Of a DNA stretch of 64,000 nt, positions 1-64,000 are shown one piece after another (the stretch's first letter is position 1; each line of letters begins with the position of its first letter). Below the pieces are notes generated by a model. It was given only the letters and a program-made list of their open reading frames with translations. It made no database searches and was not told the DNA's origin. The position numbers were made by a program, and so were the translations under genes. Source of the DNA: Luteibacter sp. (lineage in GTDB: Bacteria; Pseudomonadota; Gammaproteobacteria; Xanthomonadales; Rhodanobacteraceae); NCBI RefSeq assembly GCF_009912395.1, contig NZ_WNDO01000001.1, positions 1 to 64,000 of the forward strand, in the 5' to 3' direction.

Positions 1-63
1 TGCCTGCTGCCTGAACTCCAGGCTGAACTCCTGCCCCTTTCTGCCTGCCTTGCTCTTGGTCAT
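1..63 (-). CDS. IS3-family transposase OrfA, N-terminal 21 codons (runs off the window)
   Basis: A reverse-strand ATG at 61-63 follows a near-perfect ribosome binding site (AGGAGGT, 6 bases away) and opens a frame that stays open to the window edge. The 21 residues begin MTKSKAGRK and contain EFSLEFRQQA. This matches the usual start of IS3-family OrfA helix-turn-helix proteins, where a short basic leader precedes a 'F(S/T)xEF(R/K)xxA' helix. The inverted repeat at 101-127 lies just upstream in the position expected for the element's left end. Only the first helix is visible, so the IS3 subgroup cannot be assigned. Confidence 0.6.
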   Translation of the reverse strand, partial: MTKSKAGRKGQEFSLEFRQQA

Positions 64-127
64 CGTCCACCTCCTATTGCGATAGTTAATCGCTTATAGG
101 GGTGTCCGTGAAACGGGGGCAAGATCA
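1..127 (-). mobile_element. Left end of an IS3-family insertion sequence
   Basis: The reverse complement of 101-127 starts TGATCTTGCCCCCG and ends CGGACACC. That has the layout of IS3-family terminal inverted repeats: TGA start, CCCC run, then TTTC.CGGACACC. The leftward OrfA start at 63 follows it by 38 bases, a normal promoter and leader spacing for such an element. Immediately to the right, at 128, an integrase reading frame resumes, which marks the insertion boundary. The right end, OrfB and any target-site duplication lie outside the window. Confidence 0.6.
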
Positions 128-637
128 GTAGGTGACGGCTGGCACCTTCGTGCCCTCTTCGTCATTTTGGTCGAGTCAGGACTTCGACTCCGCGAGGCGT
201 TGAACTTGCGATGGAGAGACCTGGTAATGAAAAAAGAAGCCGGTCTCATCCGCCTGTGGCGCGCAGGTGAGTTGAAGAACGGTCGAACACGCACTGTACC
301 GATGACCGCAGCGTGTTACGAGGTTCTAGACGCGTGCAGGAAGGTCCCAGGCGGTGCCTTCTCGACCATTACTAACTGGCGAGCAGGTCACGCCTGGAAG
401 AAGGCCAAGAAGCATGCCGGGATCACTGAGCGCGAATGCGTCATTCACTCGCTCCGACATACCTGCACAACGCGCCTCCTGGAGAGCGTCAATGACCTCA
501 AGTTAGTCCAGGAGTGGTTGGGCCACACCTCCATCATCACCACGGCGAGGACCTACGCTCACGTCCAAACTCACCGGATGGTAGATGCCGCTGCCGTACT
601 CACTGCGGCGCGGCACCTGAATTGCAAACAGTCATGA
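128..637 (+). pseudogene. Tyrosine recombinase/phage integrase, 3' fragment cut by the IS element
   Basis: From 128 the frame reads into a typical catalytic domain. It shows 'LVESGLRLREALNLRW' with the first catalytic Arg, then 'HSLRHTCTTRL' with the H-x-x-R box, then 'WLGHTSIITTARTYAH' with the second His and the nucleophilic Tyr. All the active-site boxes of the C-terminal half are therefore present. The N-terminal arm- and core-binding domains are missing, because the IS end stops at 127 and an in-frame TAG lies at 83-85. A TTG at 167 could start a 156-residue peptide, but no good ribosome binding site precedes it. It is most likely a dead integrase of a former genomic island or prophage. 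Confidence 0.75.
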
Positions 638-646
638 GTTACAGGA

Positions 647-701
647 CAGGAACTATGCATTACACGCAACTGTTGCATATATGCGTGAATGCAAGTTCCT
701 G
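647..701. terminator. Imperfect inverted repeat between the integrase and the S46 peptidase
   Basis: Arms 647-668 (CAGGAACTATGCATTACACG...) and 680-701 are complementary apart from a few mismatches. The structure sits exactly between the convergent 3' ends at 637 and 713. It could terminate both transcripts. There is no clear T-run, so an attachment-site relic is also possible. Confidence 0.4.
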
Positions 702-712
702 CCCCGATTAAC

Positions 713-2875
713 TTACTTCGCCGGCACGCCCATTTCCTTGAGCAGGTTGTCGGCGTGGTCGAGGTGGTGCATCACCCACAGCATGTAGCGGACATCCACC
801 TGAATCGAGCGGTTGAGCTTCGGGTTGAACAGCCAGTCGCCGCTCACCGATTCCCAGTTGCCGTCGAAGGCGAGGCCCACGAGGTGGCCTTCGGCATCGA
901 GCGCCGGGGAGCCGGAGTTGCCGCCGGTGATGTCGAGGTCGGCCAGGAAGTCGACGGGCAGCGTGCCCTGCTTCTTCGAGGCATACGAATCGAAGGCCTT
1001 GGCCTTGATCGCGTCGGTCTCGGCCTTCGGCGCGTTGAACGGCTCTTCGCCGGTGTCTTTCTCGACAATGCCATCGACCGTGGTGAACGGCGCGTAGCTC
1101 ACGCCATCACGCGGGGCGACACCCTGCACGTTGCCGAAGGTGACGCGCAGCGAGCTGTTGGCGTCCAGGTAGACGGGCAGGCCCTGCGATTCCTTCCACG
1201 CGATGATCGCCTGCATGTAGCGCGGACGCAGGCGAGCGAGTTCGCCTTCCTGTGCATCCTGCTGGTCCTCGATCTTCTTGAGGTCCGGCAGCAGCGCGTT
1301 GGCGAGCTTCAGCATGCTGTCGTCGCTGGCGGCGATGGCCTTGTCGTCAGCCTTGAACCACTTCAGGCGCTCGGCGGTGTCGCCCAGCTTGCTACCCTTG
1401 TACAGCTCGGCCACCTTCGCCTGGATCGCCGGGCGGGTGTTGGCGCTGCCCAGCCACTGGTCGAGGCCCGGCAGGCGCTGGTCCTTCGGCAGGGTCACAT
1501 AGCGGACCAGCGCGTTGGTCAGCAGATCCTGGTCGGTCTTGGCGTCGTAGCGACGCTCCATCTGCTTGAGCGCGCCCTCGATGCGGACCTCGTCACGCTG
1601 CTGGTAGCCAGCTTCGCGCTGCATGTCCGGCTTGGTGCGCTGCTGCGCCAGCTTGGCCAGGCGCACGCCGCTGGAGAACAGCTGGGTGCGCGAGATCAGC
1701 GACAGATCGACGTCGCGCTCGCGGGTGGCCTGGTAGGTGTTGAGCTTGGACTTCAGCTCGGCGATGTCCTTGATCAGCGCCTGATTCTCGGCGCCGCCCT
1801 GCTTTTTCAGCCACGCGTCGAGGTCGGCTTCCTGCTTCTGCTTGACCGCCACCGCATTGGCGCGGCGCAGGCCTTCGAGCTGGCCGCCGAAGTTCTTCAG
1901 GTAGTTGTTGAGGCCGGCGACGAGGCTAGCGTACTTCACCGTCACGTCAGGGTTGGCCTTGCCGTTCTCGGCGATGGTGTCCAGTTGCTCCTTGTAGAGC
2001 TTGATCTGGGTCGGGTACACCCAATCGATCGAGCTCTTCACTTCCTGCGCCAGACGGTAGCGATTCGTGCGGCCCGGATAGCCCACGACCATCACGTAGT
2101 CGCCGTCTTCCAGGCCCTGCGGGTTGACCTTGATGACGTGCTTCGGGTGATAGGGGACGTTGTCCTTCGAGTACGTGGCGGACTTGCCGTCCTTCGACAC
2201 GTAGGCGCGCAGGTAGCTGAAGTCGCCCGTGTGGCGCGGCCACATCCAGTTGTCGACGTCGCCACCGAACTTGCCGATGGATTCGGGCGGCGCGTAAACC
2301 AGGCGCACGTCCTTGATCTCGAGCTGCTTGATCAGCTGGTAGCTGTAGCCGCCGTGGAAGGTGTAGACGTCGCAGCGGTAGCCGTCGCTCTCGCAGCCCT
2401 TCACCAGCTCCTTCTTGGCCAGGTCGATGGCCTCGTAACGCTGCTTGCCGGTCATCTGCGGAGTGATCTTGGCGTTCACTTCCTTGGTGACGTCACGGAT
2501 CTCCTCAGTGACGAACACGCGCATGTCCGGCGAGCCGGGCAGTTCCTCGGCGACGATCTTCGCGAGGAAGCCCTGCTCGATGAGGTTCTTCTCCTTGGTG
2601 GAGTTGTACTGGAGCGCGCCGTAGCCGCAGTGGTGGTTGGTGACCACCAGGCCGTCGGGCGACACGAAGGAGGCCGTGCAGCCGCCGAGGCTGACGATGG
2701 CGCCCATCGGGTAGGCGGTCAGATCGGTGAGCGTCGACGGGTCGAGCTTCAGGCCGTGCTGCTTGAGCGTGCCTGCGATCTTGGGGAGCTGGGCGGGCTG
2801 CCACATGCCTTCGACGGCATGGGCGGCGGGAACGAGCCCGGCCGCGAGGGCCGTGGCTAGTGCGAGTCGACGCAT
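713..2875 (-). CDS. S46 family peptidase (DPP7-like dipeptidyl aminopeptidase), secreted
   Basis: This 720-residue protein has a Sec signal peptide ending AHA near residue 20. Members of the S46 family release dipeptides from peptide N-termini in the periplasm or at the outer surface. The triad can be read: His in 'TNHHCGYG' (81-82), Asp in 'GGDVDNW' (about 206-208) and Ser654 in 'GNSGSP'. The length equals that of the family. Residue 672, 18 after the Ser, is Gly, which from memory is the DPP7-type specificity residue (broad or hydrophobic P1). The start was chosen at 2875 because AGGAGA lies 6 bases upstream and the signal peptide begins there. It lies downstream of and parallel to a second S46 gene, separated by a hairpin. 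Confidence 0.9.
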   Translation of the reverse strand: MRRLALATALAAGLVPAAHAVEGMWQPAQLPKIAGTLKQHGLKLDPSTLTDLTAYPMGAIVSLGGCTASFVSPDGLVVTNHHCGYGALQYNSTKEKNLIEQGFLAKIVAEELPGSPDMRVFVTEEIRDVTKEVNAKITPQMTGKQRYEAIDLAKKELVKGCESDGYRCDVYTFHGGYSYQLIKQLEIKDVRLVYAPPESIGKFGGDVDNWMWPRHTGDFSYLRAYVSKDGKSATYSKDNVPYHPKHVIKVNPQGLEDGDYVMVVGYPGRTNRYRLAQEVKSSIDWVYPTQIKLYKEQLDTIAENGKANPDVTVKYASLVAGLNNYLKNFGGQLEGLRRANAVAVKQKQEADLDAWLKKQGGAENQALIKDIAELKSKLNTYQATRERDVDLSLISRTQLFSSGVRLAKLAQQRTKPDMQREAGYQQRDEVRIEGALKQMERRYDAKTDQDLLTNALVRYVTLPKDQRLPGLDQWLGSANTRPAIQAKVAELYKGSKLGDTAERLKWFKADDKAIAASDDSMLKLANALLPDLKKIEDQQDAQEGELARLRPRYMQAIIAWKESQGLPVYLDANSSLRVTFGNVQGVAPRDGVSYAPFTTVDGIVEKDTGEEPFNAPKAETDAIKAKAFDSYASKKQGTLPVDFLADLDITGGNSGSPALDAEGHLVGLAFDGNWESVSGDWLFNPKLNRSIQVDVRYMLWVMHHLDHADNLLKEMGVPAK

Positions 2876-2924
2876 GAGGATTCTCCTGGAGGAACGACAA
2901 CGTCCATGGCCCGAAGGGCGAGAC

Positions 2925-2937
2925 GTTACACAGTAAC
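2925..2937. promoter_or_regulatory. Short dyad upstream of the first S46 gene
   Basis: GTTACACAGTAAC is a perfect 5-base dyad with a 3-base centre, 50-62 bases upstream of the start at 2875. Its position would suit an operator or part of the promoter. No factor can be named. Confidence 0.25.
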
Positions 2938-2946
2938 ATTGGCGCA

Positions 2947-2979
2947 CATGACCTCCGGCAGGGAGTGCCGGAGGTCATG
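2947..2979 (-). terminator. Hairpin terminator after the second S46 gene
   Basis: A perfect 14-base stem (CATGACCTCCGGCA, then its complement) with a GGGAG loop follows the leftward stop codon at 2988. It lacks a long T-run but is well placed to end that transcript before the next S46 gene. Confidence 0.6.
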
Positions 2980-2987
2980 TCGCGACA

Positions 2988-5141
2988 TCACTTGCCGGGA
3001 ACGCCCAGCTCGCGCAGCAGGGCCGGCGACGGGTAAACCTTGTCCATCAACCAACGCATGTAGCGCATGTCCACGTGAATGGCGCGCTTGTAGCGCGGGT
3101 CGTACATCCAACTGGCGCTGACGGCTTCCCAGTTGCTGTCGAAGTTCAGACCGACCAGCTCACCCTTGGCGTTGAGTACCGGCGAGCCGGAGTTACCGCC
3201 CGTGGTATCGAGGTTGCTGAGGAAGTCCACCGGCATCTCGCCCGTCTTCGGATCGGCGTAGCCGGCGAAGTCGCCCTTCTTGATGGCGTCGAGCAGCGGC
3301 TTGGGGGCGTCGAACGGCGCCTTGCCGGTGTTCTTCTCGACGATGCCCTTGACCGTGGTCAGCGGTGCGTAGGCGACGGCGTCGCGGGCGATCAGCGGCG
3401 TGACCTTGCCGTAGCTGACACGCAGCGTGGAGTTGGCGTCCGGATAGACGGCCTTGCCCTGCTTCTCGCGATAGGCGATCAGCGCTTCCATGTAGGCCGG
3501 GCGCAGGCGCAGCAGGTCGCCGTCGCGGCCCTTGCGCTCTTCCTCGATGCGCAGCAGCGCCGGACGCAGCGTACGCGCGGCGACGAGCAGCGGATCGGCG
3601 CTCTTTTCCACATCGGCCGGCGAGGCCTGGAACAGGCGCAGGCGCTCGGCCTCGTCGCTGAACTTCGTGCCCGCGTAGATGGCATCCAGCGCCTTCGCCA
3701 GTTCCGCCGGCGTGCGACCGAACACCTTGTCGACCTCCGGCAGGTGACGCGCCGCCGGCAGCTTCTGGTAGCGAGTCATCAGCGAGGTGATCAGCGCCTT
3801 CTCGACACGCGGGTCGTAACGACGCTGGATCTGCTTGAGCTGGCTCTGGATCAGTTCCTCGTCGCGCTTCTGGTAGCCGGACTCGCGATCCGCGTCGGCC
3901 TTGGGGCGCTCGACCGAGAGGCGATCCACGGCCAGGGCGCCGCGAAGCAGCTGGGTCTGGCTGTTGAGGATGGCCAGCAGCAGGTCGCGCTCGCGCACGT
4001 CCTTGCCCTGCTCGATCAGGGTCATGACCTGGTCGATCTCCGGCTTCAGCGTCTTCGCCTCGGGGCGCGTCGCCAGCCAGGCCATCATCGCCGTTTCGTC
4101 CTCGCGACGGACCGTGACGGCATCGCTGCGCTCCAGGCCTTCCAGCTCGCCGCTGAAACGCTTGATGCCGTTCTTCAGCGTCTGCAACTGCGAGGCGTAG
4201 CGGATGCCCGCGTCCTTGTCGGTCTTGCCCTGGGCTTCGATGATGTCCTGCAGTTCCTTCATCACCGCCACCGTGGTGGGCAGGCGCCACTGCACCTGAT
4301 CGGCGAACTCGGCCGCCGTGCGGTGGCGATAGGTGATGCCCGGGTAACCGGCAAGCATGACGAAATCGCCCTCGGCCACGCCTTCGGTGGCGAGCTTCAG
4401 GTGCGACGGCGGGTGATAGGGCTGATTGTCCGGGGAATAATCGGCCGGCTTGCCGTCCTTGCCGACGTAGGCGCGCAGCACGGTGAAGTCGCCGGCATGG
4501 CGCGGCCAGACGAAGTTGTCGACCTCGTCGCCGTAATTTCCGATGGCGCGCGGCGGCGCGTACACGAGACGAAGATCGCGCAGCTCCAGCTGCTTCACCA
4601 GGTAGAAGTCGCGGCCGTAGAACATGTTGGCCACGCTGCAACGGATGCCGTCTTCCTTCTCGCACTCGGCCACGAGCGCCTTGCTGGCGGCGTCCACGGC
4701 GTCGTAATAGGCGCGGCCCGTCTTGCCCTTGGCACCCGCGAGGATGCGATCGGTCACCTTATCGAAGCCGACGGTGACGCGCAGGCGGTAGTCCGGGTTG
4801 GCCGGCAGTTCGCCCGCGCGGTCGGGGGCGACGTAGCCGTTGGCGATCAGGTCGCGATCCGGGCGCGAGTTGTACTGGATCACGCCGAAGGCAACGTGGT
4901 GGTTGGTCACCACCAGGCCTTCGTCCGACACGAAGGCGCCGGTGCCGCCGCCGATACGCACCACGGCGTTGAGCGGTGCGCGGGTCAGATCGGCCAGGTC
5001 ACGGGCGTCGCCACGGAAGCCAGCTTCCTTGAGGTTCTTCGCAATGCCGGGCAATCGGGACGGCATCCACATGCCTTCGTCGGCCTTGGCGTCGAGGGCG
5101 AGCGCCATCGCGGCGCTGAGCATCATCGTGCGGATTCGCAT
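2988..5141 (-). CDS. S46 family peptidase, second paralogue, secreted
   Basis: This 717-residue protein is collinear with the S46 protein at 713-2875 and is also preceded by a signal peptide ([15 protein letters not shown]). His81/82 in 'TNHHVAFG', '[11 protein letters not shown]' and Ser651 in 'GNSGSP' supply the triad. The residue 18 after the Ser is Ser669, where the downstream paralogue has Gly, so the P1 preference may differ. The start at 5141 was preferred over longer in-frame starts because it opens the signal peptide; a second ATG lies 15 bases inside. The gene is divergent from tdh, with a 157-base shared promoter region, and tandem with its paralogue. Confidence 0.9.
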
Positions 5142-5243
5142 CGTACGGGTACCCCTGTCTGGTTCGCAAAACCCTGCGACCATAGAGGCCCGGACGAGCG
5201 CTGGCAATGGCGCAGCGCACAAGATGAACGCTTCCGGCAGGCC

Positions 5244-5249
5244 TATAAT
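5244..5249 (+). promoter_or_regulatory. -10 element of the tdh promoter
   Basis: A perfect TATAAT stands alone in GC-rich sequence, 50 bases before the tdh start. No convincing -35 box lies 16-18 bases upstream. The predicted transcript would begin near 5256. Confidence 0.5.
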
Positions 5250-5298
5250 GGCGGTTTGGTCCGCGCCGCGGACCTTTCCCCACGGAATGCGAATCCCC

Positions 5299-6333
5299 AT
5301 GCAGCAGACGATGAAGGCGCTGGTCAAGCGCAAGGCCGAACCGGGCATCTGGCTGGAAGAAGTGCCGGTGCCGCAGGTCGGTCCGAACGAAGTCCTCATC
5401 AAGATCGAGAAGACCGCCATCTGCGGCACCGATCTGCATATCTACAAGTGGGACGAGTGGTCCCAGCGCACCATCAAGCCGGGCCTGACCATCGGCCACG
5501 AATTCGTCGGCCGCATCGCCGAGATCGGCCCGGGCGTCACCGGCTACAAGGTCGGCGACCGCGTCTCCGCCGAAGGCCACATCGTCTGCGGCCACTGCCG
5601 CAACTGCCACGCCGGCCGCCAGCACCTGTGCCCGAACACCGTCGGTATCGGCGTGAACCGCAACGGCGCCTTCGCCGAATACATGACCATGCCGGCCTCG
5701 AACCTGTGGCCGATCCCTGACCAGATCCCGTCCGAGCTGGCCGCCTTCTTCGACCCGTACGGCAACGCCGCCCATTGCGCGCTGGAGTTCGACCTGATCG
5801 GCGAGGACGTCCTGATCACCGGCGCCGGCCCCATCGGCATCATCGCCGCGGGCATCGCCAAGCACGTGGGCGCCCGCAACGTGGTGGTCACCGACGTCAA
5901 CGACTACCGCCTGAAGCTGGCCGCCGACATGGGCGCCACGCGCGTGGTCAACGTGTCCAACCAGTCGCTCAAGGACGTGGTGAAGGATCTCCACATCGAA
6001 GGCTTCGACGTGGGCCTGGAGATGAGCGGCAACCCGCGCGCCTTCAACGACATGCTCGAATGCATGTACCACGGCGGCAAAATCGCCATGCTCGGCATCA
6101 TGCCGCGCGGCGCCGGCATCGACTGGGACAAGGTGATCTTCAAGGGCCTCACCCTGCAGGGCATCTACGGCCGGAAGATGTACGAGACCTGGTACAAGAT
6201 GACCCAGATGGTGCTCACGGGCTTCCCGCTTCAGAAGGTGCTCACGCACCAGATCTCGATCGACGACTTCCAGAAGGGCTTCGACCTGATGGACGCAGGA
6301 CATTGCGGCAAGGTCGTGTGCTCCTGGACCTGA
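5299..6333 (+). CDS. tdh: L-threonine 3-dehydrogenase
   Basis: This zinc-dependent medium-chain dehydrogenase oxidises L-threonine to 2-amino-3-ketobutyrate with NAD+. The sequence follows E. coli Tdh closely: '[11 protein letters not shown]' with the catalytic-zinc Cys, 'GHEFVG', the structural-zinc cysteines in '[16 protein letters not shown]', the nucleotide-binding 'GAGPIG', and 'KMYETWYKM'. The length is 344 residues from 5299. An ATG at 5311 corresponds to the E. coli start but has no ribosome binding site, so either start is possible. The partner enzyme Kbl is encoded at 10106, after an unrelated large gene. Confidence 0.95.
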
Positions 6334-6427
6334 TCGTCCGTTAAAGAGCGCCGATAACGACTCCCTCGCGCAACCTCCACCGGTTTACACTGCCGGCGGG
6401 GGGGATTACGTGCGCGAGGGGTTTGGT

Positions 6428-9400
6428 ATGGACACGCCCGGGAAACGGATCATCCACTGGAAAAAAGGGCGCGACGCCGCCCTCACCGTCTATCGCTCCC
6501 AACGGGGCCGGCGCATCGCGCTGGGCCTTTTCGTGGCGATCGTCGTCTTCGGCCTGCTCGGCTTCTTCGCCGCGCCACCGCTGATCCGGTCGCAACTGGC
6601 GTCACGCGCCAGCGCCGCGCTCGACCGCCCCGTGACGGTACAGAGCGTCAGCCTCAACCCCTTCACCCTGCGGCTCACCATAGAGGGCCTGCATGTCGGG
6701 GAGAAGGACGGCAAGACGCCCTTCGTCGATGTCGGCCAGCTCACGGCCAACGCCTCCTGGGCCTCGCTGTTCCGCTTGGCGCCGATCCTCGATTCGCTCA
6801 CGCTCGACCGGCCCTACGTCCACCTCCAGCGCAGCGCCCCGCAGCGTTTCAACTTCTCGGACATCATGGAGCGCTTCGCCTCGCCGCCTGACGCGAAGCC
6901 CTCCGATCCGTCGCGCTTCGCGCTGTCCAACATCGCCGTGCACGGTGGCCGTGTCGATTTCGACGACCGGGTGCTAGATGCCACCCATCGCCTCGACGCC
7001 ATCGAGCTGGGCATCCCCTTCATCGCCAACCAGCCCAGCGACGCCGACATCTATGTGCAGCCCCTGCTGACCATGACGGTGGACGGCAGTCCCCTGCGCC
7101 TGCAAGGACAGACCAAACCCTTCGCCGACAGCCGCGAATCAATCCTGGACCTGCGCCTCGACCGCCTCGACGTGCCCCGCTACCTCGGTTTCATTCCGGT
7201 CGACCTGCCGGTGAAGGTGCCCGACGGCAAGCTATCCGGTCGCCTGGGCGTGCATTTCCTTATGACGGCCACGCAGCCCAGGATCGTCGTCGATGGGCGC
7301 CTCGTCATCGACGACCTCAAGGTCGATGGCAAGGATGGCGGCGCCCTGCTCGGCCTACACCACGGCGAACTCGGCCTCACGGCGCTCGAACCGCTGACCT
7401 CGCGCTATCGCCTCGGCCAGGTCGCACTGGATGGTTTCTCGCTTCGCTACGCCCGCCTGCCCGGCGGCAAGAGCAACTTCGACGCGCTGACGGGCAGCTC
7501 CGATACGCCGCCCGCCGCCGACGCCAAACCGACCGATGTGCGCATCGACGGGCTCGCTCTCAGCGATAGCCGCATCGAGTACGCGGACCTCGCCGCCCCT
7601 TCGCCAGCGCATCTTGTGCTCGACCAGTTGCAAGGCAGCCTGCGCGGCTTCAGCACGGTCAAGGCACCCGAGGCCCAGCTGGACGTGAAGGCCCGGCTGG
7701 CCGGCGGCGCGATCGCCACGCAAGGCAAGTTCGACCTGCCGTCGAAGCGCTATGCCGGCTCGCTGGACTTGAAGAACGTGTCGCTGGCCACGCTCATGCC
7801 GCTGACACCGCCGATCCTCGCGGCGGACATCACCGGCGGCACCATCGGTGCACACGGCGAACTGGTCTTCGACTGGCATGACGCCGTGGCCTTGCGCATC
7901 GCCAAGGCGAAGGCGTCCCTCGATGGCTTCCAACTCGTGCCGCACAACGGCAGTGCGTCTCCGATGGCGTGGAAGTCGCTGTCGGCGGATATCGCCCTGG
8001 TCGACATCGCCACGAGCGAGGCACGCATCGACACGCTCCTGCTCAACGGCCTGACGCTCGACCTGAAACGACTCGCCAACGGCAACCTGGATCTCGCCAG
8101 CGTGATGCCACCCGGTGCACCATCGACAACGCATGCTCCCGCACCGAAAGCCACGGCCTGGCGTTGGAGCATTGGCCATGTCGGCCTCAGCGACGGCACG
8201 ATGAGCCTGCGCGACGCCCGTGCCACGGGCAAGCGGGACGGCGTGACGATGCAGGCCACGGCCTTCGGCATCGACGGCCTGTCCGACGACATGCGTCAAC
8301 CGGTGAAACTGGATCTCAAGGGAACCGTCGGCAAGGGCGGCTTCGATGTCACCGGCCAGATCAAGCCGCAACCGCTCGACGCCGACCTGACGATCGCCAC
8401 CACGCGCCTGGACATTGCGCCACTGCAATCCCTGGTCACCGTCCCCCTCAACGTGCGCGTCGGCAGTGGCTTGCTCAGTCTCGACGGCCAGCTCCATTAC
8501 ACCGACCGCGGCACCCAGGCCGCCCTGGTCGCATATCGCGGCAAGGCCACGCTGGGCAACGTGCGCGTGCTCGACAAACTCACCGACGACGACTTCCTGC
8601 GCTGGTCGTCGCTCAGCGCGTCGAACATGGCGATCCGCCTCGGCGAGGATGTCCCGCACATCGCCATCGGCGGCCTGGCGCTCGACGACTTCTACGCCCG
8701 CGTGATCATCAACGCGAACGGACGCCTGAACGTGCAGGACGTGGTCGCCCATCCGGAAACCCAGGGCGCCGTGTCGGTGACCCAGGCCCAGGCGAACCCC
8801 GCGCCGGTCGCCCCGAAGGAAAAGGACGAGACGCCGCCCACGCAGGCGCTGGCCGCCGACGTGCACATCGGCCAGATCAGCCTGACGCGGGGCCGGCTCA
8901 ATTACACCGACAACTTCATCAAGCCGAACTACACCGCCGATGTCGCCGAACTCACCGGCAAGATCGGCGCCTTCGGCACCGACACCGCCACCACGCCGGC
9001 CGAACTGACCCTGCAAGGCCAGCTCGACGGCAACGCGCCGGTGAACATCGGGGGCACGATCAACCCGCTCACGCCGGTCGCCTTCCTCGACATCACCGCC
9101 AAGGCCGAAGGCATCCAGCTGGCCAACCTGTCGCCCTACTCGGGCAAGTACGCCGGCTACCCGATCACCAAGGGACGCCTCAACGTCGATGTCCATTACC
9201 AGCTCGACCAGCGCAAGCTCACGGCCGACAACCACATCTTCATCGACCAGTTGACCTTCGGCGACCGCATTGAAGGGCCCGGCGTCAGCCACCTGCCGGT
9301 GAAGCTGGCCGTGGCGCTGCTGAAGGACTCCCAGGGCCGTATCGATGTCCGCATCCCCGTCACCGGATCGCTGGACGACCCGCAGTTCAGCGTAGGCGGC

Positions 9401-10021
9401 CTGGTCTGGCGGGCCATCGGCAACCTCATCGTGAAAGCCGTGACCTCGCCTTTCCGTTTGCTGGCCTCGGTGGGCGGCGGCCGCCAGGACCTCGGCTACG
9501 TGGAATTCGCCCCCGGCTCCGACGTGCTCGACACCGCTGGCCAGGCCAAGCTCGCGGACATCGTGAAAGTGCTCAACGACAAGCCCTCGATCAGCCTCGA
9601 CATCGTTGGTCGGGTCGACCCCGCCAAGGACGAAAGCGGCCTGCGCAAGGTGATGGTCGATAACCTGATCCATGACGAGCAGGTCCGGGACAAGGGCGAC
9701 GACGCCACGCCGCCTACGGCCGACGAACAGGAGAAATACCTGGAACGCGCCTACCGCCATGCCTCCTTCCCCAAGCCCAAGAACTTCATCGGCCTGGCCA
9801 AATCCCAGCCGCCGGAGGAAATGCGGACCCTGATGGAGACCAACATGCCGGTGGACGCCGATGCCCTGCGCCACCTGGCCGAGCGCCGGGCCAACGCCGT
9901 GCGCCAGTGGCTGCAGGGCAAGGCGGACGACAAGCGCGTGTTCGTCGTGGCGCCGAAGACCGACGCCAAGGGCATCGACGACGGCGGCAAGACCACCCGG
10001 GTGGATTTCGGGCTGCACTGA
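6428..10021 (+). CDS. DUF748 / AsmA-like envelope protein (1,197 aa)
   Basis: After a short cytoplasmic start there is one membrane anchor (about 'IALGLFVAIVVFGLLGFFAAP'), followed by a very long periplasmic region of repeated beta-rich segments. DUF748 proteins belong to the AsmA-like group; studied members of that group (TamB, YhdP) form grooved beta-structures that move lipid between the membranes. Near the C-terminus 'VEFAPGSDVLD' resembles the start of an OmpA-like peptidoglycan-binding fold, common in this family. The start at 6428 was chosen for the GAGGGG site 6 bases upstream; an upstream GTG at 6410 is less likely. It sits between tdh and kbl. The lipid-transport role is inferred from the family. 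Confidence 0.8.
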   Translation: MDTPGKRIIHWKKGRDAALTVYRSQRGRRIALGLFVAIVVFGLLGFFAAPPLIRSQLASRASAALDRPVTVQSVSLNPFTLRLTIEGLHVGEKDGKTPFVDVGQLTANASWASLFRLAPILDSLTLDRPYVHLQRSAPQRFNFSDIMERFASPPDAKPSDPSRFALSNIAVHGGRVDFDDRVLDATHRLDAIELGIPFIANQPSDADIYVQPLLTMTVDGSPLRLQGQTKPFADSRESILDLRLDRLDVPRYLGFIPVDLPVKVPDGKLSGRLGVHFLMTATQPRIVVDGRLVIDDLKVDGKDGGALLGLHHGELGLTALEPLTSRYRLGQVALDGFSLRYARLPGGKSNFDALTGSSDTPPAADAKPTDVRIDGLALSDSRIEYADLAAPSPAHLVLDQLQGSLRGFSTVKAPEAQLDVKARLAGGAIATQGKFDLPSKRYAGSLDLKNVSLATLMPLTPPILAADITGGTIGAHGELVFDWHDAVALRIAKAKASLDGFQLVPHNGSASPMAWKSLSADIALVDIATSEARIDTLLLNGLTLDLKRLANGNLDLASVMPPGAPSTTHAPAPKATAWRWSIGHVGLSDGTMSLRDARATGKRDGVTMQATAFGIDGLSDDMRQPVKLDLKGTVGKGGFDVTGQIKPQPLDADLTIATTRLDIAPLQSLVTVPLNVRVGSGLLSLDGQLHYTDRGTQAALVAYRGKATLGNVRVLDKLTDDDFLRWSSLSASNMAIRLGEDVPHIAIGGLALDDFYARVIINANGRLNVQDVVAHPETQGAVSVTQAQANPAPVAPKEKDETPPTQALAADVHIGQISLTRGRLNYTDNFIKPNYTADVAELTGKIGAFGTDTATTPAELTLQGQLDGNAPVNIGGTINPLTPVAFLDITAKAEGIQLANLSPYSGKYAGYPITKGRLNVDVHYQLDQRKLTADNHIFIDQLTFGDRIEGPGVSHLPVKLAVALLKDSQGRIDVRIPVTGSLDDPQFSVGGLVWRAIGNLIVKAVTSPFRLLASVGGGRQDLGYVEFAPGSDVLDTAGQAKLADIVKVLNDKPSISLDIVGRVDPAKDESGLRKVMVDNLIHDEQVRDKGDDATPPTADEQEKYLERAYRHASFPKPKNFIGLAKSQPPEEMRTLMETNMPVDADALRHLAERRANAVRQWLQGKADDKRVFVVAPKTDAKGIDDGGKTTRVDFGLH

Positions 10022-10030
10022 GGCCGACCA

Positions 10031-10060
10031 TGCGCGTCCGAAGGTTTTCCCGGACGCGCA
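10031..10060 (+). terminator. Hairpin after the DUF748 gene
   Basis: TGCGCGTCCG and CGGACGCGCA form a perfect 10-base stem around a 10-base loop, 10 bases after the stop codon and 46 bases before kbl. It may reduce read-through into kbl. Confidence 0.45.
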
Positions 10061-10105
10061 AAGGCGCCACAATCGGGAGTCTCCCACCCTCCCGGACCCA
10101 GCACC

Positions 10106-11305
10106 ATGACCTACCCCGGCCAGACGCGTTTCGCCAGCGAACTCGAATCCATCCGCGAACAGGGCCTGTTCAAGAGCGAGCGCATCATCGTCTCGCCGCA
10201 GTCTGCCGAAATCGAGCTGGAAGGCGGTCGCAGGGTCCTCAACTTCTGCGCGAACAACTACCTGGGCCTCGCCGACCACGCCGACGTGATCCAGGCCGCG
10301 AAGGATGCCCTCGACACGCACGGCTTCGGCATGGCCAGCGTCCGCTTCATCTGCGGCACCCAGGACCTGCACAAGGAACTGGAAAAGAAGATCGCCGACT
10401 TCTTCGGCAAGGAGGACACCATCCTCTACGCCGCGTGCTTCGATGCCAACGGCGGCCTGTTCGAGCCCCTGCTGGGCGAGGAAGACGCCGTCATCTCCGA
10501 CGCGCTCAACCACGCCTCCATCATCGACGGCATCCGCCTGTGCAAGGCCAAGCGCTTCCGCTACGCCAATTGCGACATGGCCGACCTCGAGGCCCAGCTC
10601 CAGGCGGCGGACGCCGCCGGCGCGCGCACGAAGCTGATCACCACCGACGGCGCGTTCTCGATGGACGGCTTCATCGCCCCGCTGGCCGAGATCGTCGCGT
10701 TGGCGAAGAAGTACAACGCCCTCGTCCACATCGACGAATGCCACTGCACCGGCTTCCTCGGTGACACCGGCCGCGGCTCCGCCGAAGTGCATGGCGTGCT
10801 CGACCAGATCGACATCATCACCGGCACCCTGGGCAAGGCCCTGGGCGGCGCGCTCGGCGGTTTCACCACAGGCCGCAAGGAAGTGATCGAGATGCTGCGC
10901 CAGCGCTCGCGCCCCTACCTGTTCTCCAACTCGCTGCCGCCGCACGTCGTGGCCGCCGGCACCAAGGTGTTCGACATGCTCGCCGCCGCGGGCGACCTGC
11001 GCGCGCAAGTGAAGGGGAACACCCGCTACTTCCGCGAGAAGATGACCGAGGCCGGCTTCGACATCCGTCCGGGCCAGCACCCGATCGTCCCGGTGATGAT
11101 CTACGACGCCAAGCAGGCCCAGCAGATGGCCGCCGAGCTGCTCGACGAAGGCATCTACGTCACCGGCTTCTTCTTCCCCGTCGTCCCGCAGGGCAAGGCC
11201 CGCATCCGCACGCAGATGAGCGCGGCCCATACCCGCGAGCATCTGGACAAGGCGATTGCGGCGTTCACGAAGGTGGGCAAGAAGATCGGCGTGCTGAAGA
11301 GCTGA
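10106..11305 (+). CDS. kbl: Glycine C-acetyltransferase (2-amino-3-ketobutyrate CoA ligase)
   Basis: This PLP enzyme of the alpha-oxoamine synthase family splits 2-amino-3-ketobutyrate with CoA into glycine and acetyl-CoA, completing the Tdh route of threonine breakdown. It has 399 residues, the family length. The PLP lysine is Lys244 in 'GTLGKALGG', and '[10 protein letters not shown]' holds the cofactor-contacting Asp and His. The C-terminal substrate-binding Arg lies in '[12 protein letters not shown]'. It uses the same fold as the quorum-sensing synthase at 27004, which makes it a useful in-window comparison. A REP palindrome follows the stop. Confidence 0.95.
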
Positions 11306-11322
11306 GAGACGCTTTTGATCCT

Positions 11323-11366
11323 GTAGGAGCGCGCTTGCGCGCGATCGCGCGCAAGCGCGCTCCTAC
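11323..11366. repeat. REP pair, back to back (44-base palindrome)
   Basis: One forward copy of GTAGGAGCGCGCTTGCGCGC plus two bases (11323-11344) abuts its exact reverse complement (11345-11366). It lies between the convergent kbl and pseudouridine synthase genes and can form a 22-base-pair stem. Confidence 0.85.
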
Positions 11367-11392
11367 AGGGCGATCTCGGCCCACCCGCCACG

Positions 11393-12130
11393 TCAGCGTC
11401 GGCGGAGTGCCGCAACCTCATCAGCGGTAAGGTGCCGCCACTGCCCCTTGGCCAGCTCGCCCAGCAGCAGGTCGCCGATGGCGACACGCACCAGACGTTG
11501 CACCTCGAATCCCAACACCAACATCAGCCGGCGGATATGCCGGTTGCGGCCCTCGTCGAGGGTCACCTCCAGCCAGGCGGTCTTCTCGCCACGCCGCAGC
11601 ACCGACGCCGCGCCCGCCCGCAAGGCCTCCCCTTCGTCAACCACCCCTTCGAGCATGGCCGCGACCGTGACGTCGTCCGGCTGCCCCGACACCTGTACGT
11701 GGTAAGTCTTCGGCACATGGGTCGCCGGATCGGTGATGCCCGCCGCCCACACCGTGTCGTTCGACATCAGCAGCAGGCCTTCGCTGGCCTTGTCCAGCCG
11801 CCCCACCGCACCCAGCCAGGGCAAGCCGGCGCCATCCAGCAGGGAATAGACCGTGTCCCGCCCGCGCTCGTCGGAAGCCGTCACCACGAGACCACGCGGT
11901 TTGTTCACCACGATATAGACCGACGCCGCCGACTGCGCGCCTTCGCCGTCCACCTCGATCCGTTCATGCCCCGCGATGGGAAACTCCGGATCGCGTATCA
12001 CGCGTCCGTCCACGCGTACCCGCCCCTCCCTGGCCAGGCGTTCGCCTTGGCTTCGTGAGCAGATGCCGCGCTTGGAAAGGACCCTTGCGAGGCCAAAGAC
12101 GGGGACGGAGCGGACGGGACGAATGGGCAT
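11393..12130 (-). CDS. RsuA/RluB-family pseudouridine synthase
   Basis: This 245-residue RNA pseudouridine synthase has an N-terminal S4 RNA-binding domain ('LSKRGICSRSQGERLAREGRVRVDG'-type, about residues 15-60). The catalytic domain holds the invariant Asp in 'GRLDKASEGLLL' and the family box 'RNRHIRRL'. The family modifies single uridines in 16S or 23S rRNA. The exact target (RsuA, RluB, RluE or RluF) cannot be settled by eye. ATG at 12130 is used; a TTG immediately upstream is the only alternative. It is flanked by REPs on both sides. Confidence 0.85.
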   Translation of the reverse strand: MPIRPVRSVPVFGLARVLSKRGICSRSQGERLAREGRVRVDGRVIRDPEFPIAGHERIEVDGEGAQSAASVYIVVNKPRGLVVTASDERGRDTVYSLLDGAGLPWLGAVGRLDKASEGLLLMSNDTVWAAGITDPATHVPKTYHVQVSGQPDDVTVAAMLEGVVDEGEALRAGAASVLRRGEKTAWLEVTLDEGRNRHIRRLMLVLGFEVQRLVRVAIGDLLLGELAKGQWRHLTADEVAALRRR

Positions 12131-12144
12131 CAAGGAAGGATAGT

Positions 12145-12225
12145 GTAGGAGCGCGCTTGCGCGCGATCCCGCGACAGCGGGCTAGGTTGCCGCTACCGCG
12201 GGATCGCGCGCAAGCGCGCTCCTAC
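12145..12225. repeat. REP pair with a spacer (long inverted repeat)
   Basis: A forward REP (12145-12166) and a reverse REP (12204-12225) extend into flanking complementary TCCCGCG/CGCGGGA, giving arms of about 29 bases around a 23-base loop. It lies upstream of the pseudouridine synthase and just beyond the terminator of the NlpC/P60 gene. Confidence 0.85.
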
Positions 12226-12237
12226 AGTAAAGCGACC

Positions 12238-12270
12238 AAAAAAAACGGCATGCCGAAGCACGCCGTTTCG
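12238..12270 (-). terminator. Intrinsic terminator of the NlpC/P60 gene
   Basis: On the reverse strand, AAACGGC and GCCGTTT enclose a stem-loop with a TTCG tetraloop and run straight into eight T residues. It begins 25 bases after the stop codon at 12295. Confidence 0.8.
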
Positions 12271-12294
12271 GAAATATACGTTGAAGGGTACCCG

Positions 12295-12996
12295 TCAGAT
12301 CTTGGAGATGCCTTCGGGACGCTTGGCGCCCACGAAATGCTTGGCCCAGTAGGCCTCGTTCAGGCTGTCGACGCGGACGGTTTTTCCGGCCGACGGAGAA
12401 TGAATGAACTGACCGTTGTCGATGTAGATGCCCACGTGGGAGATGGCCTTGCCACGGGTGCGGAAGAAGACCAGGTCGCCCGCCTTCATATCGGTGCGCT
12501 TGACCTTCAGGCCGGCGAGGAACTGGCTGGCCGAGTTGGCCGGCAGGTCGAGGCCGACGCTGTGCAGGAACACGTAACGAACGAAACCGCTGCAATCGAA
12601 ACCGGTGGAGGGTGCACGACCGCCACGGTGGTAGCGGATATCGCGGAGCTTCATGGCGAAGGCCAGGAGGGCCTCGCGGGCATGACCGTCCACGTGGCCG
12701 GCCAGCTTGTCGGTGGCGGCGGCGACGAGGCTGTCGTCGTCATCGTCACCATTGTCGTCGGCGGCGACCGGGGCCTGGGCCACGGCGGGAGCCTTCGGAG
12801 CGACGATCGAGGCGAGGTCCGGGATAGTGGACTGCGCCAGGGTGGTCGCCGGGGCGAACACGGGAAGATCGGTGAGCAGAAGCGAAGCGGACTGGTCCAG
12901 ACCCTTCGGCGCCGTGACGGTGTCGGCCATGGCGGGTGTGACGGCGGCGATGCAGCATGTGGCTAACGCGAGAGTGGTCAGTCGCTTTAAGTGCAT
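12295..12996 (-). CDS. NlpC/P60 (C40) family cysteine peptidase, probable peptidoglycan hydrolase
   Basis: This 233-residue exported protein has a signal peptide ending near 'PAMA' (about residue 24). A low-complexity Ala/Pro/Asp linker follows, then a C-terminal NlpC/P60 domain with Cys135 in 'FDCSGFV' and His187 in 'ISHVGIYI'. The domain cleaves peptide bonds in cell-wall stem peptides in the periplasm. An acidic run of five Asp lies at about 84-88, just before the domain. The 275-base upstream region is markedly AT-richer than its surroundings and should hold the promoter. A strong terminator follows. Confidence 0.9.
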   Translation of the reverse strand: MHLKRLTTLALATCCIAAVTPAMADTVTAPKGLDQSASLLLTDLPVFAPATTLAQSTIPDLASIVAPKAPAVAQAPVAADDNGDDDDDSLVAAATDKLAGHVDGHAREALLAFAMKLRDIRYHRGGRAPSTGFDCSGFVRYVFLHSVGLDLPANSASQFLAGLKVKRTDMKAGDLVFFRTRGKAISHVGIYIDNGQFIHSPSAGKTVRVDSLNEAYWAKHFVGAKRPEGISKI

Positions 12997-13271
12997 GAGC
13001 GAGAAGGCCTATTCATCGTTGGGTTAAGCCGCCGAAAAGGTGGACGACCGTGAACGAGCGGTGAAGTTATCAAACCCCATCGCCCTTGTTGTTGGCATAA
13101 AGTTAAAAACTGCCATTCCTAGGAAATATTCAGAGAAATCGTAAGAATCCACCGTCACAAAGGTGAATTCTGAACAGATTGAGCCACTTGCATAAAGGAC
13201 GCGTAAAGCGCCGAAATGGCTTTCTGATTCCGAATGTTAAAGCGCCTGACATCCCGGGGTTATGACTCAGA

Positions 13272-13964
13272 TTAATTTCGGGCACCGAAAATGGCGTTGC
13301 CGATCCGCACCTCGGTGCTACCCTCGGCGATGGCCAGGGCAAAGTCCCCGCTCATGCCCATGGACAGGCGCTGCACGTCGTGTCCCTCGTCGCGGGCCCG
13401 GTCACGCCAGTGGCGCAGGTCGGCGAAGCAGCGGCGCACCACGGCCTCGTCGTCCGATGCTTCGGCCAACGTCATGAGGCCGCGGACGCGTAGCGACGAA
13501 AAGGCCTTCAACTCGTGCAGGAAACCGGGCAGCGACGACGGCGCGAGGCCCGACTTGGTGTCTTCGGTCGAGGTCTTCAGCTGGACGAGGACATCGATAC
13601 CCCTGCCCTGCGCCTGCAAGGCCTTGTCCAGCGCCACCGCCAAGTCGAGTCGATCGAGCGACTGCACCTCGGCGGCGTACGTGGCGACGGCCTTGGCCTT
13701 GTTGGTCTGCAGGTGGCCGATCACCACCCAGTCGATGGCCTCGGCCTTCAACTCCGTGGCCTTGGCCTGGATCTCCTGCACCTTGTTCTCGCCGAAGCGG
13801 CGTTCGCCCAGGAGGACTGCCTCGCGGACGACATCCGCGCCGAAGGTCTTGCTCACCGGCAGCAGGGTCACCTCGGCCGGATCGCGGCCTGCCTCGCGGC
13901 AGGCCGCGATCCGCGCCCGCACGGCCGCGAGGCGGCCGGCGAGCGTGGACGGGTCGGCGCTCAT
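13272..13964 (-). CDS. YggS-family PLP homeostasis protein
   Basis: This 230-residue protein has a single alanine-racemase-like barrel and binds PLP without known catalysis, helping to balance vitamin B6 and amino-acid pools. The PLP lysine stands in 'LLPVSKTFG' and the family signature 'FGENKVQE' follows. 'LSMGMSGDFALAI' with 'GSTEVRIGNAIFG' is the characteristic C-terminus. Its ATG overlaps the stop of the upstream M20 gene (ATGA), so translation is probably coupled. It is usually found beside proC or pilT; neither is visible here. Confidence 0.9.
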   Translation of the reverse strand: MSADPSTLAGRLAAVRARIAACREAGRDPAEVTLLPVSKTFGADVVREAVLLGERRFGENKVQEIQAKATELKAEAIDWVVIGHLQTNKAKAVATYAAEVQSLDRLDLAVALDKALQAQGRGIDVLVQLKTSTEDTKSGLAPSSLPGFLHELKAFSSLRVRGLMTLAEASDDEAVVRRCFADLRHWRDRARDEGHDVQRLSMGMSGDFALAIAEGSTEVRIGNAIFGARN

Positions 13965-15406
13965 GCGCGCGACGCTTCCTGGAAGTGGCGGGCGACGACG
14001 CTGGCGACCACCATGCTCACGCGCTTGCCTGTCGGGATATGCAGGAACTCGTTCGGACCGTGCGCGTTGGAGTGCGGGCCGAGCACACCCGTGATCAGGA
14101 ACTGCGCCTTCGGGAACTTCTCGCCGAGCATGCCCATGAACGGGATGCTGCCACCCTCGCCCATGTAGGCGGCGGGCTGGCCGAAGTAATCCTTGGAGGC
14201 CTGGGCGACCGTCTCCTCGAGCCAGGGCGACAGCTGCGGCGCGTTCCAGCCGCTACCGTCCTTCTCCAGATCGAAGGTGACCTTCGCGCCGTACGGCGGA
14301 TCCTTCTCGAGAAGTTGCTTGAGGAAGGTGCCGGCCTCGGCGCCGTTGAGCGTCGGCGGCACGCGCAGGCTGAGCTTGACGGCCGTCTTCGGGCGCAGCA
14401 CGTTGCCCGCGCTGTCGAGCGGCGGCATGCCGCCGATGCCGGTGACCGACAGCTGCGGACGCCACGTACGGTTGAGCACCAGCTGGGTGAGGTCGTCGGT
14501 GGTGGGCTGCATGCCTTCGACGAACGGGAACTTGTCGTAGATGGCCGTGCCGAGCACTTCGGCTGACTTGCGGGCCTGCGCCACGCGCTGCTCCGGAATG
14601 TCGACGTAGAGTTCCTTCGGCACGATCGTGCCGGTGTCTTCGTCTTCCAGACGGCTCAGCAGGTCGCGCAGGATGCGGAAGCTCGACGGGACCACGCCCG
14701 ATGCGTCGCCCGAGTGCACGCCCTCTTCCAGCACCTGCACGGTGAGGTTGCCGCCGGTCATGCCGCGCAGCGAGGTGGTGAGCCAGAGCTGGTCGTAGTT
14801 GCCGCAACCGGAATCGAGGCAGACCACCAGGGCCGGATTGCCGATGCGGTCGGCCAGGTGGTCGACGTAGTACGGCAGGTCGTAGCTGCCGGACTCCTCG
14901 CAGGCCTCAATGAGGATCACGCAGCGCGCATGCGGCACGCCCTGGTCGCGCAGCGCCAGCAGCGCGGCGAGCGAGCCGAAGATGGCGTAGCCGTCGTCGG
15001 CGCCGCCACGACCGTAGAGCTTGTCGCCCTTGATCACCGGCTTCCACGGACCGAGATCCTCGGCCCAGCCCGTCATCTCCGGCTGTTTGTCGAGGTGGCC
15101 GTAGAGCACCACGGTCTCGTCCGTGCCCTTGTCGCCGTTGAGACCCTGCGCGGGCACGTCGATGTAGATCAGCGGCGTGCGGCCTTCGAGCTGGACCACC
15201 TCCAGCGTCGCGCCCTTCAGCGCGCCCAGCTTGGAGTTCGCCCAGTCGGACATCAGCTTCACCGCCTGGTCCATGTAACCGTGTTCGCGCCAGTCCTTGT
15301 CGAACATCGGCGACTTGTTCGGGATGCGGATGTACTCGACCAGCTGCGGGACGATTTCCGCGTCCCAGAGGCCGCTGACGAAGGAAGTGATGCGGGAGGT
15401 ATCCAT
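13961..15406 (-). CDS. M20-family metallopeptidase (dipeptidase)
   Basis: This 481-residue zinc peptidase is of the M20 (carnosinase-like) group. Metal-site motifs are 'VLYGHLDKQPE' (His and Asp), 'GRGGADDGYA' (bridging Asp) and 'EACEESGSYD' (catalytic Glu-Glu). 'GVLGPHSNAHGPNEF' near the C-terminus holds the last metal His. There is no signal peptide, so the enzyme is cytoplasmic. The start at 15406 matches where homology begins; the frame is open further upstream but unlike the family. It overlaps yggS by 4 bases. Confidence 0.9.
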   Translation of the reverse strand: MDTSRITSFVSGLWDAEIVPQLVEYIRIPNKSPMFDKDWREHGYMDQAVKLMSDWANSKLGALKGATLEVVQLEGRTPLIYIDVPAQGLNGDKGTDETVVLYGHLDKQPEMTGWAEDLGPWKPVIKGDKLYGRGGADDGYAIFGSLAALLALRDQGVPHARCVILIEACEESGSYDLPYYVDHLADRIGNPALVVCLDSGCGNYDQLWLTTSLRGMTGGNLTVQVLEEGVHSGDASGVVPSSFRILRDLLSRLEDEDTGTIVPKELYVDIPEQRVAQARKSAEVLGTAIYDKFPFVEGMQPTTDDLTQLVLNRTWRPQLSVTGIGGMPPLDSAGNVLRPKTAVKLSLRVPPTLNGAEAGTFLKQLLEKDPPYGAKVTFDLEKDGSGWNAPQLSPWLEETVAQASKDYFGQPAAYMGEGGSIPFMGMLGEKFPKAQFLITGVLGPHSNAHGPNEFLHIPTGKRVSMVVASVVARHFQEASRA

Positions 15407-15599
15407 GGGGAAAGGACTCGTTGGGCAAAAAACGATTGTAGCAGCGCCGACGGCGCCCCCTTCGTGCCGACGGCCGCGCCCGGGCGCGACACCGGCGCAT
15501 GGCGCACACGGAACGGCGCATGGCGCCGGTTCGGCACGAACGCGCACATGCGCAAAGTTCGACGTCGCGTCGACCGACGCGCATCGAAAAGGAACCGAC

Positions 15600-15914
15600 A
15601 TGTCCCGACTTACTCTCGCCCTCGCCGCCTTGCTCGCGGCCGTCCCCGCCTACGCCTCCACGCCGGTCAACATCAACACGGCGGACGCGACCGCCCTCGC
15701 CCATGCCCTGGATGGCGTGGGCCTGTCCAAGGCGAAGGCCATCGTCGCCTGGCGCGAAGCCAATGGCGACTTCGAATCCGCCGACCAGTTGGCCGACGTG
15801 AAGGGCATCGGCCCGTCGCTGGTGGAGCGCAACCGCGACGCCATCCTCCTGGGCGACGACAAGCCCGCGAAGAAGAAAACCACCACCAAGGCACGGCACG
15901 CCGAGGCCGAGTGA
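15600..15914 (+). CDS. ComEA-like helix-hairpin-helix protein, secreted
   Basis: This 104-residue protein has a signal peptide (to about 'AYA', residue 19) followed by the ComEA repeat: 'VNINTADATALAHAL', 'GVGLSKAKAIVAWR' and 'VKGIGPSLVERN'. Paired helix-hairpin-helix motifs bind DNA backbone. In competent bacteria, periplasmic ComEA pulls incoming DNA through the outer membrane. A Lys/Thr-rich tail ('KKKTTTKARH') follows. There are no other competence genes nearby, so a role in natural transformation is a family inference. Confidence 0.85.
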   Translation: MSRLTLALAALLAAVPAYASTPVNINTADATALAHALDGVGLSKAKAIVAWREANGDFESADQLADVKGIGPSLVERNRDAILLGDDKPAKKKTTTKARHAEAE

Positions 15915-15961
15915 TCCGGCGGGCGGAAGGGCTCCCCCCTTCCGCCTTCGCCCGAACGCGC

Positions 15962-15967
15962 TACACT
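15962..15967 (+). promoter_or_regulatory. Possible -10 element before the SET-domain gene
   Basis: TACACT in the context GCTACACTCGC recurs before several genes in this window. Here it lies 65 bases before the chosen start at 16032. Confidence 0.35.
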
Positions 15968-16031
15968 CGCGCCCCAAGCCGGGATGGACACCAATCGCCT
16001 CCCCGGACGGAACCAGGGGCCTGATGATCCA

Positions 16032-16493
16032 ATGATCCTGCCGCGTTACCGCATCGCCGCCTCAGGCATCCCGGGGGCCGGCAAGGGCCTGTTCGTCGAC
16101 GAAGCCGTCGCCGCCGGCAGCGTGGTCACCGCGCCGGATGCCATCGACCGCACCTACGGCTGGGCCGAGATCCAGGCCGACCCGGCGCTGTCCCGCCAGC
16201 TTCACGCCGCTGCTCGGTGGTTCGGGGATCGCTACACCCTTTCCCCCGACTGGCCTGACGAATGCTACGTGAATCACAGCTTCCAGCCGACCGGAATCTG
16301 GCATCTCGGCTTCATCTTCGCTGCGAAAGACCTTGCGCAAGGCACTGAAATTACAGTTGATTATCGTCATCTGCTCGCTCCGGGGCAGATCGAGGACTTT
16401 GACGACGGTCAAACTGGTGAGAAAATAACCGGCTTGTCCTGGCAGGAGAGCCTCGCGCAGAGCACCCGCGCGCTGGCTTCCCTGATCGGTTGA
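16032..16493 (+). CDS. SET domain protein, putative protein-lysine methyltransferase
   Basis: This small, 153-residue protein is almost only a SET fold. The SAM/active-site box 'YVNHSFQPTG' resembles the eukaryotic 'NHSCxPN', and 'GTEITVDYRHL' matches the 'GEELTxDY' box. Such stand-alone bacterial SET proteins are presumed to methylate lysines on proteins; the substrate is unknown. Another in-frame ATG at 15984 would add 16 residues of no recognisable character. The next gene starts 18 bases downstream, so the two may be cotranscribed. Confidence 0.75.
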   Translation: MILPRYRIAASGIPGAGKGLFVDEAVAAGSVVTAPDAIDRTYGWAEIQADPALSRQLHAAARWFGDRYTLSPDWPDECYVNHSFQPTGIWHLGFIFAAKDLAQGTEITVDYRHLLAPGQIEDFDDGQTGEKITGLSWQESLAQSTRALASLIG

Positions 16494-16510
16494 AACCCTT
16501 GGTCACTTCG

Positions 16511-17056
16511 ATGCCAATCAGCAACATCCCAGTTATTGAAATGCCGCGCCTGCGGCTCACGGCGCTTACCGAGCACCATTTCGACGAGTACGCGAGCATG
16601 CTCGCCGACGCCGAAAGCACGCGCTGGATCGGCGACGGCCAGCCGCTCGACCGCATGAACGCCTGGCGCTCCATGGCCATGTTGCTCGGTCACTGGGCGC
16701 TGCGCGGGTGTGGCATGTGGGCCATTGAACTGAGGGACACCGGCGAATTCATCGGCCGCGCCGGACTCATGAAGCCCGAAGGCTGGCCCGACCTCGAACT
16801 GGGCTGGATGCTCAAGCCGGAGCACCGCCACCATGGGTATGCCACCGAAGCCGGTGCCGCCATCCTCGATTTCGCCTGGAACCAGATGCACGCGCAGCGC
16901 GTGATCAGCCTGGTGCGTATCGGCAACGAGGCCTCGGACCATGTCGCCGAACGCCTCGGCGGCGAGCATATCGACAACATCGATTTCCTGGGCGGCGCGA
17001 CCCACCTGTTCGCCTACTATCCGCCCCACCGCGAAGCCCGCCGCGCGGCAGGCTGA
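16511..17056 (+). CDS. GNAT family N-acetyltransferase (RimJ/RimL-like)
   Basis: This 181-residue protein starts with 'IEMPRLRLTALTEHHFDEY', typical of RimJ/RimL-type acetyltransferases. It carries the acetyl-CoA-binding stretch 'LKPEHRHHGYATEAG', here H-H-G-Y-A in place of R-G-x-G-x-A. The end, 'RLGGEHIDNIDFLGG', matches the family strand 6-7 region. The substrate is unknown. A TTG at 16490 overlapping the upstream stop is an alternative start. The 3' end faces the leftward membrane-protein gene. Confidence 0.85.
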   Translation: MPISNIPVIEMPRLRLTALTEHHFDEYASMLADAESTRWIGDGQPLDRMNAWRSMAMLLGHWALRGCGMWAIELRDTGEFIGRAGLMKPEGWPDLELGWMLKPEHRHHGYATEAGAAILDFAWNQMHAQRVISLVRIGNEASDHVAERLGGEHIDNIDFLGGATHLFAYYPPHREARRAAG

Positions 17057-17078
17057 TCGCAATCGTCGCGCCGGCCCG

Positions 17079-17990
17079 CTAGAGCGCCGGCGCGAAATCC
17101 GTGCGACGCCGGCGATGGGCCGGGTTCGTGGTCGCCAAGCTTGCAAGCGCCAGCAGACGTGCCGTCTTCGTCCACGCCACGATGGCCACGCCCAACTGCA
17201 CAATGAGGAAGGCGCCAAGCACTCCCATCCCCACCGCCGTCGTATGGCCGCGCCATGCAGCGACCGCGACCGAGCCGGCGCCACCGACGATCGTGATCGC
17301 GGCATAGGCGAAAAGGTTGGCGAACGGACGTCGGCCGACCTGTAGCAGACCGCGCCCCATGGCTCGGAACGCCGAGCGCAAGCCGATATCGGCAATGAAC
17401 TGCGCGCGTGCCGACTCCACCACCGCCTGCACGATGCCGAAACAGGCGGCTATCACGGCCATGCCGCCATACTGGTACCAGCGTGCATGCGATTCGAGCA
17501 ACGCCATGTCGACCCGATCGTCCGCCAACGAAGATACGCCGCGCGCCACGGCAAAGAACACCGCATAGGGCAACAGCGCCAGGATCGACAGGCGCAGCTG
17601 CCGGCCGTATTCCGTCGCGCCACCCTGGAGCAACGCGCCGAAGCCCAGCGCACGACCGGCCCGACCCGTGGCCACCGCCATACCCGTGAGGAAAGGGGCA
17701 AAAGTCAGCATAAGCAGCAGGCCGGCAAGAAACGCAGCGCCGGTCTGCGGGCGTCCACGCAGGGATTCGTACACGTCACCGAACATGAGTCCGTCGAAAT
17801 GGACCGCCCAGGCCTGCGCGTGCACGGAATGCGCCAGCAGCTCGTCCAGCGCCTTCCACAGGGGAAGCGCCACGACGAGCGTCGGCAGCAACGTCACGAG
17901 CATCCACACAATGACGAGCCGCCATTGCAGCGCATCGAGGGCGCCGCGACCGACGCTGGCGAAGGCGGAGCGAGGGGCGCGCGTGTTCAT
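17079..17990 (-). CDS. Multi-pass membrane protein of unknown function
   Basis: This 303-residue protein has about six hydrophobic segments, for example 'LVIVWMLVTLLPTLVVALPLW', 'GLLLMLTFAPFLTGMAVA', 'LALLPYAVFFAVA' and 'GVLGAFLIVQLGVAIVAW'. I recognise no named family or catalytic motif. Its ATG overlaps the stop of the upstream M1 peptidase gene (ATGA), so the two are translated together, and it may assist or anchor that enzyme. That role is inference from gene order only. Confidence 0.75.
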   Translation of the reverse strand: MNTRAPRSAFASVGRGALDALQWRLVIVWMLVTLLPTLVVALPLWKALDELLAHSVHAQAWAVHFDGLMFGDVYESLRGRPQTGAAFLAGLLLMLTFAPFLTGMAVATGRAGRALGFGALLQGGATEYGRQLRLSILALLPYAVFFAVARGVSSLADDRVDMALLESHARWYQYGGMAVIAACFGIVQAVVESARAQFIADIGLRSAFRAMGRGLLQVGRRPFANLFAYAAITIVGGAGSVAVAAWRGHTTAVGMGVLGAFLIVQLGVAIVAWTKTARLLALASLATTNPAHRRRRTDFAPAL

Positions 17991-20218
17991 AGGGTTCCCA
18001 GCAGTGCGTAGATGCCTTGCAGCAAGGCGGCGAAGTCCGATCCCCAGCGCGTCGACGCCGAATGGTCCGCCTTTACCGTGCGGCTGTCGTTGAGCTTGTT
18101 GGCATCGAGGTAGATACGGCGTTCGGGATCCAATTCGGCCGATACGCCCCTGGCTGGGCGCGTGAACGTGAAACGCGCCCAGCGCCGCCCGTCGTTCCAT
18201 GCCACGGTGTCGCTCGAGCCATCGGCGAAATTCACCTTCAGCGACTGCGGAACGGCCTCGCCGTCACGCCATACGGTCACCGTCGTCCGCCACGGGAACG
18301 GACCTTCCCCCGGGCCAGCGCTGGGATGGGCAGCCTCCCACGCTTTCCGCTGCCGCTCGATTGCCGCTTCGTTGTCGTCGGGAGACGTTTCCACGCGCTT
18401 GCCGTCCTTCAGGGCCATGCCGGCCAGCGGCAACACCTCCTCCGTGACGATATCGCTCACCCGATCGTCGACACGCGCCGTACCATGGACGTAACGGGAG
18501 AAGATCTCGTCCACCACCTCCGGCTTGCCGGAGGCTTCCACGAGACTTTGCCGGAAGTCGGCAATGGAAGGATGGCGGAACTTCCATCGCTCGTAATAAG
18601 CGCGAAATGCCTTGTCGATCACCTCGCCGCCGAGCCGTTGCTCGAGGTCGTGCATGGCGGTCGCGGTCCGCGAGTACACCGTGCCGTATTCGGCACTGGA
18701 AAGCCGGTTCCAGGAATTCTGGCCCAGCGGGTCGGCGGCATGCGACAGCAGCGCGGTCATGCGCTCGAGCATGAAGGGACCCATCTCGGGATCCACGCCG
18801 AAGAAACGCCAGAACGGTTTCGTGAGATGCACGCCCTGCTTACGCTCACGCAGCATGCGATCGTCCCAGAACTCGTTGAGGCCTTCGTCGAGCATAGGCT
18901 CCTCGAATTCGTTCGAAGCCAGCAGTCCGTAGAAATAACCGTGTCCGAATTCGTGGATCGTGGTGAAGTCGATCAGGAATTCGGTCAGCGTCTTCGGCTC
19001 GACACGCAGCGCATTGTCCACCGTGTAGAACGTGGGGTACTCCATCCCCCCCGCCTCCTCACCGTGGAAGGGCGGCACGATCGCCGTGACCGTGCGATAC
19101 GGGTACGGACCAAGCGTGCGGGAGAAGTAGCTGAGCGAATCGGTGCTCGCCTTGAGGATCGGACCGGCCACTGCCTCGTATTCCGGCGGATAGACCACGC
19201 GCACCTTTACCGGCGGACTGCCGGGCCCGTTCCACGTGGTCTCGCGCGAAAGAAAGCCAGGTGCCGCCATCCAGGCGAAATCGTGCACGTCGCCCTGGAC
19301 GAAGTGCCAGGTCGCCTGGTCGCCCTCCACCACCGGCGCGCCCTGCTGCTCGCCCACGGCCGCCACCACGAAGTCCTTCGGAACCGTGAGCTGCACGTCG
19401 TAGTCGCCGAAATCGGCGTAGAACTCGCTGTTGAAATGAAACTCGTGCACGTTCCAGCGCGGCTCCGTAGCACCGCGCTCACCCGGCAACTCCAGCACGC
19501 CGATCTTGGGGAACCACTGCGCCACGAGATGGAAGGCCCCCTGGTAGCCCGTACGTGAGACGACCTTGGGCAATTGAGAGCGGAAGGTCATGTCCAGCGA
19601 GACGGACGCGCCGGGTGCCACCGGCTGCGCGAGATCCACGCGCACGACAGTGTGGTCGGTATCGGCGCCGCCATCCGGATGAACATAACGCCAGGCCAGC
19701 GAGGCGCCGTCCTGGTCGATGGACGACAGATCGATGTATCCCCATTCGCCCTTGCCGATGTCGCCCGATCCACGCGAGCGCCCTTCCGAGAGCAGGCGAC
19801 GCTCAGTAAGGAACGTGCTGCCTTCGTTCTCGAACGCGTTGAGGTACATGTGCAGGAACACCGCGGACACCGGCCGGTCGCTGCGGTTGCGCCAGGTCAG
19901 TTGCTGGCGCCCTTCCACCACGTGGTGCTGGGCGTCGAGGCGCGCCTGGATACGATAGGAAACGACACGATCGGACAGGTGCTCCTGCCCCTCATGGCGA
20001 GGGCCACCCCATGCCTCGGGGGAACTGGGCTCAGTCACGTAGGCCGCGTCACGCGAAGCGAAGGGGATCTCGATCGGATAGGCAGGTGGCGCGACCGAGG
20101 TGGTCGCCGCCGGCACGGACGGAACGACCGGCGTGTCCTGCGACCAGGCGCATGGCGCCCAGAGGATCAGGCAGGACAGAACTCCACGCATCACTTCGCT
20201 GGCGGCCATTCGGCGCAT
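17987..20218 (-). CDS. M1-family metallopeptidase, secreted
   Basis: This 743-residue gluzincin has the zinc motif 'TIHEFGHGYFYG' and the third ligand Glu in 'LDEGLNEFW', spaced as in aminopeptidase N relatives. 'GGMEYPT' (substrate N-terminus recognition, GxMEN-like) stands upstream. A signal peptide (about 'VLSCLILWAPCAWSQ') directs it to the periplasm. The start at 20218 has AGGGGAG 7 bases upstream; internal ATGs at 20209 and 20191 are possible. It is translationally coupled to the membrane protein downstream. Confidence 0.85.
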   Translation of the reverse strand: MRRMAASEVMRGVLSCLILWAPCAWSQDTPVVPSVPAATTSVAPPAYPIEIPFASRDAAYVTEPSSPEAWGGPRHEGQEHLSDRVVSYRIQARLDAQHHVVEGRQQLTWRNRSDRPVSAVFLHMYLNAFENEGSTFLTERRLLSEGRSRGSGDIGKGEWGYIDLSSIDQDGASLAWRYVHPDGGADTDHTVVRVDLAQPVAPGASVSLDMTFRSQLPKVVSRTGYQGAFHLVAQWFPKIGVLELPGERGATEPRWNVHEFHFNSEFYADFGDYDVQLTVPKDFVVAAVGEQQGAPVVEGDQATWHFVQGDVHDFAWMAAPGFLSRETTWNGPGSPPVKVRVVYPPEYEAVAGPILKASTDSLSYFSRTLGPYPYRTVTAIVPPFHGEEAGGMEYPTFYTVDNALRVEPKTLTEFLIDFTTIHEFGHGYFYGLLASNEFEEPMLDEGLNEFWDDRMLRERKQGVHLTKPFWRFFGVDPEMGPFMLERMTALLSHAADPLGQNSWNRLSSAEYGTVYSRTATAMHDLEQRLGGEVIDKAFRAYYERWKFRHPSIADFRQSLVEASGKPEVVDEIFSRYVHGTARVDDRVSDIVTEEVLPLAGMALKDGKRVETSPDDNEAAIERQRKAWEAAHPSAGPGEGPFPWRTTVTVWRDGEAVPQSLKVNFADGSSDTVAWNDGRRWARFTFTRPARGVSAELDPERRIYLDANKLNDSRTVKADHSASTRWGSDFAALLQGIYALLGTL

Positions 20219-20300
20219 CGACACACTCCCCTGGAATCCATCGAGATTGATCGAGCGCACGATACGTCGATATAGGCCGAAGGTCATGCCTTCGACGAAA

Positions 20301-21167
20301 TCAGGGGAACGTCCGCTCCCGCATCCACTTGGTCACGATCCACTTCTCGCCACATGTCACGGGAGCACCACCGTGGAGAGTCATCGGGTCCAGCCGACCA
20401 TCGGCGGACGCATACTCGAAATACAGACCCTGGCCCTTGCGTGGCACGTAGCTGAAATCGACACGGGGGAAGATCGTCTCGCCACCACCTTCGACATCGT
20501 TGAGATACATGATCAGCGTGGCGACGCGCTGGCCACCCTCGCGCATGCAGGCGATACCGCCCGCCTCGTTGGGGTCGAAGTAATCGAAGTGCGGTTGGTA
20601 TTCGCCACCGACGCCGTAACGCATCACCTGCAATCCTTCGCCGCGCTCCTCGGGCCAGCGCATGATCCGGGAGATGCGGGCATCCAGGCGCGCGACGAGT
20701 TCGTTTTCGCCACGCTGGAAATAGGCGCCGTCGCTCGTGCGGATGTCCATCACCACGGTGCCGCCCTGCTGCCCCCCGACCACCATGGAGCGCTTGAGTC
20801 GTGCCGCGGCCATGTCGCGAAACGCGTCGCACTCCTCGATCGACAGTACGCCGTCGAGCACGGCAACGACCGGCTGTGCAAGGCGGACAAGCACGCGGAC
20901 ATCGCGATCCCCCGCATCGATGACATGGCCCTCGTCGAGGCGTCCGCGCCACGGGCGCGATGCTGGCTGCGCGGCCGACACAGCCTGCCCTTCGATCCGC
21001 TGCCGCGCCTCGTTGACCGCCGTCCACGACGTACGCTCGTCAAATCCGTTGTCGATCAGGGTCTGGAGCACGTCGATCGCACGGGCGTCAGCACGCAGCG
21101 AATCGTCGATCCAATGGCCCCAGTCGGGCGGAATGCGCATGTGTCGGGCGTGCGAGGTGGCTTCCAT
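20301..21167 (-). CDS. 2OG-Fe(II) oxygenase, prolyl 4-hydroxylase-like
   Basis: This 288-residue protein has a C-terminal double-stranded beta-helix. The iron ligands are 'QPHFDYFDP' (His-x-Asp) and the His of 'MTLHGGAP', and the 2-oxoglutarate-binding Lys is in 'EKWIVTKW'. 'GGETIFPR' is typical of prolyl 4-hydroxylase alpha-subunit relatives. The N-terminal ~90 residues are uncharacterised. GGGAGG lies just before the chosen ATG. The target protein is unknown. It shares a short divergent region with the DUF3224 gene. Confidence 0.85.
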   Translation of the reverse strand: MEATSHARHMRIPPDWGHWIDDSLRADARAIDVLQTLIDNGFDERTSWTAVNEARQRIEGQAVSAAQPASRPWRGRLDEGHVIDAGDRDVRVLVRLAQPVVAVLDGVLSIEECDAFRDMAAARLKRSMVVGGQQGGTVVMDIRTSDGAYFQRGENELVARLDARISRIMRWPEERGEGLQVMRYGVGGEYQPHFDYFDPNEAGGIACMREGGQRVATLIMYLNDVEGGGETIFPRVDFSYVPRKGQGLYFEYASADGRLDPMTLHGGAPVTCGEKWIVTKWMRERTFP

Positions 21168-21294
21168 GGCGTTGCCTCCCTTGTCAGAGGGACGACCCTG
21201 TCCCATCGTGTACGGAGCGGGCCGTCGAGCCTGCTTCGGCGCGACAACCGCGACAGCGCATCCTAGCCGCTCCACGAACCTGACCGGTAGCCCC

Positions 21295-21702
21295 ATGACC
21301 CTGACCGCATATGGCGTTTTCGACGTAAAGATCCTCCCTGCCGGCACCGCCGAAGGCGCCGTCGACCATCTCGGCACCCTGGCGCTCGACAAGCACTACC
21401 ACGGCGACCTCGACGCTGCGGCGAAAGGGCACATGCTCACGGCGGTGAGCGCGAGCGTGAAGGGCTCGGCGGCCTACGTCGCCGTGGAGCGCGTCGACGG
21501 AACCTTGCATGGCCGAAAGGGTGCGTTCTCGCTCGTCCATCGCGGCATCATGTCGGGGAACAGCCGTGAACTGCATGTCAGCATCGTGCCGGATTCGGGC
21601 GAAGGCGGCCTCCAGGGCATCGCCGGCACGCTGCAGATCGTCATCGACGCGGATGGCACGCACCGCTACGAGCTCGACTACACGCTGCCTTCGTCGCCCT
21701 GA
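21295..21702 (+). CDS. DUF3224 domain protein
   Basis: This 135-residue cytoplasmic protein consists of one predicted beta-barrel. It matches my memory of DUF3224: 'GTLALDKHYHGDL' at the start, 'YVAVERVDGTLHGRKGAFSLVHRG' in the middle and 'GIAGTLQI...HRYELDYTLP' at the end. The family is of unknown function and distantly resembles allene-oxide-cyclase-type barrels. Its last 25 bases overlap the 3' end of the convergent GIY-YIG gene. Confidence 0.8.
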   Translation: MTLTAYGVFDVKILPAGTAEGAVDHLGTLALDKHYHGDLDAAAKGHMLTAVSASVKGSAAYVAVERVDGTLHGRKGAFSLVHRGIMSGNSRELHVSIVPDSGEGGLQGIAGTLQIVIDADGTHRYELDYTLPSSP

Positions 21703-21938
21703 ATCCCCAGCCAGGCCAACTTCCGCCCCTTCGGTAGCCGCTTCAATGCGTATTCGGCCTTCGACGCAGCGGACCGGTCGGGGAACGGACGCGAACCAAG
21801 CAGGCGCACGGGGGGATGGGCACGCGTGTACCACGCACCCTTGCCCGCCACATGCGCGGCGTAGCGCGCGGCAAGGTCGTTGGTGATACCCGCGTACCAC
21901 GCTCCGTTACGGCATTCGATCAGATAGACGCACCACAT
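21678..21938 (-). CDS. GIY-YIG nuclease family protein (UPF0213/YhbQ-like)
   Basis: This 86-residue protein is a bare GIY-YIG domain. 'WCVYLIECRNGAWYAGITNDLAARYAAH' holds the two-strand core with Tyr and the catalytic Arg. 'KAEYALKRLPKGRKLAW' holds the Glu and the C-terminal helix. YhbQ-like members have weak DNA-endonuclease activity of unclear role. The 3' end overlaps the facing DUF3224 gene by 25 bases. Confidence 0.88.
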   Translation of the reverse strand: MWCVYLIECRNGAWYAGITNDLAARYAAHVAGKGAWYTRAHPPVRLLGSRPFPDRSAASKAEYALKRLPKGRKLAWLGIQGDEGSV

Positions 21939-21958
21939 GGCCGCAAGGGTAATGTGCC

Positions 21959-21964
21959 TACAAT
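21959..21964 (+). promoter_or_regulatory. -10 element giving a probably leaderless aminotransferase mRNA
   Basis: TACAAT ends 6 bases before the ATG at 21971. Transcription from this box would begin at or next to the start codon, and no ribosome binding site is present. Confidence 0.4.
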
Positions 21965-21970
21965 GCCGAT

Positions 21971-23014
21971 ATGCGTCCCTTCTACGATCTTGCCGTCAAC
22001 CTGCCGCTGCGCTCGGTCGTCGCGAGCCGGCTGACCCACCGCCTGCATCGGCACGCTGTCGATACCGACACGCTGGGTTACCCGTACCCCGCGGGACACC
22101 CCCGGGTGCTCGCGGCCATCGCGGGCTGGATGGATCGCCATGGAAGTCCGGGCGCCGTTGATCGGCTCACGCTCACCCTGGGCGCACGACATGCGCTTTC
22201 CCTCGCCCTGGACATGACCTGCGCGAAGGGCGATGTCCTCCTCATGGAGGCGTTGACCTATCACGGCTTCCGCGGCGTCGCCGAGGCACGTGGCGTGCGG
22301 ATCGCTCCCGTCGCGATGGATGAGCAGGGCTTGCTACCCGCCGCCTTGGCGCAGGCCGCCCGCACGACAGGCGCTCGCACGGTCTACGTGCAGCCAACGC
22401 TGCACAACCCCACGACCGTCACCATGCCCACAACGCGTCGCCACGAGATCGCGGAAGTGGCGACCCAGCTCGGACTCACGATCATCGAGGGCGATGTCTA
22501 CGGGCCGCTTGCCACGGATCGTCTTCCGTCACTGGCCAGCCTCGTACCCGAACGCTGCTTCCACGCGGGCGGCATCGGCAAGGTACTCGGCCCCGGCCTG
22601 CGTGTCGGCTGGCTGATGGCGCCTAACCCGGAACGCCACGCCCAAGTCGTCCGCACCGTCACCGATGCCACCGACGGGCTGCCGGCACTATGGCCTGCCA
22701 TCGTCGCCGACTGGCTTACGGACGGCACGGCGGACGAGCTTCTGGAGACGCTCAGGACAGCACTACGCGAACGTAACGCGCTGGCGCGCTCGATCCTGGG
22801 CGAGGCACTGGTGACGGCGGACGGGCTTCACGCGTGGCTGCCATGCGCCGACGCCGAGGGCTGGGCCACCCGAGCGGCACAAGCAGGCATCAAGACGACG
22901 CTGGGTCGACGGATCGGCGACGACCAGCCTCAAGGGCTAAGACTGAGCCTGGCGACGGAAGAGGATCCGGAGCGACTGACAACTGCCCTGCGGACCCTCG
23001 CCGCCCTGCGCTGA
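21971..23014 (+). CDS. PLP-dependent aminotransferase-like protein (MocR-type domain without HTH)
   Basis: This 347-residue fold-type I protein has 'LGYPYPAGHPRVLAAIA', 'LTLGARHALSLALD' and 'VQPTLHNPTTVTMP' (the 'NPT' box). The PLP lysine is in 'AGGIGKVLGPGLRVGW'. It matches the aminotransferase half of MocR/GntR-type regulators but lacks their winged-helix DNA-binding half. There is no room upstream for one, because a probable -10 box sits 6 bases before the ATG. The substrate is unknown. The stop abuts the stop of the convergent tcdA gene with no bases between. Confidence 0.8.
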   Translation: MRPFYDLAVNLPLRSVVASRLTHRLHRHAVDTDTLGYPYPAGHPRVLAAIAGWMDRHGSPGAVDRLTLTLGARHALSLALDMTCAKGDVLLMEALTYHGFRGVAEARGVRIAPVAMDEQGLLPAALAQAARTTGARTVYVQPTLHNPTTVTMPTTRRHEIAEVATQLGLTIIEGDVYGPLATDRLPSLASLVPERCFHAGGIGKVLGPGLRVGWLMAPNPERHAQVVRTVTDATDGLPALWPAIVADWLTDGTADELLETLRTALRERNALARSILGEALVTADGLHAWLPCADAEGWATRAAQAGIKTTLGRRIGDDQPQGLRLSLATEEDPERLTTALRTLAALR

Positions 23015-23824
23015 TCAGGCCTTGACGGCCTTGGTGAGCTTTTCCAGGGCCTTGCCGACGGCGGCAAAGGCAAAGGCGCCGGTCACATGGGTGGCCGCGC
23101 CGAGCCCACCGCCGCAGTCGAGCTTCAAGGCATCGCCACCCGGCGGACGCACGCCGCAGACACTGCCGTCGGCCTGCGGATACTGGACATTCTGCAGCGA
23201 ATAGACGGCGGACACACCGAAGAAGCGATCAGGGTTGCGGGGGAAGCCGTGATCCTGGCGAAGCTTCTTGCGGATCATGCTGAGCATGGCGTCATGCTCC
23301 GTCCGCGACAGGTCCCGCACACGGATCATCGTCGGATCGGTGCGGCCACCCGCAGAGCCCACCGTCACCAGGGGCAGCTTGCGCCGTCGGCACCAGACGA
23401 TCGTCTCCAGCTTCACCTTGAGGGCGTCGCAAGCATCGATCACCACGTCGTATCCCCTGTCGAGCAGGTCGTCGAGATTGGACGGGGTAAGGAAGCTCTC
23501 AACCGCCTCCAGGCGCAGCAGCGGGTTGATGGCATGGGCGCGCTCGGCCACGACACCCACCTTGAGCTTGCCGTACTGGCCGTCCAGGGCATGCAACTGC
23601 CGGTTGGTATTGGAGACGCAGACATCGTCCCCGTCGATCAGGGTCAACCGGCCGATACCGCTTCGTGCCAGGGCCTCCGCGGCCCAGGATCCGACGCCAC
23701 CGACGCCGATCACGCAGACATGGGCGTCGGCGAGGCTCTGCAGGCTGCCTCGACCGTACAACCGTTCGATGCCGGCGAATCGCTCGGCCTGGGCGCTGCT
23801 CACGGGAATCTCTGCTGGGGACAA
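23015..23824 (-). CDS. tcdA: tRNA threonylcarbamoyladenosine dehydratase
   Basis: This 269-residue ThiF/E1-like ATP-dependent enzyme cyclises t6A37 to ct6A in tRNAs reading ANN codons. The Rossmann ATP site is 'VCVIGVGGVGSWAAEALARSG'-like with 'LIDGDDVCVSNTNRQ'. The conserved 'DACDALKVK' and the 'GGRTDPTMIRVRDLSRTEHD' region fit TcdA/CsdL rather than MoeB or ThiF. It starts with 'ERFAGIERLYG', also typical. It is divergent from the cytochrome-like gene. Confidence 0.92.
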   Translation of the reverse strand: MSPAEIPVSSAQAERFAGIERLYGRGSLQSLADAHVCVIGVGGVGSWAAEALARSGIGRLTLIDGDDVCVSNTNRQLHALDGQYGKLKVGVVAERAHAINPLLRLEAVESFLTPSNLDDLLDRGYDVVIDACDALKVKLETIVWCRRRKLPLVTVGSAGGRTDPTMIRVRDLSRTEHDAMLSMIRKKLRQDHGFPRNPDRFFGVSAVYSLQNVQYPQADGSVCGVRPPGGDALKLDCGGGLGAATHVTGAFAFAAVGKALEKLTKAVKA

Positions 23825-23897
23825 AGGGGCTATTCTCTCATATTGAAAGAACCGGACCGTCGGCTATGCTGGCAGTCTCATGGTCCATGGAAATCCG

Positions 23898-24287
23898 ATG
23901 CGCGCCCTGCTCCTCGTCCTACTCGGTCTCGCCATCGGCGCGATCGGAGCGACATTCGCCCTGTCGGCGTTGCGGCAGGGCACGCCCTACCACAAGGCCG
24001 TGATGGCGGTGATGCAGCATCACATGGGCGCGCTGCGCGAAGACGTGCGGGCGAACCGCTGCGAAGCCAAGGGCACCGCGGCCCACCTGGGACGCATGCG
24101 GCAGGACGCGGGCGACATCGGGGCGGCCTTTCCCGACATGGACAAGGGCTTTCACGACGCTACCGACCGGCTGACCGCATCGCTGGACCGCGCCCTGACG
24201 GCGGCTCCGGGCGACTGTGCGGCACTTGGTGCGGCGCTGGCACCGATCGGTGAGTCCTGCCAGTCCTGTCACCGGCAGTACCGATGA
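23898..24287 (+). CDS. Exported monohaem c-type cytochrome-like protein (cytochrome c'-like)
   Basis: This 129-residue protein has an N-terminal membrane/signal segment (MRALLLVLLGLAIGAIG). It has a single haem-binding motif 'CQSCH' only six residues from the end, the usual place in four-helix cytochrome c' or c556 proteins. A further Cys pair stands in 'NRCEAKG' and 'GDCAAL'. It ends 34 bases before the quorum-sensing kinase start and may be cotranscribed with it, but no functional link is known. An upstream ATG at 23880 would add six residues before the signal. Confidence 0.7.
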   Translation: MRALLLVLLGLAIGAIGATFALSALRQGTPYHKAVMAVMQHHMGALREDVRANRCEAKGTAAHLGRMRQDAGDIGAAFPDMDKGFHDATDRLTASLDRALTAAPGDCAALGAALAPIGESCQSCHRQYR

Positions 24288-24321
24288 AGGGTGTTCGCCG
24301 CGAGGGCCCGGGGAGGCCAAG

Positions 24322-25698
24322 ATGAGCCCAATGGACGACAAGCCGCCAACGCAGAAACCCTTCGTCCACATGCAGTGGTGGTTGCTCCTGCGCGCGATGG
24401 CGCGCTTCGAGACCACCATGTTCCTGCGCACACGCTACTCACAGCCCAAGATGGTGGCGATCGGCGTGGTGGGCAGCTTCTCGCTCGCGGTGTACTACCC
24501 GATCTGGGCCTACCTGTTCCCGCAGCCGTACGAAAACCTGCCGATGCGGCTGATCTGCAGCGCCACGTTCATACCACTGGCGTTGCTGCCGTGGTGGCCG
24601 CGACGCCTGCGTACCCACCTGCCCACTTACTGGTATTTCGCGATGACCGTCGCGATGCCGTTCTTCGTGGGCTACATGACCCTGCGCAACGCCACGCCCG
24701 CCTGGCTGATGACCCACCTGGCGTGCGTGATGCTGCTGATGATGCTGTTTGACATCGCCAGTTTCTTCTTGGTGTTCACCCTGGGCAGCCTGCTCGCCGC
24801 CTTGGTCTTCGCCCTGTCGCCGGACGCGCACCTGCACGGCCAGACCATGCTGGAATACATTCCCCTGCTTTTGTTCGGCATGGTGGGCGGCGCCACCTGC
24901 ACGGTGTCGTCCAACATGGCCGAGCAATCGCGGATCGACGCCCTCACGGCAGCATCGAACAACATCGCCCACGAGCTTCGCACGCCGCTGGGCTCGTTGC
25001 GCATCGCCGCACGAGCCGTGGCCCGCTTCATGCCCGACCTGCTGCGCAGCCACCGCCTTGCCGAAAGCGAGGGCCTGCCGGTGCCGGAAATCCGCACCCA
25101 GAACCTGCATGCGCTGGAGCGCAGCATCGGGGTCATGGAGCGCGAGGTCACCTACGCGAACACCATCATCGACATGCTCCTTCTCTCGGCCCGGCCCATC
25201 GGCGAGGTGCCGCTGTCACCCCTGAGCGCCCGCGACTGCGTGGAGCAGGCCCTGCGCCGCTTTCCCTATGGCTCCCGGGCGGAGCGCGAGCGGATCGTGC
25301 TGTCACCGAACGGCGACTTCGCTCTCAGGGGCGAGGAGACGCTCGTGGTGCATATCCTCTTCAACCTGCTGAGGAATGCGCTTTTCCATACCGATCGCGC
25401 CGGCAAGGGCGATATCCGGATCTTCGTAGAACCTGACGAACCGGCCAACCGGATCCGCGTGTATGACACCGGCCCGGGCATCCCCCCGGATGTCCTTCCC
25501 CGCATATTCAACCGTTTCTACTCCTACGCCAGCACCAGCGCAGGCGCCGGCACCGTGACCGGCCTGGGCATAGGCCTCGCTTTTTGCCGCGCGGCGATGG
25601 AGCATATGGGCGGTAGCATCGTCTGCCGAACCAACCTGGGTGAGTTCACCGAATTCATCCTAACTTTCCCGCATCCAGATTCCGGGGACCGGCAGTGA
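24322..25698 (+). CDS. CqsS/LqsS-like sensor histidine kinase for an alpha-hydroxyketone signal
   Basis: This 458-residue protein has about six membrane segments (residues ~45-195) and a kinase core. The H-box is 'NNIAHELRTPLGSL' with His217, the N-box 'LFNLLRNALFH', G1 'YDTGPGIPP' and G2 'TGLGIGLAF'. The sensor part tracks Vibrio CqsS as I remember it: 'YYPIWAYLFPQPYENLPMR' here against 'YYFIWEYWFPQSYENLGLR' there, and similar 'EYIPLLLF'. It lacks the C-terminal receiver of Vibrio CqsS, as Legionella LqsS does. GGGAGG lies 5 bases before the ATG. Its stop overlaps the regulator's start, and the synthase-like gene follows. Confidence 0.88.
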   Translation: MSPMDDKPPTQKPFVHMQWWLLLRAMARFETTMFLRTRYSQPKMVAIGVVGSFSLAVYYPIWAYLFPQPYENLPMRLICSATFIPLALLPWWPRRLRTHLPTYWYFAMTVAMPFFVGYMTLRNATPAWLMTHLACVMLLMMLFDIASFFLVFTLGSLLAALVFALSPDAHLHGQTMLEYIPLLLFGMVGGATCTVSSNMAEQSRIDALTAASNNIAHELRTPLGSLRIAARAVARFMPDLLRSHRLAESEGLPVPEIRTQNLHALERSIGVMEREVTYANTIIDMLLLSARPIGEVPLSPLSARDCVEQALRRFPYGSRAERERIVLSPNGDFALRGEETLVVHILFNLLRNALFHTDRAGKGDIRIFVEPDEPANRIRVYDTGPGIPPDVLPRIFNRFYSYASTSAGAGTVTGLGIGLAFCRAAMEHMGGSIVCRTNLGEFTEFILTFPHPDSGDRQ

Positions 25699-26735
25699 TG
25701 ACGTTGAACTCGCAGGGCGATATCCAGCCCTTCCATTTTCCCACCACCACGGTGCTGGTGGACGACCACGAGGAATACCTCGACGTCGTGCCGCTGCTGC
25801 TCGACCCCATGGTCCGCGTACGCACCTTCAGCTCCCCGCGCAGCGCGCTTGCCACCCTGGGCAACAACGGTAGCCGTCCCGTGCCCGGCGGCGGCTGGCT
25901 CTATCGCTGGAAGGACCGCCCATCCGAGACGCAGGAACTGGTGGCGCTGGACATCGACTCCATCCATCGTGTGGTCTACGACCCCGAGCGATTCGCCGAA
26001 ATCTCGGTGGTGGTGGTCGACCAGGCCATGCCGGAAATGGACGGCATCACGTTCTGCAAGCGCCTGCCAAATCCCCATATCGGCAAAATTCTTCTCACTG
26101 GCCGGGCCGATGACGCCACGGCCATCGACGCGTTCAATTCGGGCGTGATCGACCGCTTCATCCGCAAGAGCGACCCGCTCGCGATCGAGAAACTGCAAAC
26201 GGCCATCGTCGAGCTGCAGCGCCGCTACTTCGACCGTGCCAGCGCCTTCGTCGCCGAGACGCTCGCGCTGGGCAACTTCCGATTCCTGCGCGATCCGGCG
26301 TTCCGCGAAGTACTTCAGAGCGTCACCGCGACGTTCCAGCCCGTGGAGTGCTACGTGCACTGCAACCCGACGGGCCTGTTGTTGGTGGATGCATGGGGAA
26401 TCGGTCGGTTCCTGCTGGTCCAGACCGACGAAGACCTGCGTACGCACTATGAAATTGCGGCAGATCTGGGCGCCCCCACGGCGGTTCTCGTTGCGCTGCG
26501 CAGCGGCGAGGCCCTGCCCTGGTTCGCATCTCGCGACGGCTTCTACCACAAGGGCGTGGAGAACCCGGAAGCGCACATGTACCCCGCAACGGCGGTTTCA
26601 GGCGAGCAGTGGTACTACTACGCGCTCATCGATGACGTGGAACGGTTCCGGCTCCAGCACGTGAAATCCTACCGTACGTGGCTGCGTGAACAGGATCTGA
26701 GCCTGTCAGCAGATAGTCGCCCACGCTTCATCTGA
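25698..26735 (+). CDS. LqsR-like response regulator with a non-DNA-binding output region
   Basis: In this 345-residue protein the receiver acidic pair is Asp22-Asp23 ('VLVDDHEEY'), the phospho-acceptor Asp108 ('VVVVDQAMPEMDG'), then 'LLTGRADD' and Lys in 'FIRKSDP'. About 40 extra residues (roughly 55-100) stretch the receiver between helix 1 and strand 3. From memory, Legionella LqsR also uses Asp108 and also lacks a helix-turn-helix. The C-terminal ~180 residues match no output domain I know. The ATG overlaps the kinase stop by one base, so it is coupled to the kinase. It most likely relays the alpha-hydroxyketone signal. Confidence 0.8.
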   Translation: MTLNSQGDIQPFHFPTTTVLVDDHEEYLDVVPLLLDPMVRVRTFSSPRSALATLGNNGSRPVPGGGWLYRWKDRPSETQELVALDIDSIHRVVYDPERFAEISVVVVDQAMPEMDGITFCKRLPNPHIGKILLTGRADDATAIDAFNSGVIDRFIRKSDPLAIEKLQTAIVELQRRYFDRASAFVAETLALGNFRFLRDPAFREVLQSVTATFQPVECYVHCNPTGLLLVDAWGIGRFLLVQTDEDLRTHYEIAADLGAPTAVLVALRSGEALPWFASRDGFYHKGVENPEAHMYPATAVSGEQWYYYALIDDVERFRLQHVKSYRTWLREQDLSLSADSRPRFI

Positions 26736-26760
26736 GTTGTCCAAATTTCTCAAGCAGTGC

Positions 26761-26799
26761 GATGTCACCGTGGCCCACTATCCGGGCCTCGGTGACATC
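26761..26799 (+). terminator. Strong hairpin after the response regulator gene
   Basis: GATGTCACCG plus TGGCCC pairs with GGGCCT plus CGGTGACATC: 16 base pairs with one mismatch around a 7-base loop. It begins 25 bases after the regulator stop. There is no T-run, so it may be a terminator, an mRNA-stabilising structure or a small-RNA target. Confidence 0.5.
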
Positions 26800-26941
26800 C
26801 CCTGCCAACAGCATAGGCATTGTCGTTCATACCCGACCGGGTTAACGACGTCTCTCTGGTAAGGCACGAGGCAGGATTCGTCCGCGAATCCGTAAGGATG
26901 CCTCATCCAACATTACGCGCCGGCCGGGCGAGGTCTGCGCG

Positions 26942-26970
26942 CGTGCGCAGTACGCCGTGTACGGCGCACG
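26942..26970 (+). promoter_or_regulatory. Alternative hairpins in the leader of the synthase-like gene
   Basis: CGTGCGC (26942-26948) can pair with GCGCACG (26964-26970), and inside it CGCCGT can pair with ACGGCG around GT (26953-26966). The two overlap, so they exclude each other. They lie 34-62 bases before the start, where a regulator or small RNA could act. Confidence 0.3.
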
Positions 26971-27003
26971 TGGATATCGCCCATCCCCAACACCGACAGA
27001 GAG

Positions 27004-28107
27004 ATGACCATGGAGAAAGTATCCGTTCTGCACCGCATCGCGAAGGCGCCGGCACTCCCTGATTTCGTCCATCGCAGGGTAGAGAAATTCCACAACGAAC
27101 GCGTCGCCATCGACTGGGGTGGTCGTCACATTTTGCGCGGCCGCCGTCCCCAGGCCGATGCGTTGATGCTCCAGAGCAACGACTACCTGGCGATCGCCGG
27201 ACACCCGGCCATCGTGGAAGCCCAACGCGACGCTCTTAGCAAGGGCGGCCTGGGCATGATGATGTCCGCCCTGTTCCAACAGGATGCCGACGAGCCGATC
27301 CATCGCGCCGAACGCGAACTGGCTCGCGCGGTGGGTAGCGAGGACGGCATCCTCGCCCAATCCGGCTATGCCGCCAACGTCGGCCTCATCCAGTCCATTG
27401 CGGAAGATCGCATACCTGTCTACGTCGACATGCTGGCCCACGCGTCGCTGTGGGAAGGCGTTCGCAGTGCGGGCGCCAAGGCCGTATCCATCCTGCACAA
27501 CGACGTGACCCATCTCGAACGGCAGATCCTGCGCAACGGCCCGGGCGTGATCGTGGTCGATTCGGTCTACAGCACCAACGGCAGCCTTGCGCCCCTGGAA
27601 CGTATCGCGGATATCTCCGAGGCGAACGGCTGCGTACTCATCGTGGATGAGTCGCACTCGCTTGGTACCCACGGCAACCTCGGTGAAGGCCTGGTGGCCA
27701 GCCTCGGACTCAACGACCGGGTACATTTCATCACCGCCAGCCTCGCCAAGGCCTACTGCAGCCGCGCCGGCTTCATCGCCTGCACCACAAGATTCAAGGA
27801 CTACTTCGGTTGCGAGGCACTCCCCGCCATCTTCAGCTCCTCGTTGCTTCCGCACGAACTGGCCGGCCTCAGCGCCTCCCATCGCGTCATCCAGGCGGAA
27901 GGCTGGCGTCGCCATCGATTGCGCGACGTGACCCGGCATGTGCGACGGGAATTGCTGGCGTTGGGCTACCCCATCGCAGATGGCACCGAGCAGATCGTGG
28001 CCCTCGAAGGCGGCGGTGAACTGCTGACCGCCCACTTTCGCGACGTCATGGAGCGGTACGGCATCTTTGGTTCCGTGTTCAGCGCACCGGCGACCACCCT
28101 GAATTGA
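27004..28107 (+). CDS. CqsA/LqsA-like alpha-hydroxyketone autoinducer synthase, cut short by an in-frame TGA
   Basis: This PLP enzyme of the alpha-oxoamine synthase family would join an acyl-CoA to an amino acid to give CAI-1/LAI-1-type signals. It matches Vibrio CqsA along its length as I recall it: 'LQSNDYLA', 'LSQSG'-like 'LAQSGYAANVGL', 'FAHMSLWEG'-like 'LAHASLWEG', 'GPGIIVVDS'-like 'GPGVIVVDS', 'VDESHSLGTHG', the PLP Lys249 in 'HFITASLAKAY', 'PAIFSSSLLPHE' and 'GIFGSVF'. The frame stops at TGA 28105-28107 after 367 residues, before the conserved C-terminal substrate-binding Arg. A second ATG at 27010 has the better ribosome binding site (AGAGAG). Unless TGA is read through, the product should be inactive. 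Confidence 0.85.
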   Translation: MTMEKVSVLHRIAKAPALPDFVHRRVEKFHNERVAIDWGGRHILRGRRPQADALMLQSNDYLAIAGHPAIVEAQRDALSKGGLGMMMSALFQQDADEPIHRAERELARAVGSEDGILAQSGYAANVGLIQSIAEDRIPVYVDMLAHASLWEGVRSAGAKAVSILHNDVTHLERQILRNGPGVIVVDSVYSTNGSLAPLERIADISEANGCVLIVDESHSLGTHGNLGEGLVASLGLNDRVHFITASLAKAYCSRAGFIACTTRFKDYFGCEALPAIFSSSLLPHELAGLSASHRVIQAEGWRRHRLRDVTRHVRRELLALGYPIADGTEQIVALEGGGELLTAHFRDVMERYGIFGSVFSAPATTLN

Positions 28108-28272
28108 TCGCTGCTACGTCTCACCTTGAACGCAGGCATGAGCGATACGGATGTCGAACGCCTGGTCGACACCTGCCGCGTCGCTCGCGACGAGATGCGC
28201 CTGGACGAATGGAGCGCAAGCCGCCGGGCGGCCCGGGAAGGCGTGCCGCTGCCCGTCACCGAGGTCGCGTGA
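28108..28272 (+). pseudogene. C-terminal remainder of the autoinducer synthase frame, downstream of the TGA
   Basis: The synthase frame continues open for 54 codons to TGA 28270-28272. It starts SLLRLTLNAGMSDTDVERL, which lines up with the CqsA ending 'IIRLSLNSDVNDEQIARI' that I recall, including the substrate-carboxylate-binding Arg. No frameshift is needed, only one changed codon. In the alignment a basic residue (Lys or Arg) occupies the TGA position, so a CGA-to-TGA change is the simplest cause. The conservation suggests that the mutation is recent, that the codon is read through, or that this is a sequence error. Confidence 0.8.
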
Positions 28273-28286
28273 AACATTTGATCATG

Positions 28287-28322
28287 ACGCGTCCGGCTTG
28301 CGTTCAACGCAGCCGGACGCGT
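28287..28322. terminator. Bidirectional hairpin between the synthase and DUF962 genes
   Basis: ACGCGTCCGGCTTGCG pairs with CGCAGCCGGACGCGT (one bulge) around TTCAA. It lies 15 bases after the full synthase frame and covers the stop codon of the facing DUF962 gene. Its position after 28272, not after 28107, fits the longer frame being the original gene. Confidence 0.65.
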
Positions 28323-28609
28323 CCACGGAGAACATCCCAGAACATGCGCCAATCACCCATCAGGCTGTACAGCGGATGGGTGAACGTGGCGGGACGGTTC
28401 TTTTCGAATACATAGTGCCCCACCCACGCGAAGCCGTAGCCCGCGACAGGCGCGAGCAACAACCACCACGCGTTGGCACTGGCGATGGTCACGGCCACGA
28501 CCAACAGCACCACCCAGCTACCGGCGAAATGCAGTCGCCTGCAGCGCAGGTCGGCATGTTCACCCAGGTAGTAGGGATAGAACTCGCGAAAGCTGCTGAA
28601 CGTGGCCAT
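28304..28609 (-). CDS. DUF962 (Mpo1/YGL010w-like) small membrane protein
   Basis: This 101-residue protein has 'FREFYPYYLGEHADLRCRRLHFAGS' and 'GYGFAWVGHYVFEKNRPATFTHPLYSLMGDWRMFWD', both hallmarks of DUF962. It has two hydrophobic segments. The yeast homologue Mpo1 is an iron-dependent dioxygenase acting on 2-hydroxy fatty acids, and the conserved His residues here are compatible with that. GGAGGT precedes the ATG. It starts 14 bases after the pirin stop, so they form one unit. Confidence 0.88.
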   Translation of the reverse strand: MATFSSFREFYPYYLGEHADLRCRRLHFAGSWVVLLVVAVTIASANAWWLLLAPVAGYGFAWVGHYVFEKNRPATFTHPLYSLMGDWRMFWDVLRGRVRLR

Positions 28610-28623
28610 GGGTGACCTCCCGA

Positions 28624-29499
28624 TCAATACGCAGGCAAGGGAATACGCTCGTGTTCATCACCGGGCACGACGGGAAACCGCTCCGCCGACGCAGCCCAAT
28701 CCGCCTTGGCCGCCTCGATCAGTTCTTTCGAGCTGGCAACGAAATTCCACCACAGATGGCGTTCGCCATCGAGCGGCGCGCCACCGAAAAGCATGACAAG
28801 CGAATCCTCCAGCGCTTCGAGCACCGGCGGCTCGCCGCCATGCGCGACGGCCATATCCAGAGCATTCAACGGCTGGTTGCCAAAACGGGCCTTACCTTCG
28901 ACCACATAGGCGCCCCACTCCGCATGCTGCGCCGGCATCGACAACCGCGCACCCTGCTTCAGGCGCGCCTCGACGAAGAACATCGGTGCGAACACGCGCA
29001 CGGGCGAAGTGACGCCAAAGGCATCGCCGGCAATCACCACCAATCGACCGCCATCGACGGCCACCACGGGCAGTTTGCTCGCCGGATGGTGATGGAACTC
29101 GGGCGCGATCGTTTCGTGGGTCTTCGGCAACGCCACCCACACCTGGATGCCATGCAAGTTCTGGCCACGATGACGCTCGTCAGGCGGCGTACGCTCGGAA
29201 TGCACGATGCCGCGACCGGCGGTCATCCAGTTCACGTCGCCCGGATGGATATCGACATGACTGCCCAGGCTGTCGCGATGACGGATCGCTCCATCGAACA
29301 ACCAGGTGACTGTCGCCAGGCCGATATGCGGATGCGGGCGCACATCCATGCCGGTGTCCTCACCAAACGCTGCCGGCCCCATCTGGTCGAAGAAGACGAA
29401 GGGACCGACATGGCGGGCTTTCAGGTGAGGCAACATGCGACGCACGACGAAACCGTCGCCGAGATCGCGCTGCTTGCCGTCGATAAGATCCACAGTCAT
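28624..29499 (-). CDS. Pirin family protein
   Basis: This 291-residue bicupin has the N-terminal pirin metal site 'RPHPHIGLATVTW' with the later His and Glu in 'RGIVHSERTP'. It also shows 'GPFVFFDQMGP' and 'LHGIQVWVALP'. Bacterial pirins include quercetin 2,3-dioxygenases and regulators of pyruvate dehydrogenase; which applies here cannot be read from sequence. ATG 29499 has GGAG 7 bases upstream; an upstream GTG at 29505 is the alternative. Confidence 0.9.
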   Translation of the reverse strand: MTVDLIDGKQRDLGDGFVVRRMLPHLKARHVGPFVFFDQMGPAAFGEDTGMDVRPHPHIGLATVTWLFDGAIRHRDSLGSHVDIHPGDVNWMTAGRGIVHSERTPPDERHRGQNLHGIQVWVALPKTHETIAPEFHHHPASKLPVVAVDGGRLVVIAGDAFGVTSPVRVFAPMFFVEARLKQGARLSMPAQHAEWGAYVVEGKARFGNQPLNALDMAVAHGGEPPVLEALEDSLVMLFGGAPLDGERHLWWNFVASSKELIEAAKADWAASAERFPVVPGDEHERIPLPAY

Positions 29500-29555
29500 C
29501 GTCACGCTCCGGAAAGACTGCCTGCAAGCCTAACGCAAGAGCCGTTACCGTTCCC

Positions 29556-30413
29556 TCAGAGGCTGTCGGCAATACGCTGAGCCAATGGTTCCGGCGCCTT
29601 CATCCATGCGAAATGATCCGCCTTCGCGCCGTCGAGATCATCACTGGACAGCACGGTGGCGACCCTCGGCGCGCCGGGCATCTTGTCGAGCAACCACTCA
29701 AGCGACGGCATGGGCGCGAGCCAGTCATCACGAAGCAGCCACGCGTGTACGGGCGCCTTCTGGCGTGACAGCGCCGACTCGAAATCCACCGGCATGCCGC
29801 GCGCAGCGTAGCGCCCTGTTCGCCCACTGCGACCCCAATCCGCAATGACACCGCGCGCCTCGTTGCCACCGAAGCCGATACGATGCCCCGGCAAACGACC
29901 GACGAGGTTCGCAAGCACCGGCGCCAACAGGTAGGCGACGTACGTCCACGGCTTGAAGCGTCGCCAGTAGGGCGCGCCGCTCGCGACAAGCACGACGCCG
30001 GACAACGGTGCCGATGTCGTTGCGGCCAGCAGGCAGGCGAGTTGACCGCCAAGGCTATGGCCCCCAACCAGCAGGGGCGAGCCGGGCGAAACCTCGCGCA
30101 GGGCATCGAGACTGCGCGGCAGGTCGTCCCCAAGCAGTTCCCGGTATCCCCAGTCCTGTCGCCGGCCAGCCCGCCGGTCGCTCGATCCATGGCCCCGCCA
30201 TTCGTGCACGCCGACGGCGACACCACGCGCGGCCAGTGCCTGCGCCAGCCCCCGGTAGTGCTTTGCCGAGACGCCCATCGCCGGAACCCAGAGAAGGCTG
30301 GCCCGAGTGTCCCCGGACGGCCTGTAGAGCATGAGATCGGCCTGGGCACCGTCCGCCATGCGAAGAGGAATGCATTCCACCGAGAGGCCGGGGGTGACCT
30401 GGGGCTGACTCAT
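29556..30413 (-). CDS. Alpha/beta hydrolase fold protein
   Basis: This 285-residue protein has the nucleophile elbow 'VGGHSLGGQLA', the oxyanion-side 'LWVPAMGVSAKHY' and 'VHEWRGHGSSDRR' (lid entry, lysophospholipase-like). 'KADHFAWMK' near the end holds the likely catalytic His. There is no signal peptide. A 60-residue insert around 'YWRRFKPWTYVAYLLAP' forms the cap. The substrate is unknown. It lies 56 bases upstream of pirin on the same strand and may share its transcript. Confidence 0.85.
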   Translation of the reverse strand: MSQPQVTPGLSVECIPLRMADGAQADLMLYRPSGDTRASLLWVPAMGVSAKHYRGLAQALAARGVAVGVHEWRGHGSSDRRAGRRQDWGYRELLGDDLPRSLDALREVSPGSPLLVGGHSLGGQLACLLAATTSAPLSGVVLVASGAPYWRRFKPWTYVAYLLAPVLANLVGRLPGHRIGFGGNEARGVIADWGRSGRTGRYAARGMPVDFESALSRQKAPVHAWLLRDDWLAPMPSLEWLLDKMPGAPRVATVLSSDDLDGAKADHFAWMKAPEPLAQRIADSL

Positions 30414-30432
30414 GGGCTTCCTACGGACAAAC

Positions 30433-30464
30433 AAAAACTCCCCCGGGGACAGGACCCGGGGGAG
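30433..30464 (-). terminator. Intrinsic terminator of the first cold-shock gene
   Basis: On the reverse strand CTCCCCCGGG and CCCGGGGGAG pair around 7 bases and are followed by TTTTTGTTTG. It lies 51 bases after the cold-shock stop at 30515 and just before the hydrolase start. Confidence 0.85.
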
Positions 30465-30514
30465 CGGAAGTCGACTCGGATGCGAGAGGTAAACCCGATC
30501 CGTCGATCGTCACC

Positions 30515-30718
30515 TTACTTCGGGACGACGTTATCGGCCTGCGGGCCCTTCTGGCCCTGCGTCACCGTATATTCCACCTTCTGACCTTCCTGCAGCGACT
30601 TGAAGCCGTTGCCCTGGATCGAACGGAAATGCACAAACACGTCGGGGCCACCCTCGTCCTGAGTGATGAAACCAAAACCCTTAGCGTCGTTGAACCACTT
30701 CACCGTACCAGTTGCCAT
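30515..30718 (-). CDS. CspA-family cold-shock protein
   Basis: This 67-residue single cold-shock domain protein binds single-stranded RNA and DNA. RNP1 is 'KGFGFI' and RNP2 'VFVHF'. It begins '[13 protein letters not shown]', as in E. coli Csp proteins. The upstream ~460 bases to the next cold-shock gene are non-coding, consistent with the long leaders of csp mRNAs. It has a textbook terminator. Confidence 0.95.
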
Positions 30719-31179
30719 TACACACACCTCTATCGAACACACAAAAACCCGGCCGACGGGCCGGCGACGTTACTGGGAATGCATGGTGGGGTGATGCGAT
30801 GGAGCGTAAAGAGTCGCTTACATCGGGTCACTCGCGTGACCGCGCAAACACAGTAAGGGGATCATAACCACATTTTCCGGAAGTTCTGTAGGGGAATTCC
30901 TACAGGGGGCGAATTTTTGACGCCGATCACGCCTTGATACGTGAAGAAACCGCGAAATCAAGCCCTCTATTCCGGAATTGGTCCATCCAACCGTCCCAAA
31001 CCACGCCGACCATCATCCGGAAGCTATTGCCTCAACAGGTAATTATGCCGACCGCCCTGCATGTCAGAAAAAGACGACATGGATTATATGCAGATTCGGC
31101 ATGATCACTTCAGCGTTTGCCCAAATAAAAAAGCCGGGCGTTTCGGCCCGGCTTTTCAAACTTCAAAAATGAACGAGGC
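30719..31179 (-). other. Non-coding stretch between two cold-shock genes
   Basis: It contains the promoter and probably a long leader of the 30515-30718 gene, plus the terminator of the 31180-31389 gene at 31127-31156. It is clearly AT-richer than the coding surroundings. I see no convincing small gene in it. Confidence 0.5.
31127..31156 (-). terminator. Intrinsic terminator of the second cold-shock gene
   Basis: AAGCCGGGC and GCCCGGCTT pair around 6 bases, with A-rich sequence before and T-rich sequence after on either strand. It lies 24 bases beyond the stop at 31180. Confidence 0.85.
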
Positions 31180-31389
31180 TTAGGCCTTGTTCACTTCCTC
31201 AGCCTGCAGGCCCTTCTGGCCGGTGACGACCTTGAAGGAGACCTTATCGCCCTCGGCGAGCGACTTGAAGCCGTTACCCTGGATGGCACGGAAGTGCACG
31301 AACACGTCCGGGCCGTTCTCACGGGAAATGAAGCCGAAGCCCTTGGCGTCGTTGAACCACTTGACGGTGCCGATCTCACGATCCGACAT
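31180..31389 (-). CDS. CspA-family cold-shock protein (second copy)
   Basis: This 69-residue protein is homologous to the cold-shock protein at 30515-30718 ('[15 protein letters not shown]', '[16 protein letters not shown]'), with RNP1 and RNP2 intact. The N-terminus (MSDREI) and C-terminal third differ, so the two copies have diverged. The leader 35-66 bases upstream can form alternative hairpins (see 31424-31455). It has its own terminator. Confidence 0.95.
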
Positions 31390-31725
31390 AGAAACACTCC
31401 AATAACAATCATAACGAATAAAACCAGTAACTTATGAGAAGTTACCGCTTACTGGTGTGCAAGGAAACGCGAGGAGCGAAGCGATGTTGCGGACTCGTGA
31501 TCAGCGGCATCGGGTCAACGTAACTCAATGACCCCGGCAAACACAGTGCGGCGATCATACTCGGCTCTGAGACAAATAGCGATGCCGGGAACCGTTCGAG
31601 GCCGGCCCGGTCCGGCCGCTAACGCCACGTTCACCCATTCCGGGCACATCCTTGCGAAGTGTCGCATGCCTCGTGCGACCACCAGACCATCCACTGCCCA
31701 CGCTCAACAAGGGGGACCGCCGACC
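31390..31725. other. Divergent non-coding region between the cold-shock and lipoprotein genes
   Basis: Near the cold-shock side are nested inverted repeats (31424-31455). The rest should hold two promoters. No small gene or RNA is evident to me. Confidence 0.45.
31424..31455 (-). promoter_or_regulatory. Alternative hairpins in a cold-shock mRNA leader
   Basis: GTAACTT (31427-31433) can pair with AAGTTAC (31439-31445), while the overlapping CCAGTAA (31424-31430) can pair with TTACTGG (31449-31455). Such nested leader structures fit a temperature-dependent switch of the cspA type, but this is inference. Confidence 0.4.
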
Positions 31726-32193
31726 ATGACCCAATCCCTGACTCGTATTCTTCCGCTGGCCCTCGGCCTGCTGGCCCTGGCGGCCTGCTCGGACCACAAC
31801 ACCCGCTCCACCAGCACCTCGACCCGGACGACGACGTCCACGACGGCGGCCCCCGCCACATCGGGAACCAGCAAGACCGTCACCAAGACGAACACCACAA
31901 GCGCCCGCCCGATCGCCGCGAAGGAAGCCCCGCTGCCCGACAGCACGGGTATCGCCGCCTGTGACGAGTACCTCGCCAGCTACAAGAGCTGCCATCTGGC
32001 AGCAGGCGTGTTCCCCCGCGACCAGATCGAATCGCGTTACGAGATGATGCGGACGAGCCTGCTCAAGCAGTCCCAGGATCCGGACATGCGCGACCAGCTC
32101 GGCGCCCGCTGCTCCTCGCTGGCCAGCCAGCTGAAGGACGTGCTCAAGGGCCGGTCCTGCACGGACGTGCCCGCCCCCGCCTCAACCCGCTGA
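31726..32193 (+). CDS. Putative lipoprotein with a Thr/Ser-rich linker
   Basis: This 155-residue protein has a lipobox 'LLALAACS' giving Cys21 as the lipidation site. A ~45-residue Ser/Thr-rich linker follows, then a folded tail with four cysteines ('ACDEYLASYKSCHL', 'GARCSSL', 'GRSCTDV'). The tail resembles small envelope lipoproteins of unknown function. It is anchored in the inner or outer membrane by the usual Lgt/LspA/Lnt route. Its 3' end overlaps the facing YcaQ-type gene by 12 bases. Confidence 0.75.
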   Translation: MTQSLTRILPLALGLLALAACSDHNTRSTSTSTRTTTSTTAAPATSGTSKTVTKTNTTSARPIAAKEAPLPDSTGIAACDEYLASYKSCHLAAGVFPRDQIESRYEMMRTSLLKQSQDPDMRDQLGARCSSLASQLKDVLKGRSCTDVPAPASTR

Positions 32194-33456
32194 TCGCACA
32201 GCCAAGGCACGCGTGAGCAAGCCGGCCAGCCCCCTGGGGCGGCCGGCGTCCACGGCAATCCGAGGCGTGCCGTGCCAATCCGCGCATTCATGGATCGCGG
32301 CGGCGACGCCCTTGAGCAGCTCCTGGGTAGGCTCCACACCGTCTTCCAGCCATAGGCCCAGCACCTGGAAAAGCCCCGCCTGCCGGTGCGCCTTGGCGTC
32401 GAGTCTGCCCACCAGGCGGCCGCGATGCAGAATGGGCAACACGTAGTAGCCGTAGCGGCGCTTGGCCGCCGGCACGTAGCACTCGATCGTGTACTCGAAC
32501 CCGAACAGATCCAGCGCCCGCGCACGATCCCACACGACGGGATCAAAAGGCGACAGCAACGTGCTGCGCGTCGCCCGCAGTGCGCCGCGAGCCGCCTCGC
32601 CAAGAAGATCCGCGTGATCGCGATGCACATAGGCGGGCTCGTCCCATCCCACGACATCCACCTCGAGCAGCATGCCCTCAGCGACGAGCGGCGCGAGTTC
32701 GGCAGGCGTGACACGCGGACGCAGGCGGAAATAGTCGGCGATCCAGCGCGCCTTCGCGATGCCCAGTGCATGAACGCTGCGCAAGATGAAATGCCTGCGG
32801 ACCGCGTCTTCGTCCATCGACGCCTGTGGGGGCGGATCGGACCAGCGCGCCGTCACCCGTTCCGCCAGGTCGTAGACGCGCTGGAACCGATCGCGTCGCA
32901 ACACCATCAGGTCGCCCAGGGCGAACCAGGCCTCCAGCCAGCGCTTCTCGGGCTTCCATCCCCACCACCCTGACGTCCCCGGCGATTCGCGCTCGAAGTC
33001 TGCCGCGCGCAGCGGCCCCTGCTCGCGGATTCGGTGCAGCAATGCGTCCATGTCCGCGCGGGATTCGTCATGCGCACGCCTGGCGTTCTTCGATGCCCAG
33101 TGGCCCGCACGACCCAGTCGATAATCGCGGTGATAACGGTATTCGGCAGCCGGCACGAACGAGGCCTCGTGCGCCCAGCATTCGGCGATGCGCCCCTCGG
33201 CGAGCGCGTCGTCGAGCCATTCCGACCGGTACGCGCCGAGCCGGGAGAACAACACGAGATAGGGGCTTCGTGCCACCACATGGATGGTGTCGATCTGCAA
33301 CACCTCCATCGCGGCGATGCAGGCATCGACGTCCGTGGGCCTCGCCTTGCGCGTGCGTTTGCGCAACAGGCCCTGCGCCGCGAGATGCAGCAACTGGGCA
33401 GAGCGATGGGAGAGCACAGGGCGCGTGGAGGGATCGTCGGATGCGCGTGACGCCAC
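32182..33456 (-). CDS. YcaQ/AlkX-type DNA glycosylase (winged-helix)
   Basis: This 424-residue protein is of the HTH_42 (AlkZ/YcaQ) family. The catalytic 'LQIDTIHVV' box (Q-Ile-Asp) is the YcaQ-type variant of the AlkZ QxQ motif. 'AHEASFVPAAEYRYHRDYR' and 'NLLSPFDPVVWDR'-like 'LLSPFDPVVWDRARAL' are family signatures. Members unhook interstrand crosslinks by removing N7-alkylated bases. The gene stands alone on this strand; its end overlaps the lipoprotein gene. Confidence 0.88.
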   Translation of the reverse strand: MASRASDDPSTRPVLSHRSAQLLHLAAQGLLRKRTRKARPTDVDACIAAMEVLQIDTIHVVARSPYLVLFSRLGAYRSEWLDDALAEGRIAECWAHEASFVPAAEYRYHRDYRLGRAGHWASKNARRAHDESRADMDALLHRIREQGPLRAADFERESPGTSGWWGWKPEKRWLEAWFALGDLMVLRRDRFQRVYDLAERVTARWSDPPPQASMDEDAVRRHFILRSVHALGIAKARWIADYFRLRPRVTPAELAPLVAEGMLLEVDVVGWDEPAYVHRDHADLLGEAARGALRATRSTLLSPFDPVVWDRARALDLFGFEYTIECYVPAAKRRYGYYVLPILHRGRLVGRLDAKAHRQAGLFQVLGLWLEDGVEPTQELLKGVAAAIHECADWHGTPRIAVDAGRPRGLAGLLTRALAVRSAG

Positions 33457-33570
33457 GGTGGAGGCCTGTTCGCAGTTGGGCCGCCATTAAAACGCTCCTT
33501 GCTAGCGTCGGCAATGCCGTCGCGGAAACTATGCCGCGATACCTTACCACGCTGACCCAAGGAGGCTTTC

Positions 33571-34077
33571 ATGAAGAAGCAAGTTCGCGCCGCGATCCTC
33601 GGTGCTTCACTGCTCATGGCCGGTACCGCGTTCGCACAGAACGTGCCGGCCGCCGGCCAGCAGGTTCCACCGCCGCCGCCGGGTGAGGCGACGCCGCCCC
33701 CGCCGCCGGGCTCGATGCCACCCCCGCCTCCGCCGCCGGCCAACGACGCGACGATGCAGCAGAACCCGCCCGCGCCGGCCATGCCGCCGCAACCGGCATC
33801 TGCAGCCCCGCCGCCCCCGCCGCCGGGCGGAGCCGCCGCCATGAACACGCCGCAAGGTCAGGTCACGGTGAACAGCGCGCCGGCGCCCGCCAAGCCGTCC
33901 GGCCCCGCCCCGGACTTCAAGTCGCTGGCGGGCAAGAAGGGCTATATCACCGAGAAGGACGCGTCGCAGTATCCGCTGCTGGCCAATGACTTCGACTACG
34001 CAAGCCACAAGAGCGGCAAGGTCACCAAGGCACAGTACGAAGCCTGGGTAAAGAAGTCGGGCGCCAGCGGCCAGTAA
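33571..34077 (+). CDS. Secreted proline-rich protein
   Basis: In this 168-residue protein a clear signal peptide (to 'GTAFAQ', residue 23) is followed by a ~65-residue stretch of Pro runs. A C-terminal domain follows with 'GYITEKDASQYPLLANDFDYASHKSGKVTKAQYEAW'. That tail repeats a 'D/K.G.I/V.k..a' pattern similar to a degenerate EF-hand pair seen in other xanthomonad proteins. Function is unknown. A textbook terminator follows. Confidence 0.8.
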   Translation: MKKQVRAAILGASLLMAGTAFAQNVPAAGQQVPPPPPGEATPPPPPGSMPPPPPPPANDATMQQNPPAPAMPPQPASAAPPPPPPGGAAAMNTPQGQVTVNSAPAPAKPSGPAPDFKSLAGKKGYITEKDASQYPLLANDFDYASHKSGKVTKAQYEAWVKKSGASGQ

Positions 34078-34102
34078 CCGCGAACGATCCGATGCACCTA
34101 TG

Positions 34103-34127
34103 ACGGAGGGCTTCGGCCCTCCGTTTT
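34103..34127 (+). terminator. Intrinsic terminator of the proline-rich gene
   Basis: ACGGAGGGC and GCCCTCCGT pair perfectly around a TTCG tetraloop, followed by TTT. It starts 26 bases after the stop codon. Confidence 0.85.
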
Positions 34128-34170
34128 CGTTCATGGCGCCGCTGCACGTTTTTCACACATCGGCAGCGGC

Positions 34171-34176
34171 TACACT
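34171..34176 (+). promoter_or_regulatory. Possible -10 element of pldA
   Basis: TACACT within GGCTACACTCC lies 44 bases before the pldA start. It has the same form as boxes before other genes here. Confidence 0.35.
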
Positions 34177-34219
34177 CCCCGCGTCGATCGGCCGGAGCGC
34201 CGATCCAAGGGAGCCAACC

Positions 34220-35287
34220 ATGAATCGTCACACCGCCGCGCGTGCGCTCGGCGCCTGGGCCTGCATCCATGCGGGACTGGCGTTCGCGCAGAACCCCAGC
34301 CCCACGGACATCCGTGCCTGCTCGGCCATCGAAACCGATGCGCAGCGACTGCTCTGCTATGACAAGGCCGTGGGTCGCACGCAGATGCCACAGGCCGCGA
34401 AGAAAGAAGACATCAAGGCCGACTCCGTCAGTGTGGACCTCGCCACGCGCAACTCGCGCGATGTCGCGCGTCCGCTATCCTTGCTGGACAGCCGCTGGGA
34501 ACTATCACCCGAGTCCAAACTGGGTACGCTCAACCTGCGCGGCTACAAGCCCACCTATGCCCTGCCCGTCTTCATGGCGTCCCGGCAGAACACCTTGCCG
34601 CACAGTCCGGCGGAAGGCCGCACCGTCACCACGCCGCAGGACCTCGACAAGGTCGAATCGAAGTTTCAGATATCACTCAAGACCAAGGTCGCCGAAACCC
34701 TCTTTGGCGACAATGGCGATCTTTGGGTGGGCTATACCCAGTCGTCGCGCTGGCAGGTCTACAACAAGGAGAATTCGCGCCCCTTCCGCGAAACCAACTA
34801 CGAGCCCGAGGCCCTGCTCGTTTTCAACACGCATTACGACGTGTTCGGCTGGACGGGCCGCCTGGCCAGCATCGGCATCAATCACCAGTCCAACGGCCGG
34901 GCCAATCCGCTGTCGCGCAGCTGGAATCGCGTGGTGGCGGACATCGGCTTCGAACGCGAGGGCTGGACGATCATGCTGCGTCCGTGGTGGCGCATCCCCG
35001 AAAACCGCAAGAACGACGACAACCCGGATATCCAGGACTACATGGGTCGGGGTGAGATCCAGGTCGTGCACGAACTGGGCCGCAATGAATTCGCCCTGGC
35101 GGCACGACATTCGTTCCGCACCGGCGACCGCTCGCATGGCTCGCTACGCTTCACCTGGAGCTTCCCGGTGATCGACAACCTGCGCGGCTACATGGAAGTG
35201 TTCAACGGGTATGGCGAGAGCATGATCGACTACAATCACCACGCGACGTACCTGGGCGTGGGTGTGTCGTTGCTCGATTGGTACTGA
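34220..35287 (+). CDS. pldA: Outer-membrane phospholipase A
   Basis: This 355-residue beta-barrel phospholipase hydrolyses phospholipids that reach the outer leaflet. The active site is 'INHQSNGRANPLSRSWNR', holding the catalytic His, Ser and Asn pattern. A signal peptide (to 'GLAFAQ') is followed by a ~90-residue periplasmic extension with a Cys pair ('ACSAIETDAQRLLCYDK'). The protein ends in an aromatic residue (Tyr), as expected for BAM-dependent insertion. GGGAG precedes the ATG. Confidence 0.92.
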   Translation: MNRHTAARALGAWACIHAGLAFAQNPSPTDIRACSAIETDAQRLLCYDKAVGRTQMPQAAKKEDIKADSVSVDLATRNSRDVARPLSLLDSRWELSPESKLGTLNLRGYKPTYALPVFMASRQNTLPHSPAEGRTVTTPQDLDKVESKFQISLKTKVAETLFGDNGDLWVGYTQSSRWQVYNKENSRPFRETNYEPEALLVFNTHYDVFGWTGRLASIGINHQSNGRANPLSRSWNRVVADIGFEREGWTIMLRPWWRIPENRKNDDNPDIQDYMGRGEIQVVHELGRNEFALAARHSFRTGDRSHGSLRFTWSFPVIDNLRGYMEVFNGYGESMIDYNHHATYLGVGVSLLDWY

Positions 35288-35293
35288 GGTTAT

Positions 35294-35324
35294 AACTGGT
35301 CGCGCGCAAGGCGCGCGACCAGTT
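35294..35324. terminator. Bidirectional hairpin between pldA and slyD
   Basis: A perfect 14-base-pair stem (AACTGGTCGCGCGC) with a 3-base loop stands between the convergent stop codons at 35287 and 35340. Confidence 0.75.
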
Positions 35325-35339
35325 CAGCGCTTTCGACGA

Positions 35340-35822
35340 TCAGTGGTGATGACCACCCTCACCATGCACGTGGCCGTGGGCCAGCTCTTCGTCGGTCGCG
35401 GCGCGCACGTTGGTGATTTCCACCGCGAAGTGCAGGGTCTGGCCGGCGAGCGGGTGGTTGCCGTCGACGGTGACGTTGTCGCCGTCGATCTTGGCGATGG
35501 TCACGTTGATCGAGCCCTGGTCGTTACGACCCTGGAACTGCATGCCCGGCTGCAGGTCTTCCACGCCCTGGAACGCCGCGCGTGGCACCACCTGGACGAG
35601 TTCGTCGTGACGCACGCCGTAGCCCTCTTCCGGCGCCACGTCGACCTTGAACTGGTCGCCCGTCTGGCGGCCAGCCAGGGCGTTCTCCAGGCCCGGGACG
35701 ATGTGGCCTTCGCCATGGATGTAGGCCAGCGGCTCGCGACCTTCCGAGCTGTCGATGACGTTGCCCTGGTCGTCGGTCAGCGTGTAATGGAAGGAAACGG
35801 CGTGGCGGTCGGCGATCTGCAT
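35340..35822 (-). CDS. slyD: FKBP-type peptidyl-prolyl isomerase / metallochaperone SlyD
   Basis: This 160-residue protein begins 'VSFHYTLTDDQGNVIDSS' and has the catalytic FKBP part ('PLAYIHGEGHIVPGLENAL'). The inserted chaperone flap follows, then 'GNHPLAGQTLHFAVEI'. The tail is His-rich ('HGHVHGEGGHHH'), the nickel-binding feature of SlyD, though shorter than in E. coli. It is cytoplasmic. It diverges from the carboxylase operon across a 186-base region. Confidence 0.93.
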   Translation of the reverse strand: MQIADRHAVSFHYTLTDDQGNVIDSSEGREPLAYIHGEGHIVPGLENALAGRQTGDQFKVDVAPEEGYGVRHDELVQVVPRAAFQGVEDLQPGMQFQGRNDQGSINVTIAKIDGDNVTVDGNHPLAGQTLHFAVEITNVRAATDEELAHGHVHGEGGHHH

Positions 35823-36008
35823 GAAATTCTCGCTTTAAAGGGAAAGAAGGGGGCGAAGACCCGTCCCCGGATGTCCAAGGCTAGGGGACCTGCCCCCCTC
35901 ACTGCAAATCCGCGGCGCCGCCGATGCTGCGCCGCAACCCGCCACGACGGCGGATTCTGCTAGTTTTGGCGGTTTCCCACTCCCCCTTTTCGCCACGCCG
36001 GGAACCGC

Positions 36009-38003
36009 ATGTTCGACTGCATTCTGATTGCCAATCGTGGCGAAATCGCCTGCCGCGTGATCCGGACCTGCCGCCGCCTGGGCATCCGCACGGTCGCCGT
36101 CTACTCCTCCGCCGATGCCGACGCCCAGCACGTCCGCCTGGCCGACGAGGCCTGGCCCATCGGCGGTCCGCGCCCCGCCGAGTCCTATCTGCGCGGCGAC
36201 GCCATCATCGAGGTCGCCCGCCGTACGGGCGCGCAAGCCATCCACCCGGGCTACGGCTTTCTGTCCGAGAACACCGACTTCGCCCGCGCCTGCGAGGCGG
36301 CAGGCATCGTCTTCATCGGCCCGCGTCCCGCCAGCATCGACGCCATGGGCTCCAAGGCGGCCGCCAAGGCCTTGATGGAAAAGCACGCCGTGCCGCTGGT
36401 GCCCGGCTACCACGGTGAAGACCAGGACCCCGCGCACCTTGCCGCCCAGGCGGAGCGCACCGGCTTCCCGCTGATGATCAAGGCCGCCTCGGGCGGCGGT
36501 GGCAAGGGCATGCGCATCGTGCGCGATGCAGCAGCCTTCGCCGAGGCCCTGGCATCCGCCCAGCGCGAGGCGGCCAACGCCTTCGGCGACACCCGGGTGA
36601 TCCTCGAACGCTACGTTGAGCATCCGCGCCATATCGAGTTCCAGGTGTTCGGCGACACCCACGGCAACGTGATCCACCTCAACGAACGCGAATGCTCGGC
36701 CCAGCGTCGCTACCAGAAGGTGCTGGAGGAAACCCCCTCGCCCTTCCTCGACGAGGTCCGCCGCGCCCGCATGGGCGAGGCAGCCGTCGCCGCGGCCCGC
36801 GCCGTGGACTACGTGGGCGCAGGCACCGTCGAGTTCATCGTGGGCCAGGACGGCGAGTTCTTCTTCATGGAGATGAACACCCGTCTCCAGGTCGAACATC
36901 CCGTCACCGAGGAAACCCTCGGCCTCGACCTCGTGGAATGGCAGCTGCGCGTCGCCGCCGGCCTGCCCTTGCCCCTGCGCCAGGAAGACATCCACGCGAA
37001 CGGCCACGCCATCGAGGTACGCCTGTACGCGGAAGATCCTGAAGCCAACTTCCTGCCGGGCTCCGGCAAGCTGGTCGCCCTGCGGCTGCCGACACCGTCG
37101 CGCCATGTGCGCCTCGACGGCGGCGTGGTCGAAGGCGACACGGTGACGATCTTCTACGACCCGATGATCGCCAAGCTGATCGTCCACGACCGCGACCGCA
37201 CCCAGGCGCTGGAGCGCCTGCGCGAAGCACTTGCCGTTACCGACATCGTGGGCCCCAAGTCCAACGTGGCCTTTCTCGAGCGCCTCTCCCGGCATCCGAT
37301 CGTGGTCGAGGGACGCATCGACACGGGGTATCTCGATCGCCACCTCGACCAATTCCTCGCCGCCGGCACCGTCGCGGGCGACACAGAACGCTCCGCTGCC
37401 GCCGTGGCGCTGCTGCTGGCCGACGAAGTCTCGCCGATCCGAGCATCCGGCGATCCGCACTCGCCCTGGGCCAGCGCCGACGCCTGGCGCCTGGGTCACG
37501 CCGGCAAGCGTGTCGTGGCCTTGATGGAAGGCGATGTCCGCCATGAGATCGAAGCCCACGGCCACGACGGTCATTACGTGCTTCACGAAGGCGGCACGAG
37601 CTGCACCGTGGCTGGCGCCCGCCTCGTGGATGGCGTGCTGTCCGCGCGCTTCGACGACCGCTCGCGCCGGATTCCCCTCGCCATCACGGGCAACCGCGTC
37701 CGCCTGCACGACGAACAGGGTCGCCGCTGGCTGTTCGAACGCGCCCCCGCCTTCGCCTGGGGTGGCGCCGAAGGCGCCGGTGCGGCGCAACTGGTGGCGC
37801 CGATGCCGGGACGCATCGTGCTGGTGCGTGCCGCACCGGGCGACACGGTCGAGGAAGGCCAGGAACTGCTGGTGATGGAAGCCATGAAGATGGAACTTGC
37901 CTTGAAGGCGCCGCGTGCCGGCACCATCGAGTCGATATCCGCCGCCCAGGGCGATTTCGTGGACGCCGACAGCGTCCTCGTCCGCTTCGCCGAGACGGCT
38001 TGA
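36009..38003 (+). CDS. Biotin-dependent acyl-CoA carboxylase alpha subunit (probable 3-methylcrotonyl-CoA carboxylase)
   Basis: This 664-residue protein has a biotin carboxylase domain (residues 1-~445; 'ANRGEIACRVIRT', ATP loop 'ASGGGGKGMR', 'EMNTRLQVEHPVTE'). It ends in a biotinyl carrier domain with the biotin Lys in 'EAMKMEL'. The length and single-chain layout match MccA/LiuD, which carboxylates 3-methylcrotonyl-CoA in leucine breakdown. The HMG-CoA lyase gene next to it, which performs the last step of that pathway, supports this over geranyl- or propionyl-CoA carboxylase. The beta subunit and hydratase are not in the window. Confidence 0.85.
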   Translation: MFDCILIANRGEIACRVIRTCRRLGIRTVAVYSSADADAQHVRLADEAWPIGGPRPAESYLRGDAIIEVARRTGAQAIHPGYGFLSENTDFARACEAAGIVFIGPRPASIDAMGSKAAAKALMEKHAVPLVPGYHGEDQDPAHLAAQAERTGFPLMIKAASGGGGKGMRIVRDAAAFAEALASAQREAANAFGDTRVILERYVEHPRHIEFQVFGDTHGNVIHLNERECSAQRRYQKVLEETPSPFLDEVRRARMGEAAVAAARAVDYVGAGTVEFIVGQDGEFFFMEMNTRLQVEHPVTEETLGLDLVEWQLRVAAGLPLPLRQEDIHANGHAIEVRLYAEDPEANFLPGSGKLVALRLPTPSRHVRLDGGVVEGDTVTIFYDPMIAKLIVHDRDRTQALERLREALAVTDIVGPKSNVAFLERLSRHPIVVEGRIDTGYLDRHLDQFLAAGTVAGDTERSAAAVALLLADEVSPIRASGDPHSPWASADAWRLGHAGKRVVALMEGDVRHEIEAHGHDGHYVLHEGGTSCTVAGARLVDGVLSARFDDRSRRIPLAITGNRVRLHDEQGRRWLFERAPAFAWGGAEGAGAAQLVAPMPGRIVLVRAAPGDTVEEGQELLVMEAMKMELALKAPRAGTIESISAAQGDFVDADSVLVRFAETA

Positions 38004-38014
38004 CCGGAGTTTTC

Positions 38015-38908
38015 ATGAACGACCATGTCCGTATCGTCGAAGTAGGCCCGCGCGACGGCCTGCAGAACGAGAAAACCCTGCTGCCGGCGACGGTGAAGAT
38101 CGAACTGATCGACCGCCTGTCCGACACCGGCCTCGCCACCATCGAGGCCACCAGCTTCGTCAGCCCGAAATGGGTGCCGCAGCTGGCCGACGCCGCCGAG
38201 GTGTTCACCGCCATCCGCAAGGCGCCCGGCGTGGTGTATCCCGTCCTCGTGCCCAACCTGCAGGGGTACGAGCGGGCGCGCGAAGTGGGCGCCACCGAAG
38301 TCGCGGTATTCACCGCCGCGTCGGAAGCCTTCAACCGGAAGAACATCAACGCCTCCATCGACGAATCGATCGAGCGCTTCGCGCCCGTGCTCGAACGCGC
38401 CCGCGCCGATGGCGTGGCCGTGCGCGGCTATGTCTCCACCGTGCTCGGCTGCCCCTACCAGGGCGAGGTACCGGTGAGCGATGTCGTCCGTGTCGCGAAG
38501 CGCCTGCACGACCTCGGCTGTCATGAAATCTCGCTGGGCGACACCATCGGCGTCGGCACGCCGGCCAAGGCGCGCGCCATGCTTCGCGCCGTCGCCAGCG
38601 AGGTGCCAATGGCCGCGCTCGCCGTGCATTTCCACGACACCTACGGCCAGGCGCTCGCCAACATCCTTGCCTGCCTCGAAGAAGGCGTGCGCGTGGTCGA
38701 CAGCGCCGTCTCCGGCACGGGCGGCTGCCCGTATGCGAAGGGCGCGACGGGCAACGTCGCCAGCGAGGACGTCGTCTACATGCTGCACGGCATGGGCATG
38801 ACCACGGGCGTCGACCTCGACCGCCTCGTCGCCACCGGCGCATGGCTGGCGACGCAACTCGGCAAGGACACCGCCAGCCGCGTGACCAAGGCGCGCACGG
38901 CCGCCTGA
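38015..38908 (+). CDS. Hydroxymethylglutaryl-CoA lyase
   Basis: This 297-residue TIM-barrel enzyme splits HMG-CoA to acetoacetate and acetyl-CoA, the final step of leucine catabolism. Motifs are 'EVGPRDGLQNEK' (metal and catalytic Arg/Asp), 'HFHDTYGQ' (metal His pair) and 'SGTGGCPYAKGATGN' with the active-site Cys. GGAG stands 5 bases before the ATG. It starts 11 bases after the carboxylase stop and is certainly in the same operon. Confidence 0.93.
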   Translation: MNDHVRIVEVGPRDGLQNEKTLLPATVKIELIDRLSDTGLATIEATSFVSPKWVPQLADAAEVFTAIRKAPGVVYPVLVPNLQGYERAREVGATEVAVFTAASEAFNRKNINASIDESIERFAPVLERARADGVAVRGYVSTVLGCPYQGEVPVSDVVRVAKRLHDLGCHEISLGDTIGVGTPAKARAMLRAVASEVPMAALAVHFHDTYGQALANILACLEEGVRVVDSAVSGTGGCPYAKGATGNVASEDVVYMLHGMGMTTGVDLDRLVATGAWLATQLGKDTASRVTKARTAA

Positions 38909-38960
38909 CCGGAACGGCCGCGCGCCAGGCGACGATTCGTCTCGCGCGCGGACAGCCACT

Positions 38961-38982
38961 GTAGGAGCGCGCTTGCGCGCGA
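38961..38982 (+). repeat. REP, single forward copy
   Basis: An exact copy of GTAGGAGCGCGCTTGCGCGC plus GA, 52 bases after the HMG-CoA lyase stop. Confidence 0.85.
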
Positions 38983-39033
38983 CCCGCCAACGAAGCGGTG
39001 ACGCGGCGCCCCTCCCCATGGCAGCATCGGACC

Positions 39034-40005
39034 ATGCCATCCGATCTCATCCTCCGCCCCATCGAACCGCGCGACGATGCCCAGGTCGCTGCGGTCATCC
39101 GCAGCGTCATGCCGGAATTCGGCGCCGACGGTCCCGGCTTCGCCATCCACGATCCTGAAGTGGACACCATGTCCACCGCGTACGCGATGCCACGCAGCGC
39201 CTACTTCGTCGTCGAGAAAGACGGCAAGGTCATCGGCGGCGCAGGCATCGCCCCCCTGGAAGGCGGTGACGGCGACACCTGCGAGCTGCGCAAGATGTAC
39301 TTCCTGCCCGAGGCACGCGGCATCGGTGCGGCGTCGAAACTCATGCGCCTGTGCCTGGATGCCGCACGACGCGCCGGCTTCTCGCGTTGCTACCTCGAAA
39401 CCCTGACGGGCATGGACGCCGCACAGGCGCTTTACCAGCGCCACGGCTTCACCCGCATCGACGCGCCGATGGGCGGCACCGGCCATTTCAGTTGCGACCG
39501 TTTCTACCTGCGCGGCCTCAACGACGGCGACCTCACCGTGGCGCCCTCGCCGCCGTCGCTGAGCTTCGCCATCGACGATCCCGGTCGTCCGGACGTGCTG
39601 CCGCTCATCGAGCAACTGCACGGCTACCTGTCGGACCTCGACCGCCATCCCGTGCCGCCCTCGGTCACCATCGACAGCCTGCAACGCCCCCACGTCACAT
39701 TCATGACCGCCCGTGTGGACGGCACGCCGCTCGCCTGCGGTGCGGGCGTGGGCTACGACGACTATGTCGAGCTGAAGTACATGTACGTGCTGCCGGCCTG
39801 CCGCGGCATGGGCCTGGGCAAGCAGATGCTGGAGGCGCTGGAGAACGAGGTCCGCCGCAGCGGTGGTCGGATGGTCCGCTTGGAGACCGGCACGGCGCAG
39901 ACCGAATCCATCGAACTCTACGAGCGCGCGGGCTACCGTCGCTGCCCGCCCTTCGGCGAGCACAGGGCCAACGCGGCCAGTATCTTCATGGAGAAATCCC
40001 TTTGA
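39034..40005 (+). CDS. Tandem GNAT acetyltransferase (two fused domains)
   Basis: This 323-residue protein holds two complete GNAT domains. Domain 1 (about 1-160) has 'LRKMYFLPEARGIGAASKLM' and domain 2 (about 170-323) has 'ELKYMYVLPACRGMGLGKQML'; each contains the R/Q-x-x-G-x-G/A acetyl-CoA loop. Both keep the Tyr-containing C-terminal strand ('LYQRHGF', 'LYERAGY'). The substrates are unknown. The next GNAT gene starts on a TTG that overlaps this stop. Confidence 0.85.
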   Translation: MPSDLILRPIEPRDDAQVAAVIRSVMPEFGADGPGFAIHDPEVDTMSTAYAMPRSAYFVVEKDGKVIGGAGIAPLEGGDGDTCELRKMYFLPEARGIGAASKLMRLCLDAARRAGFSRCYLETLTGMDAAQALYQRHGFTRIDAPMGGTGHFSCDRFYLRGLNDGDLTVAPSPPSLSFAIDDPGRPDVLPLIEQLHGYLSDLDRHPVPPSVTIDSLQRPHVTFMTARVDGTPLACGAGVGYDDYVELKYMYVLPACRGMGLGKQMLEALENEVRRSGGRMVRLETGTAQTESIELYERAGYRRCPPFGEHRANAASIFMEKSL

Positions 40006-40556
40006 TCCGCATCGCCACCGAGGCCGACGCCGACGCGTGCCACGCCATCTACGCGCGCGTGGTCGAAACCAGCGCGATCACCTTCGAAACGGAACTGCCC
40101 GGCGTCGAGGCCATGCGCGGACGCATCCGCACCCGCCTCGCCACGCATCCGTGGCTGGTCTGGGAAGATCAGGGCGAAGTGATCGCCTATGCCTACGCGG
40201 GCCGCTTCCGCGAGCGAGCCGCCTACGACTGGATCGCCGAGACCTCGATCTACGTCCATGAGAAAGCCCGTCGCCGCGGCATCGCCCGCCGCCTCTACGG
40301 CGCGTTGCTGGAAGCGATGAAGCGGCAGGGCATCAACCAGGCCGTGGGCGTCATCACCCTGCCCGGCGAGGGCAGCGTGGCGATGCACGAGGCCATGGGC
40401 TTCGCCCCTGTCGGCGTCTGGCCCAAGGCCGGCTACAAGCTCGGCCAGTGGTGGGACGTCGGCGTGTGGAGCCTGTTCATCAGCGAGCCCGCGGTGCCGC
40501 CCGTACCGGTCGTGCCGTTCGAAGAACTGGTGGCGCGGGGCGACCTCACGTACTGA
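40002..40556 (+). CDS. GNAT acetyltransferase, phosphinothricin/methionine-sulfoximine acetyltransferase-like
   Basis: This 184-residue protein of the PAT/YncA group begins 'IRIATEADADACHAIYARVV' and has 'ITFETELP', 'YAGRFRERAAYDWIAETSIYVHEKARRRGIARRL' and 'HEAMGFAPVGVWPKAGYKLGQWWDVGVW'. These are the usual signatures of enzymes acetylating phosphinothricin-like amino acids. There is no ATG; TTG at 40002 sits in TTGA with the upstream stop and has GGAGA at a good distance, implying translational coupling. Confidence 0.85.
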   Translation: MIRIATEADADACHAIYARVVETSAITFETELPGVEAMRGRIRTRLATHPWLVWEDQGEVIAYAYAGRFRERAAYDWIAETSIYVHEKARRRGIARRLYGALLEAMKRQGINQAVGVITLPGEGSVAMHEAMGFAPVGVWPKAGYKLGQWWDVGVWSLFISEPAVPPVPVVPFEELVARGDLTY

Positions 40557-40561
40557 GGCTA

Positions 40562-40583
40562 TCGCGCGCAAGCGCGCTCCTAC
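40562..40583 (-). repeat. REP, single reverse copy
   Basis: An exact reverse complement of the REP unit, 5 bases after the GNAT stop codon. Confidence 0.85.
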
Positions 40584-40671
40584 AGAGCAATGGCGGCACA
40601 TTCGGTCGCAGCCGTGCGCGCGACCGCTCCGGACATCGTGCAGCGCCACAACCAGCGCCCCCGGAAGCCGC

Positions 40672-40677
40672 TAAACT
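40672..40677 (+). promoter_or_regulatory. Possible -10 element of the SDR gene
   Basis: TAAACT in GCTAAACTGGG lies 36 bases before the SDR start, a normal leader length. Confidence 0.35.
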
Positions 40678-40713
40678 GGGCCTCTTTGCCTTACGTCATC
40701 CTCTGGAGTCCCC

Positions 40714-41481
40714 ATGCAGCTCGATCAGGTCAAGGCCGTCATCACCGGCGGCGCTTCCGGTCTCGGCCACGCCGTGGCGCAGCGCCTCGTCGCCGCTGGC
40801 GCGAAGGTCGCCCTCTTCGACGTCAACGAAGAGAAAGGCCATGCCGCAGCCGCCGCGCTCGGCAGCCATGCCAGCTTCCAGCGCACCGACGTCACCTCCG
40901 AAGACGGCGTGGTCGCCAACGTCGCTGCCGCCCGCGAGGCCATGGGTGGCCTGAACGTGGTCGTGAACTGCGCAGGCATCCTTGGCGCCGGTCGCGTGCT
41001 GGGCAAGGAAGGCCCCATGCCGCTGTCGACCTTCTCCGGTACCATCATGGTGAACCTCGTCGGCAGCTTCAACGTCGCCAAGGCCGCCGCGCAGCTGATG
41101 CAGTCCAACGAACAGGGCGAGGACGGCGAGCGCGGTGTCATCGTCAACACCGCATCGGTCGCGGCCTACGAAGGCCAGATCGGCCAGGCCGCCTATTCGG
41201 CATCCAAGGGCGGCGTGGTCGGCATGACCCTGCCGATGGCCCGCGAACTGGCCCGTTTCGGCATCCGCGTGAACACCATCGCTCCGGGCATCTTCTGGAC
41301 GCCGATGGTCGATGGCATGCCGCCGCAGGTGCAGGAGTCCCTGTACGCCTCCATCCCCTTCCCGTCGCGCCTGGGCAAACCGGAGGAATTCGCCGACACC
41401 GTCGCCTTCCTCATCACCAGCCGCTACGTCAACGGCGAGACGATCCGCCTCGACGGCGCCGTCCGCCTGGCCCCGAAGTGA
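40714..41481 (+). CDS. Short-chain dehydrogenase (3-hydroxyacyl-CoA dehydrogenase type-2-like)
   Basis: This 255-residue SDR has the cofactor loop '[14 protein letters not shown]', acidic 'FDVNEEKG' favouring NAD+, 'NCAGIL', the catalytic Ser in '[10 protein letters not shown]' and 'YSASKGG'. The '[38 protein letters not shown]' segment is characteristic of HSD17B10-type enzymes. These oxidise 2-methyl-3-hydroxybutyryl-CoA (isoleucine breakdown) and other short 3-hydroxyacyl-CoAs. It lies 26 bases before the EfpL gene. Confidence 0.88.
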
Positions 41482-41506
41482 TTCAACCCACCTACGTGCA
41501 GACACC

Positions 41507-42070
41507 ATGAAAGCATCCGACGTAAAGAAAGGTAACGTCGTCGAGAACGACGGCATCGTCTATCAGGTCCGCGACATCGAGCGCAGCTCGCCCACCGCGC
41601 GCGGCGGCAACGTGACGTTCCGCTTCACGCTGTATTCGATCCCGGGCAACCGCAAGTTCGACCTCAGCCTGCGCGCCGACGACGAACTGAAGGAAGTCAG
41701 CCTCGATCGTCGCCAGGCGAAGTTCTCGTACATGGACGGCGAGGCATTCGTCTTCATGGACGACGAGGACTACACCCAGTACACGCTCGACGCGGCCGTG
41801 GTGGGCGACAACGCTGGCTACATCGTGGAAGACGTCGAGGGCTACTACGTGCAGGTGATCGACGACGCGCCGGTCGGCCTCCAGGTACCCACCTCGGTCA
41901 TCCTGACCGTGAAGGACACCGCGCCAGAAATGAAGGGTGCCAGCGCCACCAAGCGCAGCAAGCCGGCGACGCTCAATACCGGCATCGAAATCCAGGTGCC
42001 CGAGTACATCACCAACGACGAAAAGGTGTGGGTCAACACCCTCACCGGCGAGTTCGCGGGCCGCGCCTGA
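41507..42070 (+). CDS. yeiP: Elongation factor P-like protein (EfpL/YeiP)
   Basis: In this 187-residue three-domain EF-P paralogue the domain I tip is '[11 protein letters not shown]' in place of the modified Lys/Arg of EF-P. It has the extended loop that marks EfpL, which relieves ribosome stalling at polyproline and related motifs without post-translational modification. '[19 protein letters not shown]' and the C-terminal '[23 protein letters not shown]' fit the family. It follows the SDR gene directly and may share its transcript. Confidence 0.92.
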
Positions 42071-42257
42071 TGAACCGTGCGGGACGGCATCGTCGCCCGA
42101 CGTTGCCGTCCCGCCTTGCCGCTCGCGCTACAGTCAGCAACACTGGGGCAGAATCCTGCGTTCAACGGATGAAACCCTGCACACCATGAGCAATGGCTAC
42201 TCGCTCCGCGCCAGCGTCCTCGATGCGCTGATCCGGACGAAATGACCCGACGTCCCC

Positions 42258-44255
42258 ATGCGGGTTGCGCTGCGCAACACCGCGGCCGTCGTGCTGCCGC
42301 TCGCCATCGGCCTCTACAGCGGTCATCCGCAGGTCGGCATCGGCATCGCCGCCGGCGCGCTCGACACCATGTTCTCGGACCAGCCTGGTCCATACCAGCA
42401 ACGCCTCACCCGACTCTTCCTTGCCGCCCTCGCCGCGGCGGCGGCTTCGCTTGTGGGTTTTCTCATCGGCGACCACATCGTGCCCATGAGCATCGCCTGC
42501 GCGATCTGCGGCTTCCTTGGCGGCATGCTCGTAGTGTTCGGACCGGACATCGCCCGCGTGGGCATGACCAGCATGCTCCTGCTGGTGATCACGGCGGCCA
42601 CACCACAAGATGTGCGCGGCGCGTTGTCGGGCGGCGGGTTGATCTTCGCCGGTGGCATGTTGCTGGCCCTGTTCTCGGTCACCGCGTGGCCCTTGCAGCG
42701 CTATCGCCCCGAACGCCTCGCGCTCGCCGACGTGTATCGCGGCCTGGCGGAGCTGGCCCGCAAGCCGCAGAAGGACGGCGAGGCGCCCGGACTCAGCGAC
42801 GCGATGAACACGTTGCAGACCACCCTGCTCGGCCGCTACCACGCGCGCGGCCGCGCCATGGAAGCCTTCCGCGTGCTGCTGGAGCTGGCCGAGCGCATTC
42901 GTCTCGAACTGGTCGCCATGGCCGAGCTGGAAACGCGTCGCGACGGCATGGGCGAAATGTTCCGTAACGATGCGGCGCGCGTGCTCGCCGCCATCGCCGA
43001 AGCGGTCGACGCCGCCGAGCCGCCGCAGCGCGCCGAACGCGCGCTGGCGACCTTGCAGGCCAGTGAGCGCGCCCTGCTCGCCGGCAGCAGCGGCACGGGG
43101 TTGTCCGCCCATATCCAGGCCTTGTCGGGCCAGCTCGCCGCCGTGGTCCGTAACGCGAACTGGGCAGGCAGCCGCGGTGAAGAACGCGCGCAGCGTGCTG
43201 AAACCACGCTGCCCGACACATTGCGCAGCGCCTCGGCGCTATCCACCCTGCGCGCCAACATCACCACGGGCTCGGTGGCCTTTCGTCATGCGGTGCGCTG
43301 CGCGGTGGTGCTCACCCTCGCCTTCGCCGTGTCGCGCTACTACGAACTGCCGCACGGTTACTGGCTGCCGATGACCGCCGCAATCGTGCTTCGCCCGGAC
43401 TTTGCGGCCACGTTCAACTTCGGCCTGCTGCGCGTCGTCGGTACGATTCTCGGCCTGGTACTGACCAGCCTGCTGCTGCGCTTCACGCCGGACGCCACCT
43501 GGGCGCACATTCTGATGCTGGGCGTGCTTTGCGTGATCTTCCGCTACCTCGCCGGCGCGCATTACGGCATCGCCGTCGCCGCGCTGACCGGCACCGTCGT
43601 GGTCCTGCTCGCCTTCGAAGGCGTGGAGTCGAACACGGCCATGCACGACCGCGTGCTCAACACGGCCCTCGGCAGCGGCCTCGCCCTGCTGGCCTATGTG
43701 TTGTGGCCGTCCTGGGAACGGCATCGCGCGCGCAACGCCTTGTCGGACATGCTTTGCGCCTATGCCGACTACCTCGACGCGCTCGTCGTGCCCGCCGATG
43801 CCGGGCGCCGCCACGAGGTTCGTATGGCCACGCGTACGGCGCGAACCAACGCCCTGGCCTCGGTCGATCGCATGCGTACCGAGCCGGGCACCCCGGGCGT
43901 GTTGCAGGAACTGGCGGAGACCCTCTACGCCAACGGCAACCGCCTTGCCCGAACGGCGATGACCCTCGAAGCCCTCATCGACATGGGCGACGTGCCGGAA
44001 GACTGGAAGCACGTCGGCCCGTTCATCCACGAGGCCTCGGTGGAACTGCGCCGCCAGGCCGAGGCGCTGACCCGTACCGAGGGCATTTCCATGCCACCCG
44101 CGCTGCGCGAGCACCAGCGCAACCTGGTCGAAGCGCTGTCGCGCGGCAAGGACCGCGAATTCGCCGATGCCGTAGGCCGCCTCACCGACCGCCTCACCGA
44201 CAACGTCGACACCATCGCGCACGTGGTAACCCGCCGCAGCACCACCCCCTTGTAG
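42258..44255 (+). CDS. FUSC-family membrane transporter (aromatic-acid exporter-like)
   Basis: This 665-residue protein has two clusters of membrane segments (about 1-140 and 345-480), each followed by a cytoplasmic helical region, the FUSC/YccS/AaeB layout. 'TMFSDQPGPYQQRL' near the start and 'YYELPHGYWLPMTAAIVLRPDF' in the second half are family boxes. The chosen ATG has no ribosome binding site. The same frame is open upstream from 42186 apart from a TGA at 42243-42245, so the 5' end may be damaged. The TAG stop lies inside a REP. Confidence 0.8.
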   Translation: MRVALRNTAAVVLPLAIGLYSGHPQVGIGIAAGALDTMFSDQPGPYQQRLTRLFLAALAAAAASLVGFLIGDHIVPMSIACAICGFLGGMLVVFGPDIARVGMTSMLLLVITAATPQDVRGALSGGGLIFAGGMLLALFSVTAWPLQRYRPERLALADVYRGLAELARKPQKDGEAPGLSDAMNTLQTTLLGRYHARGRAMEAFRVLLELAERIRLELVAMAELETRRDGMGEMFRNDAARVLAAIAEAVDAAEPPQRAERALATLQASERALLAGSSGTGLSAHIQALSGQLAAVVRNANWAGSRGEERAQRAETTLPDTLRSASALSTLRANITTGSVAFRHAVRCAVVLTLAFAVSRYYELPHGYWLPMTAAIVLRPDFAATFNFGLLRVVGTILGLVLTSLLLRFTPDATWAHILMLGVLCVIFRYLAGAHYGIAVAALTGTVVVLLAFEGVESNTAMHDRVLNTALGSGLALLAYVLWPSWERHRARNALSDMLCAYADYLDALVVPADAGRRHEVRMATRTARTNALASVDRMRTEPGTPGVLQELAETLYANGNRLARTAMTLEALIDMGDVPEDWKHVGPFIHEASVELRRQAEALTRTEGISMPPALREHQRNLVEALSRGKDREFADAVGRLTDRLTDNVDTIAHVVTRRSTTPL

Positions 44256-44273
44256 GAGCGCGCTTGCGCGCGA
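44252..44273 (+). repeat. REP, forward copy containing the FUSC stop codon
   Basis: An exact unit; its second to fourth bases (TAG, 44253-44255) are the stop codon of the FUSC gene. Confidence 0.85.
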
Positions 44274-44331
44274 CCCACGGCAGCGGGCCAGGATTGCTGC
44301 ACCGCCAGAGGCATCCCGCTGCGCTCGGTCA

Positions 44332-44337
44332 TACACT
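44332..44337 (+). promoter_or_regulatory. -10 element giving a probably leaderless ACMSD mRNA
   Basis: TACACT ends 6 bases before the ATG at 44344. No ribosome binding site is present, so the mRNA probably begins at the start codon. Confidence 0.4.
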
Positions 44338-44343
44338 CGGGCC

Positions 44344-45369
44344 ATGCTGAAGATCGACACCCACGCGCACATCCTGCCCCGTGACTGGCCCGATCTGGCG
44401 GCCCGCCACGGCGATATCCGCTTTCCGGTGATGACCCACTCCCAGGGCCACCATCGCATCTACAAAGACGGCAAATTCTTCCGCGAAGTCTGGGAGTCGG
44501 CCTTCGACCCGGCCCATCGCATCGCGGACTACGCCCGCTTCGGCGTCGGCGTGCAGGTGGTGTCCACCGTGCCGGTGATGTTCTCGTACTGGGCCAAGGG
44601 CCACCAGGCGCTGGAACTGCACACCCACCTCAACGACGCGATGGCCGAGGTCTGCGAAACGCATCCGCGCCATTACGCCGGTATCGGCACCGTACCCTTG
44701 CAGGCGCCCGACCTCGCCATCCGCGAGCTGGAACGCTGCATCGGCGAGCTGGGGCTCCAGGGCGTACAGATCGGCTCGCACTGCAACGCGTGGAACCTCG
44801 ACGCACCGGAGCTGTTCCCGTTCTTCGAGGCCGCCGCCGACCTGGGCGCGGCGATCCTGGTCCACCCCTGGGACATGATGGGCACCGACACGATGCCCAA
44901 ATACTGGCTGCCGTGGCTGGTGGGCATGCCGGCAGAACAGTCGCGGGCAGCCTGCGCGCTGATCTTCGGCGGCGTGCTGGAACGCCTGCCCTCGCTGCGC
45001 GTGATGCTCGCGCACGGCGGCGGCAGCTTCCCGTATTCCATCGGGCGCATCGAGCACGGTTTTCGCATGCGGCCGGACCTCGTCGCCACCGACAACGCCC
45101 GCAATCCACGCGAGTACCTGCATCGCCTGTATTTCGACTCCTGCGTGCACGACGACGCGGCGCTGCGCTACCTGCTGGACACCGTGGGCGACGACCGCGT
45201 GATGCTCGGCACCGACTACCCTTTCCCGCTCGGCGAGCAGGAGCCCGGTAGCGGCATCGAGGCGCTGGGCCTCGACGACACGACACGCGCGCGGCTGTTC
45301 CACGGGACCGCCCTGGAATGGCTTGGCGTCCCCTTGCAACGCTTCCAGCCCGTCGCTGCCGTGGCGTGA
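44344..45369 (+). CDS. 2-amino-3-carboxymuconate-6-semialdehyde decarboxylase (ACMSD)
   Basis: This 341-residue zinc amidohydrolase-fold decarboxylase turns ACMS, from 3-hydroxyanthranilate, into 2-aminomuconate semialdehyde and so diverts tryptophan carbon from quinolinate/NAD to catabolism. Metal ligands are 'IDTHAHILP', 'LVHPWDMMG' and 'GTDYPFPLGE'; 'LAHGGGSFPY' holds the catalytic His. 'STVPVMFSYWA' and 'HLNDAMAEV' are typical of ACMSD. kynU of the same pathway follows after one small gene. Confidence 0.92.
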   Translation: MLKIDTHAHILPRDWPDLAARHGDIRFPVMTHSQGHHRIYKDGKFFREVWESAFDPAHRIADYARFGVGVQVVSTVPVMFSYWAKGHQALELHTHLNDAMAEVCETHPRHYAGIGTVPLQAPDLAIRELERCIGELGLQGVQIGSHCNAWNLDAPELFPFFEAAADLGAAILVHPWDMMGTDTMPKYWLPWLVGMPAEQSRAACALIFGGVLERLPSLRVMLAHGGGSFPYSIGRIEHGFRMRPDLVATDNARNPREYLHRLYFDSCVHDDAALRYLLDTVGDDRVMLGTDYPFPLGEQEPGSGIEALGLDDTTRARLFHGTALEWLGVPLQRFQPVAAVA

Positions 45370-45465
45370 CGGGGCGCACAGGCGGCGAGCGCGACACCTA
45401 CGCCGCTTGTGCCAAAATGCCGCTGTTACGCGGCCTGGCCGCGTCCAGAACCCAGGGGAACACGA

Positions 45466-45963
45466 GTGATCCGTCCGCTGCCCTTCCTGCCGCTCGCCCT
45501 GCTGCTCGCGAGCGCCGCCGTCGGCGCCACCGATGTCACCATGGCCGGCGGCGATATCCGCTTCGCCGTGCCCGACAAGTGGGTTTCCATCATGCAGTCC
45601 GAGGGCGAGACCGAGTCGCAGGTCTTCCAGGTGCCCGGCTCCAGCGCCGCCGACGCCACGCTCGCCCGGGTCTCGGTCACCCTGAAGAAAGTCCCCAACC
45701 TGATCGCCTTCCAGCAGTTCTCGGGCGACCTGCGCAATCGGGCGACCAGTCTCAAGGAGTATGCCGCCGGCAAGCCGAAAGGCCCGACCGAGAACATCTA
45801 CTCCGCGAAGGAAGGCACCGTGAAGCTCGACTACTACGAGCGTTATTTCTTCGCCAACGGCTACGCCATCCAGCTGCGCTGCATCCGCCCGGCCAACGAC
45901 GCGAAATTCGGCGCGACGTTCGACAAGGGCTGCGCCGACGTCGCGGCCAGCATGCCCTCCTGA
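45466..45963 (+). CDS. Exported protein of unknown function
   Basis: This 165-residue protein has a signal peptide (to about 'AVGATD'). It begins on GTG at 45466, with AGGGGA 7 bases upstream; no ATG fits. The mature part has two cysteines ('LRCIRPAND', 'GCADVAAS') probably joined in a disulfide. It carries a pattern seen in small periplasmic proteins of unknown role ('IRFAVPDKWVSIMQSEGETESQVFQVP'). It lies between ACMSD and kynU, which suggests cotranscription but not a defined task. Confidence 0.7.
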   Translation: MIRPLPFLPLALLLASAAVGATDVTMAGGDIRFAVPDKWVSIMQSEGETESQVFQVPGSSAADATLARVSVTLKKVPNLIAFQQFSGDLRNRATSLKEYAAGKPKGPTENIYSAKEGTVKLDYYERYFFANGYAIQLRCIRPANDAKFGATFDKGCADVAASMPS

Positions 45964-45982
45964 TCCCCTTGAGTCGCGTTCC

Positions 45983-47263
45983 ATGACCTCATTCGAAGCC
46001 ACGCGCGCCTGGGCCGATGCCCAGGATGCCGCCGATCCGTTGCGCGCCTTCCGCGACGACTTCCACATCCCGCCGCACCACGGTCGCGACACGCTGTACT
46101 TCTGCGGCAACTCGCTAGGCCTCCAGCCGAAGGGCGTGGCCGCCGCGCTCCAGGCCGAACTGGAAGACTGGTCGACGCTGGCGGTGGAAGCGCATTTCCG
46201 CGGTCGTTCGCCGTGGATGCATTACCACGAGTACGTACGCGACGGCCTCGCCAGCGTGGTCGGTGCGAAGCCCGTGGAAGTGGTCGCGATGAATTCGCTG
46301 GGCGTGAACCTGCACCTGATGATGGTGAGTTTCTATCGCCCCACCCCCGAACGTCCCGCCATCCTCATGGAAGCCGGCGCGTTTCCCACCGATCGCTATG
46401 CGCTGGAATCGCAGGTGCGGTTCCATGGGTTCGATCCGGCGACCGACCTGATCGAGCTTCAGCCCGACGGCCCCGGCGGCACGCTGTCGATGGACGCCAT
46501 CGAGCGCGCCATCGCCGAGCACGGCCACCGCGTGGCGCTGGTGCTGTTGCCGGGCGTGCAGTACCGCACCGGCCAGGTCTTCGACATCCGACGTATCGTC
46601 GAACTCGGCCATGCCGCCGGCTGCATCGTGGGTTTCGATCTTGCGCACGCCGCCGGCAACCTGCCGCTGGCCCTGCATGACGATGGCCCGGACTTCGCCG
46701 TGTGGTGCACGTACAAGTACCTTAACGCCGGCCCCGGCGCCGTGGCGGGCGCGTTCGTGCACGAACGCCATGCCCGCGCCGACGTGCCACGCTTTGCCGG
46801 CTGGTGGGGTCATGACAAGTCCACCCGCTTCCAGATGGGACCGACCTTCGTGCCGACGCCGGGCGCGGATGGCTGGCAGTTGTCCAATCCGCCGATCATG
46901 GCGCTGGCACCGCTGCGTGCGTCGCTAGAGGTCTTCCAGCGTGCGGGCATGCCTGCGCTGGTCGCCAAGAGCCGCCACCTCACCGCCTATCTCGATTGGC
47001 TGATCCGCGAACGGCTGGATGACACGCTCGACATCGTGACGCCCAACGATCCGGCGCAGCGTGGCGCGCAGTTGTCGATCCGCGTGCGTGCGGGTCGTGA
47101 TGCGGGTCGTGCTCTATTCGAATATCTCGAACACCACGGCGTCATCGGCGACTGGCGCGAGCCCGACGTGATCCGTCTCTCGCCCACGCCGCTCTACAAC
47201 CGCTATGCGGATTGCCTGGGCGCCGTGGAAGCCATCGAAGCCTGGCGGAATACGCAGGCATGA
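45983..47263 (+). CDS. kynU: Kynureninase
   Basis: This 426-residue PLP enzyme splits kynurenine or 3-hydroxykynurenine to (3-hydroxy)anthranilate and alanine. Motifs are 'LYFCGNSLGLQPKG', 'FRGRSPWMHYHEY', 'GAFPTDRYALESQ', 'VGFDLAHAAGNLPL' (PLP Asp) and the Schiff-base Lys in 'WCTYKYLNAGPG'. 'GWWGHDKSTRFQM' is a further signature. Together with ACMSD it marks tryptophan catabolism through kynurenine. The next gene's ATG overlaps its stop. Confidence 0.95.
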   Translation: MTSFEATRAWADAQDAADPLRAFRDDFHIPPHHGRDTLYFCGNSLGLQPKGVAAALQAELEDWSTLAVEAHFRGRSPWMHYHEYVRDGLASVVGAKPVEVVAMNSLGVNLHLMMVSFYRPTPERPAILMEAGAFPTDRYALESQVRFHGFDPATDLIELQPDGPGGTLSMDAIERAIAEHGHRVALVLLPGVQYRTGQVFDIRRIVELGHAAGCIVGFDLAHAAGNLPLALHDDGPDFAVWCTYKYLNAGPGAVAGAFVHERHARADVPRFAGWWGHDKSTRFQMGPTFVPTPGADGWQLSNPPIMALAPLRASLEVFQRAGMPALVAKSRHLTAYLDWLIRERLDDTLDIVTPNDPAQRGAQLSIRVRAGRDAGRALFEYLEHHGVIGDWREPDVIRLSPTPLYNRYADCLGAVEAIEAWRNTQA

Positions 47264-47967
47264 GCGCAGGTAACCTTTACCCCTCGCCACACGTGGAGCG
47301 CGGCGACGGCTTCGCGATGCAGGCAACCACGTACTGGCTGCGTGTTGTGCCCAGTCGCGTGTTGTTCGGGCTGATGGCCGGTGGTCGCACCGTCGCCCTG
47401 CCCGAGGTACCGAAAGGCATCGGGCACGGTGGCCTGGAGGCGGTCGCCATGCGCTATCGCACGGCCGTATACAACGTGAGCAGTCACTGGTTGCGTGACA
47501 ACCCCGCCGTTACCGACCGCTACGCCGAGGCGTTTCGCGAGGTGGTCGCCAGCAAGCATGCGCGCCTCGATGGCTATGCGAAACGCGTCGCCACCATGGG
47601 CACCATCGAGTTCTTCCTGGGCCCCGAACTGGATCGCACGGAACTCGACGTGGAGCTGGAGGACGGTTCGTTCGCCCATGCCATGCACCTGTTGAAAACC
47701 ACGCCACGCGATGCACGCGTCGCATTCGCCGCCGCGCCGGAACCGGGTGCGTCGCCCTATGCAGATCCCTATTTCCTCGCGGGCAACCAGTCGTGGATCG
47801 ACGGGAATCGTCTCTTGATCGAGTTCGATCCTGAAGAAGGTGGGCGCGCGGAGACCATCGCGCTGGATCGCGATCAGTTCGCGGGGGCGTTGGAGCGGTG
47901 TTGGTACACGATGATGGACGTGTCCGATCGCATTCGTGCAGGATTGGGCGAAACTCTCGATAAATAA
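47260..47967 (+). CDS. Unrecognised cytoplasmic protein coupled to kynU
   Basis: This 235-residue protein is encoded from an ATG inside ATGA shared with the kynU stop, so translation is coupled. I do not recognise the family. It has no signal peptide, membrane segment or cysteine. 'SPHVERGDGFAMQATTYWLRVVPSRVLFGLMAGG' opens it and 'DPYFLAGNQSWIDGNRLLIEFDPEEGG' is near the end. The tight link suggests a role tied to kynurenine metabolism. Confidence 0.7.
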   Translation: MSAGNLYPSPHVERGDGFAMQATTYWLRVVPSRVLFGLMAGGRTVALPEVPKGIGHGGLEAVAMRYRTAVYNVSSHWLRDNPAVTDRYAEAFREVVASKHARLDGYAKRVATMGTIEFFLGPELDRTELDVELEDGSFAHAMHLLKTTPRDARVAFAAAPEPGASPYADPYFLAGNQSWIDGNRLLIEFDPEEGGRAETIALDRDQFAGALERCWYTMMDVSDRIRAGLGETLDK

Positions 47968-47973
47968 GCCGCT

Positions 47974-48040
47974 GCAGGAGCGCGCTTGCGTGCAATGGGC
48001 GTTAAGGGCAACCCCGTATCGCACGAAAGCGCGCCTCTAC
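47974..48040. repeat. Degenerate REP pair
   Basis: GCAGGAGCGCGCTTGCGTGC (47974-) and, inverted, TCGCACGAAAGCGCGCCTCT (48019-48040) each differ from the consensus at a few bases. It marks the left border of the lower-GC patch. Confidence 0.65.
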
Positions 48041-48166
48041 ACTTCGGACTCCGGAAAGACAGGACGCACCGCATAGTTTCGACGACTAGCTGTGCCAATC
48101 AGAACATATCTTGCGCGAGAGATTATTGGCATCTGCTACGCCCATCGACGTCGCCGCGAGCAGTAT

Positions 48167-49450
48167 TCATTTGACCACATATGCGCCAATCGTCAGAGGC
48201 AGTACCCGCGGTGCCGCCGGATACAGGTCGAATTCCGGCTCCCAAACGCCGCCAGGCGGCACGTCAGCTTCGAGAACATCGACGTAGTTGCCTGCGTCAG
48301 TCGTACCGGCCACATTATCTACCGAGGCCACGCGTCCACTAACGTATCGAATAGTATATCCGATCAATCCATCGTTGGGGCCACAGCTATTTCCAATAGC
48401 GACACGCATCCTCGCCACGCTGGCACTCCTATTGACCAATGGCCATCGAACATGGATACCTCGGCCATACAGTGCGCCCACGTAGCCATCCCCATCGGGA
48501 GACCGCAAGGGAATGCCAGTACCATCGTCTTCAAGCCCCCCGCCCGAGTGGCAATGAAGCAACCCGATGCGATACGCCTGATACTCGGTAGAGGCAGCAT
48601 CAAATCCTGATTCGACCCTCAGGGACAAGGCGTAATAATCACCAATGCCACGTTCCCAGCCACCGCTCTTCACGACTGGCATGGAGGCGTAATCACGTGA
48701 CAGGAGAGATGCTTCACTGTCATCAGTCCACACGATATCGGTCATTTCGGCTCTTGCCGTCGTGTGCTTATCTTCCTCACGCGTCACTTCGACTTCGGCG
48801 ATGATTCCAAAGGCATTGCCGTGCGCTGGCACGTTATGCTTGAAGTAAATCGCCTGCTTGCCCGGAGCCAACGTGGCACTAACCACCGGGGCGCCAGCAT
48901 AACGACGCCATGCTGCATTGTTATCGTCCCGAGCGTCATCCATTGCCGCCCATGCAACTGAAGAAACATGAATAGGGAAATCATTCACGTTTCGCACAAG
49001 GATGCCATGAAACATGTTACGAGCCGTGTCATTGGCATGCCAGGAGAATACTTGACCCAGTCCCACAACCTCGCCGCGAAACAGAACGTAAGGAGAAGGC
49101 CCATCTATCATGCAATTGGATATGTTGCATACCGAACTATCCGAAGCAGGATCGTCCTCCACTATGGTTTCGGGCCGATTGGAATAAAAGAAAAATCGTC
49201 CGGATGGATGCTCGTACCCCTTCGTAATCCAGGATCGATCCAGGCCTCCTATCGACCATGTCCGCGTTGTAGTTTGAAACTGCTTTCCATCCTCTCCCAA
49301 GGTTCCCGACGCCGTGTCTCGTAGCAACTCCCTTCCCCGTGACACAACCTGCACCGTCAGGTGCGACGCGACTTGAATCGGCAATACTTGAGCAAATGCG
49401 ATAGATGTTTGCACGAGAAGAACGACGAGTACCATTCGACTGTGATTCAT
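48167..49450 (-). CDS. Secreted protein of unknown function (427 aa)
   Basis: A signal peptide (MVLVVLLVQTSIAFAQ) opens a 427-residue exported protein with no family I recognise. It contains four Cys in two close pairs or singles ('SVCNISNCMI', 'LLHCHSGGG', 'GNSCGPND'), a possible glycine-rich 'HCHSGGGLEDDGTG' turn, and an acidic mid-section ('DDARDDNNAAW'). It is predicted beta-rich. Base composition is visibly less GC-rich than the flanks. It starts 10 bases after the small secreted gene upstream and forms a two-gene unit with it. Confidence 0.7.
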   Translation of the reverse strand: MNHSRMVLVVLLVQTSIAFAQVLPIQVASHLTVQVVSRGRELLRDTASGTLGEDGKQFQTTTRTWSIGGLDRSWITKGYEHPSGRFFFYSNRPETIVEDDPASDSSVCNISNCMIDGPSPYVLFRGEVVGLGQVFSWHANDTARNMFHGILVRNVNDFPIHVSSVAWAAMDDARDDNNAAWRRYAGAPVVSATLAPGKQAIYFKHNVPAHGNAFGIIAEVEVTREEDKHTTARAEMTDIVWTDDSEASLLSRDYASMPVVKSGGWERGIGDYYALSLRVESGFDAASTEYQAYRIGLLHCHSGGGLEDDGTGIPLRSPDGDGYVGALYGRGIHVRWPLVNRSASVARMRVAIGNSCGPNDGLIGYTIRYVSGRVASVDNVAGTTDAGNYVDVLEADVPPGGVWEPEFDLYPAAPRVLPLTIGAYVVK

Positions 49451-49460
49451 GGTCGAAGAC

Positions 49461-49925
49461 TCAACTCGCGATCATCTGAAAAACACACGCGGCAGTCCCG
49501 TCATTATTCGATCCCGATCCAATCGGGTTAGCAATGGTAAACCAGATCAATCTACCGTTAGCCTGTGCCGACAACAGCATGGCGTACTTGGCGTCGAACG
49601 CTGGATCGTTCGAAAGCAAGCGCACCTCGTTATACCCTACGCCATACGTGTTGCACGTAAGTCCGGCCAGCGAGTCGAAGCGCACCTTGACGGAATACGG
49701 CCCAGTCCCGTCGGCCCAGTTGACCAGAATGGTACTGATTCGTGCCCCGGTACATTGGCTTCCATCCGAGCATGTTGCCGCCTGAATCGTGGCGCTCAAC
49801 GTGACTAGAACTGGAACAAAGCCCCACTTCACCCAACGATTGATACATTGCCCGATCGATCGACGCTTGCGCGGGTGCTCGTACGTCAGGTCATCGCCAA
49901 AGCACTTCGATACAAAGATAGACAT
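49461..49925 (-). CDS. Small secreted protein of unknown function, possible OB-fold
   Basis: In this 154-residue protein the hydrophobic export segment ('WGFVPVLVTLSATIQAA') is preceded by an unusually long, basic ~32-residue N-terminus, so the true start could be internal. The mature ~105 residues hold four Cys. They carry the pattern 'DPAFDAKYAMLLSAQANGRLIWF', where a helix after a strand resembles the 'KAIYSLLLTA..SGK' stretch of AB5-toxin-like B subunits. That resemblance is weak. It is transcribed with the 427-residue secreted protein. Confidence 0.6.
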   Translation of the reverse strand: MSIFVSKCFGDDLTYEHPRKRRSIGQCINRWVKWGFVPVLVTLSATIQAATCSDGSQCTGARISTILVNWADGTGPYSVKVRFDSLAGLTCNTYGVGYNEVRLLSNDPAFDAKYAMLLSAQANGRLIWFTIANPIGSGSNNDGTAACVFQMIAS

Positions 49926-50261
49926 AACCGCCCCCTAACATTCCGAGCCCATCGTGGACAAGGTTCTGGTGGAGGATGCACCGCTTTCCCTCGGCAGTCT
50001 GTAGGAAAAACCTTACAAGCCATGGAAGTATGGTGCAACTGGCACCGGGGGCACCCACGCGACCATCGACAAGCCGACTGGGCAGCTCAAGTTGCGTGGT
50101 TGGGGCGTCGTGTCAGACCATGCGAATGGGCCTATACGCAAGGATGGGGTGCCGCCGGGTATCGCCGAGGAGATGACTGATCACGATTCCGTTGACGTGT
50201 AGAAGCGTGCTTACGCACGATGGGTGCTCGCGATAGAGCCCCACCGCGCGCAAGCGCGCTC
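49926..50261. other. Region with a decayed coding fragment and two REPs
   Basis: It contains an open but promoterless rightward frame (49939-50202, with an in-frame TAG) and REP copies at 50199 and 50244. No intact gene is evident. Confidence 0.5.
49939..50202 (+). pseudogene. Possible remnant of a coding sequence
   Basis: In one frame this reads 'PIVDKVLVEDAPLSLGSL', TAG (50002-50004), then 'KPYKPWKYGATGTGGTHATI' and on to 'GVVSDHANGPIRKDGVPPGI' before TAG at 50200-50202. The Gly/Pro/Asp-rich composition looks protein-like. There is no start codon with a ribosome binding site. I cannot name a family. The final TAG belongs to a degenerate REP. Confidence 0.35.
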
Positions 50262-50265
50262 CTAC
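50199..50265. repeat. REP pair, one degenerate and one near-exact
   Basis: GTAGAAGCGTGCTTACGCAC (50199-) faces CGCGCGCAAGCGCGCTCCTA (50245-50264). Together they frame 23 bases. The right copy supplies the TAG stop (50262-50264, reverse strand) of the small membrane protein. Confidence 0.75.
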
Positions 50266-50567
50266 AGTTCAGGTTCCCGCGAGATGAACCACATCCAGAT
50301 CGCGCCCAGCGTCGAACCGATGAGCAAAGCGCCGGAGAATTCCAGCCAGTTGTCCGGCCATTCGTATTGGTGGGGACGCAAGTCATAGCGACCGGCGAAA
50401 CTGCCTAGCGCGAAGGCTGCGATGATAAAGGCGATAAAGGACAGCCCGGTGAATACCTTCGCGCCGATGGCCAACGAACAATGCTGGTAACGGCGCGCAA
50501 TGAAAATCAGCGCATTGATCGGCAGCAGGATCAATGCGATCGCGATCTCCCATAATTCGATCGTCAT
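50262..50567 (-). CDS. Small membrane protein of unknown function
   Basis: This 101-residue protein has three hydrophobic segments ('IAIALILLPINALIFIA', 'VFTGLSFIAFIIAAFALGSF', 'FSGALLIGSTLGAIWMWF'). No motif is known to me. The last codons before the REP-derived TAG are Glu-Leu. Its ATG overlaps the stop of the upstream gene (ATGA), so the two are coupled. Confidence 0.65.
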   Translation of the reverse strand: MTIELWEIAIALILLPINALIFIARRYQHCSLAIGAKVFTGLSFIAFIIAAFALGSFAGRYDLRPHQYEWPDNWLEFSGALLIGSTLGAIWMWFISREPEL

Positions 50568-50854
50568 TTCGCACCGCCTAATGCGCGCACTTCATCCCAC
50601 ATGCGCCGAACATTTGCCTGCTTTGTGCATTGCAGGCTCATCCTATGTAAAAGGTTGACGCCCGACATCGCCCGCGTGAGATACCGCCGATTCGGCACCT
50701 CGTTCTCCATCATGTACTCCGTCAACATCGCCTGCATGGCTTCGGCATACGCCTGCATCGCCGTCGCGTCATTCATCAGCATGTCTACGCTGGCGTCCAG
50801 ATTCAGGGCAAAGCTGCCCTCCCCAAGGACGCTGTCGTCTTTCGGTTCAGTCAT
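50564..50854 (-). CDS. Small cytoplasmic protein of unknown function
   Basis: This 96-residue protein is predicted to be all-helical ('MLMNDATAMQAYAEAMQAMLTEYMM') and is very Met-rich (12 Met). It has one Cys and a basic C-terminal helix ('QANVRRMWDEVRAL'). I recognise no family. It precedes and is coupled to the three-segment membrane protein, a layout seen in effector-immunity or small regulatory pairs, but nothing in the sequence proves that. Confidence 0.6.
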   Translation of the reverse strand: MTEPKDDSVLGEGSFALNLDASVDMLMNDATAMQAYAEAMQAMLTEYMMENEVPNRRYLTRAMSGVNLLHRMSLQCTKQANVRRMWDEVRALGGAK

Positions 50855-50943
50855 TTCTCAAATCCTCATCACCGCTTTCGAGCGGGGCACGCCAACGGCC
50901 GTGCCCCTCATCGACTCGGGCGGTTCGATCTCACAGGGTCCGA

Positions 50944-51023
50944 CTGTCCGATGTTCTCATTCGCCCACGGCGCTACGCGCCGGGTGGCTCGGCGGAAGGG
51001 AATACCATGAGAATGTCGGACAG
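50944..51023. repeat. Large nested inverted repeat
   Basis: CTGTCCGATGTTCTCAT (50944-50960) pairs with ATGAGAATGTCGGACAG (51007-51023), 15 of 17 matches. Inside, CCACGGCGC can pair with GCGCCGGGTGG around TAC, giving a hairpin within a hairpin. It could be a structured RNA, a recombination site or an element end. Confidence 0.5.
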
Positions 51024-51337
51024 GCCGGGCGTTTAGCCGCGTCCGGAGGGGCTCCGGGACGTCTGTGGACCGCGTGGGTCGGGCGGTGGGTGTGAGAATG
51101 CCTTAGACTTTGGCTTAGCCATCGTCAACTCCATAGGTTGATTGCTGGTCAGCGGGTCGTAGGTGCGCTAACATCTGCGGCCCGCGCTTCTTACCGCTTA
51201 CGAGCGATGGTTGTTTGCCGACACGTGACATGAAACAGCAAACAACGCGAGCACGGTAGCAAATTACGTGCGTGCTTGCATATGGAAGGATTCTCAAAAG
51301 TGCCGCGCTTTTTTTTGCGCGCGATTACACGTTATCG

Positions 51338-51835
51338 ATGACCTGGCCCGCTGCGCGGGGTCGCGCGCAAGCGCGCTCCTACAAGAGACGGGATGCGATA
51401 ACCGGATGCATCGCCGTGGGCACCGGCCTGCGCCGGTGCGACGACGCGCTTCGTCGTTCCTGCGTACGCAGGAACCCAGCGCCTCGGTTTCCCAGCAACA
51501 CGACGACGCTGCATCGGCTTTTGCGTAGGTAACGCACTCGCTGGAACGACGTGGGGCGCGATCAGACCGTGACGATGACCTGGCCCGCTGCGCGGGATCG
51601 CGCGCAAGCGCGCTCCTACAGGCGTAGGTGACGATTCGGGTACCTCACCGTCGTTCCAGCGCACGCTGGAACCCAGCGCCTCGGTTTGCCAGCAATGCGG
51701 CGGCGCTACATCGGCTTTTACGTAGGTAACCTATTCGCGACAACCCATTGCATTGCGCTGGGTTCCTGCGTGCGCAGGAACGACGTGAGGGGGTTTATAC
51801 GTTTCGCGAAAATCGTATGCGCTAGAGGAGCGTGT
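51338..51835. repeat. Cluster of dispersed repeats including two REPs
   Basis: REPs at 51361-51382 and 51598-51619 (both reverse) each sit at the right end of a ~50-base direct repeat (about 51336-51384 and 51572-51621). A second repeat type (GTTCCTGCGTACGCAGGAAC palindrome with flanking CCCAGCGCCTCGGTTT and CATCGGCTTTTGCGTAGGTA) occurs at 51450-51552 and again, diverged, at 51648-51791. Confidence 0.7.
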
Positions 51836-51839
51836 TGCG

Positions 51840-53111
51840 TTAGCTGGGGTGGCGTACTTGTCCTGTGCCGCGAACGACGAAACGTTCGACGGTGAGGGAT
51901 TCTGCGCCCATGGGGCCGTAGGCGTGCAGGCGGGTGGTCGAGATGCCGATTTCGGTGCCGAGGCCAAGTTCGCCGCCATCGCTGAAGCGGGAGGAAGCGT
52001 TGACCATCACTACCGCGGAGCGGATGGCACGGATGAAGTATTCGGCGGTTGCTGTGTCGCGTGTGGCGATGACTTTGGTGTGGTCGGAGCCGTAGCGGCG
52101 AATATGGGTGATCGCGTCGTCGATGGAGTCCACCACGCGCAGGGCGATCACCAGGTCGAGGAATTCGGCGGCGTAGTCGTCGTTGGTAGCTTCGGCTAGA
52201 TCGGCGACCAGGTGCTGGCTTGTCGCGTCGCCACGCACGTCCACGCCCCGCTCGCGCAGGCGGGCGACGGCCTTTGGTACGAACGAGGGGGCGATGTCCT
52301 TGTGGACGAGCAGGGTTTCCAGCGCGTTGCAGACGCCGGGGCGGCTGGTCTTGCCGTCGATCAGCAGGTCGAGCGCCAGGGCTTGGTCGGCCGTACTGTC
52401 GACATAGAGGTGGCAGACGCCTTTGTAGTGCTTGATCACCGGCACACGGGCGTGTTCGGCGACGAAGCGGATGAGGCCTTCGCCGCCGCGCGGGATGGCG
52501 AGGTCGACGATGTCGGTGAGCTGGAGCAGTTCCACCATCGTTTCGCGACGAGGGTCGTCGATGACCGTAACGGCGGCTTCCGGCAGCCCTTCCTCGCGCA
52601 GCGCGCGTTTCAACGATGCGGCGATGGCGAGGTTGGAGCGCATGGCGTCGCTGCCGCCGCGCAGGATGGTGCAGTTGCCTGCCATGAGGCATAGCGCCGC
52701 CGCGTCCGCCGTGACGTTGGGGCGGGCCTCGTAGATCATCGCGATCACGCCGAGCGGAATGCGGACGCGCTCCACCTCGATGCCGTTAGGGCGGGTGTCA
52801 CGGCGCGTCACCAGGCCGACGGGATCGGGCAAGGTGGCGACTTCGCGGACGGCTGCCACGATGCCATCGAGCCGTTTCGGATCGAGGCGCAGGCGGTCGA
52901 GCATCGCCGTGCTGGTGCCGTTGGCTTCCGCTGCCTTCATGTCCTGTGTGTTGGCATCCAGCACGAGCGCTTCGTCGGCGGCGAGCGCGTCGGCCATGCG
53001 ATGCAGCAGGCGGCGCTTGGCGACGGTGTCGAGCGAGGCGATGGTCGCCACCGCGTCGCGGCAGGCCAGGGCGTATGCGTGTAGCGAGTGCGTCATGGAG
53101 GCCTCGTTCAT
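51840..53111 (-). CDS. proA: Glutamate-5-semialdehyde dehydrogenase (gamma-glutamyl phosphate reductase)
   Basis: This 423-residue NADPH-dependent enzyme makes glutamate semialdehyde, the second step of proline synthesis. The catalytic Cys stands in '[15 protein letters not shown]', with '[10 protein letters not shown]', '[11 protein letters not shown]' and '[22 protein letters not shown]' as family blocks. The ATG at 53111 overlaps the proB stop (ATGA). An ATG at 53096 with GAGG upstream is an equally good start and matches the family better. Confidence 0.95.
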
Positions 53112-54229
53112 TCGGGCAGGACGATGAGATCGTCGCGATGGACGATGTTTTCGCCGTAGCTGTAGCCCAGCAGTGATTCGATGTCGCGGGTGTGTCGCCC
53201 GGCGATGCGTCGTACATCGGATGCCGCGTATTGCACGACACCGCGCGCCACGATGCGGTCGTTTCTGACGATGTCGATCACGTCGCCTCGGGCGAAGTCG
53301 TCGGCGGCCTCGATCACGCCGCCAGGCAGCAGGGAGGCGCCGCGTGTACGGAGTGCCATCAGCGCGCCTTCGTCCACGACCACCCTGCCCGCGCCTGGCG
53401 CGTGGCGCAGCCAGTACTTGCGGGCGGCGAGTCGGGAGCGTGGCGCGCGCAGGCGCGTGCCGGTGAGGTGGCCTTCGGCCAGGCGGGCGACGCAGGCAGC
53501 GTCGCGACCGTCGAACAGCAGGGTTTCGATGCCGGCGGCGGCGGCCTTGAGCGCGGCTTCGAGCTTGGTGCGCATGCCGCCGGTCCCGGCGGCGGTACCG
53601 GCACCGCCGGCGCTGGCCAGATGCTCCGGGGTGACTTCGGCGACGTCCTGCACCGGTGTCGCCGTGGGATCGGTGCGCGGATTCGCGGTGTAGAGCCCGG
53701 GGATGTCGGAGGCGATCATCAATACGTCGGCATCGACCAGCGCGGCGACGATGGCGGCGAGGTTGTCGTTGTCGCCGAGCTTCAGCTCATCCACCGCGAC
53801 GGTGTCGTTCTCGTTGATGACGGGGATGGCGCCGAGCGCCAGCAGTTCGCGCAGCGTCGAGCGTGCGTTGAGGTAGCGGCGGCGGTTGCGCAGGTCGTCG
53901 TGGGTGAGCAGCACCTGGGCGACCGGCGCGTCGAAGAAGCCTTGCCAGAGCGCGACGAGGCGGGTCTGGCCGAGGGCGGCGAGGGCCTGGCGGCCGCTGA
54001 GGCCAGTGCTTTTCACAGGAAGGGCCAGGCCGCGTCCCGCGGCGACCGCGCCGGAGGAGACGATCACCACGTCCCTGCCCGCGCGACGGCTGGCCGTGAC
54101 GAACGCGGCCAGTGCGTCGGCATGGCGGCCGTCGAGACGGCCTTCCGGGGTGGTCAGGAGGCTGCTACCGACCTTCAGGACGGCGCGGTGCCAGTCGGGG
54201 GCGGGTTGTTCTGTGAAACGACCTTCCAT
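53108..54229 (-). CDS. proB: Glutamate 5-kinase with PUA domain
   Basis: In this 373-residue protein the N-terminal amino-acid kinase domain ('[11 protein letters not shown]', '[11 protein letters not shown]', '[11 protein letters not shown]', '[11 protein letters not shown]', '[12 protein letters not shown]') makes glutamyl-5-phosphate. A C-terminal PUA domain (~residues 280-370) follows. Proline normally feedback-inhibits the kinase. It is coupled to proA and separated from argH by 140 bases of REPs, so arg and pro transcripts may differ in level. Confidence 0.95.
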
Positions 54230-54250
54230 GACGGTTCCTCTACCGGGGGA

Positions 54251-54365
54251 TCGCGCGCTAGCGCGCTCCTACAAGAGCAAGATCCGATCTTCAGCCTGGC
54301 CGATGCTTCCGCCATGTCCTTGTAGGAGCGCGCTTGCGCGCGATCGCGCGCAAGCGCGCTCCTAC
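54251..54365. repeat. Three REPs between argH and proB
   Basis: A reverse copy (54251-54272, one base different at its centre) is followed by a forward copy (54322-54343) abutting a reverse copy (54344-54365), the last two forming a perfect 44-base palindrome. It lies within the arg-pro cluster, after the argH stop. Confidence 0.85.
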
Positions 54366-54369
54366 AGGG

Positions 54370-55662
54370 TTATCGCAGGGCGTCTAGGCGGGTGCGCAGC
54401 GTGTCGAGCATCAGGTCGTGGCCGGAGCCTGGCGAGGTGCGTGCTGCCAGGCTGGATTCCGGCGAACGGCCCTCGCCTGCCGATGCCGCCGTTTCGGCCG
54501 CGGCGCGGTAGGCGTCGCGGAACGGTACGCCGGCCACGGCCTGCTCGATCGCCACGTCGGTGGCGTACATCGCCGGTTCGATGGCGGCGCGCATCTTGTC
54601 GGCCTTCCATTCGAAGCGGGCGAGCATGTCCGGCAGCAGTTCCAGCGCACCGAGGCCCATGGAGAAGCCATGGAATAGCGAGCCCTTGGAGAACTGCAGG
54701 TCACGCTGGTAGCCCGAGGGCAGCGAGAGCAGCTGTTCGATCTCGGTGCGCGCGGCGGCCACGCTGGCGTAGCTGGCACGGAGCAGTTCGACCACGTCGG
54801 GATTGCGCTTGTTCGGCATGATCGACGAACCGGTCGTGTACTCGGCCGACAGCTTCACGAAGTCGAATTCGGCGGTGGTGAACAGCGAGAGGTCCCACGC
54901 CAGGCGACGCGTATCGAGCAGCGCCGTGCCGACGGCGTCGAGTGCGGCCATCTCGAACTTACCGCGCGAGAGCTGGGCGTAGATCGGCGAAACCTGCATA
55001 CGACCGAAGCCGAGTGCCGTGGTGGTGTGGGCGCGGTCGAGCGTCACGTTCACGCCGTAGCCTGCAGCGGTGCCGAGCGGGTTGGCGTCGATCAGCTCCA
55101 GCGCCTGGCGGGCACGCAGCGTGTTGTCGATGAAGGCTTCGGCGAACGCCGCGAACCACATGCCCGTGGACGAGACCACGGCACGCTGGATGTGCGTGTA
55201 GCCGGGCATCGGCAGCGCATCGCCTGCCGCGCGCTCCAGGCACACCTCGGCCACGCGACGGCACAGGGCCTCCAGCGTGGCGAGCTTCTCCTTGAGCCAC
55301 AGGCGCGTGGCGACGAGGATCTGGTCGTTGCGGCTACGACCGGTATGCACGCGGCGCCCCGCGTCGCCGAGGCGTTCGGTCAGGCGCGCTTCGATGGCGG
55401 AGTGGCCGTCTTCGAAGCGCTCGTCGAGCACAAAGGCGCCGGCGGCGAAGTCGCCCGCCAGCGTATCCAGCTCGCGCAGCAGCGCGTCACGCTCGTCGTT
55501 GGAGACCACGCCGATATTGGCGAGGCCTTCCACGTGCGCCTTGCTGGCGGTGATGTCGTGCAGGAAGAACTCGCGGTCGAGCACCACGTCGTTGCCGGCC
55601 AGGAAGCGCATGATGCGCGCGTCGACCTGGGTGTCGGATTTCTGCCAGAGCGGCTGGGTCAT
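54370..55662 (-). CDS. argH: Argininosuccinate lyase
   Basis: This 430-residue fumarase/aspartase-fold enzyme releases arginine and fumarate. Signature '[12 protein letters not shown]' with the catalytic Ser; 'HTGRSRNDQ' and '[10 protein letters not shown]' (catalytic His) are present. '[11 protein letters not shown]' is the carboxylate-binding block. AAAGGAA precedes ATG 55662; the frame is open far upstream but only in antisense of argC. It starts 17 bases after the argC stop. Confidence 0.95.
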
Positions 55663-55679
55663 CGTTGCGTTCCTTTCGC

Positions 55680-56627
55680 TCAGAGCGGAATGGCGGTGAG
55701 CTCGTCGAAGCCGAGCGAGCGGTTGACGTTCTGCATCGCCTGCGTGGCGGCACCCTTGAGCAGGTTGTCGAGCGTGGCGACCACGACGACACGACGGCTG
55801 TCGCTGGACACCGTGAAACCACCGACATCCAGATGGTTCTTGTTCGCGATATGGCTCACCCACGGGGCTTCGTCCACCACGTGGATCAGTTTCTCGTTCT
55901 CGAAGCGCGCCTCGAAGCGACGGACGATGTCTTCGCGCTTGTGCGGCTTGGCGAGATACAGGTTCGTGGTGACGGTGAGGCCACGGAAATGCGGCGCCAC
56001 GTGCGGCATGAATTCCACCGGCATGCCGAGATGGCGGCTGGCTTCCTTCTCGTGCATGTGCCCGGTGAGCGAGAACGGCATCAGGTTGTCGCGCAGCTTT
56101 TCCGGATCGTTGCGGTCGGAGGGCGTGGTGCCCGCGCCGGAGTAACCGGAGACACCGAACGACACCGGCGGTGCCGCCAGCAGGTCCTTGATGGGCGCGA
56201 TGGAGCACTGGATGGCCGTGGCATAGCAACCGGGGTTGCTGATGCGCTTCTCGCCGCGCCAGCGATCGCGGTACAGCTCGGGCAGGCCGTAGTACCAGCG
56301 CTCGTCGAAGCGGTAGTCGGCCGACAGGTCGACGATCACCGTCGAACCGCCGGCCTTGTCGATGGCTTCCACGTACGGCGCCGCCTTGCCGTTCGGCAGG
56401 GCGAGCACGACGACGTCGGCGCCCTGCTCCGCCACGGCGGCCGGATCGAGGTTGCCGTAGCGCAGCTCGCCCGTATAGGCATCGCTATGGTCGGCTAGGC
56501 GCTGGCCGTCGAGTTCGCGCGAGGACACGAACACGAGTTCCAGCGACGGATGGTTGGCGATCAACCGGATCAGTTCGGCGCCCGTGTGGCCACGTGCGCC
56601 GACGATGCCGATGGTCTTGGTCGACAT
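55680..56627 (-). CDS. argC: N-acetyl-gamma-glutamyl-phosphate reductase
   Basis: This 315-residue protein has the NADP-binding '[22 protein letters not shown]', the catalytic Cys in '[12 protein letters not shown]', '[12 protein letters not shown]' and '[10 protein letters not shown]' with the active-site His. It makes N-acetylglutamate semialdehyde. It starts 6 bases after the kinase/synthase stop. The form with 'HTGAE' and '[11 protein letters not shown]' is that of xanthomonads. Confidence 0.95.
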
Positions 56628-56633
56628 GGCCGT

Positions 56634-57939
<1,306 letters not shown>

Positions 57940-57950
<11 letters not shown>

Positions 57951-59037
57951 GATCGACGATCCGATGGATGGTCTGGGCGTAATGCCCAAGTTGTTCGAGA
58001 GCGACCCATTCGTCGGCGGTGTGCGCCTGCGCGATGTCGCCAGGGCCGTAGACGAAGGACGTGTAGCCACCCTTCGAGAACAGCGCCGACTCGGTCCAGA
58101 AGTCCACCGCGTTGCCGACGGGGATGTTCAGTTCATCGGCGATGTCGCGGGCGGCCAGGCGACGGGTTTCCGCCGTCGCGGTGTCACCGGCCGGCAGCGA
58201 ATCGCCGCGGAAGGTTTCGCCGAATTCCACCGGATGCGGTTCGACCAGCGTGCGGAAGGTTTCCAGCAACTGGTCGGCGTCCATCGACGGCAGCGGACGG
58301 AAGCCGAAGCGCACGTCGGCCGTCGGTGCGATGACGTTGGCCTTGATGCCGCCTTCGACCTTGCCCACGTTGAAACGCAGGCCGGTGAGGCCTCCGAAAC
58401 GTTCGTGCGACAGCGACTGGACGTGGTCCAGTGCTGCGGCGCCCCAGCGAATCGCCTGGTGCAAGGCGCTGTCGGACGGCTTCTGGTCACCCGAGGCATG
58501 GCCTGCGCGACCAAGGAAGCGCATCTGCACCGACAGGATGCCCCGATGCGCGAGCACCGCTTCACCCTGGGTGGGCTCGGCGACGATCACGGCCTCGTAG
58601 TCGCGCGGCGTCTTCAGGAAGCCGTCGATGCAGCGTGCGTCGTTGGCTTCCTCGTCGGTGGACAGCAGCAGGGCCATGTCGCCCTGTGTCGCGTTGGCCA
58701 CCGCCACGAGCGCGGCGGCCGCGCCCTTGATGTCGCACGCGCCCAGGCCGATGGCACGATCTTCCGTCACGCGCAGCTCGAACGGGCTGGCCGTCCAGTG
58801 CGGGGAGTCCGGCACGGTGTCCAGATGCACGTTGAACAGGTACTTCGGCTTGCCGCGCACCGCGTACAGGTTGACGGCACCGGCGCCGAAATCGGTCACC
58901 TGCACGTCGAACCCGGGAAGGTTCGCGCGCAGGTAATCGAAGATGCCACCGGTACCGATGGTTCGCGGCGGGTTGCGCGTGTCGTGGCTCACGAGCGCGC
59001 GCAGATGGGTCAGGGTGTCCTGGAGAAGTTTATCCAT
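57940..59037 (-). CDS. argE: Acetylornithine/acetylcitrulline deacetylase
   Basis: This 365-residue M20 zinc enzyme has 'VHLDTVPDS', '[11 protein letters not shown]' (bridging Asp) and '[11 protein letters not shown]' (catalytic Glu pair). In xanthomonads, the acetyl group stays on through the transcarbamylase step, so this enzyme would deacetylate N-acetylcitrulline; the argF' gene in this cluster supports that. It starts 9 bases after argG and overlaps the kinase/synthase gene by 11 bases. Confidence 0.92.
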
Positions 59038-59046
59038 GGGTCGGGA

Positions 59047-60252
59047 TCACTTGCCGTTGGCGCGGTCGACTTCGGCCCAGAGCGTGGAGCTCATGCCGTA
59101 GAGCTTGATGAAGCCTTCGGCCTCGGCGACGCCCCAGTCGGCGGCCTGCGCGTAGGTGGCCTTGGCGGACTGGAGGATGTTCTTCGATTCCACCTTCACG
59201 GCGTACACCGAGCCACCACGCGTCTCGATGATCACCTTGCCGTCGACCTTGCGCTGCGTGGAGGCAAGGAAGGCTTCCAGGTCGGCCTTGATCGGGTCGT
59301 TGAAGAAGCCTTCGTAGGCCACTTCGGTCCACTTGCGACCGATTTCCGGCTTGAAGCGGTTCTGCTGCTTGGAGAGCACGGTCTCTTCGAGCGCACGGTG
59401 CGCGGTGAGCAGCGCGGTGAGCGCCGGCGCCTCGAATACGATGCGGCCCTTCAGGCCGATGTTGGTGTCGCCGGTGTACAGGCTGCGGCCCACACCGTAC
59501 TTGGCCAGCTCACGGTTGAGGAAGCCGAGGATCTCCGGACCGGTGGCGGCCTTGCCGTTCAGCGACGTGGCCACGCCCTTCTCGAAGCCCAGCTCGACAC
59601 GCAGCGGTTCGGACGGCCATTCGGCACGCGGCGCGCACCAGCCGATGGCGCCTTCGCCCGGGATTTCCCATGCGTCGATCTCGCCGCCGGAGATGGTCAC
59701 GCCCAGCACGTTCTCGTTGATGGTGTAGTGCTTGGTCTTGGCGCGGACTTCGAAGCCCTTCTCTTCCAGGTACTTCTGCTCGTAGGCGCGCACCTGGGTG
59801 TGTTCGCGCTGGATCTCGCGAATCGGGGCGACGATGGTGTAGTCGCCGAGCGCCTTCACGGTGAGGTCGAAGCGGACCTGGTCGTTGCCCATGCCGGTGC
59901 AGCCGTGGGCGAAGAACTTCGTGCCCAGCTCGTCGCAGCGCTCAAGGGAGGCCTGCACGATGAGGTAGCGGTCGGACACCAGCAGCGGGTACTGGCCCTG
60001 GTAGAACTCGCCGGCCTGGATCAGCGGGGTGACGAAGCTGTCCCAGATCGCCTGCGCGGCGTCCACCGTACGATGCGAGGCGGCGCCCAGCTCCGTCGCG
60101 CGGTGCTCGATGTACTCGCGCTCCTCGGCCGAGACGCCACCGGTATCGACGAACACGGTATGCACGGCATAGCCGCGCTCCATCAGGTAGGGGACGCAGA
60201 AGCTGGTGTCGAGGCCGCCCGAGAAGGCGAGGACGATATCGTTGCTGGACAT
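59047..60252 (-). CDS. argG: Argininosuccinate synthase
   Basis: This 401-residue protein has the PP-loop ATP site '[12 protein letters not shown]' and '[14 protein letters not shown]' (citrulline/aspartate binding). '[18 protein letters not shown]' and '[18 protein letters not shown]' match the bacterial enzyme. It joins citrulline and aspartate. It stands 40 bases after argF' and 9 bases before argE. Confidence 0.95.
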
Positions 60253-60292
60253 GCTGGCTCCGGAAAGAAAGTGGTCGTAGAAAAAAGGGGAA

Positions 60293-61324
60293 TCAGAAAC
60301 CGAGGCCGGACTTGGCGCCCGACTGGGAAAGCAGCGAGGCCATGATCGCCTTCTGCACGTGCAGGCGGTTCTCGGCTTCGTCGATGGCGATGCAGGCCGG
60401 CGAGTCCATCACCGCGTCCGTCGCCTTGATGTTCCGGCGCAGCGGGAGGCAGTGGCTGAACAAGCCGTTGTCGGTGAGCGCCATCTTGGCCTCGTCGACG
60501 ATGAAGTGCTTGTTGGCGTCGCGGATCGCCTTTTCCTCGTCCCAGCGGCCGAAGTAAGGGATGGCGCCCCAGCTCTTGGCGTAGATCACGTGCGCGCCGC
60601 TATAGGCCGACTCGATGTCATGCGACACCTGGAGCGATCCACCGTTCTCGCGGGCGTTCTGCTTGGCGAACTCCATGTAGCGCTCGTCCAGCACGTATTC
60701 CGGCGTCGGGCACAGCAGGGTCACGTCCATGCCCATCTTGGTGGCGATGAGCAGGGCCGAGTTGGCCACGGCCGTATTGAGCGGCTTGGGGTGGTAGGTC
60801 CAGGTCAGGACGTACTTCTTGTTCTGCAGGTCGCCCAGGTGTTCCTTCAGGGCCAGCGCGTGGGCCAGCTCCTGGCAGGGATGGGTGATGGTCTCCAGGT
60901 TGATCACCGGCACCGTCGCGTAGCGAGCAAAGGCGGCCAGCACCTTGTCCTGGCGGTCCACCGACCAGTCCTGGAACTTCGGGAAGGCACGGACGCCGAT
61001 CAGGTCGACATAGCGCGAGAGCACGCGGGCCACTTCGGCGATGTGTTCCTCGGTGTCGCCGTCCATAACGCTGCCCACCTCGAACTCGATGGGCCATGCA
61101 TCCTTGCCCGGCGACAGCACCACCGCATGGCCGCCCATCTGGAAGGCGCCCAGCTCGAAGCTCGTACGCGTGCGCATCGACGAGTTGAAGAACAACAGCG
61201 CGATGGACTTGCCCGCCATCTGCTGGCCCTGCGGGGAGCGCTTGAACTCGGCGGCCTGCTCGAGCAGGGCGTCGATCTCGGCGCGGCTATGGTCCTGGGT
61301 GGAGAGGAAATGGCGAACGGTCAT
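60293..61324 (-). CDS. argF': N-acetylornithine carbamoyltransferase
   Basis: In this 343-residue transcarbamylase the carbamoyl-phosphate loop is '[21 protein letters not shown]', with '[19 protein letters not shown]' and '[20 protein letters not shown]' characteristic of AOTCase, not ornithine transcarbamylase. It uses N-acetylornithine, as in Xanthomonas. It is the first gene of the arg-pro cluster. A terminator 57 bases before the ATG and a short leader peptide upstream suggest attenuation control. Confidence 0.92.
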
Positions 61325-61380
61325 GACGGTCCAGGGCGGTGGGTGGCGATGGATGGGAGGAAAAACCGGAAACGGAAACA

Positions 61381-61410
61381 AAAAAACCCGGCACATGGCC
61401 GGGTTTTTTA
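61381..61410 (-). terminator. Attenuator-like intrinsic terminator before argF'
   Basis: On the reverse strand ACCCGGC and GCCGGGT pair around a 5-base loop, flanked by A6 and T6. It lies 57 bases before the argF' ATG and 29 bases after the leader-peptide stop, and no gene ends here. Its 5' arm ACCCGGCCA is complementary to the upstream TGGCCGGGT, which could form an antiterminator. Confidence 0.75.
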
Positions 61411-61439
61411 GTCGATACGAATGAAACGCGCGCGACAGC

Positions 61440-61487
61440 CTACCCGGCCAATTGTCCGATGTACGGTCGACGAGCACGCGAGGTCAT
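61440..61487 (-). CDS. Putative arginine leader peptide (attenuator)
   Basis: ATG at 61487 opens 15 codons, MTSRARRPYIGQLAG, ending at TAG 61442-61440. Three of the first seven residues are Arg (CGT, CGT, CGA). The last codons TTG GCC GGG TAG are themselves the antiterminator segment, so a ribosome at the stop codon would block it and one stalled at the Arg codons would leave it free. The ribosome binding site (GCAGGA) lies too close to the ATG for full confidence. Confidence 0.45.
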   Translation of the reverse strand: MTSRARRPYIGQLAG

Positions 61488-61614
61488 TCCTGCGGCCATA
61501 CGGGCGCTGGTAAGGACGATCGCGGTGTAGACGGCGTTGGACACGGCGGAGCCTGTCAAGGTGGAAACGCGATCATGCCGTGGATTGGTGCGTTGCGCAA
61601 CAGGTCTAGCGCAC

Positions 61615-61643
61615 AAAAAAGGCCGCGATCGCTCGCGGCCTTT
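61615..61643 (-). terminator. Intrinsic terminator of the glycine-zipper gene
   Basis: GGCCGCGA and TCGCGGCC pair around four bases and are followed on the reverse strand by TTTTTT. It lies 25 bases after the stop at 61668 and separates that gene from the arg cluster. Confidence 0.85.
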
Positions 61644-61667
61644 CCTGTACTGGATCGCCTGCCGGGT

Positions 61668-62216
61668 TCAATCGGCCGGCGCGACGTTCACGCGGACCCG
61701 CAGGCGCTCGCCCGGGTCGTAGTTCAGGCGCGAGACATAGACTTCGCCGCGATAGCGGTATTCCACGTCGTAGCCGGCGATGCGGCGCTGCTCGGAGACC
61801 GTGCTGACGTCGCGGCAGCGGGTTTCGGTGCTCTGGTAGGTCCGGTCATCGCCGCGCGAGACATTGTTGCCCACGGCGCCACCGGCCACCGCGCCGACCA
61901 CCGTGGCGGCCGTACGGCCATTGCCCTTGCCAATGGTGTTGCCGAGCACGCCGCCCACGACGGCGCCAAGGATGGTGCCGGCGGTGCTGCCCTGGCCCTG
62001 CTCCTGGTGAACCACCTGCTGGTCGTAGCACTCCTGCCGGGGCGTCTCGACACGCGAGACACCGTAGACGGGATCGACGCGCAGGACGTCGGCCCAGCCG
62101 TAATGGGTGTTGTCGTCCGGACCGGACGGGCCGGGCGGACCATAGCGGCCATCCTGCGCGTTGGCGCCGGTGGCGAATACCGCAAGGATGAGTGCGGGAA
62201 TGAGCAGGCGAGACAT
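61668..62216 (-). CDS. Glycine-zipper 2TM domain envelope protein
   Basis: This 182-residue protein has a signal peptide (to 'GANAQ') and a central glycine zipper ('GTILGAVVGGVLGNTIGKGNG', then 'AATVVGAVAGGAVGNNVS'). That is the 17-kDa antigen/SlyB-type domain thought to insert in the outer membrane. Two Cys ('QECYDQQ', 'TRCRDV') flank it. No lipobox Cys is present, unlike SlyB. The C-terminal 'YDVEYRYRGEVYVSRL..DPGERLRVRV' is usual for the family. Confidence 0.85.
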   Translation of the reverse strand: MSRLLIPALILAVFATGANAQDGRYGPPGPSGPDDNTHYGWADVLRVDPVYGVSRVETPRQECYDQQVVHQEQGQGSTAGTILGAVVGGVLGNTIGKGNGRTAATVVGAVAGGAVGNNVSRGDDRTYQSTETRCRDVSTVSEQRRIAGYDVEYRYRGEVYVSRLNYDPGERLRVRVNVAPAD

Positions 62217-62418
62217 GTAGAAAAACCTCCAGCCAGGCGCACAGAACGCCTACTGGCATGCATTTCACCAAGTTCACGCTGAATCGACGCTTAGAAGTGC
62301 ACCGCGACGGAATCACGTCGCGTGTCAACCAAATTCGACCCTGCGCGTACGCCCGTGGGGCGGCCGGCTTGCTACTATCTCCGACCGGCCGCCCGCCGCG
62401 CCCGTCCACGGATTCCAG

Positions 62419-63794
<1,376 letters not shown>

Positions 63795-63798
<4 letters not shown>

Positions 63799-64000
63799 AC
63801 GTTCCCCAGGAATCCAGCGCCGCCGAGGCACAGGCCGCGATCGCCGAGGAATTCGGTTTCTTCGGCGACTGGACCGAGCGCTATCAGTACCTGATCGACC
63901 TGGGTCGCCAGCTTCCGCCGTTCGCGGAAGAGAAGAAGACCGAGGAACACCGCGTGCACGGCTGCCAGTCGATGGTGTGGCTGATCCCCTCGGGCGATCC
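63795..64000 (+). CDS. SufE-family Fe-S assembly protein, 5' part (runs off the window)
   Basis: The first 68 codons read as a SufE/CsdE protein. '[28 protein letters not shown]' is the family start, and '[12 protein letters not shown]' holds the active-site Cys that accepts persulfide sulfur from a cysteine desulfurase. Beginning on an ATG inside ATGA with cysS, it is cotranscribed, a pairing that joins two users of cysteine. The rest lies beyond the window. Confidence 0.88.

What the first reader, a model, noticed from the sequence alone, without database searches (positions are those of the whole stretch)
27004..28272. Quorum-sensing autoinducer synthase carries a single in-frame TGA with a conserved tail beyond it
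The CqsA/LqsA-like gene stops at TGA 28105-28107, yet the same frame stays open for 54 more codons. That stretch begins SLLRLTLNAGMSDTDVERL, collinear with the end of Vibrio CqsA as I recall it, including the Arg that should hold the substrate carboxylate. The homology continues with no frame change, and a basic residue is expected at the stop, so CGA-to-TGA is the simplest explanation. The likely convergent hairpin comes after the longer frame. Either the strain has recently lost signal synthesis while keeping an intact sensor and regulator (a listener that does not speak), or the TGA is read through, or it is a sequence error.
Basis: partly seen in the sequence, partly recalled or inferred. 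Interest (0 to 1): 0.9.

Follow-up and report, generated by a model that had tools for sequence, protein, structure and literature searches.

The report
Quorum-signal synthase gene cut short
In one Luteibacter genome the gene that makes a bacterial chemical signal is interrupted by a stop codon that no examined relative shares, while the genes that sense the signal look intact; this most likely marks a very recent loss of signalling.

Summary
A CqsA/LqsA/JqsA-family synthase gene (27004-28272) in a Luteibacter genome carries one in-frame TGA at 28105-28107; the next 54 codons are the family's conserved C-terminus. All 25 orthologues inspected encode arginine there and continue, as do 120 of 120 listed database proteins. 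The lost part holds a second arginine present in 120 of 120. Kinase and LqsR-like regulator are intact and constrained. Rates put any loss within about the last 4% of the branch. No selB, no tRNA-Sec, no TCA-anticodon tRNA and no second synthase were found. Wider find: 10 genomes of two sister genera keep the kinase-regulator pair in place, under purifying selection, with the synthase gone, so synthase-less listeners appear to exist in this family.

The parts
24217..25698 (+). CqsS/LqsS-like sensor histidine kinase, open and intact; the start may lie near 24289
   Evidence: Pfam HATPase_c; 95.9% aa identity to L. anthropi, no stop; omega 0.052 on the window branch. That it senses an AHK is inferred from its place beside cqsA
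25695..26735 (+). LqsR-like response regulator, intact; receiver Asp at residue 109
   Evidence: Pfam Response_reg; 98.3% aa identity to L. anthropi; Asp position; omega 0.010
27004..28104 (+). CqsA/LqsA/JqsA-family autoinducer synthase, first 367 codons
   Evidence: NF005526 at 496.1 bits; V. cholerae CqsA 3hqt E 4.6e-91
28105..28107 (+). in-frame TGA where the 25 inspected orthologues encode arginine
28108..28272 (+). remaining 54 codons and the ancestral stop: conserved C-terminus with the RLTLN arginine
   Evidence: in the model of an intact relative this part forms a strand and two helices
28286..28323 (.). strong hairpin between the convergent genes, downstream of the longer frame (no T-run)
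   Evidence: not reported by the terminator scan

Best explanation
The strain carries a very recent nonsense mutation in its alpha-hydroxyketone (AHK) autoinducer synthase gene. The 367-residue product lacks two arginines present in all relatives examined, and the last strand and helices of the C-terminal segment, so it should be unable to make the signal. The adjacent sensor kinase and LqsR-like regulator are intact, so the strain could still respond to AHK made by relatives. Shown: the lesion, its absence from the relatives examined, the intact and constrained sensor pair, and no second synthase in the assembly. Inferred: loss of enzyme activity, retained hearing, and that the base is real rather than an error.
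For: One TGA, no frame change, tail still family-like. 25 of 25 orthologues encode arginine there and continue; arginine at that column and at the one 4 residues on in 120 of 120 listed proteins. In the family survey 35 of 233 genomes have cqsA and only the window's has a stop inside; a class sample adds 6 further genomes without one. Neutral fraction of the window branch for the cqsA body 0.015, interval -0.027 to 0.042. Kinase 95.9% and regulator 98.3% identical to L. anthropi. The other three G000 hits are only 29-31% identical. Model of an intact relative: strand 366-372 and helices 379-396 and 402-419 lie from the stop position on (mean pLDDT 74.5, block 361-370 only 58). In the related enzyme SPT an arginine forms a salt bridge with the substrate carboxylate (PMC6148460 passages).
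Against: One assembly, no reads, no second strain of the species. Apart from the stop the gene looks functional: an intact neighbour (ThiF) gives the same neutral fraction, 0.019, -0.014 to 0.068, which fits an error as well as a recent loss. A second TGA at a conserved arginine lies 14 kb away in another gene; two of the same kind hint at a common cause, such as base errors or read-through. Activity of the truncated protein was not tested.
Confidence: 0.68

Rival explanations
1. The TGA is a base-call or assembly error and the gene is an ordinary intact synthase.
For: A single substitution in a 56-contig draft; no decay elsewhere in the gene: omega 0.049 against 0.035 on the L. anthropi branch, 3 changes in the body and 0 in the tail at positions invariant in the other genus members. 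A second TGA at a conserved arginine in the same window.
Against: Of 134 L. anthropi genes matched in the 334 kb of this genome that I held, only these two show a clean stop; the reverse control gave 3 clean flags of 129 in L. anthropi, not examined further. So the assembly is not visibly worse than the reference. Point errors in short-read consensus are rare (recalled).
Confidence: 0.2
2. The TGA is read through, perhaps as arginine, giving full-length synthase in low or regulated amount.
For: Tail in frame and conserved. Both clean stops are TGA at a conserved arginine, although the arginine codon that is one transition from TGA makes up only about 6% of the codons one transition from a stop (4.3 against 29.4, 3.5 and 14.5 per 1000 for the two glutamine codons and tryptophan, the last counted twice); two cases, noticed afterwards.
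Against: No selB match over the cut-off. The one tRNA-Sec match over threshold is a tRNA-Ser, anticodon TGA. Of 50 tRNA-model places in the genome, 49 are tRNA genes and none has the anticodon TCA; the last (C38:4912) is not a tRNA by ARAGORN. TGA ends 34 of 44 genes counted. No relative examined has the stop, and the FUSC gene has a possible restart ATG right after its TGA.
Confidence: 0.08
3. The truncated protein is still active, or has a changed activity.
For: The body stays open and constrained.
Against: The lost part includes two arginines present in 120 of 120 listed relatives, one aligned with the oxoamine-synthase arginine block, and a strand and two helices. None of the 120 ends here.
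Confidence: 0.03

Closest known systems
CqsA / LqsA / JqsA alpha-hydroxyketone autoinducer synthases
   Same: Same family by curated model and by relation to solved V. cholerae CqsA; beside a sensor kinase and an LqsR-like regulator, as described for Janthinobacterium jqsA-jqsS-jqsR (PMC3566124, abstract and passages).
   Different: Interrupted by a TGA 55 codons before the end of the frame (the TGA codon counted).
LuxR solos such as SdiA (receptor without synthase)
   Same: The principle of hearing without speaking (listing and abstract starts only).
   Different: Another signal class (AHK, not AHL) and a kinase system; in the window the synthase gene is still present but broken.
Kinase-regulator pairs without cqsA in genera g4 and g6 of the same family
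   Same: Same locus order ThiF / kinase / regulator / Mpo1-like / pirin.
   Different: The synthase is cleanly absent (M28 peptidase in its place in the two g4 loci read), and kinase and regulator have diverged far more than their neighbours.

Membership tests
AHK autoinducer synthase (CqsA/LqsA/JqsA, NF005526) | Score over the curated cut-off | tested here: met
   496.1 bits against 428 for the 367-aa piece
AHK autoinducer synthase (CqsA/LqsA/JqsA, NF005526) | Complete C-terminal segment with the conserved arginines | tested here: not met
   Encoded only from the TGA on. A member by descent; an active member is not claimed
AHK autoinducer synthase (CqsA/LqsA/JqsA, NF005526) | Linked sensor kinase and response regulator | tested here: met
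   24217-26735, same order in the relatives compared
AHK autoinducer synthase (CqsA/LqsA/JqsA, NF005526) | Makes an alpha-hydroxyketone | not testable with these tools
   -
LqsR-type response regulator | Receiver Asp near residue 108 and a C-terminal part without known domain | tested here: met
   Asp 109; only Response_reg in Pfam; LqsR D108 in PMC3376566 (passage)
CqsS/LqsS-type sensor kinase | Membrane ligand-binding region that senses an AHK | tested here: inconclusive
   Kinase domains found; a simple hydropathy scan gave two peaks only; ligand not testable
Selenoprotein or suppressed TGA | selB and tRNA-Sec, or a tRNA with anticodon TCA | tested here: not met
   No selB over cut-off; tRNA-Sec match is tRNA-Ser(tga); no TCA among 49 tRNA genes

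The most novel reading that the evidence does not exclude
AHK 'listeners' evolve by losing the synthase while keeping the sensor pair: two sister genera (10 genomes) are old, settled cases whose kinase and regulator have since changed quickly but stay under purifying selection, and this Luteibacter strain is a new, independent case caught within the last few percent of its branch.
Probability: 0.42. Interest if true: 0.62.

Novelty: new member of a known kind. Interest (0 to 1): 0.42.

Why it matters
Receptors without a synthase are well known for AHL signals; [quoted passage not shown] If real, the strain is a natural signal-negative mutant with an intact sensor beside intact relatives, and the two synthase-less genera show where such loss can lead. 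That I found nothing in print rests only on the searches and 66 of one open-access library; the four Luteibacter papers were seen as listings only.

Tried and rejected
Selenocysteine: rejected. Suppressor tRNA with anticodon TCA: none found. TGA as a general sense codon: rejected, 34 of 44 counted genes end in TGA (44 of the 49 genes called: the interrupted gene, three genes without a match and one low-coverage call were left out). A second synthase copy: none in G000, although two other Luteibacter genomes have one.

Searches show that it is a real in-frame TGA at 42243 at an arginine present in all 21 relatives that reach it; my note records this. The odds were changed for that reason (best reading from 0.74 to 0.68).

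The longest-ORF comparison picked shadow frames and was replaced. In one search ten stop flags arose among 134 matched genes; eight do not have 8 of 12 matching residues on both sides of the stop and were set aside as misaligned or non-coding, without checking each in further relatives. The reverse control gave 21 flags, 3 of them clean (two near the gene start), also not checked further. The 'TGA' flags in the regulator of four g6 genomes: in the two loci where a stop was read it lies at residue 340, the natural end; the other two show none in the stretch aligned. Substitution test of the tail alone failed; only the counts are used. The kinase hydropathy scan is not used. The PDB search with the tail alone gave nothing relevant. 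The paper search was swamped by unrelated papers. No fold search was run on the model.

Full report
What is there. The window lies in a 5.39-Mb, 56-contig genome (G000). DNA identity to it is mostly 82-91% in the aligned blocks of the window, so the window strain is another species. The synthase ORF runs 27004-28107 and ends in TGA 28105-28107; the frame then continues for 54 codons to TGA 28270-28272. Both pieces match the one family model NF005526, in order.

Is it a lesion? The 25 best orthologues (22 of the genus, 3 of the family) all encode arginine at the TGA codon and run on to a similar end. Among the 120 listed database proteins (of 3416 hits; 8000 candidates scored), arginine stands at this column in 120 and four residues on in 120, and none ends near it. 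In V. cholerae CqsA the first is lysine and the second arginine, and in related alpha-oxoamine synthases the second falls in an arginine-containing block. PMC6148460 (passages) gives an arginine of serine palmitoyltransferase as partner of the substrate carboxylate; that it is this same column is my reading, not tested by numbering. In a model of an intact relative (19-row alignment, mean pLDDT 74.5), strand 366-372 and helices 379-396 and 402-419 lie from the stop position on; the block 361-370 is weak, pLDDT 58. In the family, 35 of 233 genomes have cqsA (E <= 1e-70) and only the window's has a stop inside; a class sample gave 8 of 369, six of them outside the family, and again only the window's with a stop.

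How recent? On the branch since the split from L. anthropi the cqsA body has omega 0.049 (0.035 on the L. anthropi branch). The fraction of the branch that could have been free of constraint is 0.015, bootstrap interval -0.027 to 0.042 (10 outgroup loci, 60 resamplings; synonymous distances are high, so this is rough). The intact neighbour ThiF gives 0.019 (-0.014 to 0.068), so cqsA does not differ from a working gene by this test. Kinase and regulator show omega 0.052 and 0.010. At positions invariant in the other genus members the window has 3 changes in the body, close together (alignment columns 336, 338, 347), and 0 of 20 in the tail; the other 22 genomes have 0 to 5 in the body. So the gene was under selection until very recently, or still is if the base is an error.

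Error or real? I compared L. anthropi genes with 334 kb of the window's genome: 134 of 247 called genes match (about 49,700 codons). Two clean in-frame stops remain: the one in cqsA, and a TGA at 42243 near the start of a FUSC-family gene, at an arginine present in all 21 relatives that reach it, with a possible restart ATG at 42258. In the reverse direction 3 clean flags arose among 129 matched genes of L. anthropi, not checked further. So interior stops are not plainly commoner in G000. That both of its cases are TGA at arginine is notable, because the arginine codon one transition away from TGA is rare (4.3 per 1000 codons, against 29.4, 3.5 and 14.5 for the glutamine and tryptophan codons); with two cases, seen afterwards, this is a lead and no more. 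No reads and no second strain were available.

Read-through? selB matches are all below the family cut-off. The tRNA-Sec match over threshold (47.2 against 47) is a tRNA-Ser, anticodon TGA. The tRNA model finds 50 places; 49 are tRNA genes and none has the anticodon TCA; the fiftieth, C38:4912 (31.9 bits), is not a tRNA by ARAGORN and matches tmRNA weakly. TGA ends 34 of 44 genes counted. Near-cognate read-through cannot be excluded from sequence.

The wider pattern. The regulator is found in 49 of 233 family genomes at E <= 1e-40, among them all 35 that have the synthase. Ten genomes of two genera (g4: 4, g6: 6) have a 65-67% identical regulator but no synthase match at E <= 1e-70. In all ten the locus keeps the order ThiF / kinase / regulator / Mpo1-like / pirin with the synthase missing between regulator and Mpo1-like gene. 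In the two g4 loci read, the space holds a peptidase-like gene (Pfam M28 on one); in g6 the gap is about 10-160 bases. The kinase His box and receiver Asp are kept in all ten. Pairwise dN/dS in six pairs is 0.07-0.19 for the kinase and 0.03-0.10 for the regulator, against 0.02-0.07 for the neighbour ThiF: purifying, but looser. On trees of flanking genes and of kinase plus regulator the ten form one group (SH-aLRT 90 and 100) and one change of state suffices. Genera with the synthase lie outside (Tahibacter, Mizugakiibacter-like) and as sister (Luteibacter, support 93 on the flanking-gene tree), which favours one loss; the root on Tahibacter was my choice and inner forks are weak, so gain elsewhere is not excluded. 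The stem of the ten is much longer on the kinase-regulator tree (0.39-0.46 shared, then 0.74 and 0.54) than on the flanking-gene tree (0.05, then 0.21 and 0.17), while the Luteibacter stem is 0.12 against 0.25. I read this as faster change of the sensor pair after the synthase was lost; replacement by transfer is an alternative. A protein labelled Dyella sp. is 80% identical to a g4 regulator, so g4 may be near Dyella; g4 and g6 are unnamed here. Four more family genomes (G117, G118, G144, G181) have a 37-38% identical regulator; in the three loci fetched a kinase lies beside it and no synthase was found.

Known background. jqsA-jqsS-jqsR of Janthinobacterium HH01 has the same three gene types and a deletion phenotype (PMC3566124, abstract and passages). 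PMC3376566 (passages) reports lqsR clustered with lqsA and lqsS. A search for cqsA with Luteibacter found no paper. Receptors without synthase are established for AHLs (listing).

Verdict. The finding is a real feature of the assembly and most likely a recent loss-of-function nonsense mutation in a signal synthase. By itself that is an ordinary kind of event; beside the synthase-less sister genera it becomes a useful natural experiment.

Noticed in passing
window 42126-44255: A second in-frame TGA (42243-42245) at an arginine present in all 21 relatives that reach it, near the start of a FUSC-family gene; a possible restart ATG lies at 42258.
   Followed up: partly
L105-L114 (genera g4, g6): CqsS/LqsR-like kinase-regulator pair kept in synteny in 10 genomes that lack cqsA, with long stem branches but purifying selection.
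   Followed up: partly
L115:5976-8274, L116:7594-9889, L117:7505-9872: Distant (33-37%) kinase-regulator pairs without synthase in another gene setting: RecJ-like proteins in all three, SNF2-type helicase in L115 and L116, WGR/ligase proteins in L115 and L117 among those scanned. Possibly a mobile element; not tested.
   Followed up: partly
L098 (G021), L099 (G020): Two Luteibacter genomes carry a second, 55% and 49% identical synthase; no kinase or regulator match in the about 4 kb held around it.
   Followed up: no
L054:8001-8936: A cqsA-like stretch (49% identical) on a contig labelled Streptomyces sp. A1136; transfer or contamination not examined.
   Followed up: no
L206:314-420: A tRNA-like 3' end with a T-arm and CCA (weak tmRNA and tRNA model matches) that ARAGORN does not accept as a tRNA.
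   Followed up: no
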